Notes under the pieces: model-generated
Database searches by the model: none
What the model was told of the DNA's origin: nothing
Seen by the model: the letters and a program-made list of their open reading frames with translations, nothing else
DNA from: Bacteroidales bacterium
Lineage (GTDB): Bacteria > Bacteroidota > Bacteroidia > Bacteroidales > Muribaculaceae
Assembly: GCA_020859845.1 (NCBI GenBank)
Contig: JAJBVL010000050.1
Coordinates: forward strand, 1 to 64,000
DNA: 64,000 bases
Direction: 5' to 3'
Made by a program: the position numbers and the translations under genes
In this document: one piece after another, positions 1-64,000 of the stretch
Layout: each line of letters opens with the position of its first letter
Numbering within the stretch: the first letter of the stretch is position 1

Positions 1-126
1 GGAGTTAAAAAGTGTAAATTTAGATAATTATGTCGTTTTTTATAGGGTGAATAGGTGGTAAGGGGTGATATGAAAAAGCAGAATTAATAATTTTGTGTTT
101 TTCTAATCCACTCAAATCATTATCAC

Positions 127-3100
127 ATGAACGTTAAAGTCTTTTGGTCCTTTCTGATAATGGTCTGTGCCTCTGTGTCGTTCATCACGGGTCAGACCAT
201 CGATGTGAAAGGAATCGTGGTAGACTCCTCCGACAACGAACCCGTAATAGGGGCGTCAGTGCTTGTCAAAGGGACGCATATAGGGACGTCGACCGATCTC
301 GAAGGCCAGTTCTCTTTTACCAACCTCAAGTCCACCGACAAGCTGGTAGTGACCTACGTAGGTATGAAGACGGTAGAAGTGGCCGTAGCGCCCCAGCTAA
401 CAATTAAAATGGAGTCGGTGGCATCACAACTCGATGAGGTGATAGTCACCGCGTTTGGTACGGCTAAGAAGTCGTCGTTTACAGGCTCGGCTGCTGTGAT
501 TGGCAGCGAAAAGATAGAACAGAAGCAGGTGAGCAATGTCATGCAGACGCTGATGGGCGAGGTGGCCGGTCTTGACGTCACCCCCTCGACGGCTCCCGGC
601 GAGAAGTCGTCGATGGTAATCCGTGGCAAGGGCACCATCAATGCAGGCACAGAGCCCCTGGTGGTAGTTGACGGCATGCCTTTCGAGGGCGAGATAAGCA
701 GCATCAATCCCAGCGACGTGGAGAATACACGGTGCTGAAAGATGCTGCCTCGAGTGCGCTCTATGGAGCTCGCGGCGCAAATGGTGTGATTATCATCACC
801 ACCAAGAAAGGTCAGGCAGGCACGTCGGTCATCAACTTTGATGCCAAATGGGGTGCCAACTCTCGCGGCTCGCGCGACTACGACCGTATCACCAGCCCCG
901 GAGCCTACTACGAGCTTTATTATAAGGGCCTATACAATTATTATGTATCCGCGGGCGCTACAGCCACGGAGGCTCATCGCATGGCCAACAAAAACCTGAC
1001 GGCCTCTTCATCATCGGGCGGTCTGGGCTATTGCGTTTACACCGTGCCTGAAAATGAATATCTCATCGGCACCAACGGACGCCTAAACCCCAACGCCACC
1101 CTGGGCAACCGTATCTACCGCAACGGCCAGATCTACACCTTGCTCCCCGACGACTGGACCGACGAGACATATCGCACGGGCCTGCGACAGGAGTACAACC
1201 TCAGCCTCTCGGGCGGCAGCGAGACCACACAGATTTATGCCTCGTTTGGCTACCTGAAGGATGAGGGTATCGTGAAGGCGAGCGACTTTGAGCGCTTCTC
1301 AGGGCGTCTGCGCGCCTCGTATCAAGCCAAGAAATGGCTCTACTTTGGTGCCAATGCAGCCTTCTCTCATACGATCAACAACGCCTCGTTTGACCTCGGT
1401 TATACGGGGTCGACAGCAGTGACTGGCGGCGTATTTTCCGACGCTGCCAATGTGGCCCCCATTTATCCCCTCTACGTGCGCGATGAGAATGGAAATATCC
1501 TCTACGATCGCAACGGCAAGGTGTATGACTGGGGTGATGGCACATACAACACCGATGGCATTATCCGACCCTCGCTCACCAACTCCAATAGTCTAAACTC
1601 GCTTTATCTGGAGCAGTATCGATCGGTGATCAACTCCACGGCCTTTGACGCCTTTGCCGACATCATGATTCCCTTCGGATTCAAGGTGACTATTAAAGGT
1701 GGGGCCAACATCAACGAGAATCGCAACAAGTATACCTTCAACCCATATTACGGCTATAGCTCATCAACGGGGGGCGGCTTGAATGTGGGTAGTTCGCGCG
1801 TGTATGCCGTCAACCTGCAACAACTCCTCAACTGGACCCGCAGTTTCAATGGCCACAACATTTCAGCTATGATAGGCCATGAGAGCTATCGCTATCGCTA
1901 TCAAGACCTTGAGGCCTACAAGACTGGGGCCGTTGACTATTCGTCGATACTCGACCTCAATGGCTATCTCTCATATCCTTCGTCGCCAACCTCCTACACC
2001 GAGGACTACAACACCGAAGGCTACCTGGCACGCGCTCTCTACGACTATCAGGAGCGCTACTTCTTCCAAGGCTCCTTCCGCCGCGACGCTTCTTCGCGCT
2101 TCCACCCCAAGAAGCGCTGGGGCAACTTCTGGTCGCTCGGTGGCGCATGGATTATCAGTCGCGAGGACTTCTTCCACGCCACATGGGTCGACAATCTGAA
2201 GATTAAGGCTTCGTATGGCGAGGTGGGCAACGACAATATCGGCTACTACCGCTACGTCGACACCTACACCATCACCAACGTCAATGGTGAGCCCAGCCTT
2301 ACCCTCAAGAACAAGGGCAACCCCGACATCACTTGGGAGACCATCAGCAACCTCAATGCCGGTGTAGAATTTGACCTATTCCAGTATCGTTTGACTGGTA
2401 ATATAGAGTTCTACAACAAGAAGTCGGCAGATATGCTCCTATGGTTTACGGCTCCATCCACTCTTGGTTATTCGGGCTACTATAAGAATGTGGGCGATAT
2501 GCGCAACACTGGTATCGACGTGACTTTGACTGGTACACCTATCCGCACCAAGGACATCAACTGGAACATCTCCGTCAACTTCAACTACAACCATCAGCGT
2601 GTCACCTATCTGCCCTCCGATAATAAGACTCTTGAGGTAGACGGCCACGGCGGTTATCAGAACGGCGACTACTTTATTGGTGAAGGCCTATCGCTCAACA
2701 CATTCTACATCCCCAAATATGCTGGTGTCAACGAAGAGGGCCTGGGCACCTGGTACGTGACCAACAGCGATGGCTCGGTGACGACAACCACCAACTACTC
2801 CTCGGCTACGAATTATCTCATCGACTGTGCTCAGCCCGTAAAGGGTGGATTTGGCACGACGCTCAACGCCTTCGGCTTTGACCTGTCAGCTCAGTTTGCA
2901 TTTGGCTTGGGAGGCAAGTCGTATGACCTTGAATACAGTATCTTGATGACTGTCCCCACGGGAGCCTATACCGGCTTTGCCATTCATAAGGATATGCTCA
3001 ATGCTTGGAGCGCTGAGAATCCCACCTCCAACATCCCACGCTGGCAGTATGGCGACACGTATACGGGCGTTGACAGCGACCGCTATTTGGTGTCGAGCGA

Positions 3101-3311
3101 CTTCCTGAGCTTCCAAAGCGCACAGCTCGGCTACACCATCCCCACCAAGATCGTGAAGCGCCTGGGCTTGACCAAGCTCCGCGTATATTGCGCTGGCGAG
3201 AATATATATCTTTGGACCAAGCGCAAAGGCTTCGACCCACGCCTCTCGCAAGGCTATGGCGACTATAGCCCCATACGCACCATCTCGGGCGGAATCAACC
3301 TGCAATTCTAA
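127..3311 (+). pseudogene. SusC/RagA-family TonB-linked outer membrane protein, split by a frameshift near 724-732
   Basis: ORF 127-738 carries signal peptide, carboxypeptidase-like and plug domain ending ...INPSDVEN; ORF 732-3311 resumes LKDAASSALYGARGANGVIIITTKKG and runs to a typical C-terminus (GGINLQF). Adding one T restores DVENYTVLKDA. Confidence 0.87.
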
Positions 3312-3338
3312 CCTCACCCTTAATCAGCTTACAGACAA

Positions 3339-5081
3339 ATGAAGACATCATATCTTATAGCGTGGACAGCCTTGGCCTTGGGCCTGGGAATGACAGCCAC
3401 CAGTTGCCAGGACGAGACATTCCCCAGCGACGACTATATGACAAGCGATCAAGTGGAGGCGCAACCCGACGCCATGAAGGGCTTCGTAAACGCTATCACT
3501 GGCCGACTGGGCCAGTCGGGGACGTTTAGCGACAGCTATACGTGGGATATAGGCTATCCTTCGTTTATCATCATGCGCGAGGTGCAAGGCGAGGACTACA
3601 CCGCCTACACCACCTCCTACGACTATTTCTACTACTGGAACGCCAACATGTATCTCGGCGAGTATGTCACTGCACAATACCCTTGGAAATATTTCTATGG
3701 CTGCGTGACGACGACCAACAATGTGCTACGTCTCACACCCACCGACGATACATTACCCTACTTCGGTATAGCTCACTTCTATCGCGCCCTATTCTACTTC
3801 GAGATAGCACGCATGTATGAATACCATCCCACGGGCATCTCCTCCATCGACAGCGAGGCTGAGGCCAATGGCATAGTAGGCTTGACAGCTCCTATCATCA
3901 CAGAGACCACCACGGAGGACGAGGCGCGCAACTGCCCGCGTGCTACGTTCTACGACATGTATCGCTACATCCTCGACGACCTCGACAAGGCCGAGGAGTA
4001 TCTCGAAGGCTACTCACGCGCCACCAAGCGCGAGCCCAACCTCGCTGTGGTCTACGGACAGAAGGCACGCGTGTATCTCGACATGGGATCGCGCTTTGAA
4101 AACTATCCCGAGATGCTTACCACTGTTGCCTCTTCGGGTGTGGACTTGGGTGTAAACTCCGCTCAGGAGGCTTATGCCAAGGCTGCCGACTATGCCGACA
4201 AGGCCATCCTTTATAGCGGCGCCACGCCGTTGACCGAGAGCGAATGGCATTCAGGCTTCAACTCTATGAACGTCAGCTCGTGGATGCTCGCCTTTGGCAT
4301 CAACAAGGAGCTCCTCGACGAAAACTCGTGGAAAAACTTCATCAGCTACGTGTCGTCGGAGACCAATTTTGGCGTGGCCGGTATCGACCTCACCTCGGGC
4401 CGCTACAGCAACGCCTACTCCACCCAGAGGGTCATCTCTAAGGCGCTCTACGACAAGATAAACACCGCCGACTGGCGGCGTCGATCCTGGGTTGATCCCG
4501 CCGACGCGGGTCAGGAGTCGGCCATCTCTAAGTATACCACATCGGTTACCTCTGGCCACTTTGCCCAGATACCCCCCTATGCCAACTTGAAATTTAAACC
4601 CACCTCGGGCGACTATACCAACTATGACGTAGGCGCCGCCATCGATCTCCCACTGATGCGTGTAGAGGAAATGTGGTTTATCAAAGCTGAGGCTTTGGCT
4701 GCCAGCCAAGGCGTGGCTGCTGGGAAGGCGGTGCTTGAGAGCCTCATCAACGGCTATCGCTACTCGGGCTACACTTGCGATGCTGGCTCATTGAGCGAAT
4801 TTCGCAAGGAGATGATGCTCCAGAAGCGCATAGAGTTTTGGGGCGAGGGTATCCTCTGCTGGGACTATCAGCGCCTGCGCCTGTCGATTACCCGCGGCTA
4901 TGAGGGCACCAACTATCCTACGGCCGACTATATGCTCAACACCAAGGAGGGCTATTGCGCGCCGTGGTGGTGCACGTTTATCCTCAAGAGCGAGCTGGGT
5001 CTCAACTCGGCGTTGATAGCCAATCCCGACCCCTCGCTCTGCGATGACGAGTTGCTATGGACCGGAAGCTTTAGTGAATAA
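3339..5081 (+). CDS. SusD/RagB-family nutrient-binding outer membrane lipoprotein
   Basis: Directly follows susC; lipobox TSCQ; SusD-like domains, C-terminal RIEFWGEGILCWDYQRLRL. Confidence 0.93.
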   Translation: MKTSYLIAWTALALGLGMTATSCQDETFPSDDYMTSDQVEAQPDAMKGFVNAITGRLGQSGTFSDSYTWDIGYPSFIIMREVQGEDYTAYTTSYDYFYYWNANMYLGEYVTAQYPWKYFYGCVTTTNNVLRLTPTDDTLPYFGIAHFYRALFYFEIARMYEYHPTGISSIDSEAEANGIVGLTAPIITETTTEDEARNCPRATFYDMYRYILDDLDKAEEYLEGYSRATKREPNLAVVYGQKARVYLDMGSRFENYPEMLTTVASSGVDLGVNSAQEAYAKAADYADKAILYSGATPLTESEWHSGFNSMNVSSWMLAFGINKELLDENSWKNFISYVSSETNFGVAGIDLTSGRYSNAYSTQRVISKALYDKINTADWRRRSWVDPADAGQESAISKYTTSVTSGHFAQIPPYANLKFKPTSGDYTNYDVGAAIDLPLMRVEEMWFIKAEALAASQGVAAGKAVLESLINGYRYSGYTCDAGSLSEFRKEMMLQKRIEFWGEGILCWDYQRLRLSITRGYEGTNYPTADYMLNTKEGYCAPWWCTFILKSELGLNSALIANPDPSLCDDELLWTGSFSE

Positions 5082-5119
5082 TCCTGTCGGAAATAAATAA
5101 AACAGCAATACAAACCAAG

Positions 5120-6103
5120 ATGAAACTTTATCATACCATATATCTTGCAGCCTTTGCGGGCCTCGCGTTGGTGATGACCGGCTGCAACGACGATGACGAC
5201 GACTGGAAACCCGGTCCAGCCTCCGAGTGTGTCAACCAGGTATACTTCACCGTCACCAGCGTGCAGGGAGGGGAGATTGACCCGGGCGACACCACCAGCT
5301 TTGAAGTGACGGCCAGCCGTGAGAGCGCATCGGGAGCTATCTCTGTGCCGCTGACAGTGACCGGCTGCGACTACTTCTCCACGCCTTCCATCCTTGACTT
5401 TGCCGATGGCGAGGCGCAGCTTACGTTCACTGTTGCGTTTACAGGCACCACTGAGGTTGGCGACTATGCTTGTGTGCTCCAGATACCCGAAGGCCAGTAC
5501 TCCAGCCCTTACACCTCGAGAGCTACAGCCATATCGCTCAAACTGTCGGTGATGAAGTGGAATGTAATCTCCGATGAAGTAAAAATCAGCTCTTACTCTT
5601 ATCCTGATTATATCCCCGAATACACCGTGCAGCTGCTGCAGGCCGATGGTCAAGATCTGTATCGTCTGAAAGGCTTCATGAGCAACTATGACCTCACCTT
5701 CGAGGCCGTCTATGGCGACCCCTATTATCCATCCACCATCTCCAAGACCTACGTCTACAATCTTGAGACCGGCAGCTACGACACCGACCCCAACTCGTAT
5801 TACCTATTCCCCACTGGCGGTTCGTCGGGCTTTGACCCCTTTGGCTGGGGTGGCGACTATGCCGACTGTATGGTGTGGGGCTTTGACGAGGAGTCGCTCG
5901 ACAATAGCTATACCCTCTACATCCCCAGCACCTCGGCCTACTATCTTGAGGACGTAGTGTTAATGGTAGGCTACTTCTACTCTTCGACCTACATCAACTT
6001 TGAAGAGCAAGAGGGGCGTATCTACGCAGGATACTCTGTGATGGAAACAGCCACCGACGAGGATATCGCCGACGTCTACGACTATATCATGATTAATTGG
6101 TAA
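5120..6103 (+). CDS. Secreted lipoprotein of the Sus-like locus, possible Calx-beta-like domain
   Basis: Lipobox MTGCN; co-directional with susCD; GDTTSFEVTASRE...LTFTVAF. Confidence 0.7.
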   Translation: MKLYHTIYLAAFAGLALVMTGCNDDDDDWKPGPASECVNQVYFTVTSVQGGEIDPGDTTSFEVTASRESASGAISVPLTVTGCDYFSTPSILDFADGEAQLTFTVAFTGTTEVGDYACVLQIPEGQYSSPYTSRATAISLKLSVMKWNVISDEVKISSYSYPDYIPEYTVQLLQADGQDLYRLKGFMSNYDLTFEAVYGDPYYPSTISKTYVYNLETGSYDTDPNSYYLFPTGGSSGFDPFGWGGDYADCMVWGFDEESLDNSYTLYIPSTSAYYLEDVVLMVGYFYSSTYINFEEQEGRIYAGYSVMETATDEDIADVYDYIMINW

Positions 6104-6126
6104 CCCCCCTTCAATTTTAGCAGAAG

Positions 6127-7848
6127 ATGAATAGATCACTTTATACAAAATGGATAGGGCGTGTGGCTTTGATGGGAGCATTGATGGTTCCCCTGATGAT
6201 GGCTACCACCAGTTGTTCCGACGATGACGATGTGGTGACCAGCGTCATCAACTCGCCATCGGTGACTAATAGCGATATCACCACCACCACGTTGACTTTC
6301 CGCTGGGACAAGGTGACCGACGCTGTGCAGTATGGCTACACACTGCTTGATCCTACGGGCGAGGCTGTCGATGGAGGCACGACGGTGCAGACCGCTGTCA
6401 CCTTTACGGGCCTTATCCCCGCCACCACCTATACCCTCAATGTCGTGGCATATACCAATGTTAACGACCCTGGCAAGACCACTTCGGCTGTGTGCAGCCT
6501 TACTGCCACTACTTTGGCCATTACTACCTTGGCCACACCCCAGCCCACGGCTACGCTCGATGGTTCAGCGCTGACCATCGAGTGGCCAGCCATCGAGGGG
6601 GCAGCCTATTACGCCTATACATATTACACCACCGATGATCCTACCTCCATCACTGAGGGCTCGCTCGAAGAGCCTAAGCTTGCCTTGGAGTATCTTGCCA
6701 TAGGTGAATATGTGTTTACGATCCAAGCCTGCAACGACGAGGAGATATATGCCGCTTCTGAGGTGGCAACAGTCGATGTGGTGCGCAGCCGCCTGCTTCA
6801 ATGGTCGGCCGACGGTCGGTTTACCCTTAGCGATGGCTCCACGATTGCGGCCTCCATATCCAGCTTCGACGACAAGACCTATACCATATATGCTTGGCGC
6901 GGCGTTGAGGGCTACGATATCGAGTTTACGGTCAACGTCAGCACCCTCAAGATTGTCAACGGCAAGGATGGCACATCCGACCCTGCGCTGGTGGCCACAG
7001 GCCTTACTGGCATCGAGGAATGGGCATCGGTCTACACTGCCACTGATGGTTCTATCGCCCACTCCAACTTCTCCGGCACTCAGGAGTATGGCTCTCTGAT
7101 GATGTATGTCAACGGCGCTGAGGAGACCTATACTTGGGGTTCTAAGCCTGCCAACGAGTCGTTTGTCACCACCGGCACCATCCAGCTCGACAATTATGTG
7201 TCGCTCGACTACGTGTGGGATGTGACGATGAGCTACGACGCTGAGACCGGCATCTATACTCTCCACAACTGGCTCGACGACAATGGTGGCGACCTTGAGT
7301 TTACGGTCAATGGCGATGGTACTCTCCATATCCTCTCAGGCGAAGAATACAAGACCATCTACATGCACTATGTAGATAGCGGCTGGGACGACTATTATTA
7401 TCAAGATGACCAGTCCTACTTCGAGGGCGACGCCAATGGTGGCACCTTCTACTTCACCTCCTACTATTATGGCCCCTGGACCTTCACGTGGAGCGAGAGC
7501 CAGCCAGCAGGATGGGAGAAGACGGGCATTATCCAGCTCGACAACTACGTGAGCCTCGACTATATATGGGAAGTGACCATCTCTTATGATCCCTCAACTG
7601 GCGTCTACAGCCTGCTCCATTGGCTCGACGACGACACGGGTGGCGACCTCCAGTTTACGGTCAATGGCGACGGCACCCTCCATTTCCTCTCGGGCGAATA
7701 CTATTCAGAGTCGTATATCCACTATGTGGATAGCGGCTGGGACGATTATTATGGCCAGGATAGCAACTCGTCGTTTGAAGGCGATGCATCGGGCGGTAAG
7801 CTCTACTTTACTTCCTACTACTATGGCACGTGGTCGTTCGCTTGGTAG
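6127..7848 (+). CDS. Lipoprotein with fibronectin-III-like N-terminus and C-terminal tandem repeat domains
   Basis: Lipobox TTSCSDDDD; FN3-like segments; two ~107-aa repeats at the C-terminus. Confidence 0.75.
   Translation: MNRSLYTKWIGRVALMGALMVPLMMATTSCSDDDDVVTSVINSPSVTNSDITTTTLTFRWDKVTDAVQYGYTLLDPTGEAVDGGTTVQTAVTFTGLIPATTYTLNVVAYTNVNDPGKTTSAVCSLTATTLAITTLATPQPTATLDGSALTIEWPAIEGAAYYAYTYYTTDDPTSITEGSLEEPKLALEYLAIGEYVFTIQACNDEEIYAASEVATVDVVRSRLLQWSADGRFTLSDGSTIAASISSFDDKTYTIYAWRGVEGYDIEFTVNVSTLKIVNGKDGTSDPALVATGLTGIEEWASVYTATDGSIAHSNFSGTQEYGSLMMYVNGAEETYTWGSKPANESFVTTGTIQLDNYVSLDYVWDVTMSYDAETGIYTLHNWLDDNGGDLEFTVNGDGTLHILSGEEYKTIYMHYVDSGWDDYYYQDDQSYFEGDANGGTFYFTSYYYGPWTFTWSESQPAGWEKTGIIQLDNYVSLDYIWEVTISYDPSTGVYSLLHWLDDDTGGDLQFTVNGDGTLHFLSGEYYSESYIHYVDSGWDDYYGQDSNSSFEGDASGGKLYFTSYYYGTWSFAW
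7171..7845 (+). repeat. Intragenic tandem domain duplication (7171-7491 and 7522-7845)
   Basis: TGTIQLDNYVSLDYVWDVTMSYD...YYYGPWTFTW versus TGIIQLDNYVSLDYIWEVTISYD...YYYGTWSFAW. Confidence 0.9.
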
Positions 7849-8011
7849 TGTTGACCGTCAGTAGTCACTAAAAATGATTAGAAGGGGGCGGAGGCTCCCT
7901 TCTAAAATACTAAAATTTAGGTATTTTGCAGGTTATGGATTCGTAGTAATTTTGCATTAGAAAAGATTTATACGAATGATAATACCATAACAGGCTATAC
8001 CTTACTCATTT

Positions 8012-8067
8012 GCCCCCAATGTCACTGTCTGCGACAGCCCGTGATATTGGGGGCTTTGGTATTTTTG
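8012..8067 (+). terminator. Probable terminator after the first Sus-like locus
   Basis: GCCCCCAAT ... ATTGGGGGC (9-bp stem) followed by a T-rich run. Confidence 0.5.
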
Positions 8068-8095
8068 GTATTTCCTGAAAAAGTGTTACCTTTGC
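8064..8095 (+). promoter_or_regulatory. Bacteroidales-type promoter for dapF
   Basis: TTTG-N19-TAcctTTG just upstream of the dapF ATG. Confidence 0.5.
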
Positions 8096-8132
8096 GCCCG
8101 TAAAAGTAGAATATTGACACCTGACACGACAT

Positions 8133-8972
8133 ATGAACGAGATTCTGTTCACCAAGATGCATGGCATCAGCAATGACTATGTGTATATCAATTGTCTGAC
8201 CTCTGTGCCCGACAATCTGCCACAGTTGGCCATAGCCATGAGCGACCGCCATACAGGAGTGGGGGGCGATGGCATCATCCTGATACTACCCTCCGATGTG
8301 GCCGACTTTAAGATGAGGATGTTTAACGCCGACGGCTCCGAAGGCAAGATGTGTGGCAACGGTATACGCTGTGTAGGCAAGTATGTCTACGACTACGGCC
8401 TGACCGACAAACGCCTCATCACCGTTGAGACCCTGGCTGGAATAAAGACGCTATCGCTCCACGTGCGCGATGGGCGTGTCCACTCTGCCACCGTGGATAT
8501 GGGCGAGCCTATCATCGACACGGCTGAGGTGCCGGTGCGTTTTCATGCCGACCAGATGGTAAATGAGCTGATAGCCACCTCGCAGGGCGATGTGCGCCTG
8601 ACGGCCATTTCGATGGGCAATCCCCACGGCGTAATCTTTGTCGACGACCTATCGAAGGTCGACGTCCACGGCTTAGGTCGCGAGCTGGAGACCCATCCCA
8701 TGTGGCCCGACCGTGCAAATATAGAGTTTGCCCAGGTGACAGCCCCAGAGGAGATTACGATGCGCGTGTGGGAGCGCGGCTCTGGCGAGACTATGGCTTG
8801 TGGCACAGGAGCGTGCGCCTTGGCTGTGGCTGCCGTGCTGACCGGCCGCACCGGCCGCACAGTGACCATCCATCTCCTCGGCGGTGACCTCAAGATAGAG
8901 TGGGGCGCCGACGGTCATGTGTATATGACCGGCCCGGCAGCCACCGTCTTCGAAGGCCGCTACTTATTATAG
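8133..8972 (+). CDS. dapF: Diaminopimelate epimerase
   Basis: FTKMHGISNDYVYINC, ADGSEGKMCGNGIRC, ERGSGETMACGTGACA motifs. Confidence 0.96.
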   Translation: MNEILFTKMHGISNDYVYINCLTSVPDNLPQLAIAMSDRHTGVGGDGIILILPSDVADFKMRMFNADGSEGKMCGNGIRCVGKYVYDYGLTDKRLITVETLAGIKTLSLHVRDGRVHSATVDMGEPIIDTAEVPVRFHADQMVNELIATSQGDVRLTAISMGNPHGVIFVDDLSKVDVHGLGRELETHPMWPDRANIEFAQVTAPEEITMRVWERGSGETMACGTGACALAVAAVLTGRTGRTVTIHLLGGDLKIEWGADGHVYMTGPAATVFEGRYLL

Positions 8973-9000
8973 CCTATCTAGCCCTTTACCCCTTTAATTT

Positions 9001-9023
9001 GGCCCTTTGAATCCCAAAGGGCC
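9001..9023 (+). promoter_or_regulatory. Intercistronic stem-loop between dapF and dapL
   Basis: GGCCCTTTG-aatcc-CAAAGGGCC, perfect 9-bp stem, no T-tract after it. Confidence 0.6.
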
Positions 9024-9054
9024 AAAGACCTCAAAGAAACCCCAAACAACCCAT

Positions 9055-10281
9055 ATGATAAAGATCAACGACAACTTTACCCGCCTCTCGGCCAGCTACC
9101 TCTTCACCGACATCGCTCGCAAGGTGGCAGCCTTTCAAGAAGCTCACCCCGATGCCAAGGTGATACGCATGGGCATCGGCGACGTCACTCGCCCTATCTG
9201 TCCAGCGGCCATCAACGGCCTGCTGCGCGGCGTGGAGGACGAGGCCCACGAAGAGACCTTCCACGGCTACGGCCCCGAGCAGGGCTACAAATTTCTCTCC
9301 GAACGCATTGCTGCCGTTGACTATGGCGAGCGTGGTATCGACGTGGCCGTCGATGAAATCTTCGTGAGCGACGGCGCCAAGAGCGACACCGGTAACATTG
9401 GCGACATCCTCGCCGTTAACAATAAGGTGGCGGTGACCGACCCCGTGTATCCCGTCTACGTGGATACCAACGTGATGGCCGGGCGTGCTGGCCAGCCCCT
9501 CCCTGGAGGAGGCTGGAGCGATATCGAATATCTGCCATGCACGGCCGCCAACAATTTCGTGCCAGCCCTTCCCACTGGCAATCCCTCTATGATCTATCTC
9601 TGCTATCCCAATAATCCTACAGGCACTACGCTTACCCGCTCGCAGCTTGCACGCTGGGTGGAGTATGCCCGTCAGAATGGTGCTTTGATTCTCTTCGACT
9701 CGGCTTACGAGGCTTACATCAGCGACGCCGATGTGCCCCATTCGATCTATGAGATTCCAGGCGCCAAGGAGGTGGCGATAGAGTTTAGGAGCTTCTCCAA
9801 GACAGCTGGGTTCACTGGCCTGCGGTGCGGCTACACCGTGGTGCCCCGTGAGCTGAAAGGTGTCGACGCAGAAGGCCGCGAGCGCTCGCTCAACGCCCTG
9901 TGGCTTCGCCGTCAGTGCACCAAGTTTAATGGAGCAAGCTATATAGTGCAGCGTGCAGCCGAGGCGCTCTACACCCCAGAGGGTCGCGAGCAAGTCGCCG
10001 CTACCGTTGCCTATTACATGCGCAATGCAGCCCTCCTCCGCGAGGGCCTGGAGAGCGCAGGACTCCAGGTGTGGGGTGGCAAGAATGCCCCATACATCTG
10101 GATTAAGACTCCCGATGGACTGTCGTCGTGGGAATTCTTCGACCGTCTGCTCAACGACTGCCACGTGGTGGGCACTCCCGGTGTGGGCTTTGGCCCCTCG
10201 GGCGAGGGCTACTTCCGCCTGACAGCCTTTGGCAGCTACGACGCCACCCGCGCTGCCGTCGATCGGCTAAAGAGATTCTAG
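9055..10281 (+). CDS. dapL: LL-diaminopimelate aminotransferase
   Basis: [46 protein letters not shown] at 9055 preferred over TTG at 9007. Confidence 0.95.
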
Positions 10282-10432
10282 AGAGAGTCTCTTTGGGCGC
10301 GCAGCGACATGCGCTCCCACTCAACCAACAACCTAATTACCACCAAAAACCGCCCGAATCGTGAGGCCTAGCGGCCAATCGTTCAGAAAATCACATCAAC
10401 ATTTTTATTAATAAGCATTAATCAACAAGAAA

Positions 10433-12622
10433 ATGTCACAATTGAGATTTAAGGTGGTTGACGAGGCTTTCAATCGCAAAGCCGACCCCGTAAGCATCCC
10501 AGCAGAGCGCCCCGAGAAGTACTATGGCTGCCAAGTGTTCAACCGTCAGAAGATGTTTGAGTATCTTCCTGCCAAGACCTACGACGCCCTGGTAAGCGCC
10601 ATCGACAACAAGCAGCCCCTGCCACGCGAGGTAGCCGACAGCGTGGCCGAAGGCATGAAGCGTTGGGCCATCGACAATGGCGCGCGCCACTACACCCACT
10701 GGTTTCAGCCACTGACTGAGACCACCGCCGAGAAGCACGACTCTTTTATCGAGCACGACGGCAAGGGAGGAGTAGTGGAGAAATTCACCGGCAAACTGCT
10801 CGTGCAGCAGGAGCCCGATGCCTCGAGCTTCCCCAACGGAGGTATCCGCAATACCTTCGAGGCCCGTGGATATTCGGCATGGGACATCTCATCGCCGGCC
10901 TTCATCCTCGGCAACACCCTTTGTATCCCTACCATCTTCATCTCCTACACCGGCGAATCGCTCGACTACAAGACACCGCTGCTGCGTGCCCTCAACGCTG
11001 TCGACGAGGCCGCTACGGCCGTAGCTCAGTATTTCGACCCCGAGGTGAAGCATGTGCGCTCCTACCTGGGATGGGAGCAGGAATACTTCCTGGTTGACGA
11101 AGCCCTCTACTCGGCTCGTCCCGACCTCATGCTCACTGGGCGCACGCTCATGGGCCATGAGAGCGCCAAAAACCAGCAGCTCGAGGACCATTATTTCGGT
11201 GCCATCCCCTCGCGTGTGGAGGCTTTCATGCTCGATCTCGAGATTGAGTGCCACAAGCTTGGTATCCCTGCCAAGACGCGCCACAACGAGGTGGCCCCCA
11301 ACCAGTTTGAGCTTGCTCCTGTCTTTGAGGAGACCAACCTGGCCAACGACCACAACGTCCTTCTGATGTCGCTTATCGCCGAGGTGGCTCGCCGCCATCA
11401 TTTCCGCGTGTTGCTCCATGAGAAGCCCTTTGCGGGAATCAATGGCTCGGGTAAGCACAACAACTGGAGCCTCGGCACCGACAAGGGTGTGTTGCTCTTC
11501 AGCCCGGGTAAGACCAAGCGCGACAATATGCAGTTTATCACCTTCGTAGTCAATGTGATGGCTGCCGTGTATCGCCACAACGGCCTGCTCAAGGCCTCGA
11601 TAATGTCGGCTACCAACGCCCATCGTCTGGGAGCCAACGAGGCACCCCCAGCAATTATCTCTATCTTCACTGGCAGTATGCTCTCCGATATTCTCGACAC
11701 CATCGAGAATAGCACCAACGACCAGCTCGCCGACCTTGCCAACAAGGAGCGTCTCGACCTCAACGTATCGCAGATACCCGAGATCACGCTCGACACTACC
11801 GACCGCAACCGCACGTCGCCATTCGCCTTCACAGGCAATAGGTTTGAGTTTCGCGCCGTGGGCTCGTCGGCCAACTGTGCCTCGGCGATGATAGCCCTCA
11901 ATGCTGCCGTAGCTCAGCAGCTCAAGCAGTTTAAGGGCAAGGTCGATGCCCGTCTTGAAGCAGGGGAGACTCTCACCCACGCTCTGCTCGAGGAGATCCG
12001 CGCCCTCATCAAGGAGTCGAAGCCTATCCACTTTGATGGCAACGGCTACAGCGAGGAGTGGAAAGCCGAGGCACAGCGTCGCGGTCTTGACTGCGAGACG
12101 AGCGTGCCACTCATCTTTGATGCCTACTTGCGTCCCGAGTCAGTCGAGATGTTTAAGGAGGCTGGCGTGTTCTCCAAGGTAGAGTTGGAGGCTCGCAACG
12201 AGGTGAAGTGGGAGATGTATACCAAGAAGATCCAGATTGAGGCTCGCGTGCTCGGCGACCTCGCCATCAACCACATCATCCCTGTGGCCACTCGCTATCA
12301 GTCGATTCTGCTCGACAACGTTACCAAGGTCAAGAGCCTCTTCCCAGCCGAAAAGGGCGAGAAGATTGCCGCTGCCGACCTTGTCACCATCGAGAAGATT
12401 AGCGACCACATGCGTGTCATCAAGGACGAAGTGGCCAAGATGGTTGATGCTCGCCGCGTAGCCAACAAAATCACCGACGAGCGTGAGAAGGCCATCGCCT
12501 ACCACGACACCGTAGTGCCTTGCATGGACGTGATCCGTTACCACATCGACAAGCTCGAGCTTTCGGTCGACAACGAGATGTGGCCACTGCCCAAGTATCG
12601 CGAGCTCCTCTTCATCCGCTAA
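10433..12622 (+). CDS. glnN: Type III glutamine synthetase
   Basis: 729 aa; GSIII-type sequence (NGGIRNTFEARGYSAWDISSPAF, SIFTGSMLSDIL, KPIHFDGNGYSEEW). Confidence 0.95.
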   Translation: MSQLRFKVVDEAFNRKADPVSIPAERPEKYYGCQVFNRQKMFEYLPAKTYDALVSAIDNKQPLPREVADSVAEGMKRWAIDNGARHYTHWFQPLTETTAEKHDSFIEHDGKGGVVEKFTGKLLVQQEPDASSFPNGGIRNTFEARGYSAWDISSPAFILGNTLCIPTIFISYTGESLDYKTPLLRALNAVDEAATAVAQYFDPEVKHVRSYLGWEQEYFLVDEALYSARPDLMLTGRTLMGHESAKNQQLEDHYFGAIPSRVEAFMLDLEIECHKLGIPAKTRHNEVAPNQFELAPVFEETNLANDHNVLLMSLIAEVARRHHFRVLLHEKPFAGINGSGKHNNWSLGTDKGVLLFSPGKTKRDNMQFITFVVNVMAAVYRHNGLLKASIMSATNAHRLGANEAPPAIISIFTGSMLSDILDTIENSTNDQLADLANKERLDLNVSQIPEITLDTTDRNRTSPFAFTGNRFEFRAVGSSANCASAMIALNAAVAQQLKQFKGKVDARLEAGETLTHALLEEIRALIKESKPIHFDGNGYSEEWKAEAQRRGLDCETSVPLIFDAYLRPESVEMFKEAGVFSKVELEARNEVKWEMYTKKIQIEARVLGDLAINHIIPVATRYQSILLDNVTKVKSLFPAEKGEKIAAADLVTIEKISDHMRVIKDEVAKMVDARRVANKITDEREKAIAYHDTVVPCMDVIRYHIDKLELSVDNEMWPLPKYRELLFIR

Positions 12623-12651
12623 GCTTTTAGCTGACAGCTATCCCACTCCAA

Positions 12652-12679
12652 GCGGGGTCGGCCTCATTGCCGGCCCCGC
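12652..12679 (+). terminator. Terminator-like hairpin downstream of glnN
   Basis: GCGGGGTCGGC-ctcatt-GCCGGCCCCGC (one G-U). Confidence 0.65.
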
Positions 12680-12696
12680 TTTCGGTTAAAAAAATA

Positions 12697-12728
12697 TTTG
12701 CGTTCTGAGATTTTTTCATTATCTTTGC
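12697..12728 (+). promoter_or_regulatory. Bacteroidales-type promoter for the AAA/DUF4143 ATPase
   Basis: TTTG-N19-TAtcTTTGC. Confidence 0.6.
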
Positions 12729-12737
12729 CACAAGAGG

Positions 12738-12767
12738 CAAAAATGTCGTTTGGATTAGACATTTTTG
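12738..12767 (+). promoter_or_regulatory. Perfect palindrome/hairpin in the ATPase leader
   Basis: CAAAAATGTC-gtttggatta-GACATTTTTG; ends 25 nt before the ATG. Confidence 0.75.
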
Positions 12768-12792
12768 TCCATTTGATTGAACAATTTGTAAA

Positions 12793-13983
12793 ATGGAATA
12801 TAAACTGCCAATATATCAAGAAGTTGTAGAGCGTCTAAAAGAGCCTCGCAACAAGATACAGGTAATCGTAGGTCCGCGCCAAGTGGGTAAAACCACCATG
12901 ATCGAGCAGGTCTTAAGTCAGTATGATTCTCCTTATGAGAGTGTATCAACTGATGGAGTGGTCAATGCCTCCAGGGATTGGCTCGCAGAGGTATGGGAAA
13001 GCCAACGTATGAAGATGCTGGTTCGTAAAGAGGAGCGTCGCCTCTTGGTGATTGATGAGGTACAGAAGATTGATAATTGGAGTGAGATAGTGAAAGCTGA
13101 ATGGGATCGCGATACACGCGAAAAGAGAAACCTTCTTGTGGTATTATTAGGATCATCACGGATGTTGATACAGAAGGGCCTAACAGAATCGTTATCTGGG
13201 CGTTTTGAATTGATACGCATGACCCATTGGACCTATACGCAAATGCATGACTGTTTTGGTTGGGATATCAATCAATATATTTATTACGGTGGTTATCCCG
13301 GGGCTGCCGCTTTTATCATAAACGTAAAGCGCTGGGCTGATTATGTAAAAGATTCGTTGATAGAAACCACCATATCTAAAGATGCTCTGTTGAATACCAA
13401 AATCATTAAGCCACAGCTTCTTCGTCAGCTTTTTGAACTTGGAAGTAGTTATAGCGGTCAGGAGTTATCCTTGACTAAGGTAGTTGGCCTTCTTCAAGAC
13501 CGGGGCAATGTGTCAACATTGGCTGAATATCTCCAGACGCTTCATGAATGTGAGTTGCTATGTGGCCTTCAAAAATTTGCAATGGACAAGGCCAGAAAAT
13601 ACAATTCCGTGCCTAAGTTTCAGGTTCACAATAGCGCCTTAAGAAGTGTGTATTCCGACTACACTTTGCCGCAAGCGTTAGAGAATCCCAAGGAGTGGGG
13701 CAGATTTGTGGAGTCGGCGATAGGGGCTTACTTAGTGAGTCAAGCTGCTATTTGCGACTTTGATGTCTATTATTGGCGTGAGCGCAATGATGAAGTAGAC
13801 TATATCCTTACCCGTAGAAATAAAATCGTGGCTATAGAAGTCAAGTCGGGACGCCGCACGATGAATCATGGCCTTCTACGGTTTAAAGAAAGTTATACCC
13901 CCCATCGCTCTATAGTAGTGGGACCTGAGGCTCTCAGCGTTGAAGATTTCCTCTCCATGGACCTCAACCTCCTGTTTCAGTAG
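12793..13983 (+). CDS. AAA ATPase with C-terminal DUF4143-type domain
   Basis: Walker A GPRQVGKTT, Walker B LLVIDEVQKI, C-terminal ERNDEVDYILTRRNKIVAIEVKSG. Confidence 0.9.
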   Translation: MEYKLPIYQEVVERLKEPRNKIQVIVGPRQVGKTTMIEQVLSQYDSPYESVSTDGVVNASRDWLAEVWESQRMKMLVRKEERRLLVIDEVQKIDNWSEIVKAEWDRDTREKRNLLVVLLGSSRMLIQKGLTESLSGRFELIRMTHWTYTQMHDCFGWDINQYIYYGGYPGAAAFIINVKRWADYVKDSLIETTISKDALLNTKIIKPQLLRQLFELGSSYSGQELSLTKVVGLLQDRGNVSTLAEYLQTLHECELLCGLQKFAMDKARKYNSVPKFQVHNSALRSVYSDYTLPQALENPKEWGRFVESAIGAYLVSQAAICDFDVYYWRERNDEVDYILTRRNKIVAIEVKSGRRTMNHGLLRFKESYTPHRSIVVGPEALSVEDFLSMDLNLLFQ

Positions 13984-14036
13984 CCAATCGTTTAATCTTA
14001 TTTTTAGCGAAAATATTAGAGCTACAATAAAATGAT

Positions 14037-14045
14037 GTATCTTTG
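14037..14045 (+). promoter_or_regulatory. -7 box (TATCTTTGC) upstream of the ATPase pseudogene
   Basis: Matches TAnnTTTG; lies immediately before the palindrome. Confidence 0.5.
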
Positions 14046-14050
14046 CAGGC

Positions 14051-14086
14051 GAGAATTTTTACTCAGCGGGCTGAGTAAAAATTCTC
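14051..14086 (+). promoter_or_regulatory. Perfect 15-bp palindrome in the leader of the ATPase pseudogene
   Basis: GAGAATTTTTACTCA-gcgggc-TGAGTAAAAATTCTC; ends 25 nt before the ATG at 14112. Confidence 0.85.
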
Positions 14087-14111
14087 AGTCTATTGAGTAA
14101 AACGCATAACC

Positions 14112-14310
14112 ATGTATCAACTCCCTGAATATAAGACGATAAAATAGCGGCTTGAAGAGCCACGGAGGTTTATTTAAGTCGTAATGGGCCCTCGTCAAGT
14201 GGGCAAATCCACAGTAGTGAAGCAGGTCCTGAACGACTTGGCTACGCCTTACCTTTTTTATGCTGCTGATAATGTGCCTGCAGCGAATGAAGGATGGATT
14301 CTTCCCTACA
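14112..14310 (+). pseudogene. N-terminal remnant of a second AAA/DUF4143-type ATPase
   Basis: MYQLPEYKTIK*RLEEPRRFI*VVMGPRQVGKSTVVKQVLNDLATPYLFYAADNVPAANEGWI, paralogous to 12793 (MEYKLPIYQEVVERLKEPRNKIQVIVGPRQVGKTT); two in-frame stops and no C-terminus. Confidence 0.85.
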
Positions 14311-14356
14311 ACTTTATGGCGACCTTCTTTCCCCTCTGCGAAAGCTACCGCAGAGT

Positions 14357-14401
14357 CATACTCCATGTGCCTGCCAGGCAACTTGACTCCTACCTAAGAT
14401 T
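14357..14401. repeat. Direct repeat copy 1 (second copy at 15003-15047)
   Basis: catactccatgtgcctgccag identical over 21 nt, then similar (..TTG.CT.CTA.CTA.GATT). Confidence 0.75.
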
Positions 14402-14890
14402 CCGTCATAAGCCATTCTGCGAGGTCTATTATTTGAATTCCTTCATAGTCTGTCTTAGGATTATGGGTGCGCGCTAATAATAACTTAGGATAGAAATCTT
14501 TGATTTTAAACATAGGCTCTATTTCTCGTTTGAAAGTTTTGGGGTCACTTATGTCTTGGCTAACCTGAATATATAGTTTCTCATCGCGTTTTGTCGCTAC
14601 AAAATCAACCTCTTTTTGATAGAGTATTCCTGCATAGATATCATACCCACGGCGTAGAAGTTCTATTGCCACTATGTTCTCCAGAACCCTGCCATAGTCC
14701 ATGTTGCGAGTCCCAAGCAAAGCATATCTGAAAGCATGATCTGCTAAGTAATACTTGTCATGCGTCGACAAATACATTTTCCCTCTAATATCATAACGCC
14801 TTACCCGATAGAACATGAAAGCGTTGGTAAGATACTCAATATATTGACCTACAGTTTTGCTATTAATTTCATATCCAAGATGTTGAAGTG
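14394..14890 (-). pseudogene. C-terminal fragment of another AAA/DUF4143-type ATPase
   Basis: [41 protein letters not shown]...[44 protein letters not shown]; no P-loop half upstream. Confidence 0.8.
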
Positions 14891-15002
14891 TTTATTTCGC
14901 AAAATTACAATTTTTTTTGTTTTGAGAAATAAAAATAGACAACAAATTGGGCCTTAGATTATTAAAACAAGATAGATGGTCGCAATTTCTCCACGCCTAT
15001 GG

Positions 15003-15047
15003 CATACTCCATGTGCCTGCCAGCCTATTTGGCTTCTATCTATGATT
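15003..15047. repeat. Direct repeat copy 2 (first copy at 14357-14401)
   Basis: catactccatgtgcctgccagcctatttggcttctatctatgatt. Confidence 0.75.
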
Positions 15048-15091
15048 ATCTTTGCAAAACAATTGATAAATCAAGCACTTAGGATAAAAAT

Positions 15092-15184
15092 CTGCTGAAA
15101 TTCGGGGATACTTGTCGAAAAACCTGCTGAAATTCGGGGATACTTGTCGAAAAACCTGCTCAAATTCGGGGATACTTGTCGAAA
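15092..15184. repeat. Three tandem copies of a 32-bp unit
   Basis: CTGCTGAAATTCGGGGATACTTGTCGAAAAAC starting at 15092, 15124 and 15156; the third has one substitution and diverges at its end. Confidence 0.95.
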
Positions 15185-15210
15185 TAAAGGTGGTGTCAGA
15201 TTAGCACTAT

Positions 15211-15352
15211 CTATTGCAACCCCGTAGGGGTTATTCCAATTAGATACCAGTTTTACCATCCACACCAAAAAAAACGGCGCAATTCAAAAATGCGCCGTTT
15301 TTTGGGTAAGGGGTAAATTATTTATAGCTAATCGGAAGAATCCCGTAGGGAT
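15211..15352. repeat. Composite intergenic module A: CCCCGTAGGGG palindrome, bidirectional hairpin terminator, GGTAAGGGGTAAAT tail, GAATCCCGTAGGGATTC palindrome
   Basis: Closely matches 43537-43650. Confidence 0.8.
15267..15303 (-). terminator. Hairpin terminator for the susF-like gene
   Basis: ACGGCGCA...TGCGCCGT hairpin flanked by A-tract and T-tract. Confidence 0.7.
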
Positions 15353-15423
15353 TCGTTGAGGTTATGCAATTTTGACACAGCCTCTTTCGTCAGATTATAG
15401 AGAGCCTATTGGGAATGTCGGCT

Positions 15424-16869
15424 TTACTTCTTGTAGAACTCGCAGTAGCTGGGAGCACCGATGTAAAGAGTCACATCGTAGGTGCCATCCTCGGCGATCA
15501 CAAGGTTGTCGCCACCCTGCCATAGCTCATCAAATGTGCCGCCAAGGTTGACATCCCAACCATCGTTGGCGCGGAACTTCACCTCGTCGCCTGCAGAGAG
15601 AGCCACGTCGGTGAGCGTCCATACCATGTTGTCCTCGCTCGAAGTCATGGCCACTGAGCCTTCCCAGCCATTGAAGCCGCCGATAAGGCCAATAGTGGTC
15701 ACCTCAACCACCTTGTAGGTGAGAGCCGAAGGCACTACCTCGCAGTAGTAGAAGCCAGCCGAGGCCTCGAGGTTGCCTGCAGAGCCGTCGGTGGTCAGCT
15801 TGCCCTCTTCGCCGCTGTTGCCATAGTTGGTATGGCTCCAGTCAGGAGCATTGGTAAACTTAAACTCGCCGTCGAGGTTGGCATAGCCTTCGTAGGTCAC
15901 ATAGTCCTTGGTGGCCAGCAGTGCTGCTGAGTCGAAGCTCCAAGCAGGGTTGCCAATCACGTAGAGGTAAGGATCAGCCTCGGTGAAGGCATAGGTGCCT
16001 TCCTCCATGTTGATGGTCAGCTTCCAGTTGCCAGAGATGTAGACGCAACCAGCACCTGGATCCTCATCGGCTGTGGAGCCTATCAGGAGACCTTCGAGAG
16101 CATCGTCGCCATTCTCTGCAACGCCAAACTGGCTGTCAACGCCCGAACCCCAGGCGCCGGTAACGTATACCGACTCTGGAACTATCTTCCACCACATACC
16201 TTCGCTGGCATAGCTTGCGGGCAGGTCGGCAAGGATGATAGTAAATACAGGGTCATCGTAAGGACTAGCGTCAGAGTGGGTGAAGGGGAGAGCTGTAGCT
16301 ACGTCCCAGCCATTGATGGTGCCAAGGAGGTAGTAGTTGTCTTCGATCACGAGCTCGGAGGGCAGCGGCGTCACTACGTAGTTGGCAGCGCCATAATAGG
16401 TGTCGGGGCCCACGAGGCGGATGCTGGTCTTTGCTGTCGAGACATACCCTGCCAGACGCACATAGGTGGTCTGTGCCTTGGGACTCTTGCCGTAGAGCGT
16501 CTTGTGGGCAGCCTCCCAAGCATCGGGAGCGATGGTCACGAGGCCATCGGTGACGGTGGTCTCCACCTCTACAGGCGAGCTGTAGCTTTCGTCCTTGCTC
16601 AGCTGAGCCACAAACGTGGGTTCGTAGCCCGAGGGCATATTGGCGATGGTATCTACGCGTAGCACGGGGATACCCTCGTTGTTGGTGTTGTAGGTCGACA
16701 GGTCGATAGCGCTACCCGAAGAGAGCACGGTCGCAACCTGCACATCGGAGGCTGTCAGCAGTGCCTCCTGGGGATTGGTCTGGGGCTCTGGATTGGGTTC
16801 GTCAAAGCCGTCGCAGGCGGTGAAACCCAAGCACAGACCTAGCATGAGTAATGAAGCAATATTTTTCAT
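15424..16869 (-). CDS. SusF/SusE-like outer membrane glycan-binding lipoprotein
   Basis: Lipobox FTACD; YLLGTINGWDV, LYVIGNPAWSFD and IGLIGGFNGWEGS starch-binding-like modules; operon position. Confidence 0.85.
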   Translation of the reverse strand: MKNIASLLMLGLCLGFTACDGFDEPNPEPQTNPQEALLTASDVQVATVLSSGSAIDLSTYNTNNEGIPVLRVDTIANMPSGYEPTFVAQLSKDESYSSPVEVETTVTDGLVTIAPDAWEAAHKTLYGKSPKAQTTYVRLAGYVSTAKTSIRLVGPDTYYGAANYVVTPLPSELVIEDNYYLLGTINGWDVATALPFTHSDASPYDDPVFTIILADLPASYASEGMWWKIVPESVYVTGAWGSGVDSQFGVAENGDDALEGLLIGSTADEDPGAGCVYISGNWKLTINMEEGTYAFTEADPYLYVIGNPAWSFDSAALLATKDYVTYEGYANLDGEFKFTNAPDWSHTNYGNSGEEGKLTTDGSAGNLEASAGFYYCEVVPSALTYKVVEVTTIGLIGGFNGWEGSVAMTSSEDNMVWTLTDVALSAGDEVKFRANDGWDVNLGGTFDELWQGGDNLVIAEDGTYDVTLYIGAPSYCEFYKK

Positions 16870-16911
16870 GTGAGATTGTTTCTTAGTAGTGAATGTTCAA
16901 GGGTCTTGGAG

Positions 16912-18165
16912 TTATTCTACGGCGTCGACAGTCATCTGGTTGGTGTTGGTGTCGAGTGTCACCTTTAGCTGTCCACCACCCCAGTTGAGTTTCCAGCAGC
17001 CTTCGCCCGTGTAGCAAGTGTAGGCTGTGCCTGTCACGATGTCAACGTTGTCGCCTGAGGCGCTGGAGGAATAGGGTGTTGAGCCCCAGCCTGTCAGCTC
17101 AGGATAAATGCGGAAATACCATCCGTCAGCGTCAGAGGGGACTTCGAGGTCGAATGTGCCGGTGTAGATGCCGCTATTGTCCTTATCGGCTATGCGCCAG
17201 TTGCTGTAGGTCGAAGCGTTGTCCTCGTTAGGCTCGGCCCAGCTAGCTTGGTTGCCTACGATATACATATACTTGGCGGTAATCACCTCGTGAGCACCAG
17301 CCTGGATGGTGAGTTGTGGCTTGGCACCGCTCATATCCACAGTGATGGTCATCTGGCCGCCTTCCCAGTTGGTGAAGGTGAACGAGCCCTTGCCAGGATA
17401 TACCAGCTCGGCAGTAAACTCTTCGTCGATGGTCACCTCGATAGGATTGTCTTCTTCCTGCGAGCCCATTGATGCGCCGCCATCCCAACCCGACAGGTCA
17501 GCATAGAAGCGGAAGGAAGGCTGAGCGGGAATCTCAAATACTCCACTGTAGACCTTGCTACCGATAGCGTCGTTGGCTTCTGACAGAGCCCAATTTGCAT
17601 AATGGGCTGCGTTGGCCTCGCTTGGCTCTGTCCACCCTGATGGTGTACCTACAAGGTAGATTTTGCCAGGTTGTGGCACGGCGAAGTAAGGCACTATACG
17701 ATTGTAGCTCACTACGTTGGATACGATGCGGCTATCCTCGATGTTGCTCAGCTCGGCAACGGCGCGGAAGTAGACGACGCGAGGCTCGGTGCCGAAGTAG
17801 GCATCAAACTCCTCTTGGCTGGTGACGCCAGCGAGGTTGCACATAGCCACGGCCACGTCGGCCTGCTTTACGGTCATGCGTGCCGAGGTGCTCTCGGTGG
17901 TGGAGAGGGTCTCATACGTGCCGAAGCTCTGGTCGAGACTCACCTCTGCTGAGTATTGAGTGATGGCTGAGTAGCCATAATCGGGCTGCGAGGCCACCAG
18001 GTCGAGATATGACCCATCGGTCAGCTCGATATACTGTTCCTGGAGTACAGGAGTGTTAAGCACAAACTGTGTGGGTGCCTTATACTTGGGGTCGGAGTCT
18101 ACGCTACAACCGGTGAACCCCATCGTGGCAACCAATGCGCTAAGAAATATGGATAGTTTTTTCAT
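16912..18165 (-). CDS. SusE-like outer membrane glycan-binding lipoprotein
   Basis: Lipobox FTGCS; KIYLVGTPSGWTEP and MYIVGNQASWAEP modules. Confidence 0.85.
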   Translation of the reverse strand: MKKLSIFLSALVATMGFTGCSVDSDPKYKAPTQFVLNTPVLQEQYIELTDGSYLDLVASQPDYGYSAITQYSAEVSLDQSFGTYETLSTTESTSARMTVKQADVAVAMCNLAGVTSQEEFDAYFGTEPRVVYFRAVAELSNIEDSRIVSNVVSYNRIVPYFAVPQPGKIYLVGTPSGWTEPSEANAAHYANWALSEANDAIGSKVYSGVFEIPAQPSFRFYADLSGWDGGASMGSQEEDNPIEVTIDEEFTAELVYPGKGSFTFTNWEGGQMTITVDMSGAKPQLTIQAGAHEVITAKYMYIVGNQASWAEPNEDNASTYSNWRIADKDNSGIYTGTFDLEVPSDADGWYFRIYPELTGWGSTPYSSSASGDNVDIVTGTAYTCYTGEGCWKLNWGGGQLKVTLDTNTNQMTVDAVE

Positions 18166-18213
18166 CTTGTTGATTCGCTTTACTGTGGTTGAAGTAAATC
18201 TTGTGGGATGGGA

Positions 18214-19890
18214 TTAGTAGCCAGGATTCTGGGTGTAGCCGGCCTGTGACACGACGGTTGAGGGCAGGGGGAACAGATTGTTGGTCGAGGGGAAGTCTGT
18301 GCCGTTGCGGGTAAGATTCTTCCAGTCCCAATTGTAGCCCGAGATCCACTTGCCGTAGCGGATAAGGTCGGTGCGGCGCACGTTCTCGCAGTAGAGCTCA
18401 CGGCTGCGCTCTTCCTGAAGGTTGGCCAGGGTGAGGTCGGCGCTGCTCCATGGGTCGAGGCCTGCGCGTTCGCGGATGTAGTTGACGTAGGTGAGGGCTA
18501 CGCTCTTGTCGCCACCACCCTGCAAGGCAGCTTCAGCTGCCGAGAGGTAGATCTCGGCGAGGCGGATCATAGCATAGTCGCCACCAATCTGACTGGCCTT
18601 GGTAGGCGATGCATTGGTGTCAATCTCGCCGTTGTCGTCAAGAGCCCAGTTGATAAACTTGATGGGTATGAAGCCATTTGTGCCATAGTGGTCTTGGTCG
18701 AGGACGTTGTCGTCAAACGAGAAGCCAGCAGCCGATGTGCACCAATATTTCACGCGGATATCCTTGGAGGTACCCATCGTAGCATCGTCCCAGTCAAACT
18801 GCTCAACAAACTGCTGACGGCTTGACATACACTTCCAGCCACCATCGCCATTGTAGTCGGCCTGACGGATGGTCCACTCTGAATCGTCGGGACTGTCGGT
18901 GATATAACCCATGAGCATGAACGTAGAGTTGGCAAACGACTTCAAGTAGGTCTCATTCTGAGGTATGTCCCAGATTATCTCATTGATAGAGCTGGAGCCA
19001 CCGATTGAGTACTGGTCGTTGTTGTAAGCAAAGAGCTGATGATAGTGGTTGCAGAGACCTGAGCCCTGAAAACCGCTACCCTTCAGAGCGTTGATGAGGG
19101 TGACAGCCTTGGCGTAAGCCTTGTCCCACGCTGCAGTGCCAGTGTAGACACCAGCGTTGAGGTAGAACTTCACCAGAAGAGCGTCAGCGACAGCCTTGCC
19201 TACATAGCCGTAAGGGGCAGTGTAGTCGTTGCCGTATTCGCTTGATACCTCTTCGAGGGTTGCCACTACGTTGTTGTAGATCTCGGAGCGTGAGAGCTGT
19301 GGGGGTACGGAGTTAATCTCCACGGTCTCGTCGGCGTAAGGCACGTTGCCAAAGAGGTCGATGAGGTAGAAGTAGCATCCTGAGCGCAGGATTTTGCACT
19401 GGCGGATGAAGAGGTCGGCCTTGGCCTGCTGGGTCTCAGTGAGGTCAAAGTAGCCGTTGTTGACGGTCTGGATGAAGTCGTTGCAGAGTGCCACGTTGAT
19501 CATCAGGCGCGAGTATGTGCCATAGAGGGCGCCGTTGTTGGCTGCTACGATACCATAGGTGAGCGTACCAAAGTTGGCGTCGCCAGTGGCAAGCCAGTTG
19601 CTCTCGTCGGTGGGTATCTCTTCAAAGTTGAAGATAGCGCGCTGGAAGGTCGACATACCGCCATCGAAGCCTTCAACGGAGGCTGAACCGTTGGCACCAT
19701 AGGTGGCAAACTGGAGATATACGTCGGCCATCACCTGCTCCATGTATCCCTCGGGGTCTTCCGAGAAGGTGCCGGGAGTGACAGTGCGTGGGTCGGTAGG
19801 CATAAGGTCGAGGTCACCGGTGCAGGCTCCTAAGCCCAGCATGGCACCGCCTACAGCGATTGTAGCAAATATCTTATTTATGGTTTTCAT
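18214..19890 (-). CDS. SusD/RagB-family outer membrane lipoprotein
   Basis: Lipobox LGACT; SusD-type C-terminus LQEERSRELYCENVRRTDLIRYGKW. Confidence 0.93.
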   Translation of the reverse strand: MKTINKIFATIAVGGAMLGLGACTGDLDLMPTDPRTVTPGTFSEDPEGYMEQVMADVYLQFATYGANGSASVEGFDGGMSTFQRAIFNFEEIPTDESNWLATGDANFGTLTYGIVAANNGALYGTYSRLMINVALCNDFIQTVNNGYFDLTETQQAKADLFIRQCKILRSGCYFYLIDLFGNVPYADETVEINSVPPQLSRSEIYNNVVATLEEVSSEYGNDYTAPYGYVGKAVADALLVKFYLNAGVYTGTAAWDKAYAKAVTLINALKGSGFQGSGLCNHYHQLFAYNNDQYSIGGSSSINEIIWDIPQNETYLKSFANSTFMLMGYITDSPDDSEWTIRQADYNGDGGWKCMSSRQQFVEQFDWDDATMGTSKDIRVKYWCTSAAGFSFDDNVLDQDHYGTNGFIPIKFINWALDDNGEIDTNASPTKASQIGGDYAMIRLAEIYLSAAEAALQGGGDKSVALTYVNYIRERAGLDPWSSADLTLANLQEERSRELYCENVRRTDLIRYGKWISGYNWDWKNLTRNGTDFPSTNNLFPLPSTVVSQAGYTQNPGY

Positions 19891-19911
19891 GTTGATGCTT
19901 ATTTGAGGTTG

Positions 19912-22900
19912 TTAGAAAGTAGCCACGAGACCGAGGGTGACGGTGATAGGACGTGGATAGGTAGAGTTGTCAATACCCGAGAATACTTCAGGATCGAGGC
20001 CCTTGTAGCGGGTGATGACGAAGGGGTTTTGTACTACGCCGAATACACGCAGGTTGAGCTGGTCCTTGCAGAGGCCCGAGAAGGTGTAGCCTAGCGAGAT
20101 GTTGTCGCAGCGTACAAACGAGGCGTTTTCTACAAAGTAGTCGCTGACGCAGAGTTGGCTGTTGTCCACCCATGAGGGGAAGATGTATTCGCCCTTCAGC
20201 AGGTTGCTGAGCTGGTAGCCCGAAACGCCGCTCATGCGGGTGCGGTCATACTTAGGCCCGTTGTACACGTAGTTGCCAAAGTTGGCGCGGAGCACGATGC
20301 CAAAGTCCCAGTTCTTGTAGTTGAGGGTGTTGTTCCAAGCGAAGGTGGCTTTCGGGTCGCGGCTGTGGTAAACGATCTTGTCGGCATCGTTGATCACACC
20401 GTCGGCGTTCTGGTCAACATACTGGCCGGGGACGGGATCGCCATTGTCGTCGTATACCTGCTGATATACCAGGAATGAGAAGGCAGGATAGCCCACCATG
20501 TGGTATTGCAGGCCTGTACCTGTACCGCTGGGAGCGGTGGCTGCTTGTATCTGAGAGGTCTCAGCGTCGCCTGTCAGCTTGGTAATCTTGTTCTTGTTGT
20601 AGGAGTAGTTGAGGCTCGTGGTCCAAGTGAATTCCTTGTTGACGATGGGGCGAGCGGTGATGGTAAATTCCACACCAGTGTTGCGCAGCGAGCCGATGTT
20701 GCGCGTCAGGTAGTTGGAGGTGTTGAGCGTCACGATAGGCGCTTTGGCCAGAAGGTCCTTAGTGTTGCGCAGATACCAGTCGGCTGCAAGGGTGATACGG
20801 TTGTTGAGGAATGCGAAGTCCATACCGATGTTCCAAGTCGTTGTCTCCTCCCACTTGATCTGTGGGTCGTAAGCGTTGGGATACAGAGGATTGATCCACT
20901 GGCCATTGACGTTGACATACTGGAAGCCCTGGCTGCTCGATACAGTGTAGGTAGGCATATAGGGGAAGTCAAGACCGATATCCTGCTGACCAGTGACACC
21001 CCAGCCGAGACGCAGTTTCCATTCGTTCCACACCTGCTGAAGGTCTTCCATGAAAGGCATGTTGCTTATCTTCCAACCGAGAGCCAACGAGGGGAAGAGG
21101 CCCCAGCGGCTATCCTTGCTGAAGCGCGAAGTGGCATCATCACGAAGGGTGAACGTCAAGAGGTAGGTGTCCTTAAACGAGTAGTTGAAGCGGCCAAAGA
21201 ACGACACGAGTTGCAGTGGGCTGCTCCAGTAGGTCATGGGAGCGTTGTTGACGCTCTTGCCTACGTTGCTGCTTGAGCTGCTGTCTACGCTGATGGTGTA
21301 GACGCCGTTGTCGTAGGGGATATAGCCACCGTTGGTCTGGTAGCCGAGCGAGTTGACGTATGTGTTGCTGCGTCCGTGGTAGTCAAACTTCTGCCAGGAG
21401 TAACCCACCATGATGTCAAAAGTGCTCTGCAGCACGTCTACATCCTTGCGGTAGTTGGCATAGAAGTCGAGCAGGGTGTTGCGCTGGAGCTCATACCAGT
21501 CGTAGCGGGTCTCAGCACCTGCCGAGCCCATGGCCATCAAGTCGTTGTTGCGCCAAGCCGATGCCGAGTTGGCAGCGGTGCGGCTGTCTTGCTCGTTCTT
21601 CGACACCTGATAACCGAGGTTGAGGTTCAGGTGGAGCTCAGGGAGGAAATGGACTGAGTAGTCCAACTGGATATTACCGCTCGACGAGTAGACCTTGCTG
21701 ATATTTTTCACATCGTCAAGCATCTGCAGCGGGTTGAGGCTTGCTTGGGTCTCGAGAGCGCCCGAGCCTGTGGTGATATTGGTGTAGCCGTTGAAGGCTG
21801 TCACGCCAGCATCGCCAGTGGTGTTGTAGGCGGTCTTGACGGGAAGGGTGGGGTTGAAGCCCGAGGCTGCGCCGATAGCGCCAGTGTCGGCGTTGCGGGT
21901 GTGCACGTAGGTGCCACTCACGTTGGCGTTGACGCTCAGGTGGTTTTCAAAGAATTTTGGGTTGAGGTTGATACCTACAGTGGTACGCTGCATCGACGAG
22001 GTCTTCAGGATACCTTGGCTGTCGGTATAGGAGGCTGATACACGATAGGGAAGGATGCCCAGCGAACCGCCTACGCTCAGGTTGTAGTCCTGCGAGAGGG
22101 TGGTGCGGAGCACTTCCTTCTGCCAGTCGGTGCTGGCGTTGCCAAGCATAGCGATGGCAGCGTCAGTGCCTATATCGTTGCGCACTACGTTGGCAAACTC
22201 CTCAGCGCCCATAAGGTCGAGAGAGTTGCGAGCAGTGTTGACGTGCCAGTTGGCAGCGAAGTTGACCTGCGGACGTCCGCTTTGGCCTTTCTTCGTGGTG
22301 ATGATAATTACACCATTGGATGCGCGGCTACCATAGATGGCCGTTGCTGATGCATCCTTGAGGATGGTGAGGCTTTCGATGTTTTGAGGGTTAACCATGG
22401 TGAGGGCGTTGGTGCCACCAGCGTTCGACTGGTCGGTCTGAGGCACACCGTCGATTACGATCAGAGGGTTGTTGTTGGCCGACAGCGACGAGCCGCCACG
22501 GATACGTATCGTGGCGTTGCCTGTAGGATCACCACCCGAAGTGGTTACGGTCACACCAGGCGATGCGCCCACGAGGAGGTCTTGGGTAGAGGTGGCGATA
22601 CCAGCCTCGATGTCATCGGGCTTGATAACGGCCACGGAGCCAGTAGCGTCCGACTTCTTCACTACACCGTAACCCACTACCACTACTTCTTGCAGCATCT
22701 GGGTATTCTCGGAGAGTGTGACGTCAATCACGGTACGACCATCTACGGGTATCTCTTGTGTGACACACCCGATGAAAGAAAATACAAGCACTGCGTCAGG
22801 CTCAACGTCCAGTCGATACTGGCCGTCAAAGTCAGTTGCCACACCGTTGGAGGTGTCTTTTACCTTCACTGTAGCGCCGATCAGGGGATCGCCCAGGTCG

Positions 22901-23016
22901 TCGGTCACTGTACCGGTGACAGTAATCTTTTGCGCTAAAGCGGGGAAAGCAAAGCATAGCACTAAGACAAGCGCAAGCCAGCCTTTCCGACTCATTTGTA
23001 AACAAATGTTCTTCAT
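19912..23016 (-). CDS. SusC/RagA-family TonB-linked outer membrane protein
   Basis: 1034 aa; GTVTDDLGDPLIGATVKVKD, EVVVVGYGVVKKSDATGSV, LTILKDASATAIYGSRASNGVIIITTKKGQ. Confidence 0.95.
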   Translation of the reverse strand: MKNICLQMSRKGWLALVLVLCFAFPALAQKITVTGTVTDDLGDPLIGATVKVKDTSNGVATDFDGQYRLDVEPDAVLVFSFIGCVTQEIPVDGRTVIDVTLSENTQMLQEVVVVGYGVVKKSDATGSVAVIKPDDIEAGIATSTQDLLVGASPGVTVTTSGGDPTGNATIRIRGGSSLSANNNPLIVIDGVPQTDQSNAGGTNALTMVNPQNIESLTILKDASATAIYGSRASNGVIIITTKKGQSGRPQVNFAANWHVNTARNSLDLMGAEEFANVVRNDIGTDAAIAMLGNASTDWQKEVLRTTLSQDYNLSVGGSLGILPYRVSASYTDSQGILKTSSMQRTTVGINLNPKFFENHLSVNANVSGTYVHTRNADTGAIGAASGFNPTLPVKTAYNTTGDAGVTAFNGYTNITTGSGALETQASLNPLQMLDDVKNISKVYSSSGNIQLDYSVHFLPELHLNLNLGYQVSKNEQDSRTAANSASAWRNNDLMAMGSAGAETRYDWYELQRNTLLDFYANYRKDVDVLQSTFDIMVGYSWQKFDYHGRSNTYVNSLGYQTNGGYIPYDNGVYTISVDSSSSSNVGKSVNNAPMTYWSSPLQLVSFFGRFNYSFKDTYLLTFTLRDDATSRFSKDSRWGLFPSLALGWKISNMPFMEDLQQVWNEWKLRLGWGVTGQQDIGLDFPYMPTYTVSSSQGFQYVNVNGQWINPLYPNAYDPQIKWEETTTWNIGMDFAFLNNRITLAADWYLRNTKDLLAKAPIVTLNTSNYLTRNIGSLRNTGVEFTITARPIVNKEFTWTTSLNYSYNKNKITKLTGDAETSQIQAATAPSGTGTGLQYHMVGYPAFSFLVYQQVYDDNGDPVPGQYVDQNADGVINDADKIVYHSRDPKATFAWNNTLNYKNWDFGIVLRANFGNYVYNGPKYDRTRMSGVSGYQLSNLLKGEYIFPSWVDNSQLCVSDYFVENASFVRCDNISLGYTFSGLCKDQLNLRVFGVVQNPFVITRYKGLDPEVFSGIDNSTYPRPITVTLGLVATF

Positions 23017-23235
23017 GCAAATGTTTTTAGGAATGTTGAAAAATACAAGTAAATATGATATCTCTTTTGGACCCTTGGTTTAGGGACATAACGTGGGTGC
23101 AAAGTAAACGAATCTTTTTAAATGTTCAATAACTTTTGACAAAATTATTTTTAGATGAGCGAAGATTTAACTAGAGATAACACAAGCAGCTCGCTCTACA
23201 GCCGAAAATCTCGCTAAGATTTTGTCATGCAAATC

Positions 23236-23325
23236 CCCAATCTAATGCAACCCCGTCGGGATTGTTTCAAATAGCCTTCAGGATAGCCCAATCTAATGCA
23301 ACCCCGTCGGGGTTGTTTCAAATAG
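23236..23325. repeat. Two 39-bp copies of the CAACCCCGTCGGGG(R)TTG palindromic repeat
   Basis: CCCAATCTAATGCAACCCCGTCGGGRTTGTTTCAAATAG at 23236-23274 and 23287-23325. Confidence 0.9.
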
Positions 23326-23422
23326 AAATTAGATGAACTATTTATATCTAAATGGAAAAAATCTCTACTGGACTCGAGGGCATGTTGTGGCCATGAGGCT
23401 ACAAATGAATTGAAAGAGAAGC

Positions 23423-24616
23423 TCAGACGAAGAAGTCGCTGCGCAGACGATGGCGGATGGCCAGGAAATTGCCGGCGGTGATGAAAGCCATTATGATAAT
23501 TCCAGCGCCAATAGCGCTTAGGCATGAGCCAGGCTCTATGCCCAGACTCTCCAACGAGCCTTTCCAACAATGGCGCACGATAAACATTATGGCTAATGCG
23601 CCTCCCAATACTGCCAGATTGATGGAGCCAATAATAATGTAATAACAGCGTGCTATTGACTGTGGACTATAGCCAAGGAGCATCAACTGGCGCAGCTTGT
23701 CGCGGCTCTTGGTGAGCAGGAGCCATACACTGAGCATCAGTATGAAAAAAGCCAACGCGCAGATCACCACCCCCACAGCCAACACAATGCCTGTCACGAG
23801 CCGCAAGAAGAAAGCAGCACGTCCGTTATCGGCTTTGTCGCCTGCGGCCTCATATCCCTTAGATGCAAGAAATGTGGCTATGGCTGGATCTCCAGGGGTC
23901 TTCACCTTTATTATAAGACGCGATGGCGCTGTCGTAGAGCCTGGCTCTCCATAGATGCCATTGGCCCACTCCATAAACTCTTCTGGCACGGCTATGGTGT
24001 TGAGGCGCGATGAGAACCCCACTATCTTGGCGTCCATCCAGCGCTGCTGCCCATTGCCGCTCAGCGACAACCGCAGGGGGATAGCCCCTATCATTCCTTC
24101 GCTTATCTGAGGGAGACCACGCGAGGTGGCGAAACCAAAATTATAGAGCGTTAGATAGTCTTTACTGATGACGATAGGCACTGTAGTGTCTACGCCCGGT
24201 CGGAAACTCCATCCCTTGGGGTTGATGTCGAAAAACTCTTGCGGTATCGACTCCAGGAAAAGGGCTGTTGACATGCCTTTACCCCCCATCGACACTGTGG
24301 CATAGACATTGAAGTCGGCTGCCCGAAAGCCACCCACATCGCCAGCCCAAGGTTGGCTCTCAATCTCAGCGATGTCGGCGGTGGAGAAGGAGGTATTGGC
24401 CCCCATAAGTGCGCCAAGGCCGCTCACAGTCTTGGATATGATAAGGTAGTCGCGACTCATAAAGGAGTCGTCGTCGGCCCACAAGCTACGCACGTCGCTG
24501 TAAAACCTTACGGCAGTGACCACGATAGCCAATCCAACGAGGCTGGCCAGAGCATACCCAGTCATCTGTAGAGCGCTGATATTGCGGCGCAGTAGACTAC
24601 TAACAAGGTTTTTCAT
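23423..24616 (-). CDS. FtsX-like/MacB-type ABC transporter permease
   Basis: N-terminal TM, periplasmic core, three C-terminal TMs; overlaps the ATPase gene start by 4 nt. Confidence 0.75.
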   Translation of the reverse strand: MKNLVSSLLRRNISALQMTGYALASLVGLAIVVTAVRFYSDVRSLWADDDSFMSRDYLIISKTVSGLGALMGANTSFSTADIAEIESQPWAGDVGGFRAADFNVYATVSMGGKGMSTALFLESIPQEFFDINPKGWSFRPGVDTTVPIVISKDYLTLYNFGFATSRGLPQISEGMIGAIPLRLSLSGNGQQRWMDAKIVGFSSRLNTIAVPEEFMEWANGIYGEPGSTTAPSRLIIKVKTPGDPAIATFLASKGYEAAGDKADNGRAAFFLRLVTGIVLAVGVVICALAFFILMLSVWLLLTKSRDKLRQLMLLGYSPQSIARCYYIIIGSINLAVLGGALAIMFIVRHCWKGSLESLGIEPGSCLSAIGAGIIIMAFITAGNFLAIRHRLRSDFFV

Positions 24617-25281
24617 AACTGAAGTCGAAGGTCGATAGGAAGGTTGATATCATTGCCCACTGACGTGGCTATTATGGCCGCTCCCTGCTCGCGTGCCTCG
24701 CGAGCTATAAGGGCGCCTACAGCGGCGTTGTTGCGCTGGTCGAGATGGCTCACGGGTTCATCGATGAGCAGGAAGTCGAAGGGCTGGCAGAGGGCTCTGA
24801 CGATGGCCACCCTTTGCTGTTGGCCTATCGAAAGGTGGGCTGCTGGCTGTTGGCGCTTGTCGGCCACCTCCAGCTCTTCGAGGGCGCTTTCTATCCATCC
24901 TGTAGTGCGAAAGCCAGTGAGGTTGTTTTTGATCAAAAGATTCTCCCACACGGTGAGCTCGGGAAAGAGGCCAAGGTCTTGAGGCAAGTAGGCCAGTGAA
25001 TGCTCGCGTAGCCTACACCAGTCGGCTATGGAGAAGGAGCGGATATCCTTTTGGTCCATCGTTATCTTGCCGTGATAGTCGCGCCGCAACCCATAAATGA
25101 AGGCGCAGAGCGACGATTTACCCGTGCCGCTTTCGGCGTGGATAAGGTAATGCTTGCCACGCTCAAAAGTGAAGCTCTCGCGGAGCCACACCTCTGAGCT
25201 GGCTATATGAGCCTCCTCCTCTTGCCCCAGGAACACTGCTGGCAAAAGATTGTGGATGGAGATGCGCGATAGGTGAGTCAT
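24613..25281 (-). CDS. ABC transporter ATP-binding protein
   Basis: Walker A AESGTGKSS, signature LSIGQQQRVAI, Walker B FLLIDEPVSHLD. Confidence 0.93.
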   Translation of the reverse strand: MTHLSRISIHNLLPAVFLGQEEEAHIASSEVWLRESFTFERGKHYLIHAESGTGKSSLCAFIYGLRRDYHGKITMDQKDIRSFSIADWCRLREHSLAYLPQDLGLFPELTVWENLLIKNNLTGFRTTGWIESALEELEVADKRQQPAAHLSIGQQQRVAIVRALCQPFDFLLIDEPVSHLDQRNNAAVGALIAREAREQGAAIIATSVGNDINLPIDLRLQL

Positions 25282-25284
25282 GTC

Positions 25285-26637
25285 TTAAATAAAGCCACCA
25301 AACAGACGTATGAGGGTAGGGACGATAGGCTCGTTGGTGTCCTCAAGATTGATCTGCATACTCATGCTCTCAGTCTCCATCCCGAAGGTAATCTTTGCGC
25401 CAAAGGTGGCTGAGGGATTGACCCATTCCAGAGTGGGAAACAGGAGGTAGGCAGCTGCTTCTTTGCTGAGGAAAGTGGTGTTGAGCTGATTATTGTGGGT
25501 CGATTCGATAGGGGCGTTTGAGACGGTGAAATAGCCATCGTATGCCCCGCCGTAGAAGGTCTTGTCGCGCCACGAGGCTGTGAAGTGGCCTTCGCGGTCG
25601 GTGGTGATGTTGAAACCGTACCCTCCCAGATAGCGGGTTAGAGTAGCCACACCATTGTCAACCATCTCTTGGGGCATGTGGACCATGGCAAGCCAGTCCC
25701 AGGTTGATAGGTCGTCAATCTGCGCTAAATCTTTAGGACCACCAGCGATGGCCACAGTGCCGTCAATTGACTGCAAGAAGGGGAGGAAGGTCTGCACCAT
25801 TCCTTGAGCCTGCAGGCCCCCCATCATTGATACGACGGCGGCCAGTGGCTCCCAATTGAAGTTGGCCTTGTCGATACCGGCAGCAGCGGCTCCCAGAAAG
25901 TAGTCGGGGACGTAGCGCAGGAAGTCGGTGTTGATCTCCTTAAAGCCTGTGTAAGCCACCAGGGTGCCATCAGCCTTCATATTTGTGCCATGCACAGCGA
26001 TAGCGTTTGACTTCACATCGACGTCGAAACAACTAAACACCGGCTCTTTCTCGCCTTCGGCCACGTTCGCGAGGCCCATTTGGCCGATGATGCTCTGATT
26101 GAGAGCAAGAGTGGTCAGATGGTCTACCTCAAGATATTCGGCCGCTCCATAGTTGGAGGTAAAATTCTGCTTCTCGGCAGATTGCAGTATTGTCTTTACG
26201 TGCTCCAGAGGATTAGGTCCCACGATGCTCCACACCTGATGGTCATTCCATACCAGTGGGGTGCCGCTGCAGCGATAGTATCCTTCTTGTGTGGTCACCT
26301 CTGCGTCGCGTGCCTGCTTCAGAAGAGCGTTAAGCTTGGACAGGTCGGTCACCTTGGCCGTTAAGACATAGGTATTGCCTGTAAGGAATATTACCAAGTG
26401 GTCAAGGTCGATAGCTTCCTTAGCTTGCCCGTAGTAAGTGGTAAACTCTGGGTCGGCAATGGCCGACAGAGCATCACCGCATTGGTCAACCCACTTGTTG
26501 AGGTTGACAATCGAAACGATGCCGGCGTCGGCGGGGATGGTCTCAAGCAGCGACTTCTCTTCATGATGACATGCCGAGAGCACCATTAGCATCACTGAGG
26601 CTAATAATAGGGTAGAGTGGCGAACAATTGCTTTCAT
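25285..26637 (-). CDS. Lipoprotein resembling DUF4836
   Basis: Lipobox LSACH; LLETIPADAGIVSIVNLNKWVDQCG; internal ATG at 26637 preferred. Confidence 0.65.
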   Translation of the reverse strand: MKAIVRHSTLLLASVMLMVLSACHHEEKSLLETIPADAGIVSIVNLNKWVDQCGDALSAIADPEFTTYYGQAKEAIDLDHLVIFLTGNTYVLTAKVTDLSKLNALLKQARDAEVTTQEGYYRCSGTPLVWNDHQVWSIVGPNPLEHVKTILQSAEKQNFTSNYGAAEYLEVDHLTTLALNQSIIGQMGLANVAEGEKEPVFSCFDVDVKSNAIAVHGTNMKADGTLVAYTGFKEINTDFLRYVPDYFLGAAAAGIDKANFNWEPLAAVVSMMGGLQAQGMVQTFLPFLQSIDGTVAIAGGPKDLAQIDDLSTWDWLAMVHMPQEMVDNGVATLTRYLGGYGFNITTDREGHFTASWRDKTFYGGAYDGYFTVSNAPIESTHNNQLNTTFLSKEAAAYLLFPTLEWVNPSATFGAKITFGMETESMSMQINLEDTNEPIVPTLIRLFGGFI

Positions 26638-26752
26638 AATCGAGTTGATGTGATATTTAGAAAACAAAATTAGTGCTTTTTTGCTCCACTTTCACTAATT
26701 TTGTGCGTTTTTATAGCTATACACCCCATTAACTGACACAACAATAGGTAAT

Positions 26753-27937
26753 ATGCTCGAAGTATCTCAGCGCATACAGGCGCTTGCCCCTTCAGCCACG
26801 CTGGCAATGTCGCAGCGCAGCAACGAGCTGCGCGCCCAAGGCGTGGACGTCATCAATATGTCGGTAGGCGAACCCGACTTTGACACCCCCCACCACATCA
26901 AGGAGGCTGCCAAGCGAGCCATCGACGAAAACTATACTCGCTACACGCCGGTCCCGGGCTACATGTCGCTCCGCAAGGCTATAGTGCAAAATCTCAAGGA
27001 GACCAATGGCGTTGAGTACCAGCCCGAACAAATCGTGGTGTCAAACGGCGCCAAGCAGGGCCTCTGCAACGTGATCCTGAGCGTCATCAATCCCGGCGAC
27101 GAGGTGATAATCCCCACACCCGCATGGGTGAGCTACATGGAGATGGTCAAGCTTGCCGAGGGTAAGAATGTGCTCGTGCCCGCCGGCTTGGAGCAAGACT
27201 TCAAGGTGACGCCCGAGCAACTGCGCGCCGCCATCACTCCTCGCACACGTATGATTATCCTCTGCTCGCCCTCCAACCCCACTGGCAGTGTCTATACCCC
27301 CGATGAACTGCAAGCGCTCGTTGACGTCATCAAGGACTATCCCGATATCCTTGTGATGGCCGATGAGATATATCAGCAGATTAATTATACGGGCACTTTC
27401 CGCTCGCTCGGCTCTTTCCCCGAGATTGCCGACCGCGTAGTGGTGGTCAATGGTGTCTCGAAGGCTTATGCCATGACTGGCTGGCGTATAGGATTTATCG
27501 CTGCTCCTCTGTGGGTGGCTAAGGCCACTACCAAACTCCAAGGACAATACACCTCGGGCGCTTCGTCGATAGCCCAAAAGGCCGCCGAGGCTGCCTATCT
27601 GGGACCACAGGAGTGTGTCAAGGAGATGTGTGCGGTATTCCAGCGTCGTCGTGATCTCATCGTGGAGCTGGCTCGCCAGATTCCTGGGGTGAAGGTCAAC
27701 GTGCCTCAGGGCGCTTTCTATCTCTTCCCCGATGTGTCGAGCTACATCGGCAAGACCGTGGGTGGACGCGAGATAAAGAGTAGCGGCGACCTATGTATGT
27801 ACCTGCTCGAGGTGGCACACGTGGCCACTGTCGACGGCGCTGCTTTCTGTTTGCCCGGCTACATCCGTCTTAGCTACGCTACCAGCGACGACAATATCCG
27901 CGAAGCCATGCGCCGTATCCGCGAGGCATTGGCCTAA
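26753..27937 (+). CDS. Class I/II pyridoxal phosphate-dependent aminotransferase (aspartate aminotransferase-like)
   Basis: VINMSVGEPDFDTPHHIKEAAKRAI, SPSNPTGSVY, NGVSKAYAMTGWRIGF. Confidence 0.93.
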   Translation: MLEVSQRIQALAPSATLAMSQRSNELRAQGVDVINMSVGEPDFDTPHHIKEAAKRAIDENYTRYTPVPGYMSLRKAIVQNLKETNGVEYQPEQIVVSNGAKQGLCNVILSVINPGDEVIIPTPAWVSYMEMVKLAEGKNVLVPAGLEQDFKVTPEQLRAAITPRTRMIILCSPSNPTGSVYTPDELQALVDVIKDYPDILVMADEIYQQINYTGTFRSLGSFPEIADRVVVVNGVSKAYAMTGWRIGFIAAPLWVAKATTKLQGQYTSGASSIAQKAAEAAYLGPQECVKEMCAVFQRRRDLIVELARQIPGVKVNVPQGAFYLFPDVSSYIGKTVGGREIKSSGDLCMYLLEVAHVATVDGAAFCLPGYIRLSYATSDDNIREAMRRIREALA

Positions 27938-28611
27938 GGACGCTTTCGGATAATTGACAGCCCATCCCTCACCGGGAGCATTACCACCTCCAGCTGTGGA
28001 TTGGCTGCCACCATATCGTTAAACGTCATAATCCCTTGCATCTGGGGGTCCAGATGCAGGGGATTTTCCATTACTTTGCCGTCCCAAAGGGTATTGTCGG
28101 CCAGGATGTAACCACCGCTCTTGAGGCGAGGCAAAATCAGCTCTAAATATTGAGGATACAGGCGCTTGTTGGCATCGATGAGGACGAGATCCCAAGGCGC
28201 TAAAGCATCGAGCTGAGCCACCACCTCTAATGCATCGCCAATGTGGAGGGTTATGCGGTCGCCTCCCGGGGTGGTGGCAAATAGTTGGGTGAGCTCGTCC
28301 TCCATCTCGTCGTTGATCTCTACTGTGTGGATTTCTCCCTCGGGGGGAAGCCCCTCGGCAAGACACAGCGTGGCGTAGCCGGTAAAGGTGCCTATCTCCA
28401 ACACACGCTGCGGGCGTATCATCGTGGTGAGCATGGCCAGCAATCGGCCCTGCACATGGCCTGAGCACATCCGTGGGTAGAGGTGGCGCAGATATGTGTG
28501 GCGGTAGAGACGTGTCAGGTGTTCTGGCTCCGGGGATGTATGAGCAGCGATGTAATCTTCGAGGTATTCGGAGGCTTGCATGGGCAGAGGATTGTAGGGG
28601 TAAATGCTCAC
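27934..28611 (-). CDS. O-methyltransferase, catechol-O-methyltransferase-like family 3
   Basis: RVLEIGTFTGYATLCLAEGLP, VLIDANKRLYPQYLELILPRLKSGGYILADNTLWDGKV. Confidence 0.9.
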   Translation of the reverse strand: MSIYPYNPLPMQASEYLEDYIAAHTSPEPEHLTRLYRHTYLRHLYPRMCSGHVQGRLLAMLTTMIRPQRVLEIGTFTGYATLCLAEGLPPEGEIHTVEINDEMEDELTQLFATTPGGDRITLHIGDALEVVAQLDALAPWDLVLIDANKRLYPQYLELILPRLKSGGYILADNTLWDGKVMENPLHLDPQMQGIMTFNDMVAANPQLEVVMLPVRDGLSIIRKRP

Positions 28612-29330
28612 TCGCTAATGAGGGCTGCGGCAAGCTCAGGGATGCCTGTGCCTTTGGTGGCTGACACTTCAAAGAAGCGTAGGCTGGGATTGACCTTGCG
28701 AGCATTCTCTTTGATGCGCTCAATGTCGCTGTCGACATAAGGCAGGAGGTCAACCTTGTTGATGACACATATCTGGCTGCCGGCAAACATATAGGGATAC
28801 TTCAGGGGCTTGTCGTCGCCCTCGGTGACGCTAATCACCACTATGCGTTTGTTCTCACCAAGGTCGAAGGCGGCGGGGCACACCAGATTGCCCACGTTCT
28901 CTATGAAAAGCATCGTGCCCTCGGCGAGGTTGAGGTCTTGGATGGCATGACCCACCATATGGGCATCGAGATGACAGCCATTGGCGGTGTTGATCTGGAT
29001 GGCGTCGATGCCAAGAGCTTTTATGCGGTCGGCGTCGTTGGTGGTCTGCTGATCGCCTTCGATGACGGCCAGTGGCTTCTGCCCTTGAAGTTCGCGTAGC
29101 AGGGCTTCGAGAAGCGATGTCTTGCCCGAGCCTGGAGAAGACACGATATTGAAAGCTTTGGCTCCTTTAGCGGCCAGATATCCGCGATTGAAAGCGGCGT
29201 GGCGATTGTTCTCGCCCAGAATGTCGGCTTCGAGGGTTACGCGGGTGGGTTGATGATGATCGTGGTCGTGGTGATGGTCGTGATGATGGTCGTGATTGTC
29301 AGGTTGGCCGCAGCCACAGGTGGTACACAT
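28608..29330 (-). CDS. hypB: Hydrogenase nickel incorporation protein HypB
   Basis: N-terminal MCTTCGCG plus His-rich stretch HDHHHDHHHDHDHH; G3E GTPase motif SSPGSGKTSLLE; start at 29330 by the CxxCGC motif. Confidence 0.92.
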   Translation of the reverse strand: MCTTCGCGQPDNHDHHHDHHHDHDHHQPTRVTLEADILGENNRHAAFNRGYLAAKGAKAFNIVSSPGSGKTSLLEALLRELQGQKPLAVIEGDQQTTNDADRIKALGIDAIQINTANGCHLDAHMVGHAIQDLNLAEGTMLFIENVGNLVCPAAFDLGENKRIVVISVTEGDDKPLKYPYMFAGSQICVINKVDLLPYVDSDIERIKENARKVNPSLRFFEVSATKGTGIPELAAALISE

Positions 29331-29385
29331 AATGGTTGGTGGGGTTGTTGGAGTTATTGGGGTTGTTGGAGTTGTTAGGGGAGAG

Positions 29386-30603
29386 TTAATGATGTGAGGC
29401 AAGTCGCGATGCTATCCAGCCGGTGATGTAGCCCACTACTATCACCAGAGCGAGGATAAGAGCCAGGTCGAGAAGATGCACCTGCACGGGATATACTGAG
29501 ATAGACAGCTGTGAGGGGTCGCCGTTGAGGCGTATGAATCCTCCCCACTGCTGGGCGAGGCATAATATTACCCCCAGCAGAAGGCCTGCCACGCCGCCGG
29601 TGACGGTGATAAGCCATCCCTCCCATGTGAAGATGGAGCCTATCATTGCGGGGGTGGCGCCCAGAGCGCGGAGGGTAGAGATGTCGTCGGCCTTCTCGAT
29701 AATGAGCATCGACATTGTCGACACTACGTTGAAAGCCGCTATCACCAGTATGAAAGCGAGCATCACGAAGGTGATCCACTTCTCGATACTTATCATCTTG
29801 AATGAGGCCTCTTGCTGTTGCCAGCGGTCGAGCAGCTGCCATTTAGCTGCCTCGGGGAGGGCGAGGATGGCTTTGCGCGCTTGGCTGAGGTCGACTCCTG
29901 GAGCCAGAGCGATGTCGATAGAAGATGCTTCGCTATTGGTGTAGCCCAGGAGATGGCGCGCTGTGGATAGAGGTATGATAATGCGGTCGGCGTCATATTC
30001 TGCTTGGTCGGTCTCATACACTCCGCCTACCAGTAGCGAGTCGGTCACAAAGGCGCTCATGAGGGCTGCAGGGTTGATGCGTCCCTGTCGGCGCGGGGCA
30101 TAGAGGCCCAGAGGCTTCACATAGCCAGGCCGCGCACCCAAGCGGATGGCCACACCCACGCTCAATGTGGCGCAGGGATAGTCGCCTTCGGCCTGTAAGT
30201 ATGACCCATCGATGAGGATGTCGGCGATGGAGGTGACGCGCTCATATCCCTCGGGCACTCCCTTTATCTCCACAGGCATCTGATACTCGCCATAGGTGGC
30301 CAGCGCATGCTGCTCTAGGGTAGGAAGTGCGTGGCCTATCTCGGGGAGTGTCTCAAGGGTGGTGGCCAACTCTTCGCCGTGGCTGAAGGTGGAGCCTGTG
30401 GCGGGAACAAGTTTTAGCTCAGGGTCGAGCATTGAGAGGCGAGCCTCTGCCAGATGAGAGAAACCGTTAAACACCGAGAGAACACACACGATAGCCAGCG
30501 TAGCTACAGCTACGCCTATTACGGCTACGCGCGAGATGATGTTGACGGCTTGATGGCTCTTGCGGGCAAAGAGATAGCGAAGAGCTATTCGCAGAGATGT
30601 CAT
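29386..30603 (-). CDS. LolC/E- or FtsX-like ABC permease
   Basis: RYLFARKSHQAVNIISRVAVIGVAVATLAIVCVLSVFNGF; C-terminal MSMLIIEKADDISTLRALGATPAMIGSIF. Confidence 0.85.
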   Translation of the reverse strand: MTSLRIALRYLFARKSHQAVNIISRVAVIGVAVATLAIVCVLSVFNGFSHLAEARLSMLDPELKLVPATGSTFSHGEELATTLETLPEIGHALPTLEQHALATYGEYQMPVEIKGVPEGYERVTSIADILIDGSYLQAEGDYPCATLSVGVAIRLGARPGYVKPLGLYAPRRQGRINPAALMSAFVTDSLLVGGVYETDQAEYDADRIIIPLSTARHLLGYTNSEASSIDIALAPGVDLSQARKAILALPEAAKWQLLDRWQQQEASFKMISIEKWITFVMLAFILVIAAFNVVSTMSMLIIEKADDISTLRALGATPAMIGSIFTWEGWLITVTGGVAGLLLGVILCLAQQWGGFIRLNGDPSQLSISVYPVQVHLLDLALILALVIVVGYITGWIASRLASHH

Positions 30604-31022
30604 TCAGCGGGGGCTTCGGGGGCTTCGGGAGCTTCGGGAGCTTCGGGAGTGGAGGTGTCGGAGCCTTTATCTTCTGAGGGCTTCTCGTCGGCCTTGAGGA
30701 GGCTGTCGATATGCTCTATGTAGTCGAGCGAGTCGTCGAGGAAGAACGACAGCTCAGGACACTTGCGGAGCTGGAAGCGCACCTTCTGCGCCAGCTCGTA
30801 GCGGACAGTCTTGGCGCTGCGCTTGATGTTCTCGAGCACTTCTTGAGCCTTTGACGAGGGAAATATCGAAAGGTAGGCCTTGGCTATGCTAAGGTCGGGC
30901 GACACGCGCACATTGCTCACCGAGACGATGGTGCCGTGGGTCTTGGCGGTCTGCTGACGAAATATTTCGCTGAGCTCCTTTTGAAGGAGACGTGAGATTT
31001 TGGCTTGACGGGTTGATTCCAT
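30600..31022 (-). CDS. rbfA: Ribosome-binding factor A
   Basis: MESTRQAKISRLLQKELSEIFRQQ...VRVSPDLSIAKAYLSIFPS; C-terminal PEAPEAPEAPEAPAE. Confidence 0.92.
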   Translation of the reverse strand: MESTRQAKISRLLQKELSEIFRQQTAKTHGTIVSVSNVRVSPDLSIAKAYLSIFPSSKAQEVLENIKRSAKTVRYELAQKVRFQLRKCPELSFFLDDSLDYIEHIDSLLKADEKPSEDKGSDTSTPEAPEAPEAPEAPAE

Positions 31023-31197
31023 AGTTGAAATTTGGTTGTGGGTTTGTCTATATAACGTATAGCCGGGTGCAAAGTTAAGCAAAAAATTTTAGAGAGGGCT
31101 TATAGGAGAAGTTTCGACCAATTGTTGTGGCACAAAAGGATAATTGGAGCAGAAAAAAGAAAAAAATGAGCATCGGAGCGAAAAAAGTTGGCGAAAA

Positions 31198-31230
31198 ATT
31201 TGCACAGTATCAAAAACCGTCTTAACTTTG
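31198..31230 (+). promoter_or_regulatory. Promoter for tRNA-Asp
   Basis: TTTG near 31198 and TAacTTTGC near 31222. Confidence 0.5.
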
Positions 31231-31325
31231 CACTCGCAAAACGGCAGTAACACCGTCAAGCACTCTTCCGAGCGACACCACCAAGCCAAGGCTTAGAGAA
31301 GCTCAAAAAAGGTAAGATAACAAAA

Positions 31326-31399
31326 GGTGTGGTAGTTCAGCTGGTTAGAATACCTGCCTGTCACGCAGGGGGTCGCGGGTTCGAGTCCCGTCCATACCG
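31326..31399 (+). tRNA. tRNA-Asp (anticodon GTC)
   Basis: Cloverleaf: GGTGTGG/CCATACC acceptor, CCTGC-CTGTCAC-GCAGG anticodon arm, GCGGG-TTCGAGT-CCCGT T arm; CCA not encoded. Confidence 0.95.
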
Positions 31400-31413
31400 C
31401 AGAGGAGAGAGGA

Positions 31414-31461
31414 GAATGAGTAATTGTTAAGCTTCGGCTTACGTTACTCATTCTTTTTTTT
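31414..31461 (+). terminator. Intrinsic terminator after tRNA-Asp
   Basis: GAATGAGTAA...TTACTCATTC outer stem, nested TAAGC-TTCG-GCTTA, followed by T8. Confidence 0.9.
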
Positions 31462-31508
31462 AGAGGGATAGAGGGATAGAGAGATAGAGAGATAGAGGGA
31501 TAGAGATA
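31462..31508. repeat. 8-nt tandem repeat (AGAGRGAT, about 5.75 units)
   Basis: agagggatagagggatagagagatagagagatagagggatagagat. Confidence 0.9.
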
Positions 31509-31584
31509 AAAATGGGGGCCTATCTCACGACAGACCCCCATCTCAATGAAAAAAAAGAAATTTTATCTTTCCTATTTATTTCCT

Positions 31585-32628
31585 TTAGTTATTTTCTGGA
31601 CGCAGTTGGCGCACGGTGACAGCCGTCTGCCACATCTCGCTCTCGCGTAGGTCCTTGAGCTCTTTCTCAAGCTTCTCGCGATAGTCGGGCTTGGAGTTGC
31701 TGTCAATAGAGATCTGAGCCTCGTTGCCGCTCTTCACGCTCTCATACAGGCGCTGCACTACTGGCTTGATGGCGTCGTGGAACGGGCCCATCCAGTCAAG
31801 AGCGCCGCGCTGAGCCGTAGTAGAGCAGTTGGCATACATCCAGTCCATACCCTTTTGGGCAAAGAGGGGCATCAGCGACTGTGTGAGCTCTTCTACAGTC
31901 TCGTTGAAAGCCTCGGAGGGCGAGTGGCCATTCTCGCGAAGCACTTCGTATTGGGCGAGCAGGAGACCCTGGATGGCGCCCATGAGCGAACCGCGTTCGC
32001 CGGTGAGGTCGCTTGTAGCTTCACGCACGAAAGTGGTCTCGAAGAGGTAGCCTGAGCCGATGCCGATACCAAGTGCTATGGTGCGGTCAAAAGCGCGGCC
32101 TGTGGCGTCTTGATAGATGGCGTAGCTGGAGTTAAGGCCGCGGCCTTCCAAGAACATGGTGCGGAGCGATGTGCCAGAGCCCTTAGGAGCCACCATGATA
32201 ACGTCGATGCCTTCGGGGGGCACCACGCCAGTGCGGTCGTTCCAAGTGATAGCGAAACCATGAGAGAAATAGAGGGCCTTGCCAGGGGTGAGATATTGCT
32301 TGATGCGAGGCCATACCGACATCACGGCAGCGTCGCTGAGGAGGCACATTATGATAGTAGCGCGCTCGCAAGCCTCTTCGATGCCGAAGAGGGTCTCGCC
32401 GGGTACCCACCCGTCGGCTACAGCCTTGTCGAAAGTCTTGCCAGGACGCTGGCCCACGATCACGTTGAAACCATTGTCGCGGAGGTTCATGCTTTGGCCA
32501 GGGCCTTGCACACCGTAGCCAATCACAGCTATAGTCTCGTCTTTGAGTATTTCACGAGCCTTTTCAAGAGGGAATTCTTCGCGGGTGATGACGTTTTCTT
32601 CAACACCGCCAAAATTAAGTTTTGCCAT
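31585..32628 (-). CDS. ilvC: Ketol-acid reductoisomerase
   Basis: VIGYGVQGPGQSMNLRDNGFNVIVGQRPG; VAPKGSGTSLRTMF. Confidence 0.95.
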   Translation of the reverse strand: MAKLNFGGVEENVITREEFPLEKAREILKDETIAVIGYGVQGPGQSMNLRDNGFNVIVGQRPGKTFDKAVADGWVPGETLFGIEEACERATIIMCLLSDAAVMSVWPRIKQYLTPGKALYFSHGFAITWNDRTGVVPPEGIDVIMVAPKGSGTSLRTMFLEGRGLNSSYAIYQDATGRAFDRTIALGIGIGSGYLFETTFVREATSDLTGERGSLMGAIQGLLLAQYEVLRENGHSPSEAFNETVEELTQSLMPLFAQKGMDWMYANCSTTAQRGALDWMGPFHDAIKPVVQRLYESVKSGNEAQISIDSNSKPDYREKLEKELKDLRESEMWQTAVTVRQLRPENN

Positions 32629-32731
32629 TGTTGTTGTTGAGGGTTATTTGGGTTTTTTTGTTCTTTTCTTTTAAGCCTTTCGTCCTTTCGTCCTTTCTTC
32701 TTTTCTTCGCCAAAGGGGTAAAGTGGGGGGA

Positions 32732-33283
32732 TTAGGAGAGGGAGCGCTGGCGCTCTTCTTGCTGACGCAGGTAGAGGTCTACGTGCTCCATGGGGCTCTT
32801 AGTTACAGCCACTCGGCCAGTGCGAACAAACTGTCGGATGTCATACTTTTTAAGCTCCTCAAAGAGGGCTTCGGTCTCGTCGCTATGGCCAGTCTTTTCT
32901 ATCACCGTATACTCTGGCGTGAGCTCGAGAATGCGGGCGTTGTGGCGGCGGATTATTTCTTCGAGGTGTTGCTCGTGGAGCAGGCGTTCGGTAGGCACTT
33001 TGTAGAGGGCCACTTCTTGATATACGATGTCGTCGTCGGTGTAGAGGAATGCTCGTATCACGTCGATTCGCTTCTCTATCTGCTTTATCACCTTTTCCAT
33101 CGTGGGGCGATCGCTATAGCAGGTAAGCGTCATCTTATGCACCCCGGGGATGGAACACCGGCTTGCCGTCACGCTCTCAAGGTTGAGACCGCGCCGAGTG
33201 AAGATGATTGACAATTGATTGAGCAGACCTACATGGTTCTCGGCAAAGACTGCTATTGTGTAAAGCGTATCAGTGGGATTCAT
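32732..33283 (-). CDS. ilvN: Acetolactate synthase small subunit
   Basis: ACT domain: TIAVFAENHVGLLNQLSIIFTRRGLNLESVTAS. Confidence 0.92.
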   Translation of the reverse strand: MNPTDTLYTIAVFAENHVGLLNQLSIIFTRRGLNLESVTASRCSIPGVHKMTLTCYSDRPTMEKVIKQIEKRIDVIRAFLYTDDDIVYQEVALYKVPTERLLHEQHLEEIIRRHNARILELTPEYTVIEKTGHSDETEALFEELKKYDIRQFVRTGRVAVTKSPMEHVDLYLRQQEERQRSLS

Positions 33284-33317
33284 AATGACAGTGGGTGGGA
33301 TGGGTGAGAGGGGGAGA

Positions 33318-35042
33318 TTAGTCGAGAGGATAAATCTCGGTGTTGTTGAGCATCACATAGTCGACGGGCTTGCCTACAGGCGTCATGGGGAACACCATAT
33401 CAGCTTCGTCAACGCGGACATTGAGCAGGTAGCTTCCATCGTGGAGCATCATGCGCTCAATGGCATCGCTGAGCTGCTCACGACATTCCACCGTCTCGCC
33501 CGGTATCCCGTAGGCCTTGGCAATCTCCACAAAGTCGGGGTTGAGCATCGGGGTCTGGCTCAGGCGCTCATGGAAAAACATCATTTGCCATTGGCGCACA
33601 TTGCCCAGGAAGTCGTTGTTGAGCACGATGATTTTCACCGCTGTGCCATACTGCATTATGGTGCCAAGCTCTTGTAGGGTCATTTGTATGCCACCATCGC
33701 CGGTGAAGAAGCACACTGTGCGCTCTGGGGCCCCCATTTTTGCTCCTATAGCAGCGGGGAGGCCAAAGCCCATGGTGCCAAGACCACCCGAGGTGATGAT
33801 GGAGCGCGGATGGGTGTAGCGGAAGTAGCGCGCCGAGAGCATTTGATTCTGGCCTACATCGGTGACAAGCACGGCATTGGGACCCGCAGCTCTCGACACC
33901 CAGTAGGCCACTTCGCCCATGCAGCAACGGCCGTGAGGGTCGGTGCGAAACACAGCGTCGGCCATTACCTTCTCGCGCTCCACGGCTTCGGGGATGTTGA
34001 AGGTCTCAAGCCAATCGGTGTGCTTGGCTTCGCGCACCAATGGCAGCAGTCGGCTCAACACTTCGCGAGCATCGCCGTGGATAGAGGCGTAGACGGGGAC
34101 ATTCTTGTTGAATTCGGCAGCGTCGATGTCGATATGCACTATCTTGGCCTGCTTGGCATAGCTGTCAATAGTGCCGGTCACACGGTCGTCAAATCGCATG
34201 CCTATGGCTATCAAGAGGTCGGCGCGATTAGTGTTGATGTTGGGTCCAATATTGCCATGCATGCCCACCATCCCTTTGAATAGACGGTGATCGCTGGGCA
34301 TAGTAGAGAGGCCCAGCAGAGTGGCTGCTACTGGAATATCGGCCTTGGTGGCCAGGGATTCAAGTTCGTTTTCGGCGCCAGCAATCATCACACCATGACC
34401 TGCGATAATCATGGGGCGTTCGGCCGAGTTGATAAGGTCGGCCACACGTCGGAGATCGCCATCGGGCACCTCGGGATACGGCACGTAGGAGCGTATGAAG
34501 TTGCACCGCTTGTAGCCGTCCCACTCCATCAGTCCCGTCTGTGCGTCCTTGGTGAAGTCGAGCACCACGGGGCCTGGACGTCCAGTGTTGGCTATATAAA
34601 AAGCACGGCTGACGGCCCACGGCACATCCTCGGCACGGCGTATCTGGTAGGCCCATTTGGTGATAGGCTGTGTGATGCCTACCACGTCGGTCTCTTGAAA
34701 GGCGTCAGTGCCCAGTAGCCCCGAGCTCACCTGCCCAGTGATGACTACCAGTGGGGTGCTGTCGAGCATTGCATCGCTCAAGCCTGTCATGACATTGGTA
34801 GCAGCTGGCCCGGAGGTGACCAACACTACTCCAGTCCTCTGCGACACACGCGCATATCCCTGAGCGGCATGAATGGCGCCCTGCTCGTGGCGCGTTAGGA
34901 TATGAGTGATGCGGTCGGTAAAGTCGTAGAGAGTGTCGTAGACGGGTATGATGGCGCCGCCAGGATAGCCAAAGATGCGGTCAACGCCTTCAGCTATAAG
35001 GCCGCGCAACAGAGCTTCTGAACCTTTGATTTTTTCTGACAT
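33318..35042 (-). CDS. ilvB: Acetolactate synthase large subunit
   Basis: IFGYPGGAIIPVYDTLYDF, HEQGAIHAAQGYAR, TPP motif FTGDGGIQMTLQELGT. Confidence 0.95.
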   Translation of the reverse strand: MSEKIKGSEALLRGLIAEGVDRIFGYPGGAIIPVYDTLYDFTDRITHILTRHEQGAIHAAQGYARVSQRTGVVLVTSGPAATNVMTGLSDAMLDSTPLVVITGQVSSGLLGTDAFQETDVVGITQPITKWAYQIRRAEDVPWAVSRAFYIANTGRPGPVVLDFTKDAQTGLMEWDGYKRCNFIRSYVPYPEVPDGDLRRVADLINSAERPMIIAGHGVMIAGAENELESLATKADIPVAATLLGLSTMPSDHRLFKGMVGMHGNIGPNINTNRADLLIAIGMRFDDRVTGTIDSYAKQAKIVHIDIDAAEFNKNVPVYASIHGDAREVLSRLLPLVREAKHTDWLETFNIPEAVEREKVMADAVFRTDPHGRCCMGEVAYWVSRAAGPNAVLVTDVGQNQMLSARYFRYTHPRSIITSGGLGTMGFGLPAAIGAKMGAPERTVCFFTGDGGIQMTLQELGTIMQYGTAVKIIVLNNDFLGNVRQWQMMFFHERLSQTPMLNPDFVEIAKAYGIPGETVECREQLSDAIERMMLHDGSYLLNVRVDEADMVFPMTPVGKPVDYVMLNNTEIYPLD

Positions 35043-35142
35043 TTAAAATATCTTGACGTTATCTTCTTATTCTTTTTTATTCTTTTAGGGGCTCCAAAGG
35101 GCCAAAGGACCAAGGGGGTAAAGGGACAACGGGCCAAGGCCA

Positions 35143-36966
35143 TTAAAGGCGCACGCCGCCCTTGTCGGCCGAGGTGACCATCGAAGCATAGGCGCGGAGA
35201 GCCTTCGACACCTGGCGATCGCGGCCAGCGGGGGTGAAGGCCTCATTCCCTCGGCTCAGCTCCTCCTCTCGGCGCTTCTCCAGCTCCTCGTCGGTGAGCT
35301 CCACTCGGATAGAGCGAGCAGGGATGTCGATAGTGATAATATCGCCATCGCGCACCAGCCCTATAGCTCCTCCAGCAGCTGCCTCGGGCGAGATGTGGCC
35401 TATTGAAAGGCCAGAAGTGCCTCCTGAGAATCGTCCATCAGTGATGAGCGCACACTCTTTGCCCAGGTGCTTGCTCTTGATGTAGCTCGTGGGGTAGAGC
35501 ATTTCTTGCATGCCAGGACCTCCCTTGGGGCCTTCGTAAGTGATGACCACTACATCCCCGCTCTTCACCTTGTCGTGGAGGATGCCATCCACGGCTTCCT
35601 CTTGTGAGCGAAACACCTTTGCCGGACCGCTAAAGCGCCAGATGCTTTCATCCACGCCAGCAGTCTTCACCACACATCCATCGACAGCGATGTTGCCATG
35701 GAGCACAGCCAGACCCCCATCCTTGACATAGGCATGCTCCACGTCGCGTATGCAGCCATGGGCGCGGTCTTTGTCGAGAGAGCCATAGAAGGCCATCTGC
35801 GAACCCAGCTCGGTGGTGCGCTTTTCGCCTGGCGCTGAGCGCCATAGCTCGTCGGCGTCGTCGGTATAGTCCTTGCCGCCGATGGCAAAGTGGTCAATGG
35901 CCTCTTGGAGGGTCATGCCGTCGACACGCTTCACCGAAGTGTCCACGAGGCCAGCGTTGGCTAGCTCCTTCATGATGGAGAGGATGCCACCCGCGCGGTT
36001 CACGTCTTGTATATGGTAATGGGAATTGGGAGCCACCTTGCAGAGCACGGGAGTATGGCGCGAGAGGGCATCGATGTCGTCCATTGTGAAATTTGCTTCT
36101 GCCTCATGAGCCACTGCCAGCAAGTGGAGCACCGTGTTGGTGCTTCCTCCCATGGCTATGTCGAGGGTCATGGCGTTGAGCATGGCCTGACGCGTGGCGA
36201 TATTGCGAGGCAATACGCTCTCATCGCCATCGCGGTAATAAGCCCAGGTGTTGGCTACTATCTGGCGGGCCGCTTCCTGGAAGAGCTTGCGGCGATTGAT
36301 ATGAGTGGCGAGGATGGTGCCATTGCCAGGGAGCGCCAAGCCAATGGCTTCGTTGAGCGAATTCATGGAGTTGGCCGTAAACATACCCGAGCACGACCCG
36401 CAGGTGGGACAGCCGAGACGCTCCAGCTGGGTGACAGTGGCGTCGTCAACGCTCTCGTCGGCCGAGTCGATCATGATGTCGATGAGGTCGAGGGCACGGT
36501 CGCCCAGTCGGCCCGCTTCCATAGGGCCTCCACTGACAAATATCGTAGGTATATTAAGACGCATGGCAGCCATGAGCATGCCAGGAGTCACTTTGTCGCA
36601 GTTGGAGATACACACCATTGCGTCGGCCTTGTGGGCGTTGACCATATACTCTACGCTGTCGGCAATAAGGTCGCGCGAGGGGAGAGAGTAGAGCATACCA
36701 TCATGACCCATAGCTATACCATCGTCGATAGCTATGGTGTTGAACTCGGCAGCAAAACACCCCTCCTTCTCAATCTCTTCTTTTACCAACTGGCCAATCT
36801 CGTGGAGATGAGTGTGGCCGGGGACAAACTGCGTGAAGGAATTGACCACCGCGATGATGGGCCGTCCTATTTGTTCTTCTTTCATGCCGTTTGCTCGCCA
36901 CAGAGCACGAGCGCCAGCCATTCGACGCCCTTGTGTGCTGGCGTCGCTGCGTAGCCTATGTGTCAT
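35143..36966 (-). CDS. ilvD: Dihydroxy-acid dehydratase
   Basis: [52 protein letters not shown]; start MTHRLRSD at 36966. Confidence 0.95.
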
Positions 36967-37072
36967 TTTTCTTTCTTTACGTGAAATTTTGTGCAAAATT
37001 ATCATCTTCTCTCCTAATAACCAAATAAAATGTTTAATTTTGCTTTTCGGTAACAACCCTACTAATAATTTC

Positions 37073-38806
37073 ATGAAAAAACTCGTTTCAACTCTTGCTA
37101 TAGGGCTCACGACATTAAGCTCTGTGGCAGCGCAGGCCTGGGAAGAGCCGCGCGACACCACCGTTTGGAACTCGGCCGACTGGACTCTCGTAGCCCAACA
37201 GCCTCTGACGATGAGCTGGACCACCAGCGATATCCACCACCGACAGTTTAAAGCACCCGTCGACGTAGCCCTCGCTGCCGACACCGTCGTCACCGCTTGG
37301 CGTGGTGAGCGCCTGGGGGTAGAGGCTCTTGTAGTGGCTACTCAAGCCACCCCCGAGCTAAGCGTGCGTCTTGCCCCGTGGCACACTCCTGCTGGGGCTG
37401 CAGCGCCTGAGGCCAATGCAGCCTTTATGCGCTATGTCATCACCAACACCTTCCGCGCCTGCGGAGAGCCTCCCGAGGGACTACCCACCTATACAGTGCC
37501 CGACCTCATCGACCTTCCCGAGGCTTCGGCCCAGCTGGAGGCTCAGTCGGTGCGCCCTATATGGGTGACGGTGGAGGTGAGTCGCGAAGCACCAGCCGGA
37601 GCCTATACCACGGCGCTTGAGCTGGTGGAGCAGGGGAGTGGGAAGGTTGTGGCTTCGCTACCCTTGCGCGTCAACGTCCTCGAGCGTCAACTGCCAGCGC
37701 CAGCCGACTATGCTTTCTATCTCGACCTATGGCAACAGCCCTATGCCATCTCGCGCTTTGAGGGCGTGGAGCGTTGGAGTCCAGAGCATATCGAGGCTCT
37801 TCGCCCCTATATGGAGATGCTGGCTCGCGCTGGACAGAAGACCATCACGGCCATCCTATTCTATGAGCCTTGGGGTGTGCAGAGCAACGATAAGTTCTCG
37901 CCAATGGTGGAGACTATCCTTGGCAAGGATGGCCAATGGCGCTACGACTATACTATCCTTGACCGCTACATAGAGCTATGCGACGAGTATGGCATCAGCG
38001 ATGCCATCGAGTGTTTCTCAATGGTGCCCTGGGATATGACCTTCAGATATCTTAATGAAGCCACTGGAGAGTATGAGAATCTTAAGACCACTACTACCAC
38101 TCAAGAGTATGCCGACCTATGGACATCTTTCCTCAAGAGCCTCGCAGCTCATATGCAGGAGCGTGGATGGCTCGACCGCACGATGATAGCCATGGACGAG
38201 CGTGGTCTCTCCGACATGCTCAACGCCTACGATATCGCCCAGAAGGCTGTCCCGGGCCTCAAGATGTCGCTTGCAGGCAATTATCATCCTGAGCTGATCG
38301 ACGACCTGCAGCTCTACACCCTAATGATTGAGGATTTCTTCCCTGCCGACGTGTTGCAGCGTCGCAAGGATGCTGGCCAAGTGTCGCTGATGTACACCTG
38401 CTGTGCTTCGCCTGCTCCCAATCAGTTTAGCAACAGCGAGCCAGCCGACAACGCTTACCTCCCTATCTACGCCACTGCCACAGGCTTTGACGGATATCTC
38501 CACTGGTCGTTCTCCAACTGGACCGATGAGCCATTGACCGACACTCGCTTCAAGCTCTTCGCCCCTGGCGACACGTATTTCATCTATCCCGGCGGCCGTT
38601 CATCGATACGCTATGAACGTATGGTGGAAGGCATACAGCTAAGCGAGAAGCTGCGCATCCTCGAGGCTGAGGCTTTGGCTGCTGGCGATCTGCAGGCCTA
38701 TGCAGCTCTGCAACAGGCCATGCTCCCCCTGCGCACCGGAGCCATGACCAAGGCCATCCCCACAAGCCAGATTGTGACTGCTCTCCAGCGCTATGCCAAC
38801 CAGTAA
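37073..38806 (+). CDS. Secreted DUF4091-type protein, glycoside-hydrolase-like
   Basis: Signal peptide [73 protein letters not shown]. Confidence 0.75.
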
Positions 38807-38839
38807 GGCAAATCCATCGCTTGCGAGAACCTATCAATA

Positions 38840-39481
38840 TTAATCGCTTGAGGCCATCCGTTGGGTGGCCTCATTGCTTTTAGGAGCCAGGAGGGGCGAG
38901 AGGGCTGAGGAGCCGAGGATATAGGCTGTGCCTCCGAGAAAGTTGCCAATAGCCGTGGCTACCCACCCGAGGAAGGCATCTACCGACACCACGGGCCAAG
39001 CTGCAAGGTAGTAAAACCCATCGGCGATGGAGTGGGTAAACCCTCCGAGGATAAAAGCGGGGATGCCTATCAGAAGTGCCCACGGCGAACGGCTCCACAT
39101 GGTGACGGCAAGCGTCATAATCCAGCCGCAGCCAATGCCGTTGACAAGGCACCGCCAGAAGCCAGCCTCTCCGCGAGCCATCACTATACGACTACACCCC
39201 TCGGCCACAGCAGGGTCGGGGTTGAAGAGCAGGGCCGCTATAAGACACCCCACAAGGTTGCCCAGCAAGACACCACCAAGCTCCGGGAGGTCGGCCCATT
39301 GACGAGTACGCCAGATGCGACCCGTGTAGAGCTTAAACTGGAAGTGGACTACAGAGAGAAGCCCCACACTGAAGAGGCATGCTCCAACGGGTCCACCCAC
39401 TCTGAGATATACCACAGCGCCCAGCGAGATGGCCACGCCGGCCATTACCGGGCTTAGAAGATTGCGCAATGATTGGTTCAT
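38840..39481 (-). CDS. Formate/nitrite transporter-family membrane protein
   Basis: Six-TM pattern; LLGNLVGCLIAALL, NGIGCGWIMTLAVTMW, FTHSIADGFYY, NFLGGTAYI. Confidence 0.82.
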   Translation of the reverse strand: MNQSLRNLLSPVMAGVAISLGAVVYLRVGGPVGACLFSVGLLSVVHFQFKLYTGRIWRTRQWADLPELGGVLLGNLVGCLIAALLFNPDPAVAEGCSRIVMARGEAGFWRCLVNGIGCGWIMTLAVTMWSRSPWALLIGIPAFILGGFTHSIADGFYYLAAWPVVSVDAFLGWVATAIGNFLGGTAYILGSSALSPLLAPKSNEATQRMASSD

Positions 39482-39512
39482 AGCGCAAAAGTAATAAAAA
39501 TATTATAAAAAT

Positions 39513-39547
39513 AAGCGGTCTGCTGTCGTTGATGGGAGCAGACCGCT
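39513..39547 (-). terminator. Hairpin between the DUF2156-like gene region and the FNT gene
   Basis: AGCGGTCTGCT...AGCAGACCGCT, perfect 11-bp stem with T-rich sequence on the minus-strand 3' side. Confidence 0.6.
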
Positions 39548-39618
39548 ATATCCACTGTTCTCTCTTAAGGGGAAAAACTATGTAGGTAAGTGATGTAATG
39601 CCAAGGGGGGGGAGATGG

Positions 39619-40599
39619 TCAGAAAGTGACGTTGTATTTCTGGAGGATAGCGCAAGGAGCATATGCCATCTTGGCTTGGCGCAGCCCGGGGTCGCCAGCA
39701 TCGTCTTCGCGGTTGACGTAGCGCAGCTCGGGATGACGCTCCAGCATCATTGCAGCAAAGCCGTGGGCCACACTCTCTCCGGAACCGGTGACGTCGTGGT
39801 CCATCTTTTCGATGTGGACGTAAAGGGTGTCGCCAATAGCCTCGCCCATGGTGAAAGCCACCACTCCATGCTCGGGAGTGGACACCACAGCGCCCTCAAA
39901 TCCATAGAGCTCGGGGCGCTTCAAGACATCCATCACTGCCAGACGTTCATAGTCGGCCATGATGCCCTTGTCGGCACGCATATGTTGAGCCTCAAAGAAG
40001 GCCTTGACGGCGGGCAGATTGGCGGCGGTCAACGGCTCCACCACTGCCTGTGGATTGTCGGCGCGAAAGCGATTTAGATGGTTGCGCTTCTTGTTGAGAT
40101 GCTTGCCTGCGAAGGTGGCCATGGCTTGCGCCTCGTAGAGATAGTCGCTCCAGTCGGCCAGCGGTGTTATCTCGCGAGCTCCGAGGGCTTGCAGCGCGGG
40201 GATGGCCTCTTCAGGGACAGCCGACAGTACCAGCGGTATATTGTGGGCCTCGCAAAAACTACGTAGCAAAGCGATGCTCTCGCTCAGAGGCAAGGCTCCT
40301 ACAGGGAGCGAGAAGGCGGTGACATCGAGGTCGTCCTCACGTACACCCATCACGAAGAGGGTGTCGGCCACGATGGAGATGGAATAGCGGAAGTAGTCGA
40401 CCCACATAAGCAGTCCGCCAACGGAGAAGTCGCAGGTGCGGGTGGTGGCTTGACGGAGCATGGGGAGTATGGCTGGCACGTCGGAGAGTGTCAGCGTGTG
40501 AAAGTCGAGACAGCCCGTAGCAGGGGCAGTCTTTATGGCGCAAGGCCGCATCATCGGCCCACACGAGGGGTCATCGCCCACTGATTCAAGACAAGGCAT
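39619..40599 (-). CDS. DUF2156 (phosphatidylglycerol lysyltransferase C-terminal-like) protein
   Basis: HLNKKRNHLNRFRADNPQAVVEPL; RYVNREDDAGDPGLRQAKMAYAPCAILQKYNV. Confidence 0.75.
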   Translation of the reverse strand: MPCLESVGDDPSCGPMMRPCAIKTAPATGCLDFHTLTLSDVPAILPMLRQATTRTCDFSVGGLLMWVDYFRYSISIVADTLFVMGVREDDLDVTAFSLPVGALPLSESIALLRSFCEAHNIPLVLSAVPEEAIPALQALGAREITPLADWSDYLYEAQAMATFAGKHLNKKRNHLNRFRADNPQAVVEPLTAANLPAVKAFFEAQHMRADKGIMADYERLAVMDVLKRPELYGFEGAVVSTPEHGVVAFTMGEAIGDTLYVHIEKMDHDVTGSGESVAHGFAAMMLERHPELRYVNREDDAGDPGLRQAKMAYAPCAILQKYNVTF

Positions 40600-40651
40600 A
40601 GTAAGTGAAAAAATAGTAATTAAGAGTTACCATATATCACTACAACAAGGC

Positions 40652-41800
40652 TCAGCCCTTAGCTGTTCCCTGCGGAGGAAAAGTATTGGCAAAATATATG
40701 TCGAGCACATCGCGGGCAGCCGTAAACGAGCTTTCGCGATTGCCGAGCACCGCGCCTTCTTTGATTTGCAGCAAGCGCTCAATCTCTGGATTGCGGTAGA
40801 AGTGGGAACGGAGTTGCTCGTTGATGGTCTCATACATCCAGTAGCGCGCTTGCTCGCTGCGTTTCTGGTCGAAGTAGCCATTCTCCTTGACGTGGGCAAA
40901 ATAGCGATCAATCATCTCCCACACCTCTGCGATGCCCAGCTCATAGTAGCCAGAATAGGTGAGCACCTCTGGCTTCCACCCCGAAGCGGTGGCTGGGAAG
41001 AGGTGGAGAGCGCTGCGAAATTGGGCTTGTGCCAAGCGAGCGCGGTCGATATTGTCTCCATCGGCCTTGTTGATGACGATGCCGTCGGCCATCTCCATGA
41101 TGCCGCGCTTGATGCCCTGAAGCTCGTCGCCGGTGCCTGCCAGCTGGATGAGTAGGAAGAAGTCGACCATCGAGTGTACGGCTGTCTCGCTCTGGCCTAC
41201 ACCTACGGTTTCCACAAATATGTTGTCGTAGCCGGCAGCTTCGCAGAGCACGATAGTCTCACGCGTCTTGCGTGCCACACCTCCCAGCGACCCTGCTGAG
41301 GGGCTGGGACGTATGAAAGCCTTGGGGTGCACGGCGAGGCGTTCCATGCGCGTCTTGTCGCCGAGGATGGAGCCTTTGGTGCGCTCGCTCGAAGGGTCGA
41401 TGGCCAAAACAGCCAGCTTGCCTCCCTCCTTGAGCACGTGGAGACCAAAGACATCAATAGAGGTCGACTTGCCAGCGCCTGGCACACCCGTGATACCTAT
41501 ACGGCGAGAGCGTCCCGAATGGGGCAGGCAGTGGGCTATCACCTCTTGAGCCTTCGCCTGATGCTCTGGCACGAGGCTCTCCACTAGCGTCACAGCGCGG
41601 CTGAGCATCATGGTGTCGCCCTTGAGGATACCCTCCACCAGCTCGTTGACCGTGGGCTGTCGGCGTTTTGGTCGGCGTGTGAGGTAGGGGTTGACGCTTG
41701 GTGGCTGTTTGACACCAGCATTAACCGTCAGACCGGCAAACTGCTCGTCGTTCTCTATGTGGTGCAAGTCGTGATGTTCGGGGTGGGAGCACTGTTCCAT
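40652..41800 (-). CDS. meaB: Methylmalonyl-CoA mutase-associated GTPase MeaB (ArgK family)
   Basis: IGITGVPGAGKSTSIDVFG, VLAIDPSSERTKGSILGDKTRM, RPSPSAGSLGGVARKTRE; start MEQCSHPE at 41800. Confidence 0.93.
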   Translation of the reverse strand: MEQCSHPEHHDLHHIENDEQFAGLTVNAGVKQPPSVNPYLTRRPKRRQPTVNELVEGILKGDTMMLSRAVTLVESLVPEHQAKAQEVIAHCLPHSGRSRRIGITGVPGAGKSTSIDVFGLHVLKEGGKLAVLAIDPSSERTKGSILGDKTRMERLAVHPKAFIRPSPSAGSLGGVARKTRETIVLCEAAGYDNIFVETVGVGQSETAVHSMVDFFLLIQLAGTGDELQGIKRGIMEMADGIVINKADGDNIDRARLAQAQFRSALHLFPATASGWKPEVLTYSGYYELGIAEVWEMIDRYFAHVKENGYFDQKRSEQARYWMYETINEQLRSHFYRNPEIERLLQIKEGAVLGNRESSFTAARDVLDIYFANTFPPQGTAKG

Positions 41801-41819
41801 GGGGTAATATGGGGGGAGA

Positions 41820-42887
41820 TTAATGTTGGGCCACGACTCGTATCGTGGTGTTGGGTTGCTTTGGATCGTTGGTGATGAGTGTGATGCGGGCGTTGAGGGG
41901 CGTGCCAGCGGGTAGACGGTCACCATAAGCCGTCACCTTGAGCTCGGCTGTTTTGCCGGGGGCTATCTTAGTCTTCTTGAGTTTGATAGCCACAGCCGCG
42001 TCGGGAGTGTATATCTTGCGTATGATGAGTGGCGTCTGGCCATTGTTGACCAGCGTCAGGGTCATGGTGGGCTTCTCGTCGGAGCCGAGGCGCTCAAAAT
42101 CGGCCATCATGGGCTCTACCTTGAGACGTGGCGCCTTCTCGCGCTCCTCGGAGGTGAGCTTGGAGAAGTCTTCTTGGACGATGGCCACCGTGGAGATTGC
42201 AGTAAAAGGCCCTGAAGGGCTTGGAGCTACATAAATCGAGTCGGAGACGATGCCCCAGTCGTCGACCTTAGAGGTATTGAGCGTGGCGGAGAATACAAAT
42301 TGCTCGCCGGGAGGCACGGCTTCGGGGCGTACTGTGACGTTAATGCCCTTGTAGGTCTTGACTGCTGGGTGGATGGTGTCGGAGGAGGCGTTGTATCCGC
42401 GGAGTGTGGCGCTGGCGGTCGTGCCGTAGGTCACCTCGCCAAATGGTATGACGGTAGCCGCCAGCCGCATATCGCCAAGGCTTACGGGGTAGCGCCCCTT
42501 GAGCGAATTGGATGTGCCGATCACCGTACCTTTAATAGTGAGCACCGATGCCTTCTTGGAGGCATTGGTGTAGACGTTGACATGCTTGGTGAAGGGGCCC
42601 GGGCGCCCGGAAGCTTTGTAGGCCACGGATACTGTCAGCGTGTCGCCAGGGTAGATGGGCTTGCGGGTATAGCGTGGGGTGGTACAGCCACAGTTGGCCG
42701 AGGCGCGGTTGACCGTCACTGGCTCGTCGCCAGTATTGACAGCCTTGAACGTACACTCCACGCTGCCCAGGGCCTCGTCAAAGGCACCAAAGTCGTGGAC
42801 ACGTTCTATCCACGTCAGCTGAGGGTCGGCCTTGACGTAGATGGAGAGGAGGGCGATAAGCGCCGAGAGAATAAACCACCGCTTCAT
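41820..42887 (-). CDS. DUF1573-type secreted protein
   Basis: Signal peptide; VHDFGAFDEALGSVECTFKAVNTGDEPVTVNRASANCGCTTPRYTRKPIYPGDTLTV. Confidence 0.85.
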   Translation of the reverse strand: MKRWFILSALIALLSIYVKADPQLTWIERVHDFGAFDEALGSVECTFKAVNTGDEPVTVNRASANCGCTTPRYTRKPIYPGDTLTVSVAYKASGRPGPFTKHVNVYTNASKKASVLTIKGTVIGTSNSLKGRYPVSLGDMRLAATVIPFGEVTYGTTASATLRGYNASSDTIHPAVKTYKGINVTVRPEAVPPGEQFVFSATLNTSKVDDWGIVSDSIYVAPSPSGPFTAISTVAIVQEDFSKLTSEEREKAPRLKVEPMMADFERLGSDEKPTMTLTLVNNGQTPLIIRKIYTPDAAVAIKLKKTKIAPGKTAELKVTAYGDRLPAGTPLNARITLITNDPKQPNTTIRVVAQH

Positions 42888-42928
42888 AGCAAGGAGTATA
42901 TGGCTTATATAGCCTATATGGCTTATAA

Positions 42929-43390
42929 TTATTTGTGGGTAGTGGAGGGGATGATGACGCCGCTAAACTTCAGCGACTGGCGCTTGCCGCTATTGCTTCG
43001 CACCTTCACCTCGCGCGCAAACTCGCCGGAGCGTCCGGTAGGGTCGAAGGTCACTGAGATTTTGCCCTTCTCACCGGGAGCTACAGGCTCCTTGGGGAAA
43101 GAGGGGACTGTGCAACCACATCCGCCGTTGCTCACAGAAATAATAATCAGAGGGGCATCACCAGTGTTGGTAAACTCATAGTTGGCGGTCACCTTGCCGC
43201 CCGATGAAGAAATATTGCCAAAGTCGTGGCTTTGGCTGTCAAACTTCATCTCTGCTTTGCCAGCAGCCATCGTAGCGAGGGCCACCATCGTAAGATATAG
43301 GATAGCAAGGGAAAGTCTACGTAGGGTTGATGGAGAGACATTGTTGGTGATCGCTGTAGGGATCGCTGTTGCAAATGTTTTTCTTATCAT
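42929..43390 (-). CDS. DUF1573-type secreted protein
   Basis: SHDFGNISSSGGKVTANYEFTNTGDAPLIIISVSNGGCGCTVPSFPKEPVAPGEKGKI. Confidence 0.88.
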   Translation of the reverse strand: MIRKTFATAIPTAITNNVSPSTLRRLSLAILYLTMVALATMAAGKAEMKFDSQSHDFGNISSSGGKVTANYEFTNTGDAPLIIISVSNGGCGCTVPSFPKEPVAPGEKGKISVTFDPTGRSGEFAREVKVRSNSGKRQSLKFSGVIIPSTTHK

Positions 43391-43536
43391 TCTGAATAAA
43401 ACTTAGGTTTGACCTTTTTGCTTTGCTAAGCAATTAGAGGGCGAAATTACTAAAAATATCAACACGACTATCCACTTGGAGGTTTTTAATTATGGTTTTG
43501 AGAAGCAAAATTGAAGGGTTGTATCAAATAATGCAT

Positions 43537-43650
43537 AATCTATTGCAACCCCGTAGGGGTCCTTCCCAATAGCTATAGTAGTTTCAGCTCTCCAAAAAAA
43601 ACGGCGCCTTTGGCGCCGTTGGTAAGGGGGTAAATCATTTTAGCTAATTA
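43537..43650. repeat. Composite intergenic module B, paralogous to 15211-15352
   Basis: tctattgcaaccccgtagggg...ccaaaaaaaacggcgc...gcgccgtt..ggtaagggggtaaat....agctaat. Confidence 0.8.
43592..43620 (-). terminator. Intrinsic terminator for the lamin-tail-domain gene
   Basis: Minus strand AACGGCGCC-aaa-GGCGCCGTT followed by a T-tract. Confidence 0.85.
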
Positions 43651-43669
43651 TAAGCAGAGTGGATCGGCG

Positions 43670-45292
43670 TTAGCGGATCAGCACCTTGGTGGTCTTAGAG
43701 CCTTGGCGTAGGATGTAGATGCCAGTAGTTGGTGTGGTGACTCTTACACCCTGGAGATTATAATATATAGGTGTGGTATCCTCTTCGGTGGGAATGCTGA
43801 TAGTAGAAATAGCGGTGGAGTCGTCAACAGCCTTGTACATATGGATGGCTAGGTGGTCCTCAGGTTTGTCGGTGGGGTCGTAGTTGAGGAAGCGAGAGGT
43901 GCCATCATCCTTAAGATTAAACTTCAGACTGCCAGCCTCGTCGCCATAGCTAATCTCCACTTCGCCATCCTCGTTGAAAGAGATGGATGCGCGTGTCCCC
44001 TTGCTGGCAGAGTCGCTCTTCTTGTAGTCAAGACACTTAAACTCTTCGCAAGCCAGATAGCGGCTATCGTTGAGATAATTGTTGGTCTCGCCAAAGAGGA
44101 TAGCCCATGTGGCGTCGCCATCGTCATTGCCCACGAGGGTACATACTGCCACCTTGCGGGTGTCGACTGTGATAGTGCCATCGGTGGCTATCTCAATCTC
44201 CTCAGCCAACTGATATACGCCTCCGTCTTTAGTAGTGCCCCAGGATGAAGCCATGGCATAGGCGTTGGCCACGTTGACAAGGATAAATTCCATGCCATCC
44301 TCAAGAGCGTTGACATCATCAACCAGCTTAAAGACAGCGGGGATAGCCTCTGGAAGAGTGGGGTCATTTTCCTCGCCACGGGTAGCATTGGCTACCGATG
44401 TCCATGTGCCGGTGATGTCGGGTATGCGAGAATAGCTTCCGCCGACGTAGTGGTTGCCATTGTCGGTCAAGGCATTTGCCTTGCTAAAGGTGTCGAGCAC
44501 CGTGCCATCCGCCGAGATGAGACGAATGGTGACGTTTTTGGTGTTGGAGATGCCAGCGCTAAATTCGGAGCCTTTGGAGCATACTATATATTCCCCAGCT
44601 GCTATCTCGCTTCCTTCAGGGTAAGTGTAAAGGATGGTGCTCTCACCGTCCTCATCGATTTTCTCTACTTGAAGCCCTTCAAGAGCCAGGGTAGCATCGG
44701 TGGAGTTGACAATTTCAATCCAGTCTTCAAGTCCATCGGTAGTAGCGTCGTCGCCACACACTTCATTGATCACCAAGCCCTCCATTGGGTCGGCCTCGGG
44801 TGTCGCTCCGTCGGTAGTCCAAGTGATTTCGATAGCCGTAAATTGACAGGCTTTGCCCTTAACCGCCGTGGAGGTGAGCGCGATATAGGGCCATTCGCCT
44901 TCAATCTCAAGAGTGGCTGTTGATGAGGCTGTGAAGGAGATGGTGCCAAGTTCGGTGCCCGTCACTTCGCAGTCGCTGGCGGTGTAGGGTTCGGTACTTC
45001 CATATACGACCATGTCCTCGTTGCTCTTTGAGCCCCAAGTGACGGCAATTGACTGTACTAAGCCAGGCGAAACGGAGGTGACGATACTGCTGCCGCCAGC
45101 CTTAAACTGTGGACCGCTCCCCTCGTCCTTTACCGTGATAAGATATGTGGCGCCAGAGGAAAGGGTGGCTTCTTGCTGGACATACGAGTCGGGAAATACT
45201 ACAGTAGTGGCATCTATTACGTCGGTAACGTTTCCTCCCCATGCTGTAGCAGCTATCAGAGAGGCGAGCCCAAGAGTAAATATTTGATTCAT
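43670..45292 (-). CDS. Secreted protein with lamin-tail-like domain and type-A-sorting-like C-terminus
   Basis: Signal peptide; GLVINEVCGDDATTDGLEDWIEIVNSTDATLALEGLQV; C-terminal YNLQGVRVTTPTTGIYILRQGSKTTKVLIR. Confidence 0.75.
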   Translation of the reverse strand: MNQIFTLGLASLIAATAWGGNVTDVIDATTVVFPDSYVQQEATLSSGATYLITVKDEGSGPQFKAGGSSIVTSVSPGLVQSIAVTWGSKSNEDMVVYGSTEPYTASDCEVTGTELGTISFTASSTATLEIEGEWPYIALTSTAVKGKACQFTAIEITWTTDGATPEADPMEGLVINEVCGDDATTDGLEDWIEIVNSTDATLALEGLQVEKIDEDGESTILYTYPEGSEIAAGEYIVCSKGSEFSAGISNTKNVTIRLISADGTVLDTFSKANALTDNGNHYVGGSYSRIPDITGTWTSVANATRGEENDPTLPEAIPAVFKLVDDVNALEDGMEFILVNVANAYAMASSWGTTKDGGVYQLAEEIEIATDGTITVDTRKVAVCTLVGNDDGDATWAILFGETNNYLNDSRYLACEEFKCLDYKKSDSASKGTRASISFNEDGEVEISYGDEAGSLKFNLKDDGTSRFLNYDPTDKPEDHLAIHMYKAVDDSTAISTISIPTEEDTTPIYYNLQGVRVTTPTTGIYILRQGSKTTKVLIR

Positions 45293-45527
45293 AAGCGCGA
45301 TAAGTAAAATGTGATTAAATATTAGAATGAGTGTTGTTTAGCGCAACAAAAGTAGATAAAAGAGATGGTACAAGCAAACGAAAAAAGACATTCCACCACT
45401 TTTCCACCCTTTTGGCTATCATTTTTGCTTTTTATACCTTTTGTAATTGTGATTTATTAGATGAATAAGATATGATGTATCCTCTCAGCTACTGGCTGTA
45501 TTCATGCCAACTACTCGCCCTCGGATG

Positions 45528-46298
45528 TCATAGAGGCCTGGAAGCCTCTACTCCTATCCCAAAGAGGGCGTAGTCGTAGAGCACGGGGTCGTCGGGGCGC
45601 CAGAGGCGCAGTTGCTCTGTGAGTTCCTCCACTGCGCGCCGGTCGTTGGAGCGTCGTTGGAGGAGACCGAGCTCACGAGCCGTGTTGCCTACATGAACAT
45701 CCAACGGGATGAACAATTGGGCCGGGGAGAGCAACGACCATACACCAAGGTCAACGATGCCATCGCGACGCACGAGCCAGCGAAGCGCCATATTGATGCG
45801 CTTCAAGGCCGACGTATCGACCTGCTGAGGCAGGCAGCGACTATCCGTTGCGCCACCATTGGCCTCCGTAAGCTCTCGGTTGAGGGCCTTGACGAGCTCC
45901 CATGCCGGAGCCTCTGAGAGATGAATCTTTTCGTGGCTGGCAAAGTCGTGGAGCGAGCCATGGCGCTGATATATGGCGTGGAGGCCGCGCAGATAATAGC
46001 GCATATTGGAGGCGAAGAAGGTGCGATGAATGTTCATGTCGGGAAGCTCCTCGTAGCCTTTGTCCATCACGTAGGCGTAAGGCTGCTGATCCATCAGTGA
46101 GAGCATTTTCTCGCAGTTGGCGCATATCATGGGCCTCCGGCCCCAAGCGATGGTGGCCGACAGGAGAGCAGTGATTTCTATATCCTGCAAGATAGAAAAG
46201 CGCCGGGGAAACTGTACGGGGTCGTGAGCTATAAAAGATGGTGAATTGATGCGTGCTGCTTCCTCATCAAGAAGGAGCTTTATATCGGGGGTGAGCAT
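45528..46298 (-). CDS. TIGR02757/DUF2400 family protein
   Basis: DPVQFPRRFSILQDIEITALLSATIAWGRRPMI; LFIPLDVHVGNTARELGLL. Confidence 0.88.
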   Translation of the reverse strand: MLTPDIKLLLDEEAARINSPSFIAHDPVQFPRRFSILQDIEITALLSATIAWGRRPMICANCEKMLSLMDQQPYAYVMDKGYEELPDMNIHRTFFASNMRYYLRGLHAIYQRHGSLHDFASHEKIHLSEAPAWELVKALNRELTEANGGATDSRCLPQQVDTSALKRINMALRWLVRRDGIVDLGVWSLLSPAQLFIPLDVHVGNTARELGLLQRRSNDRRAVEELTEQLRLWRPDDPVLYDYALFGIGVEASRPL

Positions 46299-46340
46299 AG
46301 TGGGTGATAGGGCTTATAGGGCTTATAGGGGTTATAGGGC

Positions 46341-47066
46341 TTATAGGACTCGGAGGATGTCGAGGGAATGGAGGGAGGTGAGGGGCGCTACGTGCATAGA
46401 ATAGAAGGCCAGCATCTGGTCAAGCACTTGGCTGCGGCTCTGAGAAGACAGGCGGAAGTGGTGCATGTTGGCAAAGGTGATCCTGCCCAAGAGCGCCACA
46501 AAGCGCGATTCCTCGGCCGGAAGCCACGAGCTGTGGAGGGGAGGGGTGGACCGAAAAGTGCCATCCACCATGTCAAACACTCGGCCGGGACGCCACGATG
46601 CTACATCGGGCTCAATGCCTAAAGCACGCCCCAGTCCATAGAGAAAACATATGCAATAGTTGGGAAGCCGTTGTGGCTCCAACGCGTCGAGCACCAGAAT
46701 AGAGGACTTGAGATACTCGTAAAGTTGGGCGTCGGGTTGATGGCTGTCGCGCAACACCGATGCCAGTAGCTCTCCAAGAAAGAGCGCCACTGCCTGCTTC
46801 ATAGGATGGGAATATACACCGTGGAGAGCCACGCTGGGCTGTAGCTGGCTCATGGGGTGGATGTCGCGCCCTGGACGCTGGTGGACTACCGCCTCTACCA
46901 GCCCCAAGGGCATAAGAAGTGCACGCCGCCTTGCCGCTTCGCGCGTGGCTCCTCCCGCCACCAGCAGCGAAAGGATGCCACCCTCGAGAGAGTAGGCTGT
47001 GAGGATGGATTTGGAATCGGCATACCTCACTTGACGCAAGGCTATGAGATGCATTGAATTATCCAT
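46341..47066 (-). CDS. recO: DNA repair protein RecO
   Basis: HLIALRQVRYADSKSILTAYSLEGGILSLLVAGG; FLGELLASVLRDSHQPDAQLYEYL. Confidence 0.87.
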   Translation of the reverse strand: MDNSMHLIALRQVRYADSKSILTAYSLEGGILSLLVAGGATREAARRRALLMPLGLVEAVVHQRPGRDIHPMSQLQPSVALHGVYSHPMKQAVALFLGELLASVLRDSHQPDAQLYEYLKSSILVLDALEPQRLPNYCICFLYGLGRALGIEPDVASWRPGRVFDMVDGTFRSTPPLHSSWLPAEESRFVALLGRITFANMHHFRLSSQSRSQVLDQMLAFYSMHVAPLTSLHSLDILRVL

Positions 47067-47194
47067 ACAAAAAGCTTTCTGACTACAAAATTACTGACTT
47101 ACATCAACAATTCTATAGAAAAGTGTCAAATATCTAATTTTTAATTAGTAACTTTGCGTGATTTTTATCAAGATAGAATATTAGACACGTTTTT

Positions 47195-49459
47195 ATGTTA
47201 CATCCAATCAAGAAAACCATCAGTCTGCCCGACGGTCGTGAGATTACGCTCGAGACAGGCAAGCTGGCTAAGCAGGCTGATGGAGCGGTAGAGCTGCGCA
47301 TGGGCAATACTATGCTCCTCGCCACTGTAGTTTCGGCCAAGGAGGCCGGCGAAGGAGTAGACTTTATGCCTCTCCAAGTAGAATACAAAGAGAAATTTTC
47401 GTCGTTTGGACGCTTTCCTGGCGGCTTCTTGAAGCGAGAGGGCCGTGCTTCCGACTACGAAATCCTTACAGCACGCCTTGTAGACCGCGTGCTGCGTCCA
47501 CTTTTCCCCGACAACTATCATGCCGATACCTTTGTCAACATCACACTCTACTCCACCGATGGCGTAGACATCCCCGATGCGCTGGCTGGCCTGGCCGCTT
47601 CGGCTGCTTTGGCAGTGAGCGATGTCCCCTTCCATGGGCCTATTTCCGAGGTGAGAGTGGCCCGCATTGATGGTCAGTTTGTCATCAACCCCACCTTTGA
47701 GCAACTTGAGAAAGCTGACATGGAGCTGATGGTAGGCGCCACAAAGGAAAACATCATGATGGTCGAGGGAGAAATGAATGAGGTGTCGGAAAGCGACCTG
47801 CTGGCCGCTCTCAAGGCAGCTCACGAAGCTATCAAGACGCAGTGTGAAGCTCAGGAAGAGCTGGCACGCGAGGTGGGAAGCACTGAGAAGCGCGAGTACT
47901 GCCACGAAGTCAACGACGAAGAATTGCGCAAGGATGTACGTGAAAAATGCTATGACAAGGCCTATGCAGTGGCTAAAGCTGGGTGTGCCGACAAGCATTG
48001 GCGCGCCGATCAGTTTGATGCCATCTGCAATGAATATATCGAATCCATCCCCGAAGAGGAGCGTGAAGAGAAGACCCCTCTGGTGAAGCGCTACTATCAC
48101 GATGTAGAGAAGGACGCTGTGCGCCGTTGCATCCTCGATGAGGGCATACGCCTTGATGGCCGCAAGACCACCGAGATACGCCCCATCTGGTGTGAGGTGG
48201 ACTATCTCCCAGGCCCTCACGGCTCGGCTATCTTCACTCGTGGCGAGACACAGAGCCTCTCCACCGTGACTCTCGGCACTAAGCTCGACGAGAAGATTGT
48301 CGACGACGTGATTAACCAGGGCCGCGAGCGCTTCCTGCTCCACTACAACTTCCCCCCCTTCTCCACGGGCGAGGCTAAGCCTGTGCGCAGCGTCGGACGC
48401 CGCGAGATAGGCCATGGCAACTTGGCACATCGCGCCCTCAAGCGTATGCTCCCCGACGACTTCCCATACGTGTGTCGTATCGTAAGCGACATCTTGGAGA
48501 GTAACGGATCATCGTCGATGGCCACCGTCTGCGCTGGCACCTTGGCTCTGCTCGATGCCGGTGTGAAGATGAAGAAGCCTGTGAGCGGTATAGCTATGGG
48601 CCTGATCACCGACACCGAAAGCCCCAAGTATGCAGTGCTCTCTGATATCCTCGGCGACGAAGACCACCTGGGAGATATGGACTTCAAGGTGACAGGCACC
48701 AAGGATGGTATCACTGCCACACAGATGGACATCAAGTGTGATGGCCTCTCATATGAAATCCTTGAGCGCGCCCTCAATCAAGCACGCGATGGCCGCTTAC
48801 ACATATTAAATATAATCAACGAGACCATTCCCGAGCCTCGTGCCGACTACAAGCCCAACGTGCCACGCATCGTCACGATGCTTATCCCCAAGGAGCTTAT
48901 TGGTGCTGTGATAGGCCCGGGCGGAAAGGTGATCCAGGGTATCCAGGAAGAGAGTGGCGCCACAGTGTCGATCGACGAAATCGACGAGGGCGGCTACATC
49001 GAGGTGGCAGCAGCCAACAAGGCCTCGATCGACAAGGCTCTGGAGATGATCAACGCCATCGTAGCTCTCCCCGAAGAGGGCAAGGTGTATACCGGCAAGG
49101 TGCGCTCCATCCTCGACTTTGGCGCTTTTGTAGAGTTTATGCCCAACCGCGACGGCCTGCTCCACATCTCGGAGATCTCTTGGGAGCGTCTTGACAACAT
49201 GGAGGCGTCGGGCCTCAAAGAAGGCGACACTGTAGAGGTGAAGCTTATCGAGATCGACAAGAAGACCGGCAAGTATCGCTTGTCGATGCGTGCCCTCCAG
49301 CCCAAGCCCGAAGGCTATGTGGAGCGTCCTGCCCGTCCTCCACGCCAGCAAGGCGAGCGTGGCCCACGTCCACAGCGTCAAGGCGGCGACCGCGGACCGC
49401 GTCGTGAAGGCTCTGGAGGCAACAACAATGGCGGCGGTCAGCGTCCTCCAAAACACTGA
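47195..49459 (+). CDS. pnp: Polyribonucleotide nucleotidyltransferase
   Basis: RNase PH domains ([25 protein letters not shown]), KH ([15 protein letters not shown]), S1 ([17 protein letters not shown]), R/G-rich tail. Confidence 0.97.
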
Positions 49460-49484
49460 TCTTAACATCTAAGATACAAGCAAA

Positions 49485-49529
49485 GACGAGCCCTGCTCTT
49501 ATCGATGAGAGCAGGGCTCGTCTTTTTTT
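49485..49529 (+). terminator. Intrinsic terminator after pnp
   Basis: GACGAGCCCTGCTCT-tatcgatg-AGAGCAGGGCTCGTC then T7. Confidence 0.95.
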
Positions 49530-49747
49530 GTGGGAAGGTGACGACCCAGAAGAGATGTGATGCTGAGCCGAAAGCTACCAGCAAAAGGGACGTACCACAT
49601 ACTGCCTACGCCTATGGGGTGAGGTGGTTGTATTATAAATAACTGTGCTACAACTATATAAAACGCAGCCGTAAGACTATGGCCGACCAGGTCCCTGCAT
49701 GTGTCATATAGTGTGTAGAAGGAGAAGAGTGAAGCGCCTCTGCGCTA

Positions 49748-49960
49748 TCAGATGTCTAGGCGGTCAGTGTAGATGTCAAAGAAGTTTCTCTTTAAGACAT
49801 TGCTGATCTTGAGGAGCAACTCGGAGTCGATGCTGTCGCGGTGAAAAATCTTGTAGACGTTGGTGCGGTTGCATTGCAGCTTGGTAGCGAGCCACACCAC
49901 CGAACGGTCTTGACTTCTCAGCTCCTCTTCAATCAGTTTTCCAATACATATTTGACTCAT
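49748..49960 (-). CDS. Small XRE-like HTH protein (70 aa)
   Basis: MSQICIGKLIEEELRSQDRSVVWLATKLQCNRTNVYKIFHRDSIDSELLLKISNVLKRNFFDIYTDRLDI; internal start preferred. Confidence 0.75.
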   Translation of the reverse strand: MSQICIGKLIEEELRSQDRSVVWLATKLQCNRTNVYKIFHRDSIDSELLLKISNVLKRNFFDIYTDRLDI

Positions 49961-49971
49961 AACAATAAAAA

Positions 49972-50065
49972 ATAAAGGGCGAAACCGATTCCTGCTTATT
50001 TCCTGCCTGAGGCACCGCCAAGCGCCTTGTCCTCTAAAATAAGCAAGTATGCGGCCGCCCTTTAT
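49972..50065 (-). promoter_or_regulatory. Cloverleaf-like structured leader or operator upstream of the small HTH gene
   Basis: ATAAAGGGCG/CGCCCTTTAT, CCG/CGG and TGCTTATTT/AAATAAGCA nested arms enclosing hairpins TGCCT-g-AGGCA and CAAG-cgc-CTTG. Confidence 0.7.
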
Positions 50066-50674
50066 CGTCAAAAGGGGGGTGGCTAACTGCTATTCCCAGG
50101 GACAGTGTGGATTGGCGGTTTCCAGACGAAGGGAATAAGAGCTTTAGCTCAAAAATCTTCATATGGTATGTAATTCTTCCGATTGATGGGAATCTCTATT
50201 CCGCCGGAAATTTAAGGATGGATTAAACAAGAGTGTAATTGTGTAGAATGATAGACAAAACGAAAATATCGCACTTGGCGAAATCTCCCTGTCGCTTCAT
50301 GTCTGCTACAAAGGTAACTCGAAAAATTGAATATTCAATGACTTTTTCCAACTTTTTTTACAAAAAATTCACAGAAAATGCAGAATGTCACAATTTGGCA
50401 ACGTTTTGATTGCCAATCCGTGACGATTTACCATCTTTAACTTAGCCTTTACAACAAGCAAGGTTGCGAAATTGTTCTGTATATACGACAAAAAAGGGCC
50501 AAAAGTGAAAAATAACTAATAGAGAAAAATTTCCTTATTAGTTTGTGCTTAGATAGCAGAATTTTATTACCTTTGCAGTCGGAGAGCAAGATGCGGATTC
50601 CCCGCCTTTGCTCGTCAACTAATCAGACTAGACTACACAACATTAACCACTTATATTTCAAGCAGTTTAACAAA

Positions 50675-52285
50675 ATGAGTACGATTGACTTATCACAGTA
50701 CGGCATCACTGGCTCAAAGGTGATCCACAACCCCAGTTTTGACCAGCTCTTTATCGACGAGACCAAGCCCGGTCTTGAGGGCTTTGAAAAAGGTCAGCAG
50801 ACAGAGCTCGGGGCTGTCAATGTGATGACCGGCGTTTACACCGGCCGTTCGCCTAAGGACAAATTCTTTGTGATGGACGACACCTCGCGCGACACCATCT
50901 GGTGGACCAGCGACGAGTACAAGAACGACAACAAGCCTATCAGCGAGAAGACTTGGGACGTCCTCAAGGGCATCGCTGACAAGGAACTTTCGGATAAGAC
51001 TCTCTACGTAGTTGACGCTTTCTGCGGCACCAACCCCGACACCCGTCTGGCAGTGCGCTTCATCATGGAGGTGGCATGGCAAGCCCACTTTGTCACCAAC
51101 ATGTTTATCCGTCCTACGGAGGAAGAACTCAAGAACTTCAAGCCCGACTTCGTATCGCTCAACGCCTCCAAGGCAAAGGTTGAGAACTGGAAGGAACTGG
51201 GCCTCAATAGCGAGACCTGCGTGGCCTTCAACCTCACCGAGCGCATGCAGCTCATCATCAACACCTGGTATGGTGGCGAGATGAAGAAAGGCCTCTTCTC
51301 AATCATGAACTACTACCTGCCTCTGCGTGGCATCGCTTCGATGCACTGCTCGGCCAACACCGACATGAAGGGCGAGAACACCGCTATCTTCTTCGGCCTC
51401 TCTGGCACAGGTAAGACCACGCTGTCCACCGACCCCAAGCGTCTGCTGATTGGCGACGACGAGCACGGCTGGGACGACAATGGCGTGTTTAACTTTGAGG
51501 GCGGCTGCTATGCCAAGGTGATCAACCTCGACAAGGAGAGCGAGCCCGACATCTACAATGCCATCAAGCGCGACGCCCTTCTGGAGAATGTCACCGTAGA
51601 CAAGGACGGCAAGATCGACTTCACCGACAAGAGCGTTACCGAGAACACCCGTGTAAGCTATCCTATCAATCATATCAAGAACGTAGTGCTCAACCTCGTA
51701 GGCGCAAGCCGTGGCCCTGCCGCCAAGGAAGTAATCTTCCTCTCGGCTGATGCTTTCGGTGTGCTTCCTCCTGTGTCGATTCTCACCCCTGAGCAGACCA
51801 AGTACTACTTCCTCTCTGGCTTCACCAGCAAGCTCGCTGGCACAGAGCGTGGTATTACCGAGCCTACTCCTACCTTCTCGGCTTGCTTCGGCGCTGCATT
51901 CCTTTCGCTCCACCCAACGAAGTATGCAGAAGAGCTCGTTAAGCGCATGGAGAAGAGCGGCGCTAAGGCTTACCTCGTCAACACTGGCTGGAATGGTACT
52001 GGCAAGCGTATCTCTATCCGCGACACCCGTGGCATCATCGATGCTATCCTCGATGGCTCCATCCTCTCGGCTCCTACCAAGGAAATACCTATCTTTGACT
52101 TCACTATTCCTACCGAACTCCCCGGCGTAGATCCTAAGATCCTCGATCCTCGCGACACCTACGCTAACCCCGAAGAGTGGTACACCAAGGCTAAGAAGCT
52201 TGCCGAGATGTTTATCAACAACTTCAAGAAGTTTGAAAACAACGCTGCTGGCAAGGCCCTCGTAGCTGCTGGTCCTCACCTCTAA
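50675..52285 (+). CDS. pckA: Phosphoenolpyruvate carboxykinase (ATP)
   Basis: [54 protein letters not shown]; start [10 protein letters not shown] at 50675. Confidence 0.97.
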
Positions 52286-52312
52286 TAGAAGGTGCATATC
52301 CCCATAGATATT

Positions 52313-52350
52313 GCCCCGCGCATGGCCACAACGCCCGCGCGGGGCTTTTT
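52313..52350 (+). terminator. Intrinsic terminator after pckA
   Basis: GCCCCGCGC...GCGCGGGGC then T5. Confidence 0.88.
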
Positions 52351-52428
52351 ATGGGCTTTTTGGGAAGAGAATGATAGCTAATTGGAGAAAAATGACTAAT
52401 TTAGCAGCTTGAATTGAAACCAATCCCC

Positions 52429-53538
52429 ATGAGTCAACATACACCCATCAAAGTAGGCATCACCCATGGCGATATCAATGGTATAAGCTACGAGTTGATA
52501 TTAAAAGCCTTGGAGGATAATCGCATTCTTGAACTTTGCACCCCCGTCATTTATGGCTCGGCCAAAATAGCCGCTCTGTATCGCAAGATGATACAGCATC
52601 CAGGGATTCCCTTAGTGCAAGTGGCCTCTGGAGCCGATGCGCGCCACGGAGAGTATAATATCGTAAACGTGGTGGCTGAAGACACCAAGGTCGATACGGG
52701 ACAATCCACGCCTGTAGCTGGCCAAGCTGCTTTTGTGGCCTTGGAGCGTGCAGTGGCCGACCTCCGCAATGGCGACATCGACGTGCTGGTCACTGCCCCT
52801 ATCAACAAGCATAATATCCAGAGCCCTACATTCACTTTCCCAGGCCACACTGAGTATCTTGAGGCCTCGCTTGGCGAAGAGGGCGACAAGGCGCTGATGA
52901 TATTATGTACCGACAAGCTGCGTGTGGCATTAGTCACAGCCCATACTCCTCTGTCAAAGGTGGCTGAAAGCATCACCGAGGACAATATCGTGGAGCGATT
53001 GAAAGCCTTCAATCTCTCTCTCCAAAAGGATTTTGGGGTGACTCAGCCTCGTATTGCTGTGCTTTCGCTCAATCCTCATGCAGGCGAGCAGGGCCTCCTT
53101 GGCAAGGAAGAGCAAGAAGTGATAATCCCAGCCATCAAGAAGGCGCAGGAGGCCAAGATCAACTGTTTTGGACCCTATGCTTCCGATGGGTTCTTTGGCA
53201 GCGGGCAATTTGCACATTTTGACGGGGTGTTGGCCATGTATCACGACCAGGGCTTGACCCCTTTCAAGACACTGGCCATGGACAGCGGCGTCAACTTCAC
53301 GGCTGGCCTTCCCTACGTGCGCACATCTCCCGACCATGGCACAGCCTACGACATCGCCGGCAAGGGGCAGGCCTCTCCCTCCTCCATGCGCGAAGCTCTC
53401 TATATGGCCATTGACATATGGCGCAATCGTCAGCGCTATGCCACTGCGCATGCCAACCCCCTGCGCAAGCAGTATGTGGAGAAAAACAAGACCGACAATG
53501 TGGTGCTCGACCTCACAAAATCATCCGACGAAGAATAA
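52429..53538 (+). CDS. pdxA: 4-hydroxythreonine-4-phosphate dehydrogenase
   Basis: VGITHGDINGISYELILKAL; LAMYHDQGLTPFKTLAMDSGVNFTAGLPYVRTSPDHGTAYDIAGKG. Confidence 0.95.
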   Translation: MSQHTPIKVGITHGDINGISYELILKALEDNRILELCTPVIYGSAKIAALYRKMIQHPGIPLVQVASGADARHGEYNIVNVVAEDTKVDTGQSTPVAGQAAFVALERAVADLRNGDIDVLVTAPINKHNIQSPTFTFPGHTEYLEASLGEEGDKALMILCTDKLRVALVTAHTPLSKVAESITEDNIVERLKAFNLSLQKDFGVTQPRIAVLSLNPHAGEQGLLGKEEQEVIIPAIKKAQEAKINCFGPYASDGFFGSGQFAHFDGVLAMYHDQGLTPFKTLAMDSGVNFTAGLPYVRTSPDHGTAYDIAGKGQASPSSMREALYMAIDIWRNRQRYATAHANPLRKQYVEKNKTDNVVLDLTKSSDEE

Positions 53539-53543
53539 GAAGT

Positions 53544-54260
53544 ATGAACTACGCAATTATTGCCGCAGGCGAAGGTTCGCGCTTGGTGCAAGAAGGAGTG
53601 AAGTGGCCCAAGCCGTTGGTGAGACTCAATGGCCAACCCATGATAGAGCGTTTGATCGACATCTTTATGGCCAATAATCCCGAGTCGCTCACCGTGATCG
53701 TCAATGAGCAGATGACCCAAGTGAAAGAATTCTTGGAGAGCCTGACGTTGCCGGTGCCGTTTACTCTCGTTGTGAAGTCAACGCCGTCGTCGATGCATAG
53801 CTTTTATGAGGTGAGCCGCCACCTGCTTGCCCTTCCAGAGGATAAAAAGCTGTGTCTCACCACGGTCGACACCATCTTTCGCCCCTCCGACTTCGCAAGC
53901 TATATCCGAGCCTTTGAAGATGACAAGGTGGCCGATGGCTATATGGCCGTCACCTCGTTTATCGACGACGAGAAGCCGCTCTATATAAAAGTAGATAGCC
54001 AGATGGACATCACTGCTTTCTGCGACAAGCCCTTCCCGGGAGTAGAATATATCTCGGGAGGAGTCTATGGGCTGCGTAGAAGCGCCATACCCGTGCTCGA
54101 GGACTGTATGGCAAAGGGTGTGGCTCGCATGCGCAATTATCAGCGCGCCTTGGTAGAGGCCGGCCTTAAGCTGCGTGCCTATCCTTTCCCTAAGATAGTG
54201 GATGTGGACCATGCAGGAGATATAGCCACCGCAGAGGCGTTTCTTAACGACAGGAGCTGA
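53544..54260 (+). CDS. Sugar-phosphate-type nucleotidyltransferase (NTP_transferase fold)
   Basis: MNYAIIAAGEGSRLVQEGVKWPKPLVRLNGQPMIERLID. Confidence 0.85.
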   Translation: MNYAIIAAGEGSRLVQEGVKWPKPLVRLNGQPMIERLIDIFMANNPESLTVIVNEQMTQVKEFLESLTLPVPFTLVVKSTPSSMHSFYEVSRHLLALPEDKKLCLTTVDTIFRPSDFASYIRAFEDDKVADGYMAVTSFIDDEKPLYIKVDSQMDITAFCDKPFPGVEYISGGVYGLRRSAIPVLEDCMAKGVARMRNYQRALVEAGLKLRAYPFPKIVDVDHAGDIATAEAFLNDRS

Positions 54261-54311
54261 CCCCGGAGAAACCAACAACCAATCAAAACGAATATACTTA
54301 TCCACACTATA

Positions 54312-55187
54312 ATGGCTGAGATAAAAATAGCAGGGGTGATGCGTGCAGGCGCTTATTCCCCCAATCACATAGGCAACGATGCCGCTATCTTTAACATCGT
54401 GGCCGACCAACTGCGCAAGCGTGGCTGTGAAGTCAATGTCTATAGCGAGGAGCAACTAATCGCCGACAAAGTGACCGAGCCCATCATCGTCAACATGTGT
54501 CGCGAGATGCGCTCGATTGCCAAGCTCCAAGAGAAGGAAGACCATGGAGCGTTGGTGATCAACTCAGGCTACGGCATCGAGAACTGTACTCGCGAGCGCA
54601 TGACCCGTATACTCGTGGGTAGCAACATCCCTTATCCCGAAAGCTTGATTGTTGACACCAACGAAGGTATTCGCGAGAAGCTCATAAAGAATGGGTTTAA
54701 CCAATGCTGGATTAAGCGCGGCGACTTCCACGCCATGCACAAAGAGGACGTGAGCTACGTGCGTCATCCCGAGGAGGCTCAGGAGGTGCTTCAAGAATAC
54801 TTCCTGCGTGGCATTAAACGCGCAGTCATCAATCGCCATCTCGTAGGCGACTTGATAAAATTTTATGGTGTGCAGGGCACGCCCTTCTTCTTCTGGTTTT
54901 ATCCCTTCGACGAGGGCCATAGCAAGTATGGCCACGAAGCTGTCAATGGCAAGTCGCAGGGCCTCCCCTTTGACAAAGAGCGCCTAAAAGCCATCTGTCA
55001 AAACGCCTCGGAGGTGCTGGACGTGAAAATTTATGGCGGCGACTGCATAGTGTCGCCCGAAGGTGATATCCGTATTATTGACTTTAACGACTGGCCCAGT
55101 TTTGCGCCTTGTCGCAACGAGGCCGCCCCTCATATTGCTAAATGTATTATCAACTCGATAAAAAATCATCCTCTCACCAACAAGTAG
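54312..55187 (+). CDS. ATP-grasp-type protein
   Basis: IPYPESLIVDT, RGIKRAVINRHLVGDLIKFYGVQGTPFFFWFYP, LDVKIYGGDCIVSPEGDIRIIDFNDWPSFAPCRNEAAPHIA. Confidence 0.7.
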   Translation: MAEIKIAGVMRAGAYSPNHIGNDAAIFNIVADQLRKRGCEVNVYSEEQLIADKVTEPIIVNMCREMRSIAKLQEKEDHGALVINSGYGIENCTRERMTRILVGSNIPYPESLIVDTNEGIREKLIKNGFNQCWIKRGDFHAMHKEDVSYVRHPEEAQEVLQEYFLRGIKRAVINRHLVGDLIKFYGVQGTPFFFWFYPFDEGHSKYGHEAVNGKSQGLPFDKERLKAICQNASEVLDVKIYGGDCIVSPEGDIRIIDFNDWPSFAPCRNEAAPHIAKCIINSIKNHPLTNK

Positions 55188-55198
55188 CGCGCCAGGAT

Positions 55199-56131
55199 AT
55201 GAAAGAGACCTCCGGGTATAAGGCCTCGCTAAAGTCGATGGATACAGAAGAACATATCGACTTGGCGTTTTATCGCCCTATAGGATATATGTGGGCCTGT
55301 CTTGCCAAGCGTCTTGGCATTACTCCCAACGCTATCACAATCGCCTCTATCTTCCTTGGTATAGGAGCGGGTGTGGCTTTCTATTTCAACGATATTTGGA
55401 TTAATATAATAGGAGTAGTGTTGCTGGTCTGGGCCAATTCGTTTGACAGCGCCGATGGCCAGCTGGCTCGAATGACCAAGCAGTATTCGCGTCTTGGCCG
55501 TATACTCGACGGCTTGAGCGGCGACCTGTGGTTCCTGTCAATCTACATAGCCATCTGTCTTCGCGAGAATTATACCTCCCACTTCTTTATGGCCCATCCA
55601 TGGCTTATATGGGTCATAGCTGTGGTCACTGGTCTCTGCCACGCCAAGCAGGCGGCTATGGCCGACTATTACCGCCAGTTTCACCTCTATTTTCTTAAGG
55701 GTGAGGAGGGGAGCGAACTTGAACGCGCCTTCTCGCTAAAACGCAAGCTCGCTAAGCTGACGTGGCGCCACAACTTCTGGCAGAAGCTTACCTTGAGCTT
55801 CTACACCAACTATACCCTACAGCAGGAGGCTACCACCCCAGCCATGTCGCGGCTGCGCACAGAGCTTTCCCAGCGCTTCCCCGACGGGAAGATACCTCAG
55901 TCGTTTCGCGACGCCTTTCGCAAGGCAAGCCTGCCGCTGATGAAGTACACCAATATATTGTCGTTTAATTGGCGCACGATAGCTCTCTTCGTCGCTATAT
56001 TCCTGTTGATGCCGTGGCTCTATTTCGCTTTCGAGCTGACGGTGCTCAACGTTATACTGCTGATGATGGTATGGCGTCATGAACGTATCTGCAAACGTTT
56101 TACCCAAGAACTGAAAGATGGAAAATACTAA
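55199..56131 (+). CDS. CDP-alcohol phosphatidyltransferase family membrane protein
   Basis: CDP-AP motif FDSADGQLARMTKQYSRLGRILDGLSGD, multiple TMs. Confidence 0.9.
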   Translation: MKETSGYKASLKSMDTEEHIDLAFYRPIGYMWACLAKRLGITPNAITIASIFLGIGAGVAFYFNDIWINIIGVVLLVWANSFDSADGQLARMTKQYSRLGRILDGLSGDLWFLSIYIAICLRENYTSHFFMAHPWLIWVIAVVTGLCHAKQAAMADYYRQFHLYFLKGEEGSELERAFSLKRKLAKLTWRHNFWQKLTLSFYTNYTLQQEATTPAMSRLRTELSQRFPDGKIPQSFRDAFRKASLPLMKYTNILSFNWRTIALFVAIFLLMPWLYFAFELTVLNVILLMMVWRHERICKRFTQELKDGKY

Positions 56132-56831
56132 AATTAAAGGAATAATCTTTGATTACGGTGGGACAATCGACACGCGGGGTGTCCACTGGAGCTGGGTGAT
56201 ACGCGATGGCTATGAAGCTGTTGGTGTGCCAGTGGGTCTTCAAGACTTCCGCGATGCCTACGTGTATGCCGAGCGTGAACTGGCACGCACACGCCACATC
56301 TATCCCCATCACAACTTCTATCATCTGCTCAAGATTAAGATGGACATCGAGCTTGGCTATCTCGTAGAGCATGGGATATTGTCTCAAGGGTCCGTTGAGA
56401 AATATGCTGAGCCGGTGGCGGCTTATTGTTATGATGCTGCTCGCAATGCCGTTGAGGATGCGCGCCCCACTCTGGAAGCGCTTTATCAACGCTATCCTCT
56501 GGTGTTGGTGTCAAACTTCTATGGCAATGTTGAGGCCGTACTGGCCGACTTTGACTTGCTGCGCTACTTCCGTCAGATTATAGAGAGCGCGGTGGTGGGC
56601 GTCCGTAAGCCCGACCCAGCTATCTTCCAGCTCGGAGTAGATGCTTTGGGGCTGAAGCCCCAAGAGGTGTTGGTGATTGGCGACAGCTACCGTAAGGACA
56701 TTGAGCCTGCACGTAAGATAGGGTGTCAAGTGGCTTGGCTCAAGGGCCGTGGCTGGACCGCCGATGAAGACGCTGTGGAGGACTCAGCAATGATCTCGCA
56801 GCTCGGAGATGTGCTAAGGGTAGCGTTATAA
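56118..56831 (+). CDS. HAD-superfamily hydrolase
   Basis: GIIFDYGGTIDT, LVLVSNFYG, VGVRKPDPAIF, VLVIGDSYRKDI; overlaps the previous gene by 14 nt. Confidence 0.88.
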   Translation: MENTKIKGIIFDYGGTIDTRGVHWSWVIRDGYEAVGVPVGLQDFRDAYVYAERELARTRHIYPHHNFYHLLKIKMDIELGYLVEHGILSQGSVEKYAEPVAAYCYDAARNAVEDARPTLEALYQRYPLVLVSNFYGNVEAVLADFDLLRYFRQIIESAVVGVRKPDPAIFQLGVDALGLKPQEVLVIGDSYRKDIEPARKIGCQVAWLKGRGWTADEDAVEDSAMISQLGDVLRVAL

Positions 56832-57042
56832 ATGCTTAACATAAAAACGCCTAATTTAGTTTGAATTTAAATATATCTAACAATATTCGCAAAATATTAT
56901 TGATTTTTAGTAAAAATAAGCGCTTTTTAAATTGAAAATATTTTCACACCTTGAAAATTACTACTACTTTTACGCGCAATTTTTACAAGACAAATAGTAA
57001 ACCAAGAAATAACACTCAAAAAGACTTATCAACAACCTGATC

Positions 57043-58350
57043 ATGAACAAATCAAATGTTAAGCCTGCAGAAGGCAAACTTGGAGTTCTCGTAGTAGGAC
57101 TGGGAGCCGTAAGCTCTACATTTATGACTGGTGTGCTCATGGCTCGCAAAGGGCTTGCAAAGCCTGTAGGCTCCATGACGCAGTATGACAAAATCCGTGT
57201 AGGAAAAGGTGCCGACAAGAAATATCTGAAATATGATGAGATAGTGCCCATGGCCAAGCTCGACGACATCGTATTTGGCGCTTGGGACGTATATCCTGCC
57301 AACGCCTACGAGAGCGCTATCAATTGTGAGGTGCTGAAGGAGAAGGATATCGAGCCCGTAAAGGATGAGCTCGTGAAGATCAAGCCTATGAAGGCTGCCT
57401 TCGACCACAATTATGCAAAGCGTCTTGATGGCGACAATGTAAAGCAGGTGAAGGATCGCTGGGATATGACCGAGCAGATACGCGAAGATATCCGTCGCTT
57501 CAAGAAGGAGACTGGTGTTGACCGCGTAGTAGTGCTTTGGGCAGCTTCTACCGAGGTATATGTCCCAGTAGATGAGAAGATTCATGGCTCGCTTGAGGCT
57601 CTTGAGGCTGCAATGAAGGCCGACGACAAGGACCATATCGCTCCCTCGATGTGCTATGCTTATGCAGCTCTGAGCGAAGGTTGTCCTTTCATCATGGGTG
57701 CCCCCAACACCACCGTTGATATCCCCGCCATGTGGGAGCTCAGCGAGAAGACCGGTATGCCTATCGCTGGTAAGGACTTCAAGACTGGCCAGACACTGGT
57801 GAAGAGCGGTTTTGCTCCCATCATCGGCACACGTTGCCTTGGCCTCTCTGGATGGTTCTCAACCAACATTCTTGGCAACCGCGATGGTCTGGTGCTCGAC
57901 GAACCTGCCAACTTCCGCACCAAGGAGGTATCGAAGCTCTCCACTCTGGAATCGATCCTCGTGCCCGAGAATCAGCCCGACCTCTATACCGACTACTACC
58001 ACAAGGTACGTATCAACTACTATCCTCCCCGCAACGACAACAAGGAAGGCTGGGACAACATCGACATCTTTGGCTGGATGGGCTACCCCATGCAGATCAA
58101 GATCAACTTCCTCTGCCGCGACTCTATCCTCGCTGCTCCTCTTTGCCTTGACCTCGTGCTCCTCAGCGACCTCGCTGCTCGCGCTGGCCGCCACGGCATA
58201 CAGCGTTTCTTGAGCTTCTTCCTCAAGAGCCCTATGCACGACTACACCAAGGGCGAAGTGCCTGTCAACCATCTCTTCCAGCAGTATGTAATGCTGAAGA
58301 ACGCTCTGCGCGAGATGGGCGGCTATGAGGCCGATGAAGAAATTGACTAA
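57043..58350 (+). CDS. Inositol-3-phosphate synthase (myo-inositol-1-phosphate synthase)
   Basis: LGVLVVGLGAVSSTFMTGVLMAR, GWFSTNILGNRDGLVLDEPANFRTKEVSKLSTLESIL, DIFGWMGYPMQIKINFLCRDSILAAPLCLDLVLL. Confidence 0.93.
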   Translation: MNKSNVKPAEGKLGVLVVGLGAVSSTFMTGVLMARKGLAKPVGSMTQYDKIRVGKGADKKYLKYDEIVPMAKLDDIVFGAWDVYPANAYESAINCEVLKEKDIEPVKDELVKIKPMKAAFDHNYAKRLDGDNVKQVKDRWDMTEQIREDIRRFKKETGVDRVVVLWAASTEVYVPVDEKIHGSLEALEAAMKADDKDHIAPSMCYAYAALSEGCPFIMGAPNTTVDIPAMWELSEKTGMPIAGKDFKTGQTLVKSGFAPIIGTRCLGLSGWFSTNILGNRDGLVLDEPANFRTKEVSKLSTLESILVPENQPDLYTDYYHKVRINYYPPRNDNKEGWDNIDIFGWMGYPMQIKINFLCRDSILAAPLCLDLVLLSDLAARAGRHGIQRFLSFFLKSPMHDYTKGEVPVNHLFQQYVMLKNALREMGGYEADEEID

Positions 58351-58385
58351 AGAATGTTTTAAGTTAGGTATTATTCAAACCAAAG

Positions 58386-58418
58386 CGAGGGCTGCCGTGA
58401 GGCAGCCCTCGTTGTTTA
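58386..58418. terminator. Bidirectional terminator between convergent genes
   Basis: CGAGGGCTGCC-gtga-GGCAGCCCTCG then T-rich. Confidence 0.88.
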
Positions 58419-58450
58419 TTTACTCTTATAGAAGATACTCGGTCGGGGGG

Positions 58451-59608
58451 TTAGCGCACGATGTATTTCTTACCGTTGGCGATATAAATACCAGCTGGAA
58501 GACCCTCGAGAGAGTTGACCTGTGAGCGCACCTTTACGCCCATAGTGTTGTAGACATCAAAGGGGGCGCCTGTCGAGAGGTCGGCGTCGACGGTAGTGAT
58601 GCCAGTGATGTATTCTTCCTTTGTCATAATCTTAAGCTCGCTGGGGGTACCTGAACTTACAGGGAGATAAGCCGTGTTGGCGTCAATCCACTGGCGTGAG
58701 CTGTCTGTGACAAAGCCAATAGAGCCGTCGGCAGTTACCCCCAGCACACGCATTGTGGAGGCTTGATAGTCGGTGCGGTTGTAGTGCTTACCTTTGGTGC
58801 CGCCTGTGGCTGAGTTGCCGTCGTCAAAGTTGAAGTATACGCCCTTGAGGAGGTTGGTGGGGTTGGCCGACGACGAGCCGCCGATGTCCAGACGATTGTC
58901 AGAGGGAGAATCGGAGGTGAGCTTAAACAACACTGGTGTGTTGGCAGGCACCACTCCCTTCACCTCTTCAATCACAGCAGCGCCAAAGTCGGGGTCGACC
59001 ATGGTGACTGTCCATACGCTTACACCAGTGGAATAGGGCGTGAATGGGAAGTCGGCATACATCGTGGCATAGTAGCCTTGAGAAGTCTCCTCGGTGGCCT
59101 GTACGCCAAAGTAATTATCGTCGTCGGTGGCGTCAATCGCGTCAAAGTACCATAGACGTTCCTCGCCAGTGCCTTTTTCCGAGAGATAACCCACCTCTTT
59201 AGTGAGCACAAACTCGCCGTCGCAGAGATATTTTGTCATGCCACTTTTCGAGCCGTAAGCGTAGAAGCAACCATACTTGCCCGCCATAATGCGTACATAG
59301 GTGCTAATAATATCATTAATACTCGTGCCCTGAGTGTTAATGTTGTACTGCACGCCCGAATAGTTGACCACGTGCATCACGCTTGCAGGATTGCTCGTGG
59401 CGCGCGCATGAGTCTTATATAGCTCGATGGCGCCAAGGTCGGCTGTAGAAGCTTGATAGTTGATGGAGCCTTTGTTGTCGAGCACGAATGCATAACGGTC
59501 AGTATAATAGTTGCGTATACGATAATAGCCATCGGCAACCGGAGGATTTGATGCAGCAAATGCAGTGGCGCAGGTGGCCAGGGTGAGAAGGAGTAAGAGT
59601 TTTCTCAT
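58451..59608 (-). CDS. Secreted protein with type-A-sorting-like C-terminal tail
   Basis: Signal peptide MRKLLLLLTLATCATAFAA; C-terminus FDVYNTMGVKVRSQVNSLEGLPAGIYIANGKKYIVR. Confidence 0.7.
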   Translation of the reverse strand: MRKLLLLLTLATCATAFAASNPPVADGYYRIRNYYTDRYAFVLDNKGSINYQASTADLGAIELYKTHARATSNPASVMHVVNYSGVQYNINTQGTSINDIISTYVRIMAGKYGCFYAYGSKSGMTKYLCDGEFVLTKEVGYLSEKGTGEERLWYFDAIDATDDDNYFGVQATEETSQGYYATMYADFPFTPYSTGVSVWTVTMVDPDFGAAVIEEVKGVVPANTPVLFKLTSDSPSDNRLDIGGSSSANPTNLLKGVYFNFDDGNSATGGTKGKHYNRTDYQASTMRVLGVTADGSIGFVTDSSRQWIDANTAYLPVSSGTPSELKIMTKEEYITGITTVDADLSTGAPFDVYNTMGVKVRSQVNSLEGLPAGIYIANGKKYIVR

Positions 59609-59742
59609 TATTGAAACGAATAGAGTGAGTAGTTAGGGAGGGAAAATGTGATCTGAGGAGAGTGGGATTATGTGATTATGTGTTGTAAGTGAACTGCAAA
59701 GTTAAGGATTATTATCCAATTGGCCATCACTTTGCGCAGGCG

Positions 59743-60825
59743 TTAACTACCTTTAAGTCTTCGGTTGATGAGGCTCTTGGCCTTCTCGATGCTCCCACCG
59801 CGATATATCTGGGATCCCGTGGAGTCGGCAACGATGAAAAATGGCACTCTGGGTACAGCCATTTTCCTAAAAGCCGACGAAGCCACCGACCCGGGGGTCC
59901 AAGCCTGTACCCACGAGGCGGAGTCGCCATCCACCGACTGGCGCCAGCGCGCCGAGTCAAGAGCCGTGGATATTTCCATCACCTTGAGGCGCCGCTTGGG
60001 AAAGGTGTCGCTGAGAGCTCGGAGGCTGGGGACAATCGTGTCGCGCTGGCTGCGTTCAGGCCCTACGAAAGCAAAGAGAGCGAGGCTCTGTTGGCGAGGC
60101 ATGTAGCGTATGATGGTGTCGCGGCGGTCATAGAGGCCCATTGATTGCAATTCGGCATTGGCTTCGGTGGAGAGCAGGGAGGCCATCACCGTGTTAAAGC
60201 CTTGCACTACGGCTGTGGGGCGCGCTTTGAGGGGGATAAGGCTCATCAACGAGTCGGCCATCTTTTCGTATCCTTCAGAAGAGAAGCGAGTGACCATCAA
60301 CACTGTCGAGGCCATGCTCTTGGGGTGGGAACCTACATATTTGGCTATAGCTTGATTGACAGCCTCCACGTCGCCCTTACGGATGGCATCGGCATTCTCG
60401 TGTAGAAAGTCGGCTACGGCGCTCGATGTCTTGTTGCCTTTTACCTCAGCCGCCAGCGGGTCCTCAGCAGAGAGCTTACACTCTATATTGTCGCCATTCT
60501 CAACGACGATGGTGGCCAGAGGGGTGCTGCCACTAAGGTATAGAAAACCGAGGGTAGGGGATGAGGATTGCCCTTGTAGGATAAACTTGCCTCCTTCGGC
60601 AGGCACCGACACGCGCTGCATGGCTCCGCGAGCATAGTAGATAAAGTCGATCATCTGGCCTCCTCCGCCAGCCACTTCGCCTTGGATACGAAAATTCTCA
60701 TCATCGCCACACGACGCGAGGCTCAACGTCATAATGGCGGCCACCATAAGGATGGGAATCCTGAGAGAGGATTTCCTTTTTATGGCATATTTGTGGAAAA
60801 AATGGGTAAAGTTGAACTTAATCAT
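59743..60825 (-). CDS. DUF4369-like lipoprotein with degenerate thioredoxin-like domain
   Basis: Lipobox LASCG; C-terminal WVQAWTPGSVASSAFRKMAVPRVPFFIVADSTG lacks CxxC. Confidence 0.7.
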   Translation of the reverse strand: MIKFNFTHFFHKYAIKRKSSLRIPILMVAAIMTLSLASCGDDENFRIQGEVAGGGGQMIDFIYYARGAMQRVSVPAEGGKFILQGQSSSPTLGFLYLSGSTPLATIVVENGDNIECKLSAEDPLAAEVKGNKTSSAVADFLHENADAIRKGDVEAVNQAIAKYVGSHPKSMASTVLMVTRFSSEGYEKMADSLMSLIPLKARPTAVVQGFNTVMASLLSTEANAELQSMGLYDRRDTIIRYMPRQQSLALFAFVGPERSQRDTIVPSLRALSDTFPKRRLKVMEISTALDSARWRQSVDGDSASWVQAWTPGSVASSAFRKMAVPRVPFFIVADSTGSQIYRGGSIEKAKSLINRRLKGS

Positions 60826-60896
60826 GCAACAAAGGTATATAATATTAAACGCTAAACCAAACAAACTCATTATCTTTGTAGTGAGATTTTCGCTGA

Positions 60897-61799
60897 ATGC
60901 GCATCATTACATATTGTAAAGAAATGCTGATAGGCTTACAACGATCTTCCTTACGAGGCTTTATCGGGGCTATCCTTATGGGATGGCTAATAGCAGTGTG
61001 GCCCTCAACGATAGAGGCTCAGATTGTCACCACGCGCGAAGAAGGGAAAATCAGTGTCGACTCCATTCGTAAGGCTATGGATGATGCTCCTTATTTTGGC
61101 CTCTATAAGGACAACTATTTTATTTTTGGCACCACCATCGGCCAGCGCCCTACGAAGGAAAACTCCAACGTGAAGTTTCAGATATCAGTGGCCCAGCGCC
61201 TTACAAAGAGCATTCTCCCGGGACATTCTTATCTCTTCTTGTTTTATACGCAGAAGGTGTTTTGGAACATCCTCGAAAACTCCATGCCTATGACCGACCT
61301 AAATTTCAACCCAGGCATCGGAGTGGCTCGCCCCCTGTTTGTCAAAGACCGATATATCGGTAAGGTGGTAGGGATGGTGGAGCATGAGAGCAACGGTCGC
61401 GATGGACTGGAATCGCGTTCCTGGAATAAGATCTCGCTGGGTGGAAGTATCATGATTGACCCTACGTTTATTGTCCATGGGAAGTTTTGGATACCTATCG
61501 TAGATGGCGAGAACAATAAGGATATCTTGGATTATTGCGGCATCTATCAGGTGGGGACCTCATTTTCCACCCCCAACAAGCGCTTTGGAGCTTCGGTGAT
61601 CCTCACCAAGCGCAAAGGATGGCAACTCAACTACAATACCATCGTCGAGCTCAATTATCGTCTCTTCCCACGCGACAACCAGTATCTCTTCCTCCAGTAT
61701 TACAATGGTTATGGCGAAGGGTTGTTGGCGTATAAAGAGTTTCATTCAACGGTGCGTATAGGGATAGTCATCAAGCCTCCACTCTTTAGCGACTATTAA
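60897..61799 (+). CDS. Outer membrane phospholipase A (OMPLA/PldA-like)
   Basis: VGMVEHESNGRDGLESRSWNK matches the HxSNGR...SRSWN active-site signature; signal peptide; beta-barrel-like. Confidence 0.87.
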   Translation: MRIITYCKEMLIGLQRSSLRGFIGAILMGWLIAVWPSTIEAQIVTTREEGKISVDSIRKAMDDAPYFGLYKDNYFIFGTTIGQRPTKENSNVKFQISVAQRLTKSILPGHSYLFLFYTQKVFWNILENSMPMTDLNFNPGIGVARPLFVKDRYIGKVVGMVEHESNGRDGLESRSWNKISLGGSIMIDPTFIVHGKFWIPIVDGENNKDILDYCGIYQVGTSFSTPNKRFGASVILTKRKGWQLNYNTIVELNYRLFPRDNQYLFLQYYNGYGEGLLAYKEFHSTVRIGIVIKPPLFSDY

Positions 61800-61808
61800 G
61801 ACTCTCCG

Positions 61809-63005
61809 ATGAATATCTACTCCTTGCGTCGATATGGCACCTGGGCTTTCCTCCTATTGGCTGTGGTGGCTGTAGCCTTGTTTCTGATTTATTCCCAAAG
61901 CCTGGTCAATGACCTTGCCGAGCAGGAACGAGCGCGTATGCAGATTTGGGCCGATGCCACCCAGCAGATAGCCAGCGAAGGGGGAAGCAACGATGAGCAA
62001 TACCTTGACTTCTTGCTGGGCATCATAGAAGGCAACCGCACGATACCCGTGATCCTCACCAATCAGCAAGGCGACATCGTGATGCATCGCAACTTCAACC
62101 TCCCCGAGCCACCCGACTCTCTCAATCCTCTCTTTATATCCGAAGCCAACAAGAGTTTCTTGGCCAAGAAACTCACGGCTCTGCGTGCCGGCGACAACGT
62201 GATAGACATAGAGATAGCCCCAGGCCTTGTGCAGAAGCTCTACTATGAGGATTCATCCTTGCTGCGCAGCCTCAGTCGTTTCCCCTATGTGCAGATTGCC
62301 ATGATGCTGGCCTTTATCATTGTGGTATATTGCGCTGTGACGGCCACCAAGCGTGCCGAGCAGAACAAGGTGTGGGTGGGGCTTTCCAAAGAGACTGCCC
62401 ATCAATTGGGCACTCCCATCTCGTCGCTGATGGCGTGGGTAGAGCTTTTGCGGTCGATGGGCGTGGATGAGGACATGCTCCGCGAGATGAACAAGGATGT
62501 CAATCGCTTGGCGGCTGTAGCCTCGCGATTCTCAAAGATTGGATCGAAGCCACGTCTGGAGGAGGCTGATTTGCGTCAGTCGCTATCGGGAGTAGTAGAG
62601 TATATGCGTAGCCGCATATCCCAAAAGATTGAGCTGGGATATACCCCCTCCTCAGAGTCCCTCTGTGTCAAGGCCTCTACGCCGTTGCTCGAATGGGTGA
62701 TGGAGAATCTCATAAAGAATGCTGTGGATGCTATGCCACAAGGCCAGGGAAGCATTCAGGTGGCCTCCGCCTTGGAAGGCAATCAGGTGGTGATAGAGGT
62801 GACCGACAGCGGCAAAGGCATCAGCCGGCGCGACCAGAAGTCGGTGTTCAAGCCAGGATTTACCACCAAGACTCGTGGCTGGGGCCTGGGACTTACTTTG
62901 GCGCGTCGCATCGTGGAGCAATACCACCGCGGCCACATCTTCGTCAAGTGGAGTGAGCCAGGCGTAGGCACCACCTTCCGCATCGAACTTCCGCAAGCAC
63001 AATAG
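61809..63005 (+). CDS. Sensor histidine kinase
   Basis: Two TMs, KETAHQLGTPISSLMAWVELLR, N-box ENLIKNAVDA, G boxes DSGKGI and GWGLGLTLARRI. Confidence 0.88.
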   Translation: MNIYSLRRYGTWAFLLLAVVAVALFLIYSQSLVNDLAEQERARMQIWADATQQIASEGGSNDEQYLDFLLGIIEGNRTIPVILTNQQGDIVMHRNFNLPEPPDSLNPLFISEANKSFLAKKLTALRAGDNVIDIEIAPGLVQKLYYEDSSLLRSLSRFPYVQIAMMLAFIIVVYCAVTATKRAEQNKVWVGLSKETAHQLGTPISSLMAWVELLRSMGVDEDMLREMNKDVNRLAAVASRFSKIGSKPRLEEADLRQSLSGVVEYMRSRISQKIELGYTPSSESLCVKASTPLLEWVMENLIKNAVDAMPQGQGSIQVASALEGNQVVIEVTDSGKGISRRDQKSVFKPGFTTKTRGWGLGLTLARRIVEQYHRGHIFVKWSEPGVGTTFRIELPQAQ

Positions 63006-63169
63006 TCGATAGGCGCCCCCGGGTCTCAAGGGCCGAGGTTTTTTGAACTGCTACATAGCGCTAAATGTTAGTAGTATGTAGCTTTTGGCTACTCAAAGAG
63101 AAAACTGACAAATACACTTTTTTCAGGCTGGCCTATATTGGCCAGTCAACACTAATCCCCCCTACTATT

Positions 63170-63508
63170 ATGGACGTACATGAATTATTGCGAGGCCAGG
63201 TGGCCGGGTTGGTTGAGTTTTACGACGACTCTCCTGAGTGTGACACAGCCAACCGCCTAACAGCCGAAGTAAAAGAAATATTAGGCCCCGCGGCTCCAGT
63301 ATATCGTATCAACGTGGCCGACAACGAGCGTGAGGCCCACCTCGTAAAGCTCGAGCAAGTGCCTACCATCATCATCTATCGCGATGGGCGCGAGGAATGG
63401 CGTATCACGGGCGACTGGCCTTCGGCTCAGACCCTCGCTGCTCGTCTCGAAAGCTCCGACCAGCCTCCGGGGGCTATCAACCCTCTGAAGGGCGTGCCTC
63501 GCTATTGA
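63170..63508 (+). CDS. Thioredoxin-like protein lacking a CxxC motif
   Basis: GLVEFYDDSPECDTANRLTAEV...VPTIIIYRDGREEWRITGDWP. Confidence 0.7.
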   Translation: MDVHELLRGQVAGLVEFYDDSPECDTANRLTAEVKEILGPAAPVYRINVADNEREAHLVKLEQVPTIIIYRDGREEWRITGDWPSAQTLAARLESSDQPPGAINPLKGVPRY

Positions 63509-64000
63509 GGCTCCTTCTTAGCTTTTTCGGTCTTCGCCCAGAGATAAAGGCGGTCGCTGGGGCGTATCTTGGAGGGAACGGCGATAGAAAAGCTTTCCCC
63601 TTTGACGGTGCGCTCCACGCTCTTGAGGTCTACGCGTATGTCGTCGAGCGTAAGGATTATGGCGCCCGTTGTGGGACCGGTGATTACCACCTCGTCGCCG
63701 CGCTTTAGCTCGCCATTTTCCATTTTAAACTCGGCCACTCCGAGCTTGGAGAAATAGCGCACAGCCTTGGCGGCATACTGCTTGACGCGCGTGGCCGACG
63801 AGCCATACTTGGCCGACCACTCACCGAGGCGCTGGCCAAGGTAATAGCCATTCCAAAAGCCGCGATTGAAGATTTTGTCGAGCTGCTCATCCCAGCGAGC
63901 TATCTGAGCTGGATCGCCATACGAGCCATCGCAGATGGCCTGGAGAGCTGCGCTATAACACTCCACGGCTATCTTTACGTATTCAGGGCCACGCGCTCTA
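63502..64000 (-). CDS. Peptidase U32 family protein, C-terminal part (runs off the window edge)
   Basis: RARGPEYVKIAVECYSAALQAI...FNRGFWNGYYLGQRLGEWSAKYGSSATRVKQYAAKAVRYFSKLGVAEFKMENGELKRGDEVVITGPTTG. Confidence 0.82.
   Translation of the reverse strand, partial: RARGPEYVKIAVECYSAALQAICDGSYGDPAQIARWDEQLDKIFNRGFWNGYYLGQRLGEWSAKYGSSATRVKQYAAKAVRYFSKLGVAEFKMENGELKRGDEVVITGPTTGAIILTLDDIRVDLKSVERTVKGESFSIAVPSKIRPSDRLYLWAKTEKAKKEPQ

Follow-up and report, generated by a model that had tools for sequence, protein, structure and literature searches.

The run of genes that ends in myo-inositol-phosphate synthase (MIPS) in a Bacteroidales genome, the close relatives of which are Muribaculaceae, raises two questions: by which route would such a cluster make inositol lipids, and what would an ATP-grasp protein encoded in its midst contribute? 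The stretch of DNA that was analysed (the window) covers 64,000 nucleotides of contig JAJBVL010000050.1.

Gene order and conservation of the cluster

Six genes stand in a row on the + strand: a homologue of PdxA (4-hydroxythreonine-4-phosphate dehydrogenase; 52414..53538; TIGR00557, 370 bits against a cut-off of 290), an NTP-transferase (NTP; 53544..54260), an ATP-grasp protein (ATPG; 54312..55187), a membrane protein related to CDP-alcohol transferases (CAP; 55199..56131), a HAD subfamily IA hydrolase (56118..56831), and MIPS (57043..58350; PF07994, 1e-102; PF01658, 7e-30), the only copy in the genome. Every ORF of the same-strand run from NTP to MIPS that the original prediction described is present at its position, as is the 14-nt overlap it noted between CAP and HAD (55142-56131 against 56118-56831). 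The CAP ORF has an upstream ATG at 55142 and an alternative one at 55199; the latter, 11 nt past the ATPG stop, is the more likely start. Just 5 nt separate the end of pdxA from the NTP gene, and the pdxA homologue is probably the first gene of the operon; the spacing between HAD and MIPS is 211 nt. The canonical Bacteroidetes promoter TTTG-N-TANNTTTG occurs seven times in the window, none of them ahead of this operon, and the terminator-like hairpin on the + strand 3' of MIPS (58384..58413; 13 pairs, nine of them G-C) is a consensus match only.

Among 80 Muribaculaceae loci, about half display the order NTP-ATPG-CAP-HAD-MIPS, the rest being partial or variant, and in most of them PdxA lies ahead of NTP-ATPG. 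The synteny survey suggested with the original prediction recovered NTP-ATPG-CAP in further families of the Bacteroidales as well as in other classes; because of this recurrence within Muribaculaceae, across families, and beyond the class, the gene order is far beyond chance. Of 149 Bacteroidales genomes, 23 have MIPS and 18 have ATPG, and each of the 18 is among the 23 (Fisher 5e-19, an optimistic value for related genomes). A phylum-wide sample gives the same picture, with MIPS in 11 of 12 ATPG genomes (p 8e-9, again optimistic given related genomes). The exception to this pairing is the genome G582, where a PfkB sugar kinase occupies the place of MIPS, while in another (G423) a second ATPG locus is accompanied by a second MIPS. 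The search for MIPS came up empty in a handful of CAP-bearing genomes that are fairly complete (e.g., G150). In three congeneric species, ATPG is retained and searches located neither of the lipid routes nor MIPS.

Both the CDP-inositol-type and the PIP routes are seen in 53 of 247 Muribaculaceae genomes. Paramuribaculum intestinale DSM 100749 is a strain of this family that has the two cassettes together. ATPG (omega, 0.08) is retained under purifying selection in 22 of the 23 Muribaculaceae that have the PIP route only, and is also found inside the clusters of two relatives (G139 and G170) that resemble the BT operon of Bacteroides thetaiotaomicron. ATPG is conserved alongside inositol lipids in bacteria and, because of this retention in PIP-only genomes, is not specific to the CDP-inositol route; a role as a helper of that route only is thereby ruled out. 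NTP is fused to ATPG in two genomes (G023 and G111), and HAD to the membrane protein LPG_synthase_TM, a common neighbour in the clusters of many relatives, in one (G122). Fusions of CAP to HAD suspected from long ORFs (G068, L142) were rejected, as blastp finds only HAD in frame.

Relationships of the transferases and the hydrolase

NTP (PF12804, NTP_transf_3; 2e-11) finds as its top PDB profile match 4jd0 (full length, 3.7e-11), the inositol-1-phosphate cytidylyltransferase (IPCT) of T. maritima (PMC12275187), and 2xme and 4mnd likewise match over the full length. The critical R16/K26/D112 of 4jd0 correspond, with identical spacing, to R13/K23/D109 of NTP, which are invariant in 21 of 21 sequences; this catalytic trio also occurs in CpgD and is not substrate-specific. 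Sequence matches of NTP include RmlA/GlmU-type enzymes as well, but the alignments with such hexose enzymes cover only about residues 1-185, whereas those with the IPCTs are full length. By profile comparison, the best full-length structural relatives of NTP are CTP:inositol-1-phosphate cytidylyltransferases, and we predict NTP to be an IPCT-like enzyme that makes CDP-inositol.

CAP combines a match to PF01066 (CDP-OH_P_transf; 2e-13) with the membrane core fold of the CDP-AP superfamily (AF2 model, pLDDT 89.7). However, it possesses only seven of the eight residues of the signature D1xxD2GxxAR...GxxxD3xxxD4. The motif comparison called for in the original prediction places the difference from PIP synthases at D4, which is Gly in 155 of 160 CAP hits and Asp in all 10 PIP synthases. 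This fourth Asp has been termed "absolutely conserved" in CDP-alcohol phosphotransferases, and its mutation to Asn inactivates MtPIPS (PMC4634129). Because of the replacement by Gly, CAP is ranked by its sequence as CDP-AP-related rather than as a canonical member. Its PDB profile matches run from AF2299 (4e-12) through CHPT1/CEPT1 (2e-5) to PIP synthases (6e-4 and weaker), and Foldseek aligns it to AF2299 with probability 1.0 over about 150 residues (E 0.006), the C-terminal half being divergent. Since paralogues of CAP adjoin TagD-like or IspD-like cytidylyltransferases, the family plausibly takes soluble CDP-alcohols. The suggestion of a CDP-inositol route is thus strengthened by the proximity of NTP to IPCTs, with R/K/D conserved, and of CAP to AF2299 and Kennedy-type enzymes.

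The HAD protein (PF00702; 7e-19) carries DYGGT as motif I, that is, DxG rather than the DxD of phosphatases, with the second Asp absent. DYG or DFG is seen in nearly all homologues, and motifs II-IV are present. From motif alignment and counts it is predicted to dephosphorylate an intermediate, either an inositol phosphate or a phosphoinositol lipid. The claim that the cluster encodes the core pathway of Bacteroides, in which phosphatidylinositol-phosphate is made and then dephosphorylated, finds no support in these comparisons. CAP scores 26.8 bits against the model of the BT_1523-type PIP synthase (NF052561, cut-off 350), marking it as no enzyme of that type by sequence; the HAD is not PgpA; and the BT_1522-type PI-dihydroceramide synthase (NF052609, AUR1-like) has no match in the source genome (G000). 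As the latter negative would be uninformative without a positive control, NF052609 was also run on 247 relatives, of which 76 match.

The ATP-grasp protein and competing pathways

A Pfam search returned no hit of its own for the ATPG of the window; the ITPK model PF05770 likewise gave none for it and matched one of 17 relatives (4e-4), and ATPG is for this reason filed as ITPK-like only. The AF2 model (pLDDT 87.7), together with Foldseek, establishes that it has the ATP-grasp fold. ITPKs top both lists of PDB profile matches (1z2n, 2.6e-9 and 3.4e-8; 7pup, 4e-7; human ITPK1, 3e-4) and share with ATPG the motif G-x-D...D-x-N-x-x-P-S-F/Y, including the D-x-N metal motif. Whether ATPG modifies the headgroup or ligates an aminoacyl group proves to have been a well-posed question: by profile its nearest solved relatives are the ITPK inositol kinases, with RimK/PsnB-type ligases close behind.

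Taken together, the operon most likely represents a lipid pathway via CDP-inositol in which the inositol headgroup is the target of an ITPK-like kinase, and the assignment to inositol lipids stands as a putative one. We consider it reasonably probable that inositol lipids are made by such a Kennedy-like route with a soluble CDP-headgroup. MIPS, as established for its family, yields inositol-3-phosphate; NTP would convert an inositol phosphate and CTP to CDP-inositol; and CAP would take phosphoinositol off the CDP-headgroup and attach it to the hydroxyl of a lipid, diacylglycerol and/or dihydroceramide, probably relying on another base in place of the absent D4 Asp. The invariant His of CAP, H148 counted from the ATG at 55199, may be that base. 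ATPG, given its fold, profile matches, and co-occurrence with MIPS, may phosphorylate the headgroup, either at the inositol-phosphate stage or once the lipid is complete, a role to which we give nearly even chances, and the HAD would remove a phosphate from an intermediate. Free inositol is a less likely substrate of ATPG, as the MIPS-less G582 cluster has both ATPG and a separate PfkB kinase.

A specific form of this explanation, which we hold to be unlikely, is a phosphate relay: ATPG would make Ins(1,3)P2 from Ins3P at O-1, NTP would activate the 1-phosphate, CAP would form a PI3P-type lipid, and the HAD would strip the 3-phosphate, leaving PI with the D-1 linkage that the PIP route also gives. 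The relay gives every conserved gene one step; the ATPG-NTP and HAD-LPG_synthase_TM fusions and the fact that human ITPK1 is, going by molecule names, itself an inositol 1-kinase favour it, but ATPG is under selection in PIP-only genomes, where the relay is needless. Somewhat less improbable is that ATPG is a RimK/PsnB/MptN-like ligase that attaches an amino acid either to the inositol of the headgroup or to an inositol that carries an amino group, with the LPG_synthase_TM protein flipping the product. PsnB is nearly level with ITPKs in the broader profile search (9e-8), RimK follows at 0.002-0.006, RimK and MptN are weak NCBIfam matches, and in the Foldseek ranking, D-Ala ligases, LysX, and PsnB stand alongside ITPK1. 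Beyond the LPG_synthase_TM neighbours, the class-III aminotransferase and IolG-like dehydrogenase of distant clusters could supply an aminoinositol acceptor. Against this, ITPKs precede ligases in both profile searches, the metal motif is the D-x-N of ITPKs where the PsnB alignment has E-L-N, and the aminotransferase and a gene for an aminoacyl donor are absent from most clusters.

Two further readings dispense with a headgroup kinase or with inositol itself. A CDP-inositol route had already been put forward, as a hypothesis, by Heaver et al. 2022 (PMC9246714) for what they call a "putative alternative inositol-lipid cluster" in Bacteroides vulgatus/Prevotella (BVU_RS13095/13105/13115); they regard the two inositol-lipid clusters as alternatives, suggest the HAD as PI-DHC synthase, and never mention the ATP-grasp gene. 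That NTP makes CDP-inositol, CAP makes PI, and the HAD acts as an AUR1-like PI-dihydroceramide synthase, with ATPG irrelevant, accords with PI-DHC production by B. vulgatus, which bears the alternative cluster, but seems very unlikely to us: the HAD is soluble, lacking any TM segment, belongs to a phosphatase-like family, and adjoins a true PI-DHC synthase in dual clusters (L088, L124, L142), and ATPG is conserved as strongly as the other cluster genes. Least probable is a non-inositol headgroup, with NTP acting on a hexose-1-phosphate and MIPS nearby by coincidence; the RmlA/GlmU-type matches and the CAP-bearing genomes without detected MIPS would fit, but the tight co-occurrence with MIPS over unrelated families, the doubled ATPG and MIPS of G423, the PfkB kinase of G582, and the truncated hexose-enzyme alignments speak against it.

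Comparison with known systems

The relation of NTP to IPCTs, the loss of D4 in CAP, the distribution, selection, and fusions of ATPG, and the dual-route genomes are new here. More tentatively, Bacteroidota may own a bacterial branch of ITPK-type kinases, encoded alongside inositol-lipid genes and kept with either lipid route, along with a CAP subfamily devoid of the D4 Asp; if so, gut and other Bacteroidota would produce bisphosphates or polyphosphates of inositol, or lipids resembling phosphoinositides. The ITPKs known outside eukaryotes by 2021 were archaeal (review, PMC8024741), and if ATPG is an inositol-phosphate kinase, common gut bacteria would possess enzymes of the inositol-phosphate kind seen in eukaryotes. 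The inositol lipids of gut Bacteroidota have effects on the capsule, on resistance to antimicrobial peptides, and on colonisation (PMC9246714).

The nearest known system is the cluster of Heaver et al., which likewise has an NTP-transferase, a CDP-alcohol transferase, and a HAD hydrolase beside MIPS; an ATP-grasp protein goes unmentioned in the published description, and the two published cluster types occur together in the 53 dual-route genomes. The BT_1522-BT_1526 operon of B. thetaiotaomicron shares MIPS, a CDP-alcohol transferase, and a phosphatase, but has a PIP synthase, a PgpA-type phosphatase, and an AUR1-like synthase, none of which is in the window's cluster. NTP resembles the IPCT and IPCT-DIPPS proteins of Thermotoga and Archaeoglobus (4JD0, 2XME, 4MND) in fold, full-length profile match, and R/K/D; whereas those are stand-alone or DIPPS-fused and serve a compatible solute, NTP lies in a putative lipid operon and is ATP-grasp-fused in two relatives. 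ATPG has the fold and the D-x-N-x-x-P-S-F/Y metal-site motif of the ITPK family (human ITPK1, E. histolytica 1Z2N, AtITPK4), yet is divergent and shorter, with a poorly conserved histidine motif, nearly all members below Pfam detection, and a home in Bacteroidota. Finally, the Caulobacter CPG2 pathway (CpgD, PMC12275187) also uses an IPCT-like cytidylyltransferase to provide a CDP-headgroup for a bacterial sphingolipid, the headgroup there being phosphoglycerate, unlike the inositol predicted for the cluster described here.

Organization of the probable inositol-lipid operon

The ORFs of the original prediction all lie at their predicted positions on a shared plus strand downstream of pdxA (52414-53538): an NTP-transferase (53544-54260), an ATP-grasp protein (ATPG; 54312-55187), a CDP-alcohol transferase (CAP; 55199-56131), a HAD protein (56118-56831), and myo-inositol-phosphate synthase (MIPS; 57043-58350). 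The 14-nt overlap of CAP and HAD is likewise borne out, and gaps of 5, 51, and 211 nt separate PdxA from the NTP-transferase, the latter from ATPG, and HAD from MIPS. CAP could start at 55142 or at the ATG at 55199; the latter is likelier because homology begins downstream of 55142 and this ATG lies 11 nt past the ATPG stop. The closest records with the same gene set are from Muribaculaceae, where pdxA, a vitamin B6 gene (window 52414-53543), is almost always immediately 5' of the NTP-transferase-ATPG pair; it also precedes the cluster in one genome, G170, that has phosphatidylinositol-dihydroceramide (PI-DHC) synthase without CAP (hereafter PIP-only), and a PdxA-ATPG pair occurs in the orphan G239. 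Seven matches to the promoter TTTG-N17-21-TANNTTTG are found in the window (e.g., 60830-60861, minus strand) versus 0.34 expected by chance, none of them upstream of the inositol operon or of MIPS. Downstream of MIPS, a minus-strand ORF of 385 aa (58451-59608) has a signal-peptide-like N-terminus and matches no Pfam family.

An ITPK-like ATP-grasp protein and its distribution

The structural model of ATPG is confident (87.7) and clearly ATP-grasp, with no subfamily singled out by Foldseek. Both PDB profile searches were topped by inositol phosphate kinases of the ITPK family, namely, 1z2n (2.6e-9 in the first, 3.4e-8 in the second), AtITPK4 (9e-5, 4e-7), and human ITPK1 (2e-3, 3e-4); next were PsnB (5e-5 in the first, 9e-8 in the second) and, at about 2e-3 in the second search, ligases of the RimK-like type. 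ATPG and the ITPKs share the piece G-x-D ... D-x-N-x-x-P-S-F/Y, yet we term it ITPK-like rather than an ITPK because PF05770 misses it. It is fused to the NTP-transferase in two genomes, as a single ORF of 513 aa in G023 and of 525 aa in G111. Three metagenome-assembled records titled Lachnospiraceae, Pseudoflavonifractor, and Clostridium (L067, L068, L075) carry a Muribaculaceae-type ATPG (78-85% identity) and are probably mislabelled.

Among 149 Bacteroidales genomes, ATPG occurs in 18, all with MIPS, which is present in 23 (Fisher 5e-19, ignoring phylogenetic kinship). In a phylum sample of 248 genomes, 11 of the 12 with strong ATPG matches have MIPS, versus 41/248 overall. The exception, G582, combines NTP-transferase-ATPG-CAP-LPG_synthase_TM-HAD with an adjoining PfkB-family kinase, as if inositol were salvaged rather than synthesized; at L174, beside the same genes in a genome lacking MIPS, this kinase (6114-7049) is possibly a myo-inositol kinase in MIPS's stead.

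ATPG is not tied to the proposed CDP-inositol route (NTP-transferase plus CAP). In 247 Muribaculaceae genomes, like those of the other samples incomplete and related so that no count represents independent events, CAP is found in 204 and PI-DHC synthase in 76 (both in 53, the synthase only in 23, neither in 20); ATPG accompanies CAP in 202/204, but is also present in 22/23 PIP-only genomes and in 5/20 with neither. It lies within a BT-type cluster (PIP synthase, GtrA, PI-DHC synthase) in G139 and G170, the latter also with PgpA. Two PIP-only genera give median omega values of 0.076 and 0.079 for ATPG, versus 0.093 in CDP-route relatives. In one PIP-only genus its substrate may have shifted, since Glu replaces D244, a residue nearly invariant elsewhere, and the lid loop is partly different. 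Nor are the two routes simply alternatives, since both cassettes stand in a single gene run in L088, L124, and L142 (Paramuribaculum intestinale DSM 100749). Three species of one genus (G239, G204, G223; L184, L198, L200) retain ATPG, and MIPS, CAP, and PI-DHC synthase were not found in these genomes.

The two transferases

The best PDB match of the NTP-transferase profile (21 sequences) is 4jd0 (3.7e-11, full length), the T. maritima inositol-1-phosphate cytidylyltransferase (IPCT; PMC12275187). Two IPCTs from A. fulgidus, 2xme and 4mnd, likewise align over the full length, whereas alignment of hexose-1-phosphate enzymes is mostly limited to residues 1-185. The critical residues named for 4JD0, R16, K26, and D112 (PMC12275187), have invariant counterparts in R13, K23, and D109, which leave the substrate unfixed because CpgD, with another substrate, has them too.

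CAP is nearest in PDB profiles to AF2299, then to the Kennedy enzymes CHPT1/CEPT1, and then to PIP synthases; the BT_1523 model scores 26.8 bits on it against a cut-off of 350. Its AF2 model (confident, 89.7) has the CDP-alcohol transferase core with a divergent C-terminal half. Of the eight residues described as absolutely conserved in CDP-alcohol transferases, the fourth Asp probably serves as catalytic base, and MtPIPS is inactive when it carries D93N (PMC4634129). At this position, Gly is found in 155/160 stretches homologous to CAP and Asp in 10/10 BT-type PIP synthases. The five stretches with Asp we take to be aminotransferase-linked paralogues. An invariant His of the CAP family lies within a predicted transmembrane helix past the signature; in eukaryotic Kennedy enzymes, a His is thought to deprotonate the lipid (PMC10156783, PMC10182977). 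CAP paralogues adjoin a TagD-like enzyme and an SDR protein (G121, G002), an IspD-like enzyme (G142), or an aminotransferase and an IPCT-like enzyme (G020, G134). The simplest reading is that the family takes soluble CDP-alcohols, each member with its own cytidylyltransferase.

Related gene sets occur elsewhere. Directly upstream of the inositol cluster, L051 (4333-7008) and L061 (3981-6653) carry a second set of aminotransferase, CDP-alcohol transferase with the canonical fourth Asp, and NTP-transferase, for which the best model in L051 is the Thermococcales IPCT/DIPPS. L176 (7650-11704) and L178 (5359-10215) combine a TagD-like cytidylyltransferase, SDR, CAP paralogue, LPG_synthase_TM, and acyltransferase-like ORF, a further, uncharacterized candidate CDP-alcohol lipid cluster. 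Distant Bacteroidota clusters (L163, L164, L166, L167, L168, L171, L172) additionally encode, between the NTP-transferase and MIPS, the lipid-transport proteins MlaE and MlaD together with an ABC-type ATPase, as well as a class-III aminotransferase and an IolG-like dehydrogenase, and four of them have two tandem ATP-grasp genes; this suggests that such clusters may make an aminoinositol lipid.

Possible pathways and published clusters

In the scheme that we favor, MIPS would supply inositol-3-phosphate, the NTP-transferase would transfer a cytidylyl group, CAP would pass the headgroup to a lipid, the predicted kinase ATPG would phosphorylate the inositol headgroup, and HAD would dephosphorylate. 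Alternatively, in a phosphate relay, Ins3P would become Ins(1,3)P2, the 1-phosphate would be activated, and, after transfer, the 3-phosphate would be removed to give D-1-linked PI. This would use every gene of the operon but leaves the PIP-only genomes unexplained. ATPG may instead be a ligase. We question the published idea that HAD is the PI-DHC synthase, because the protein is soluble, the second Asp is missing from its motif I, and dual clusters contain a true PI-DHC synthase as well.

Almost every MIPS-bearing Bacteroides/Prevotella genome has one of two clusters, either BT_1522/23/25 or an alternate one that comprises an NTP-transferase, a CDP-alcohol transferase, and a HAD hydrolase; for the latter, PI synthesis via CDP-inositol without a PIP intermediate was proposed and stated to be unconfirmed (Heaver et al. 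2022, PMC9246714). A 2023 review repeats this model as uncharacterized (PMC10191378), and our literature search found no later test of it. The 2022 paper nowhere uses the term ATP-grasp.
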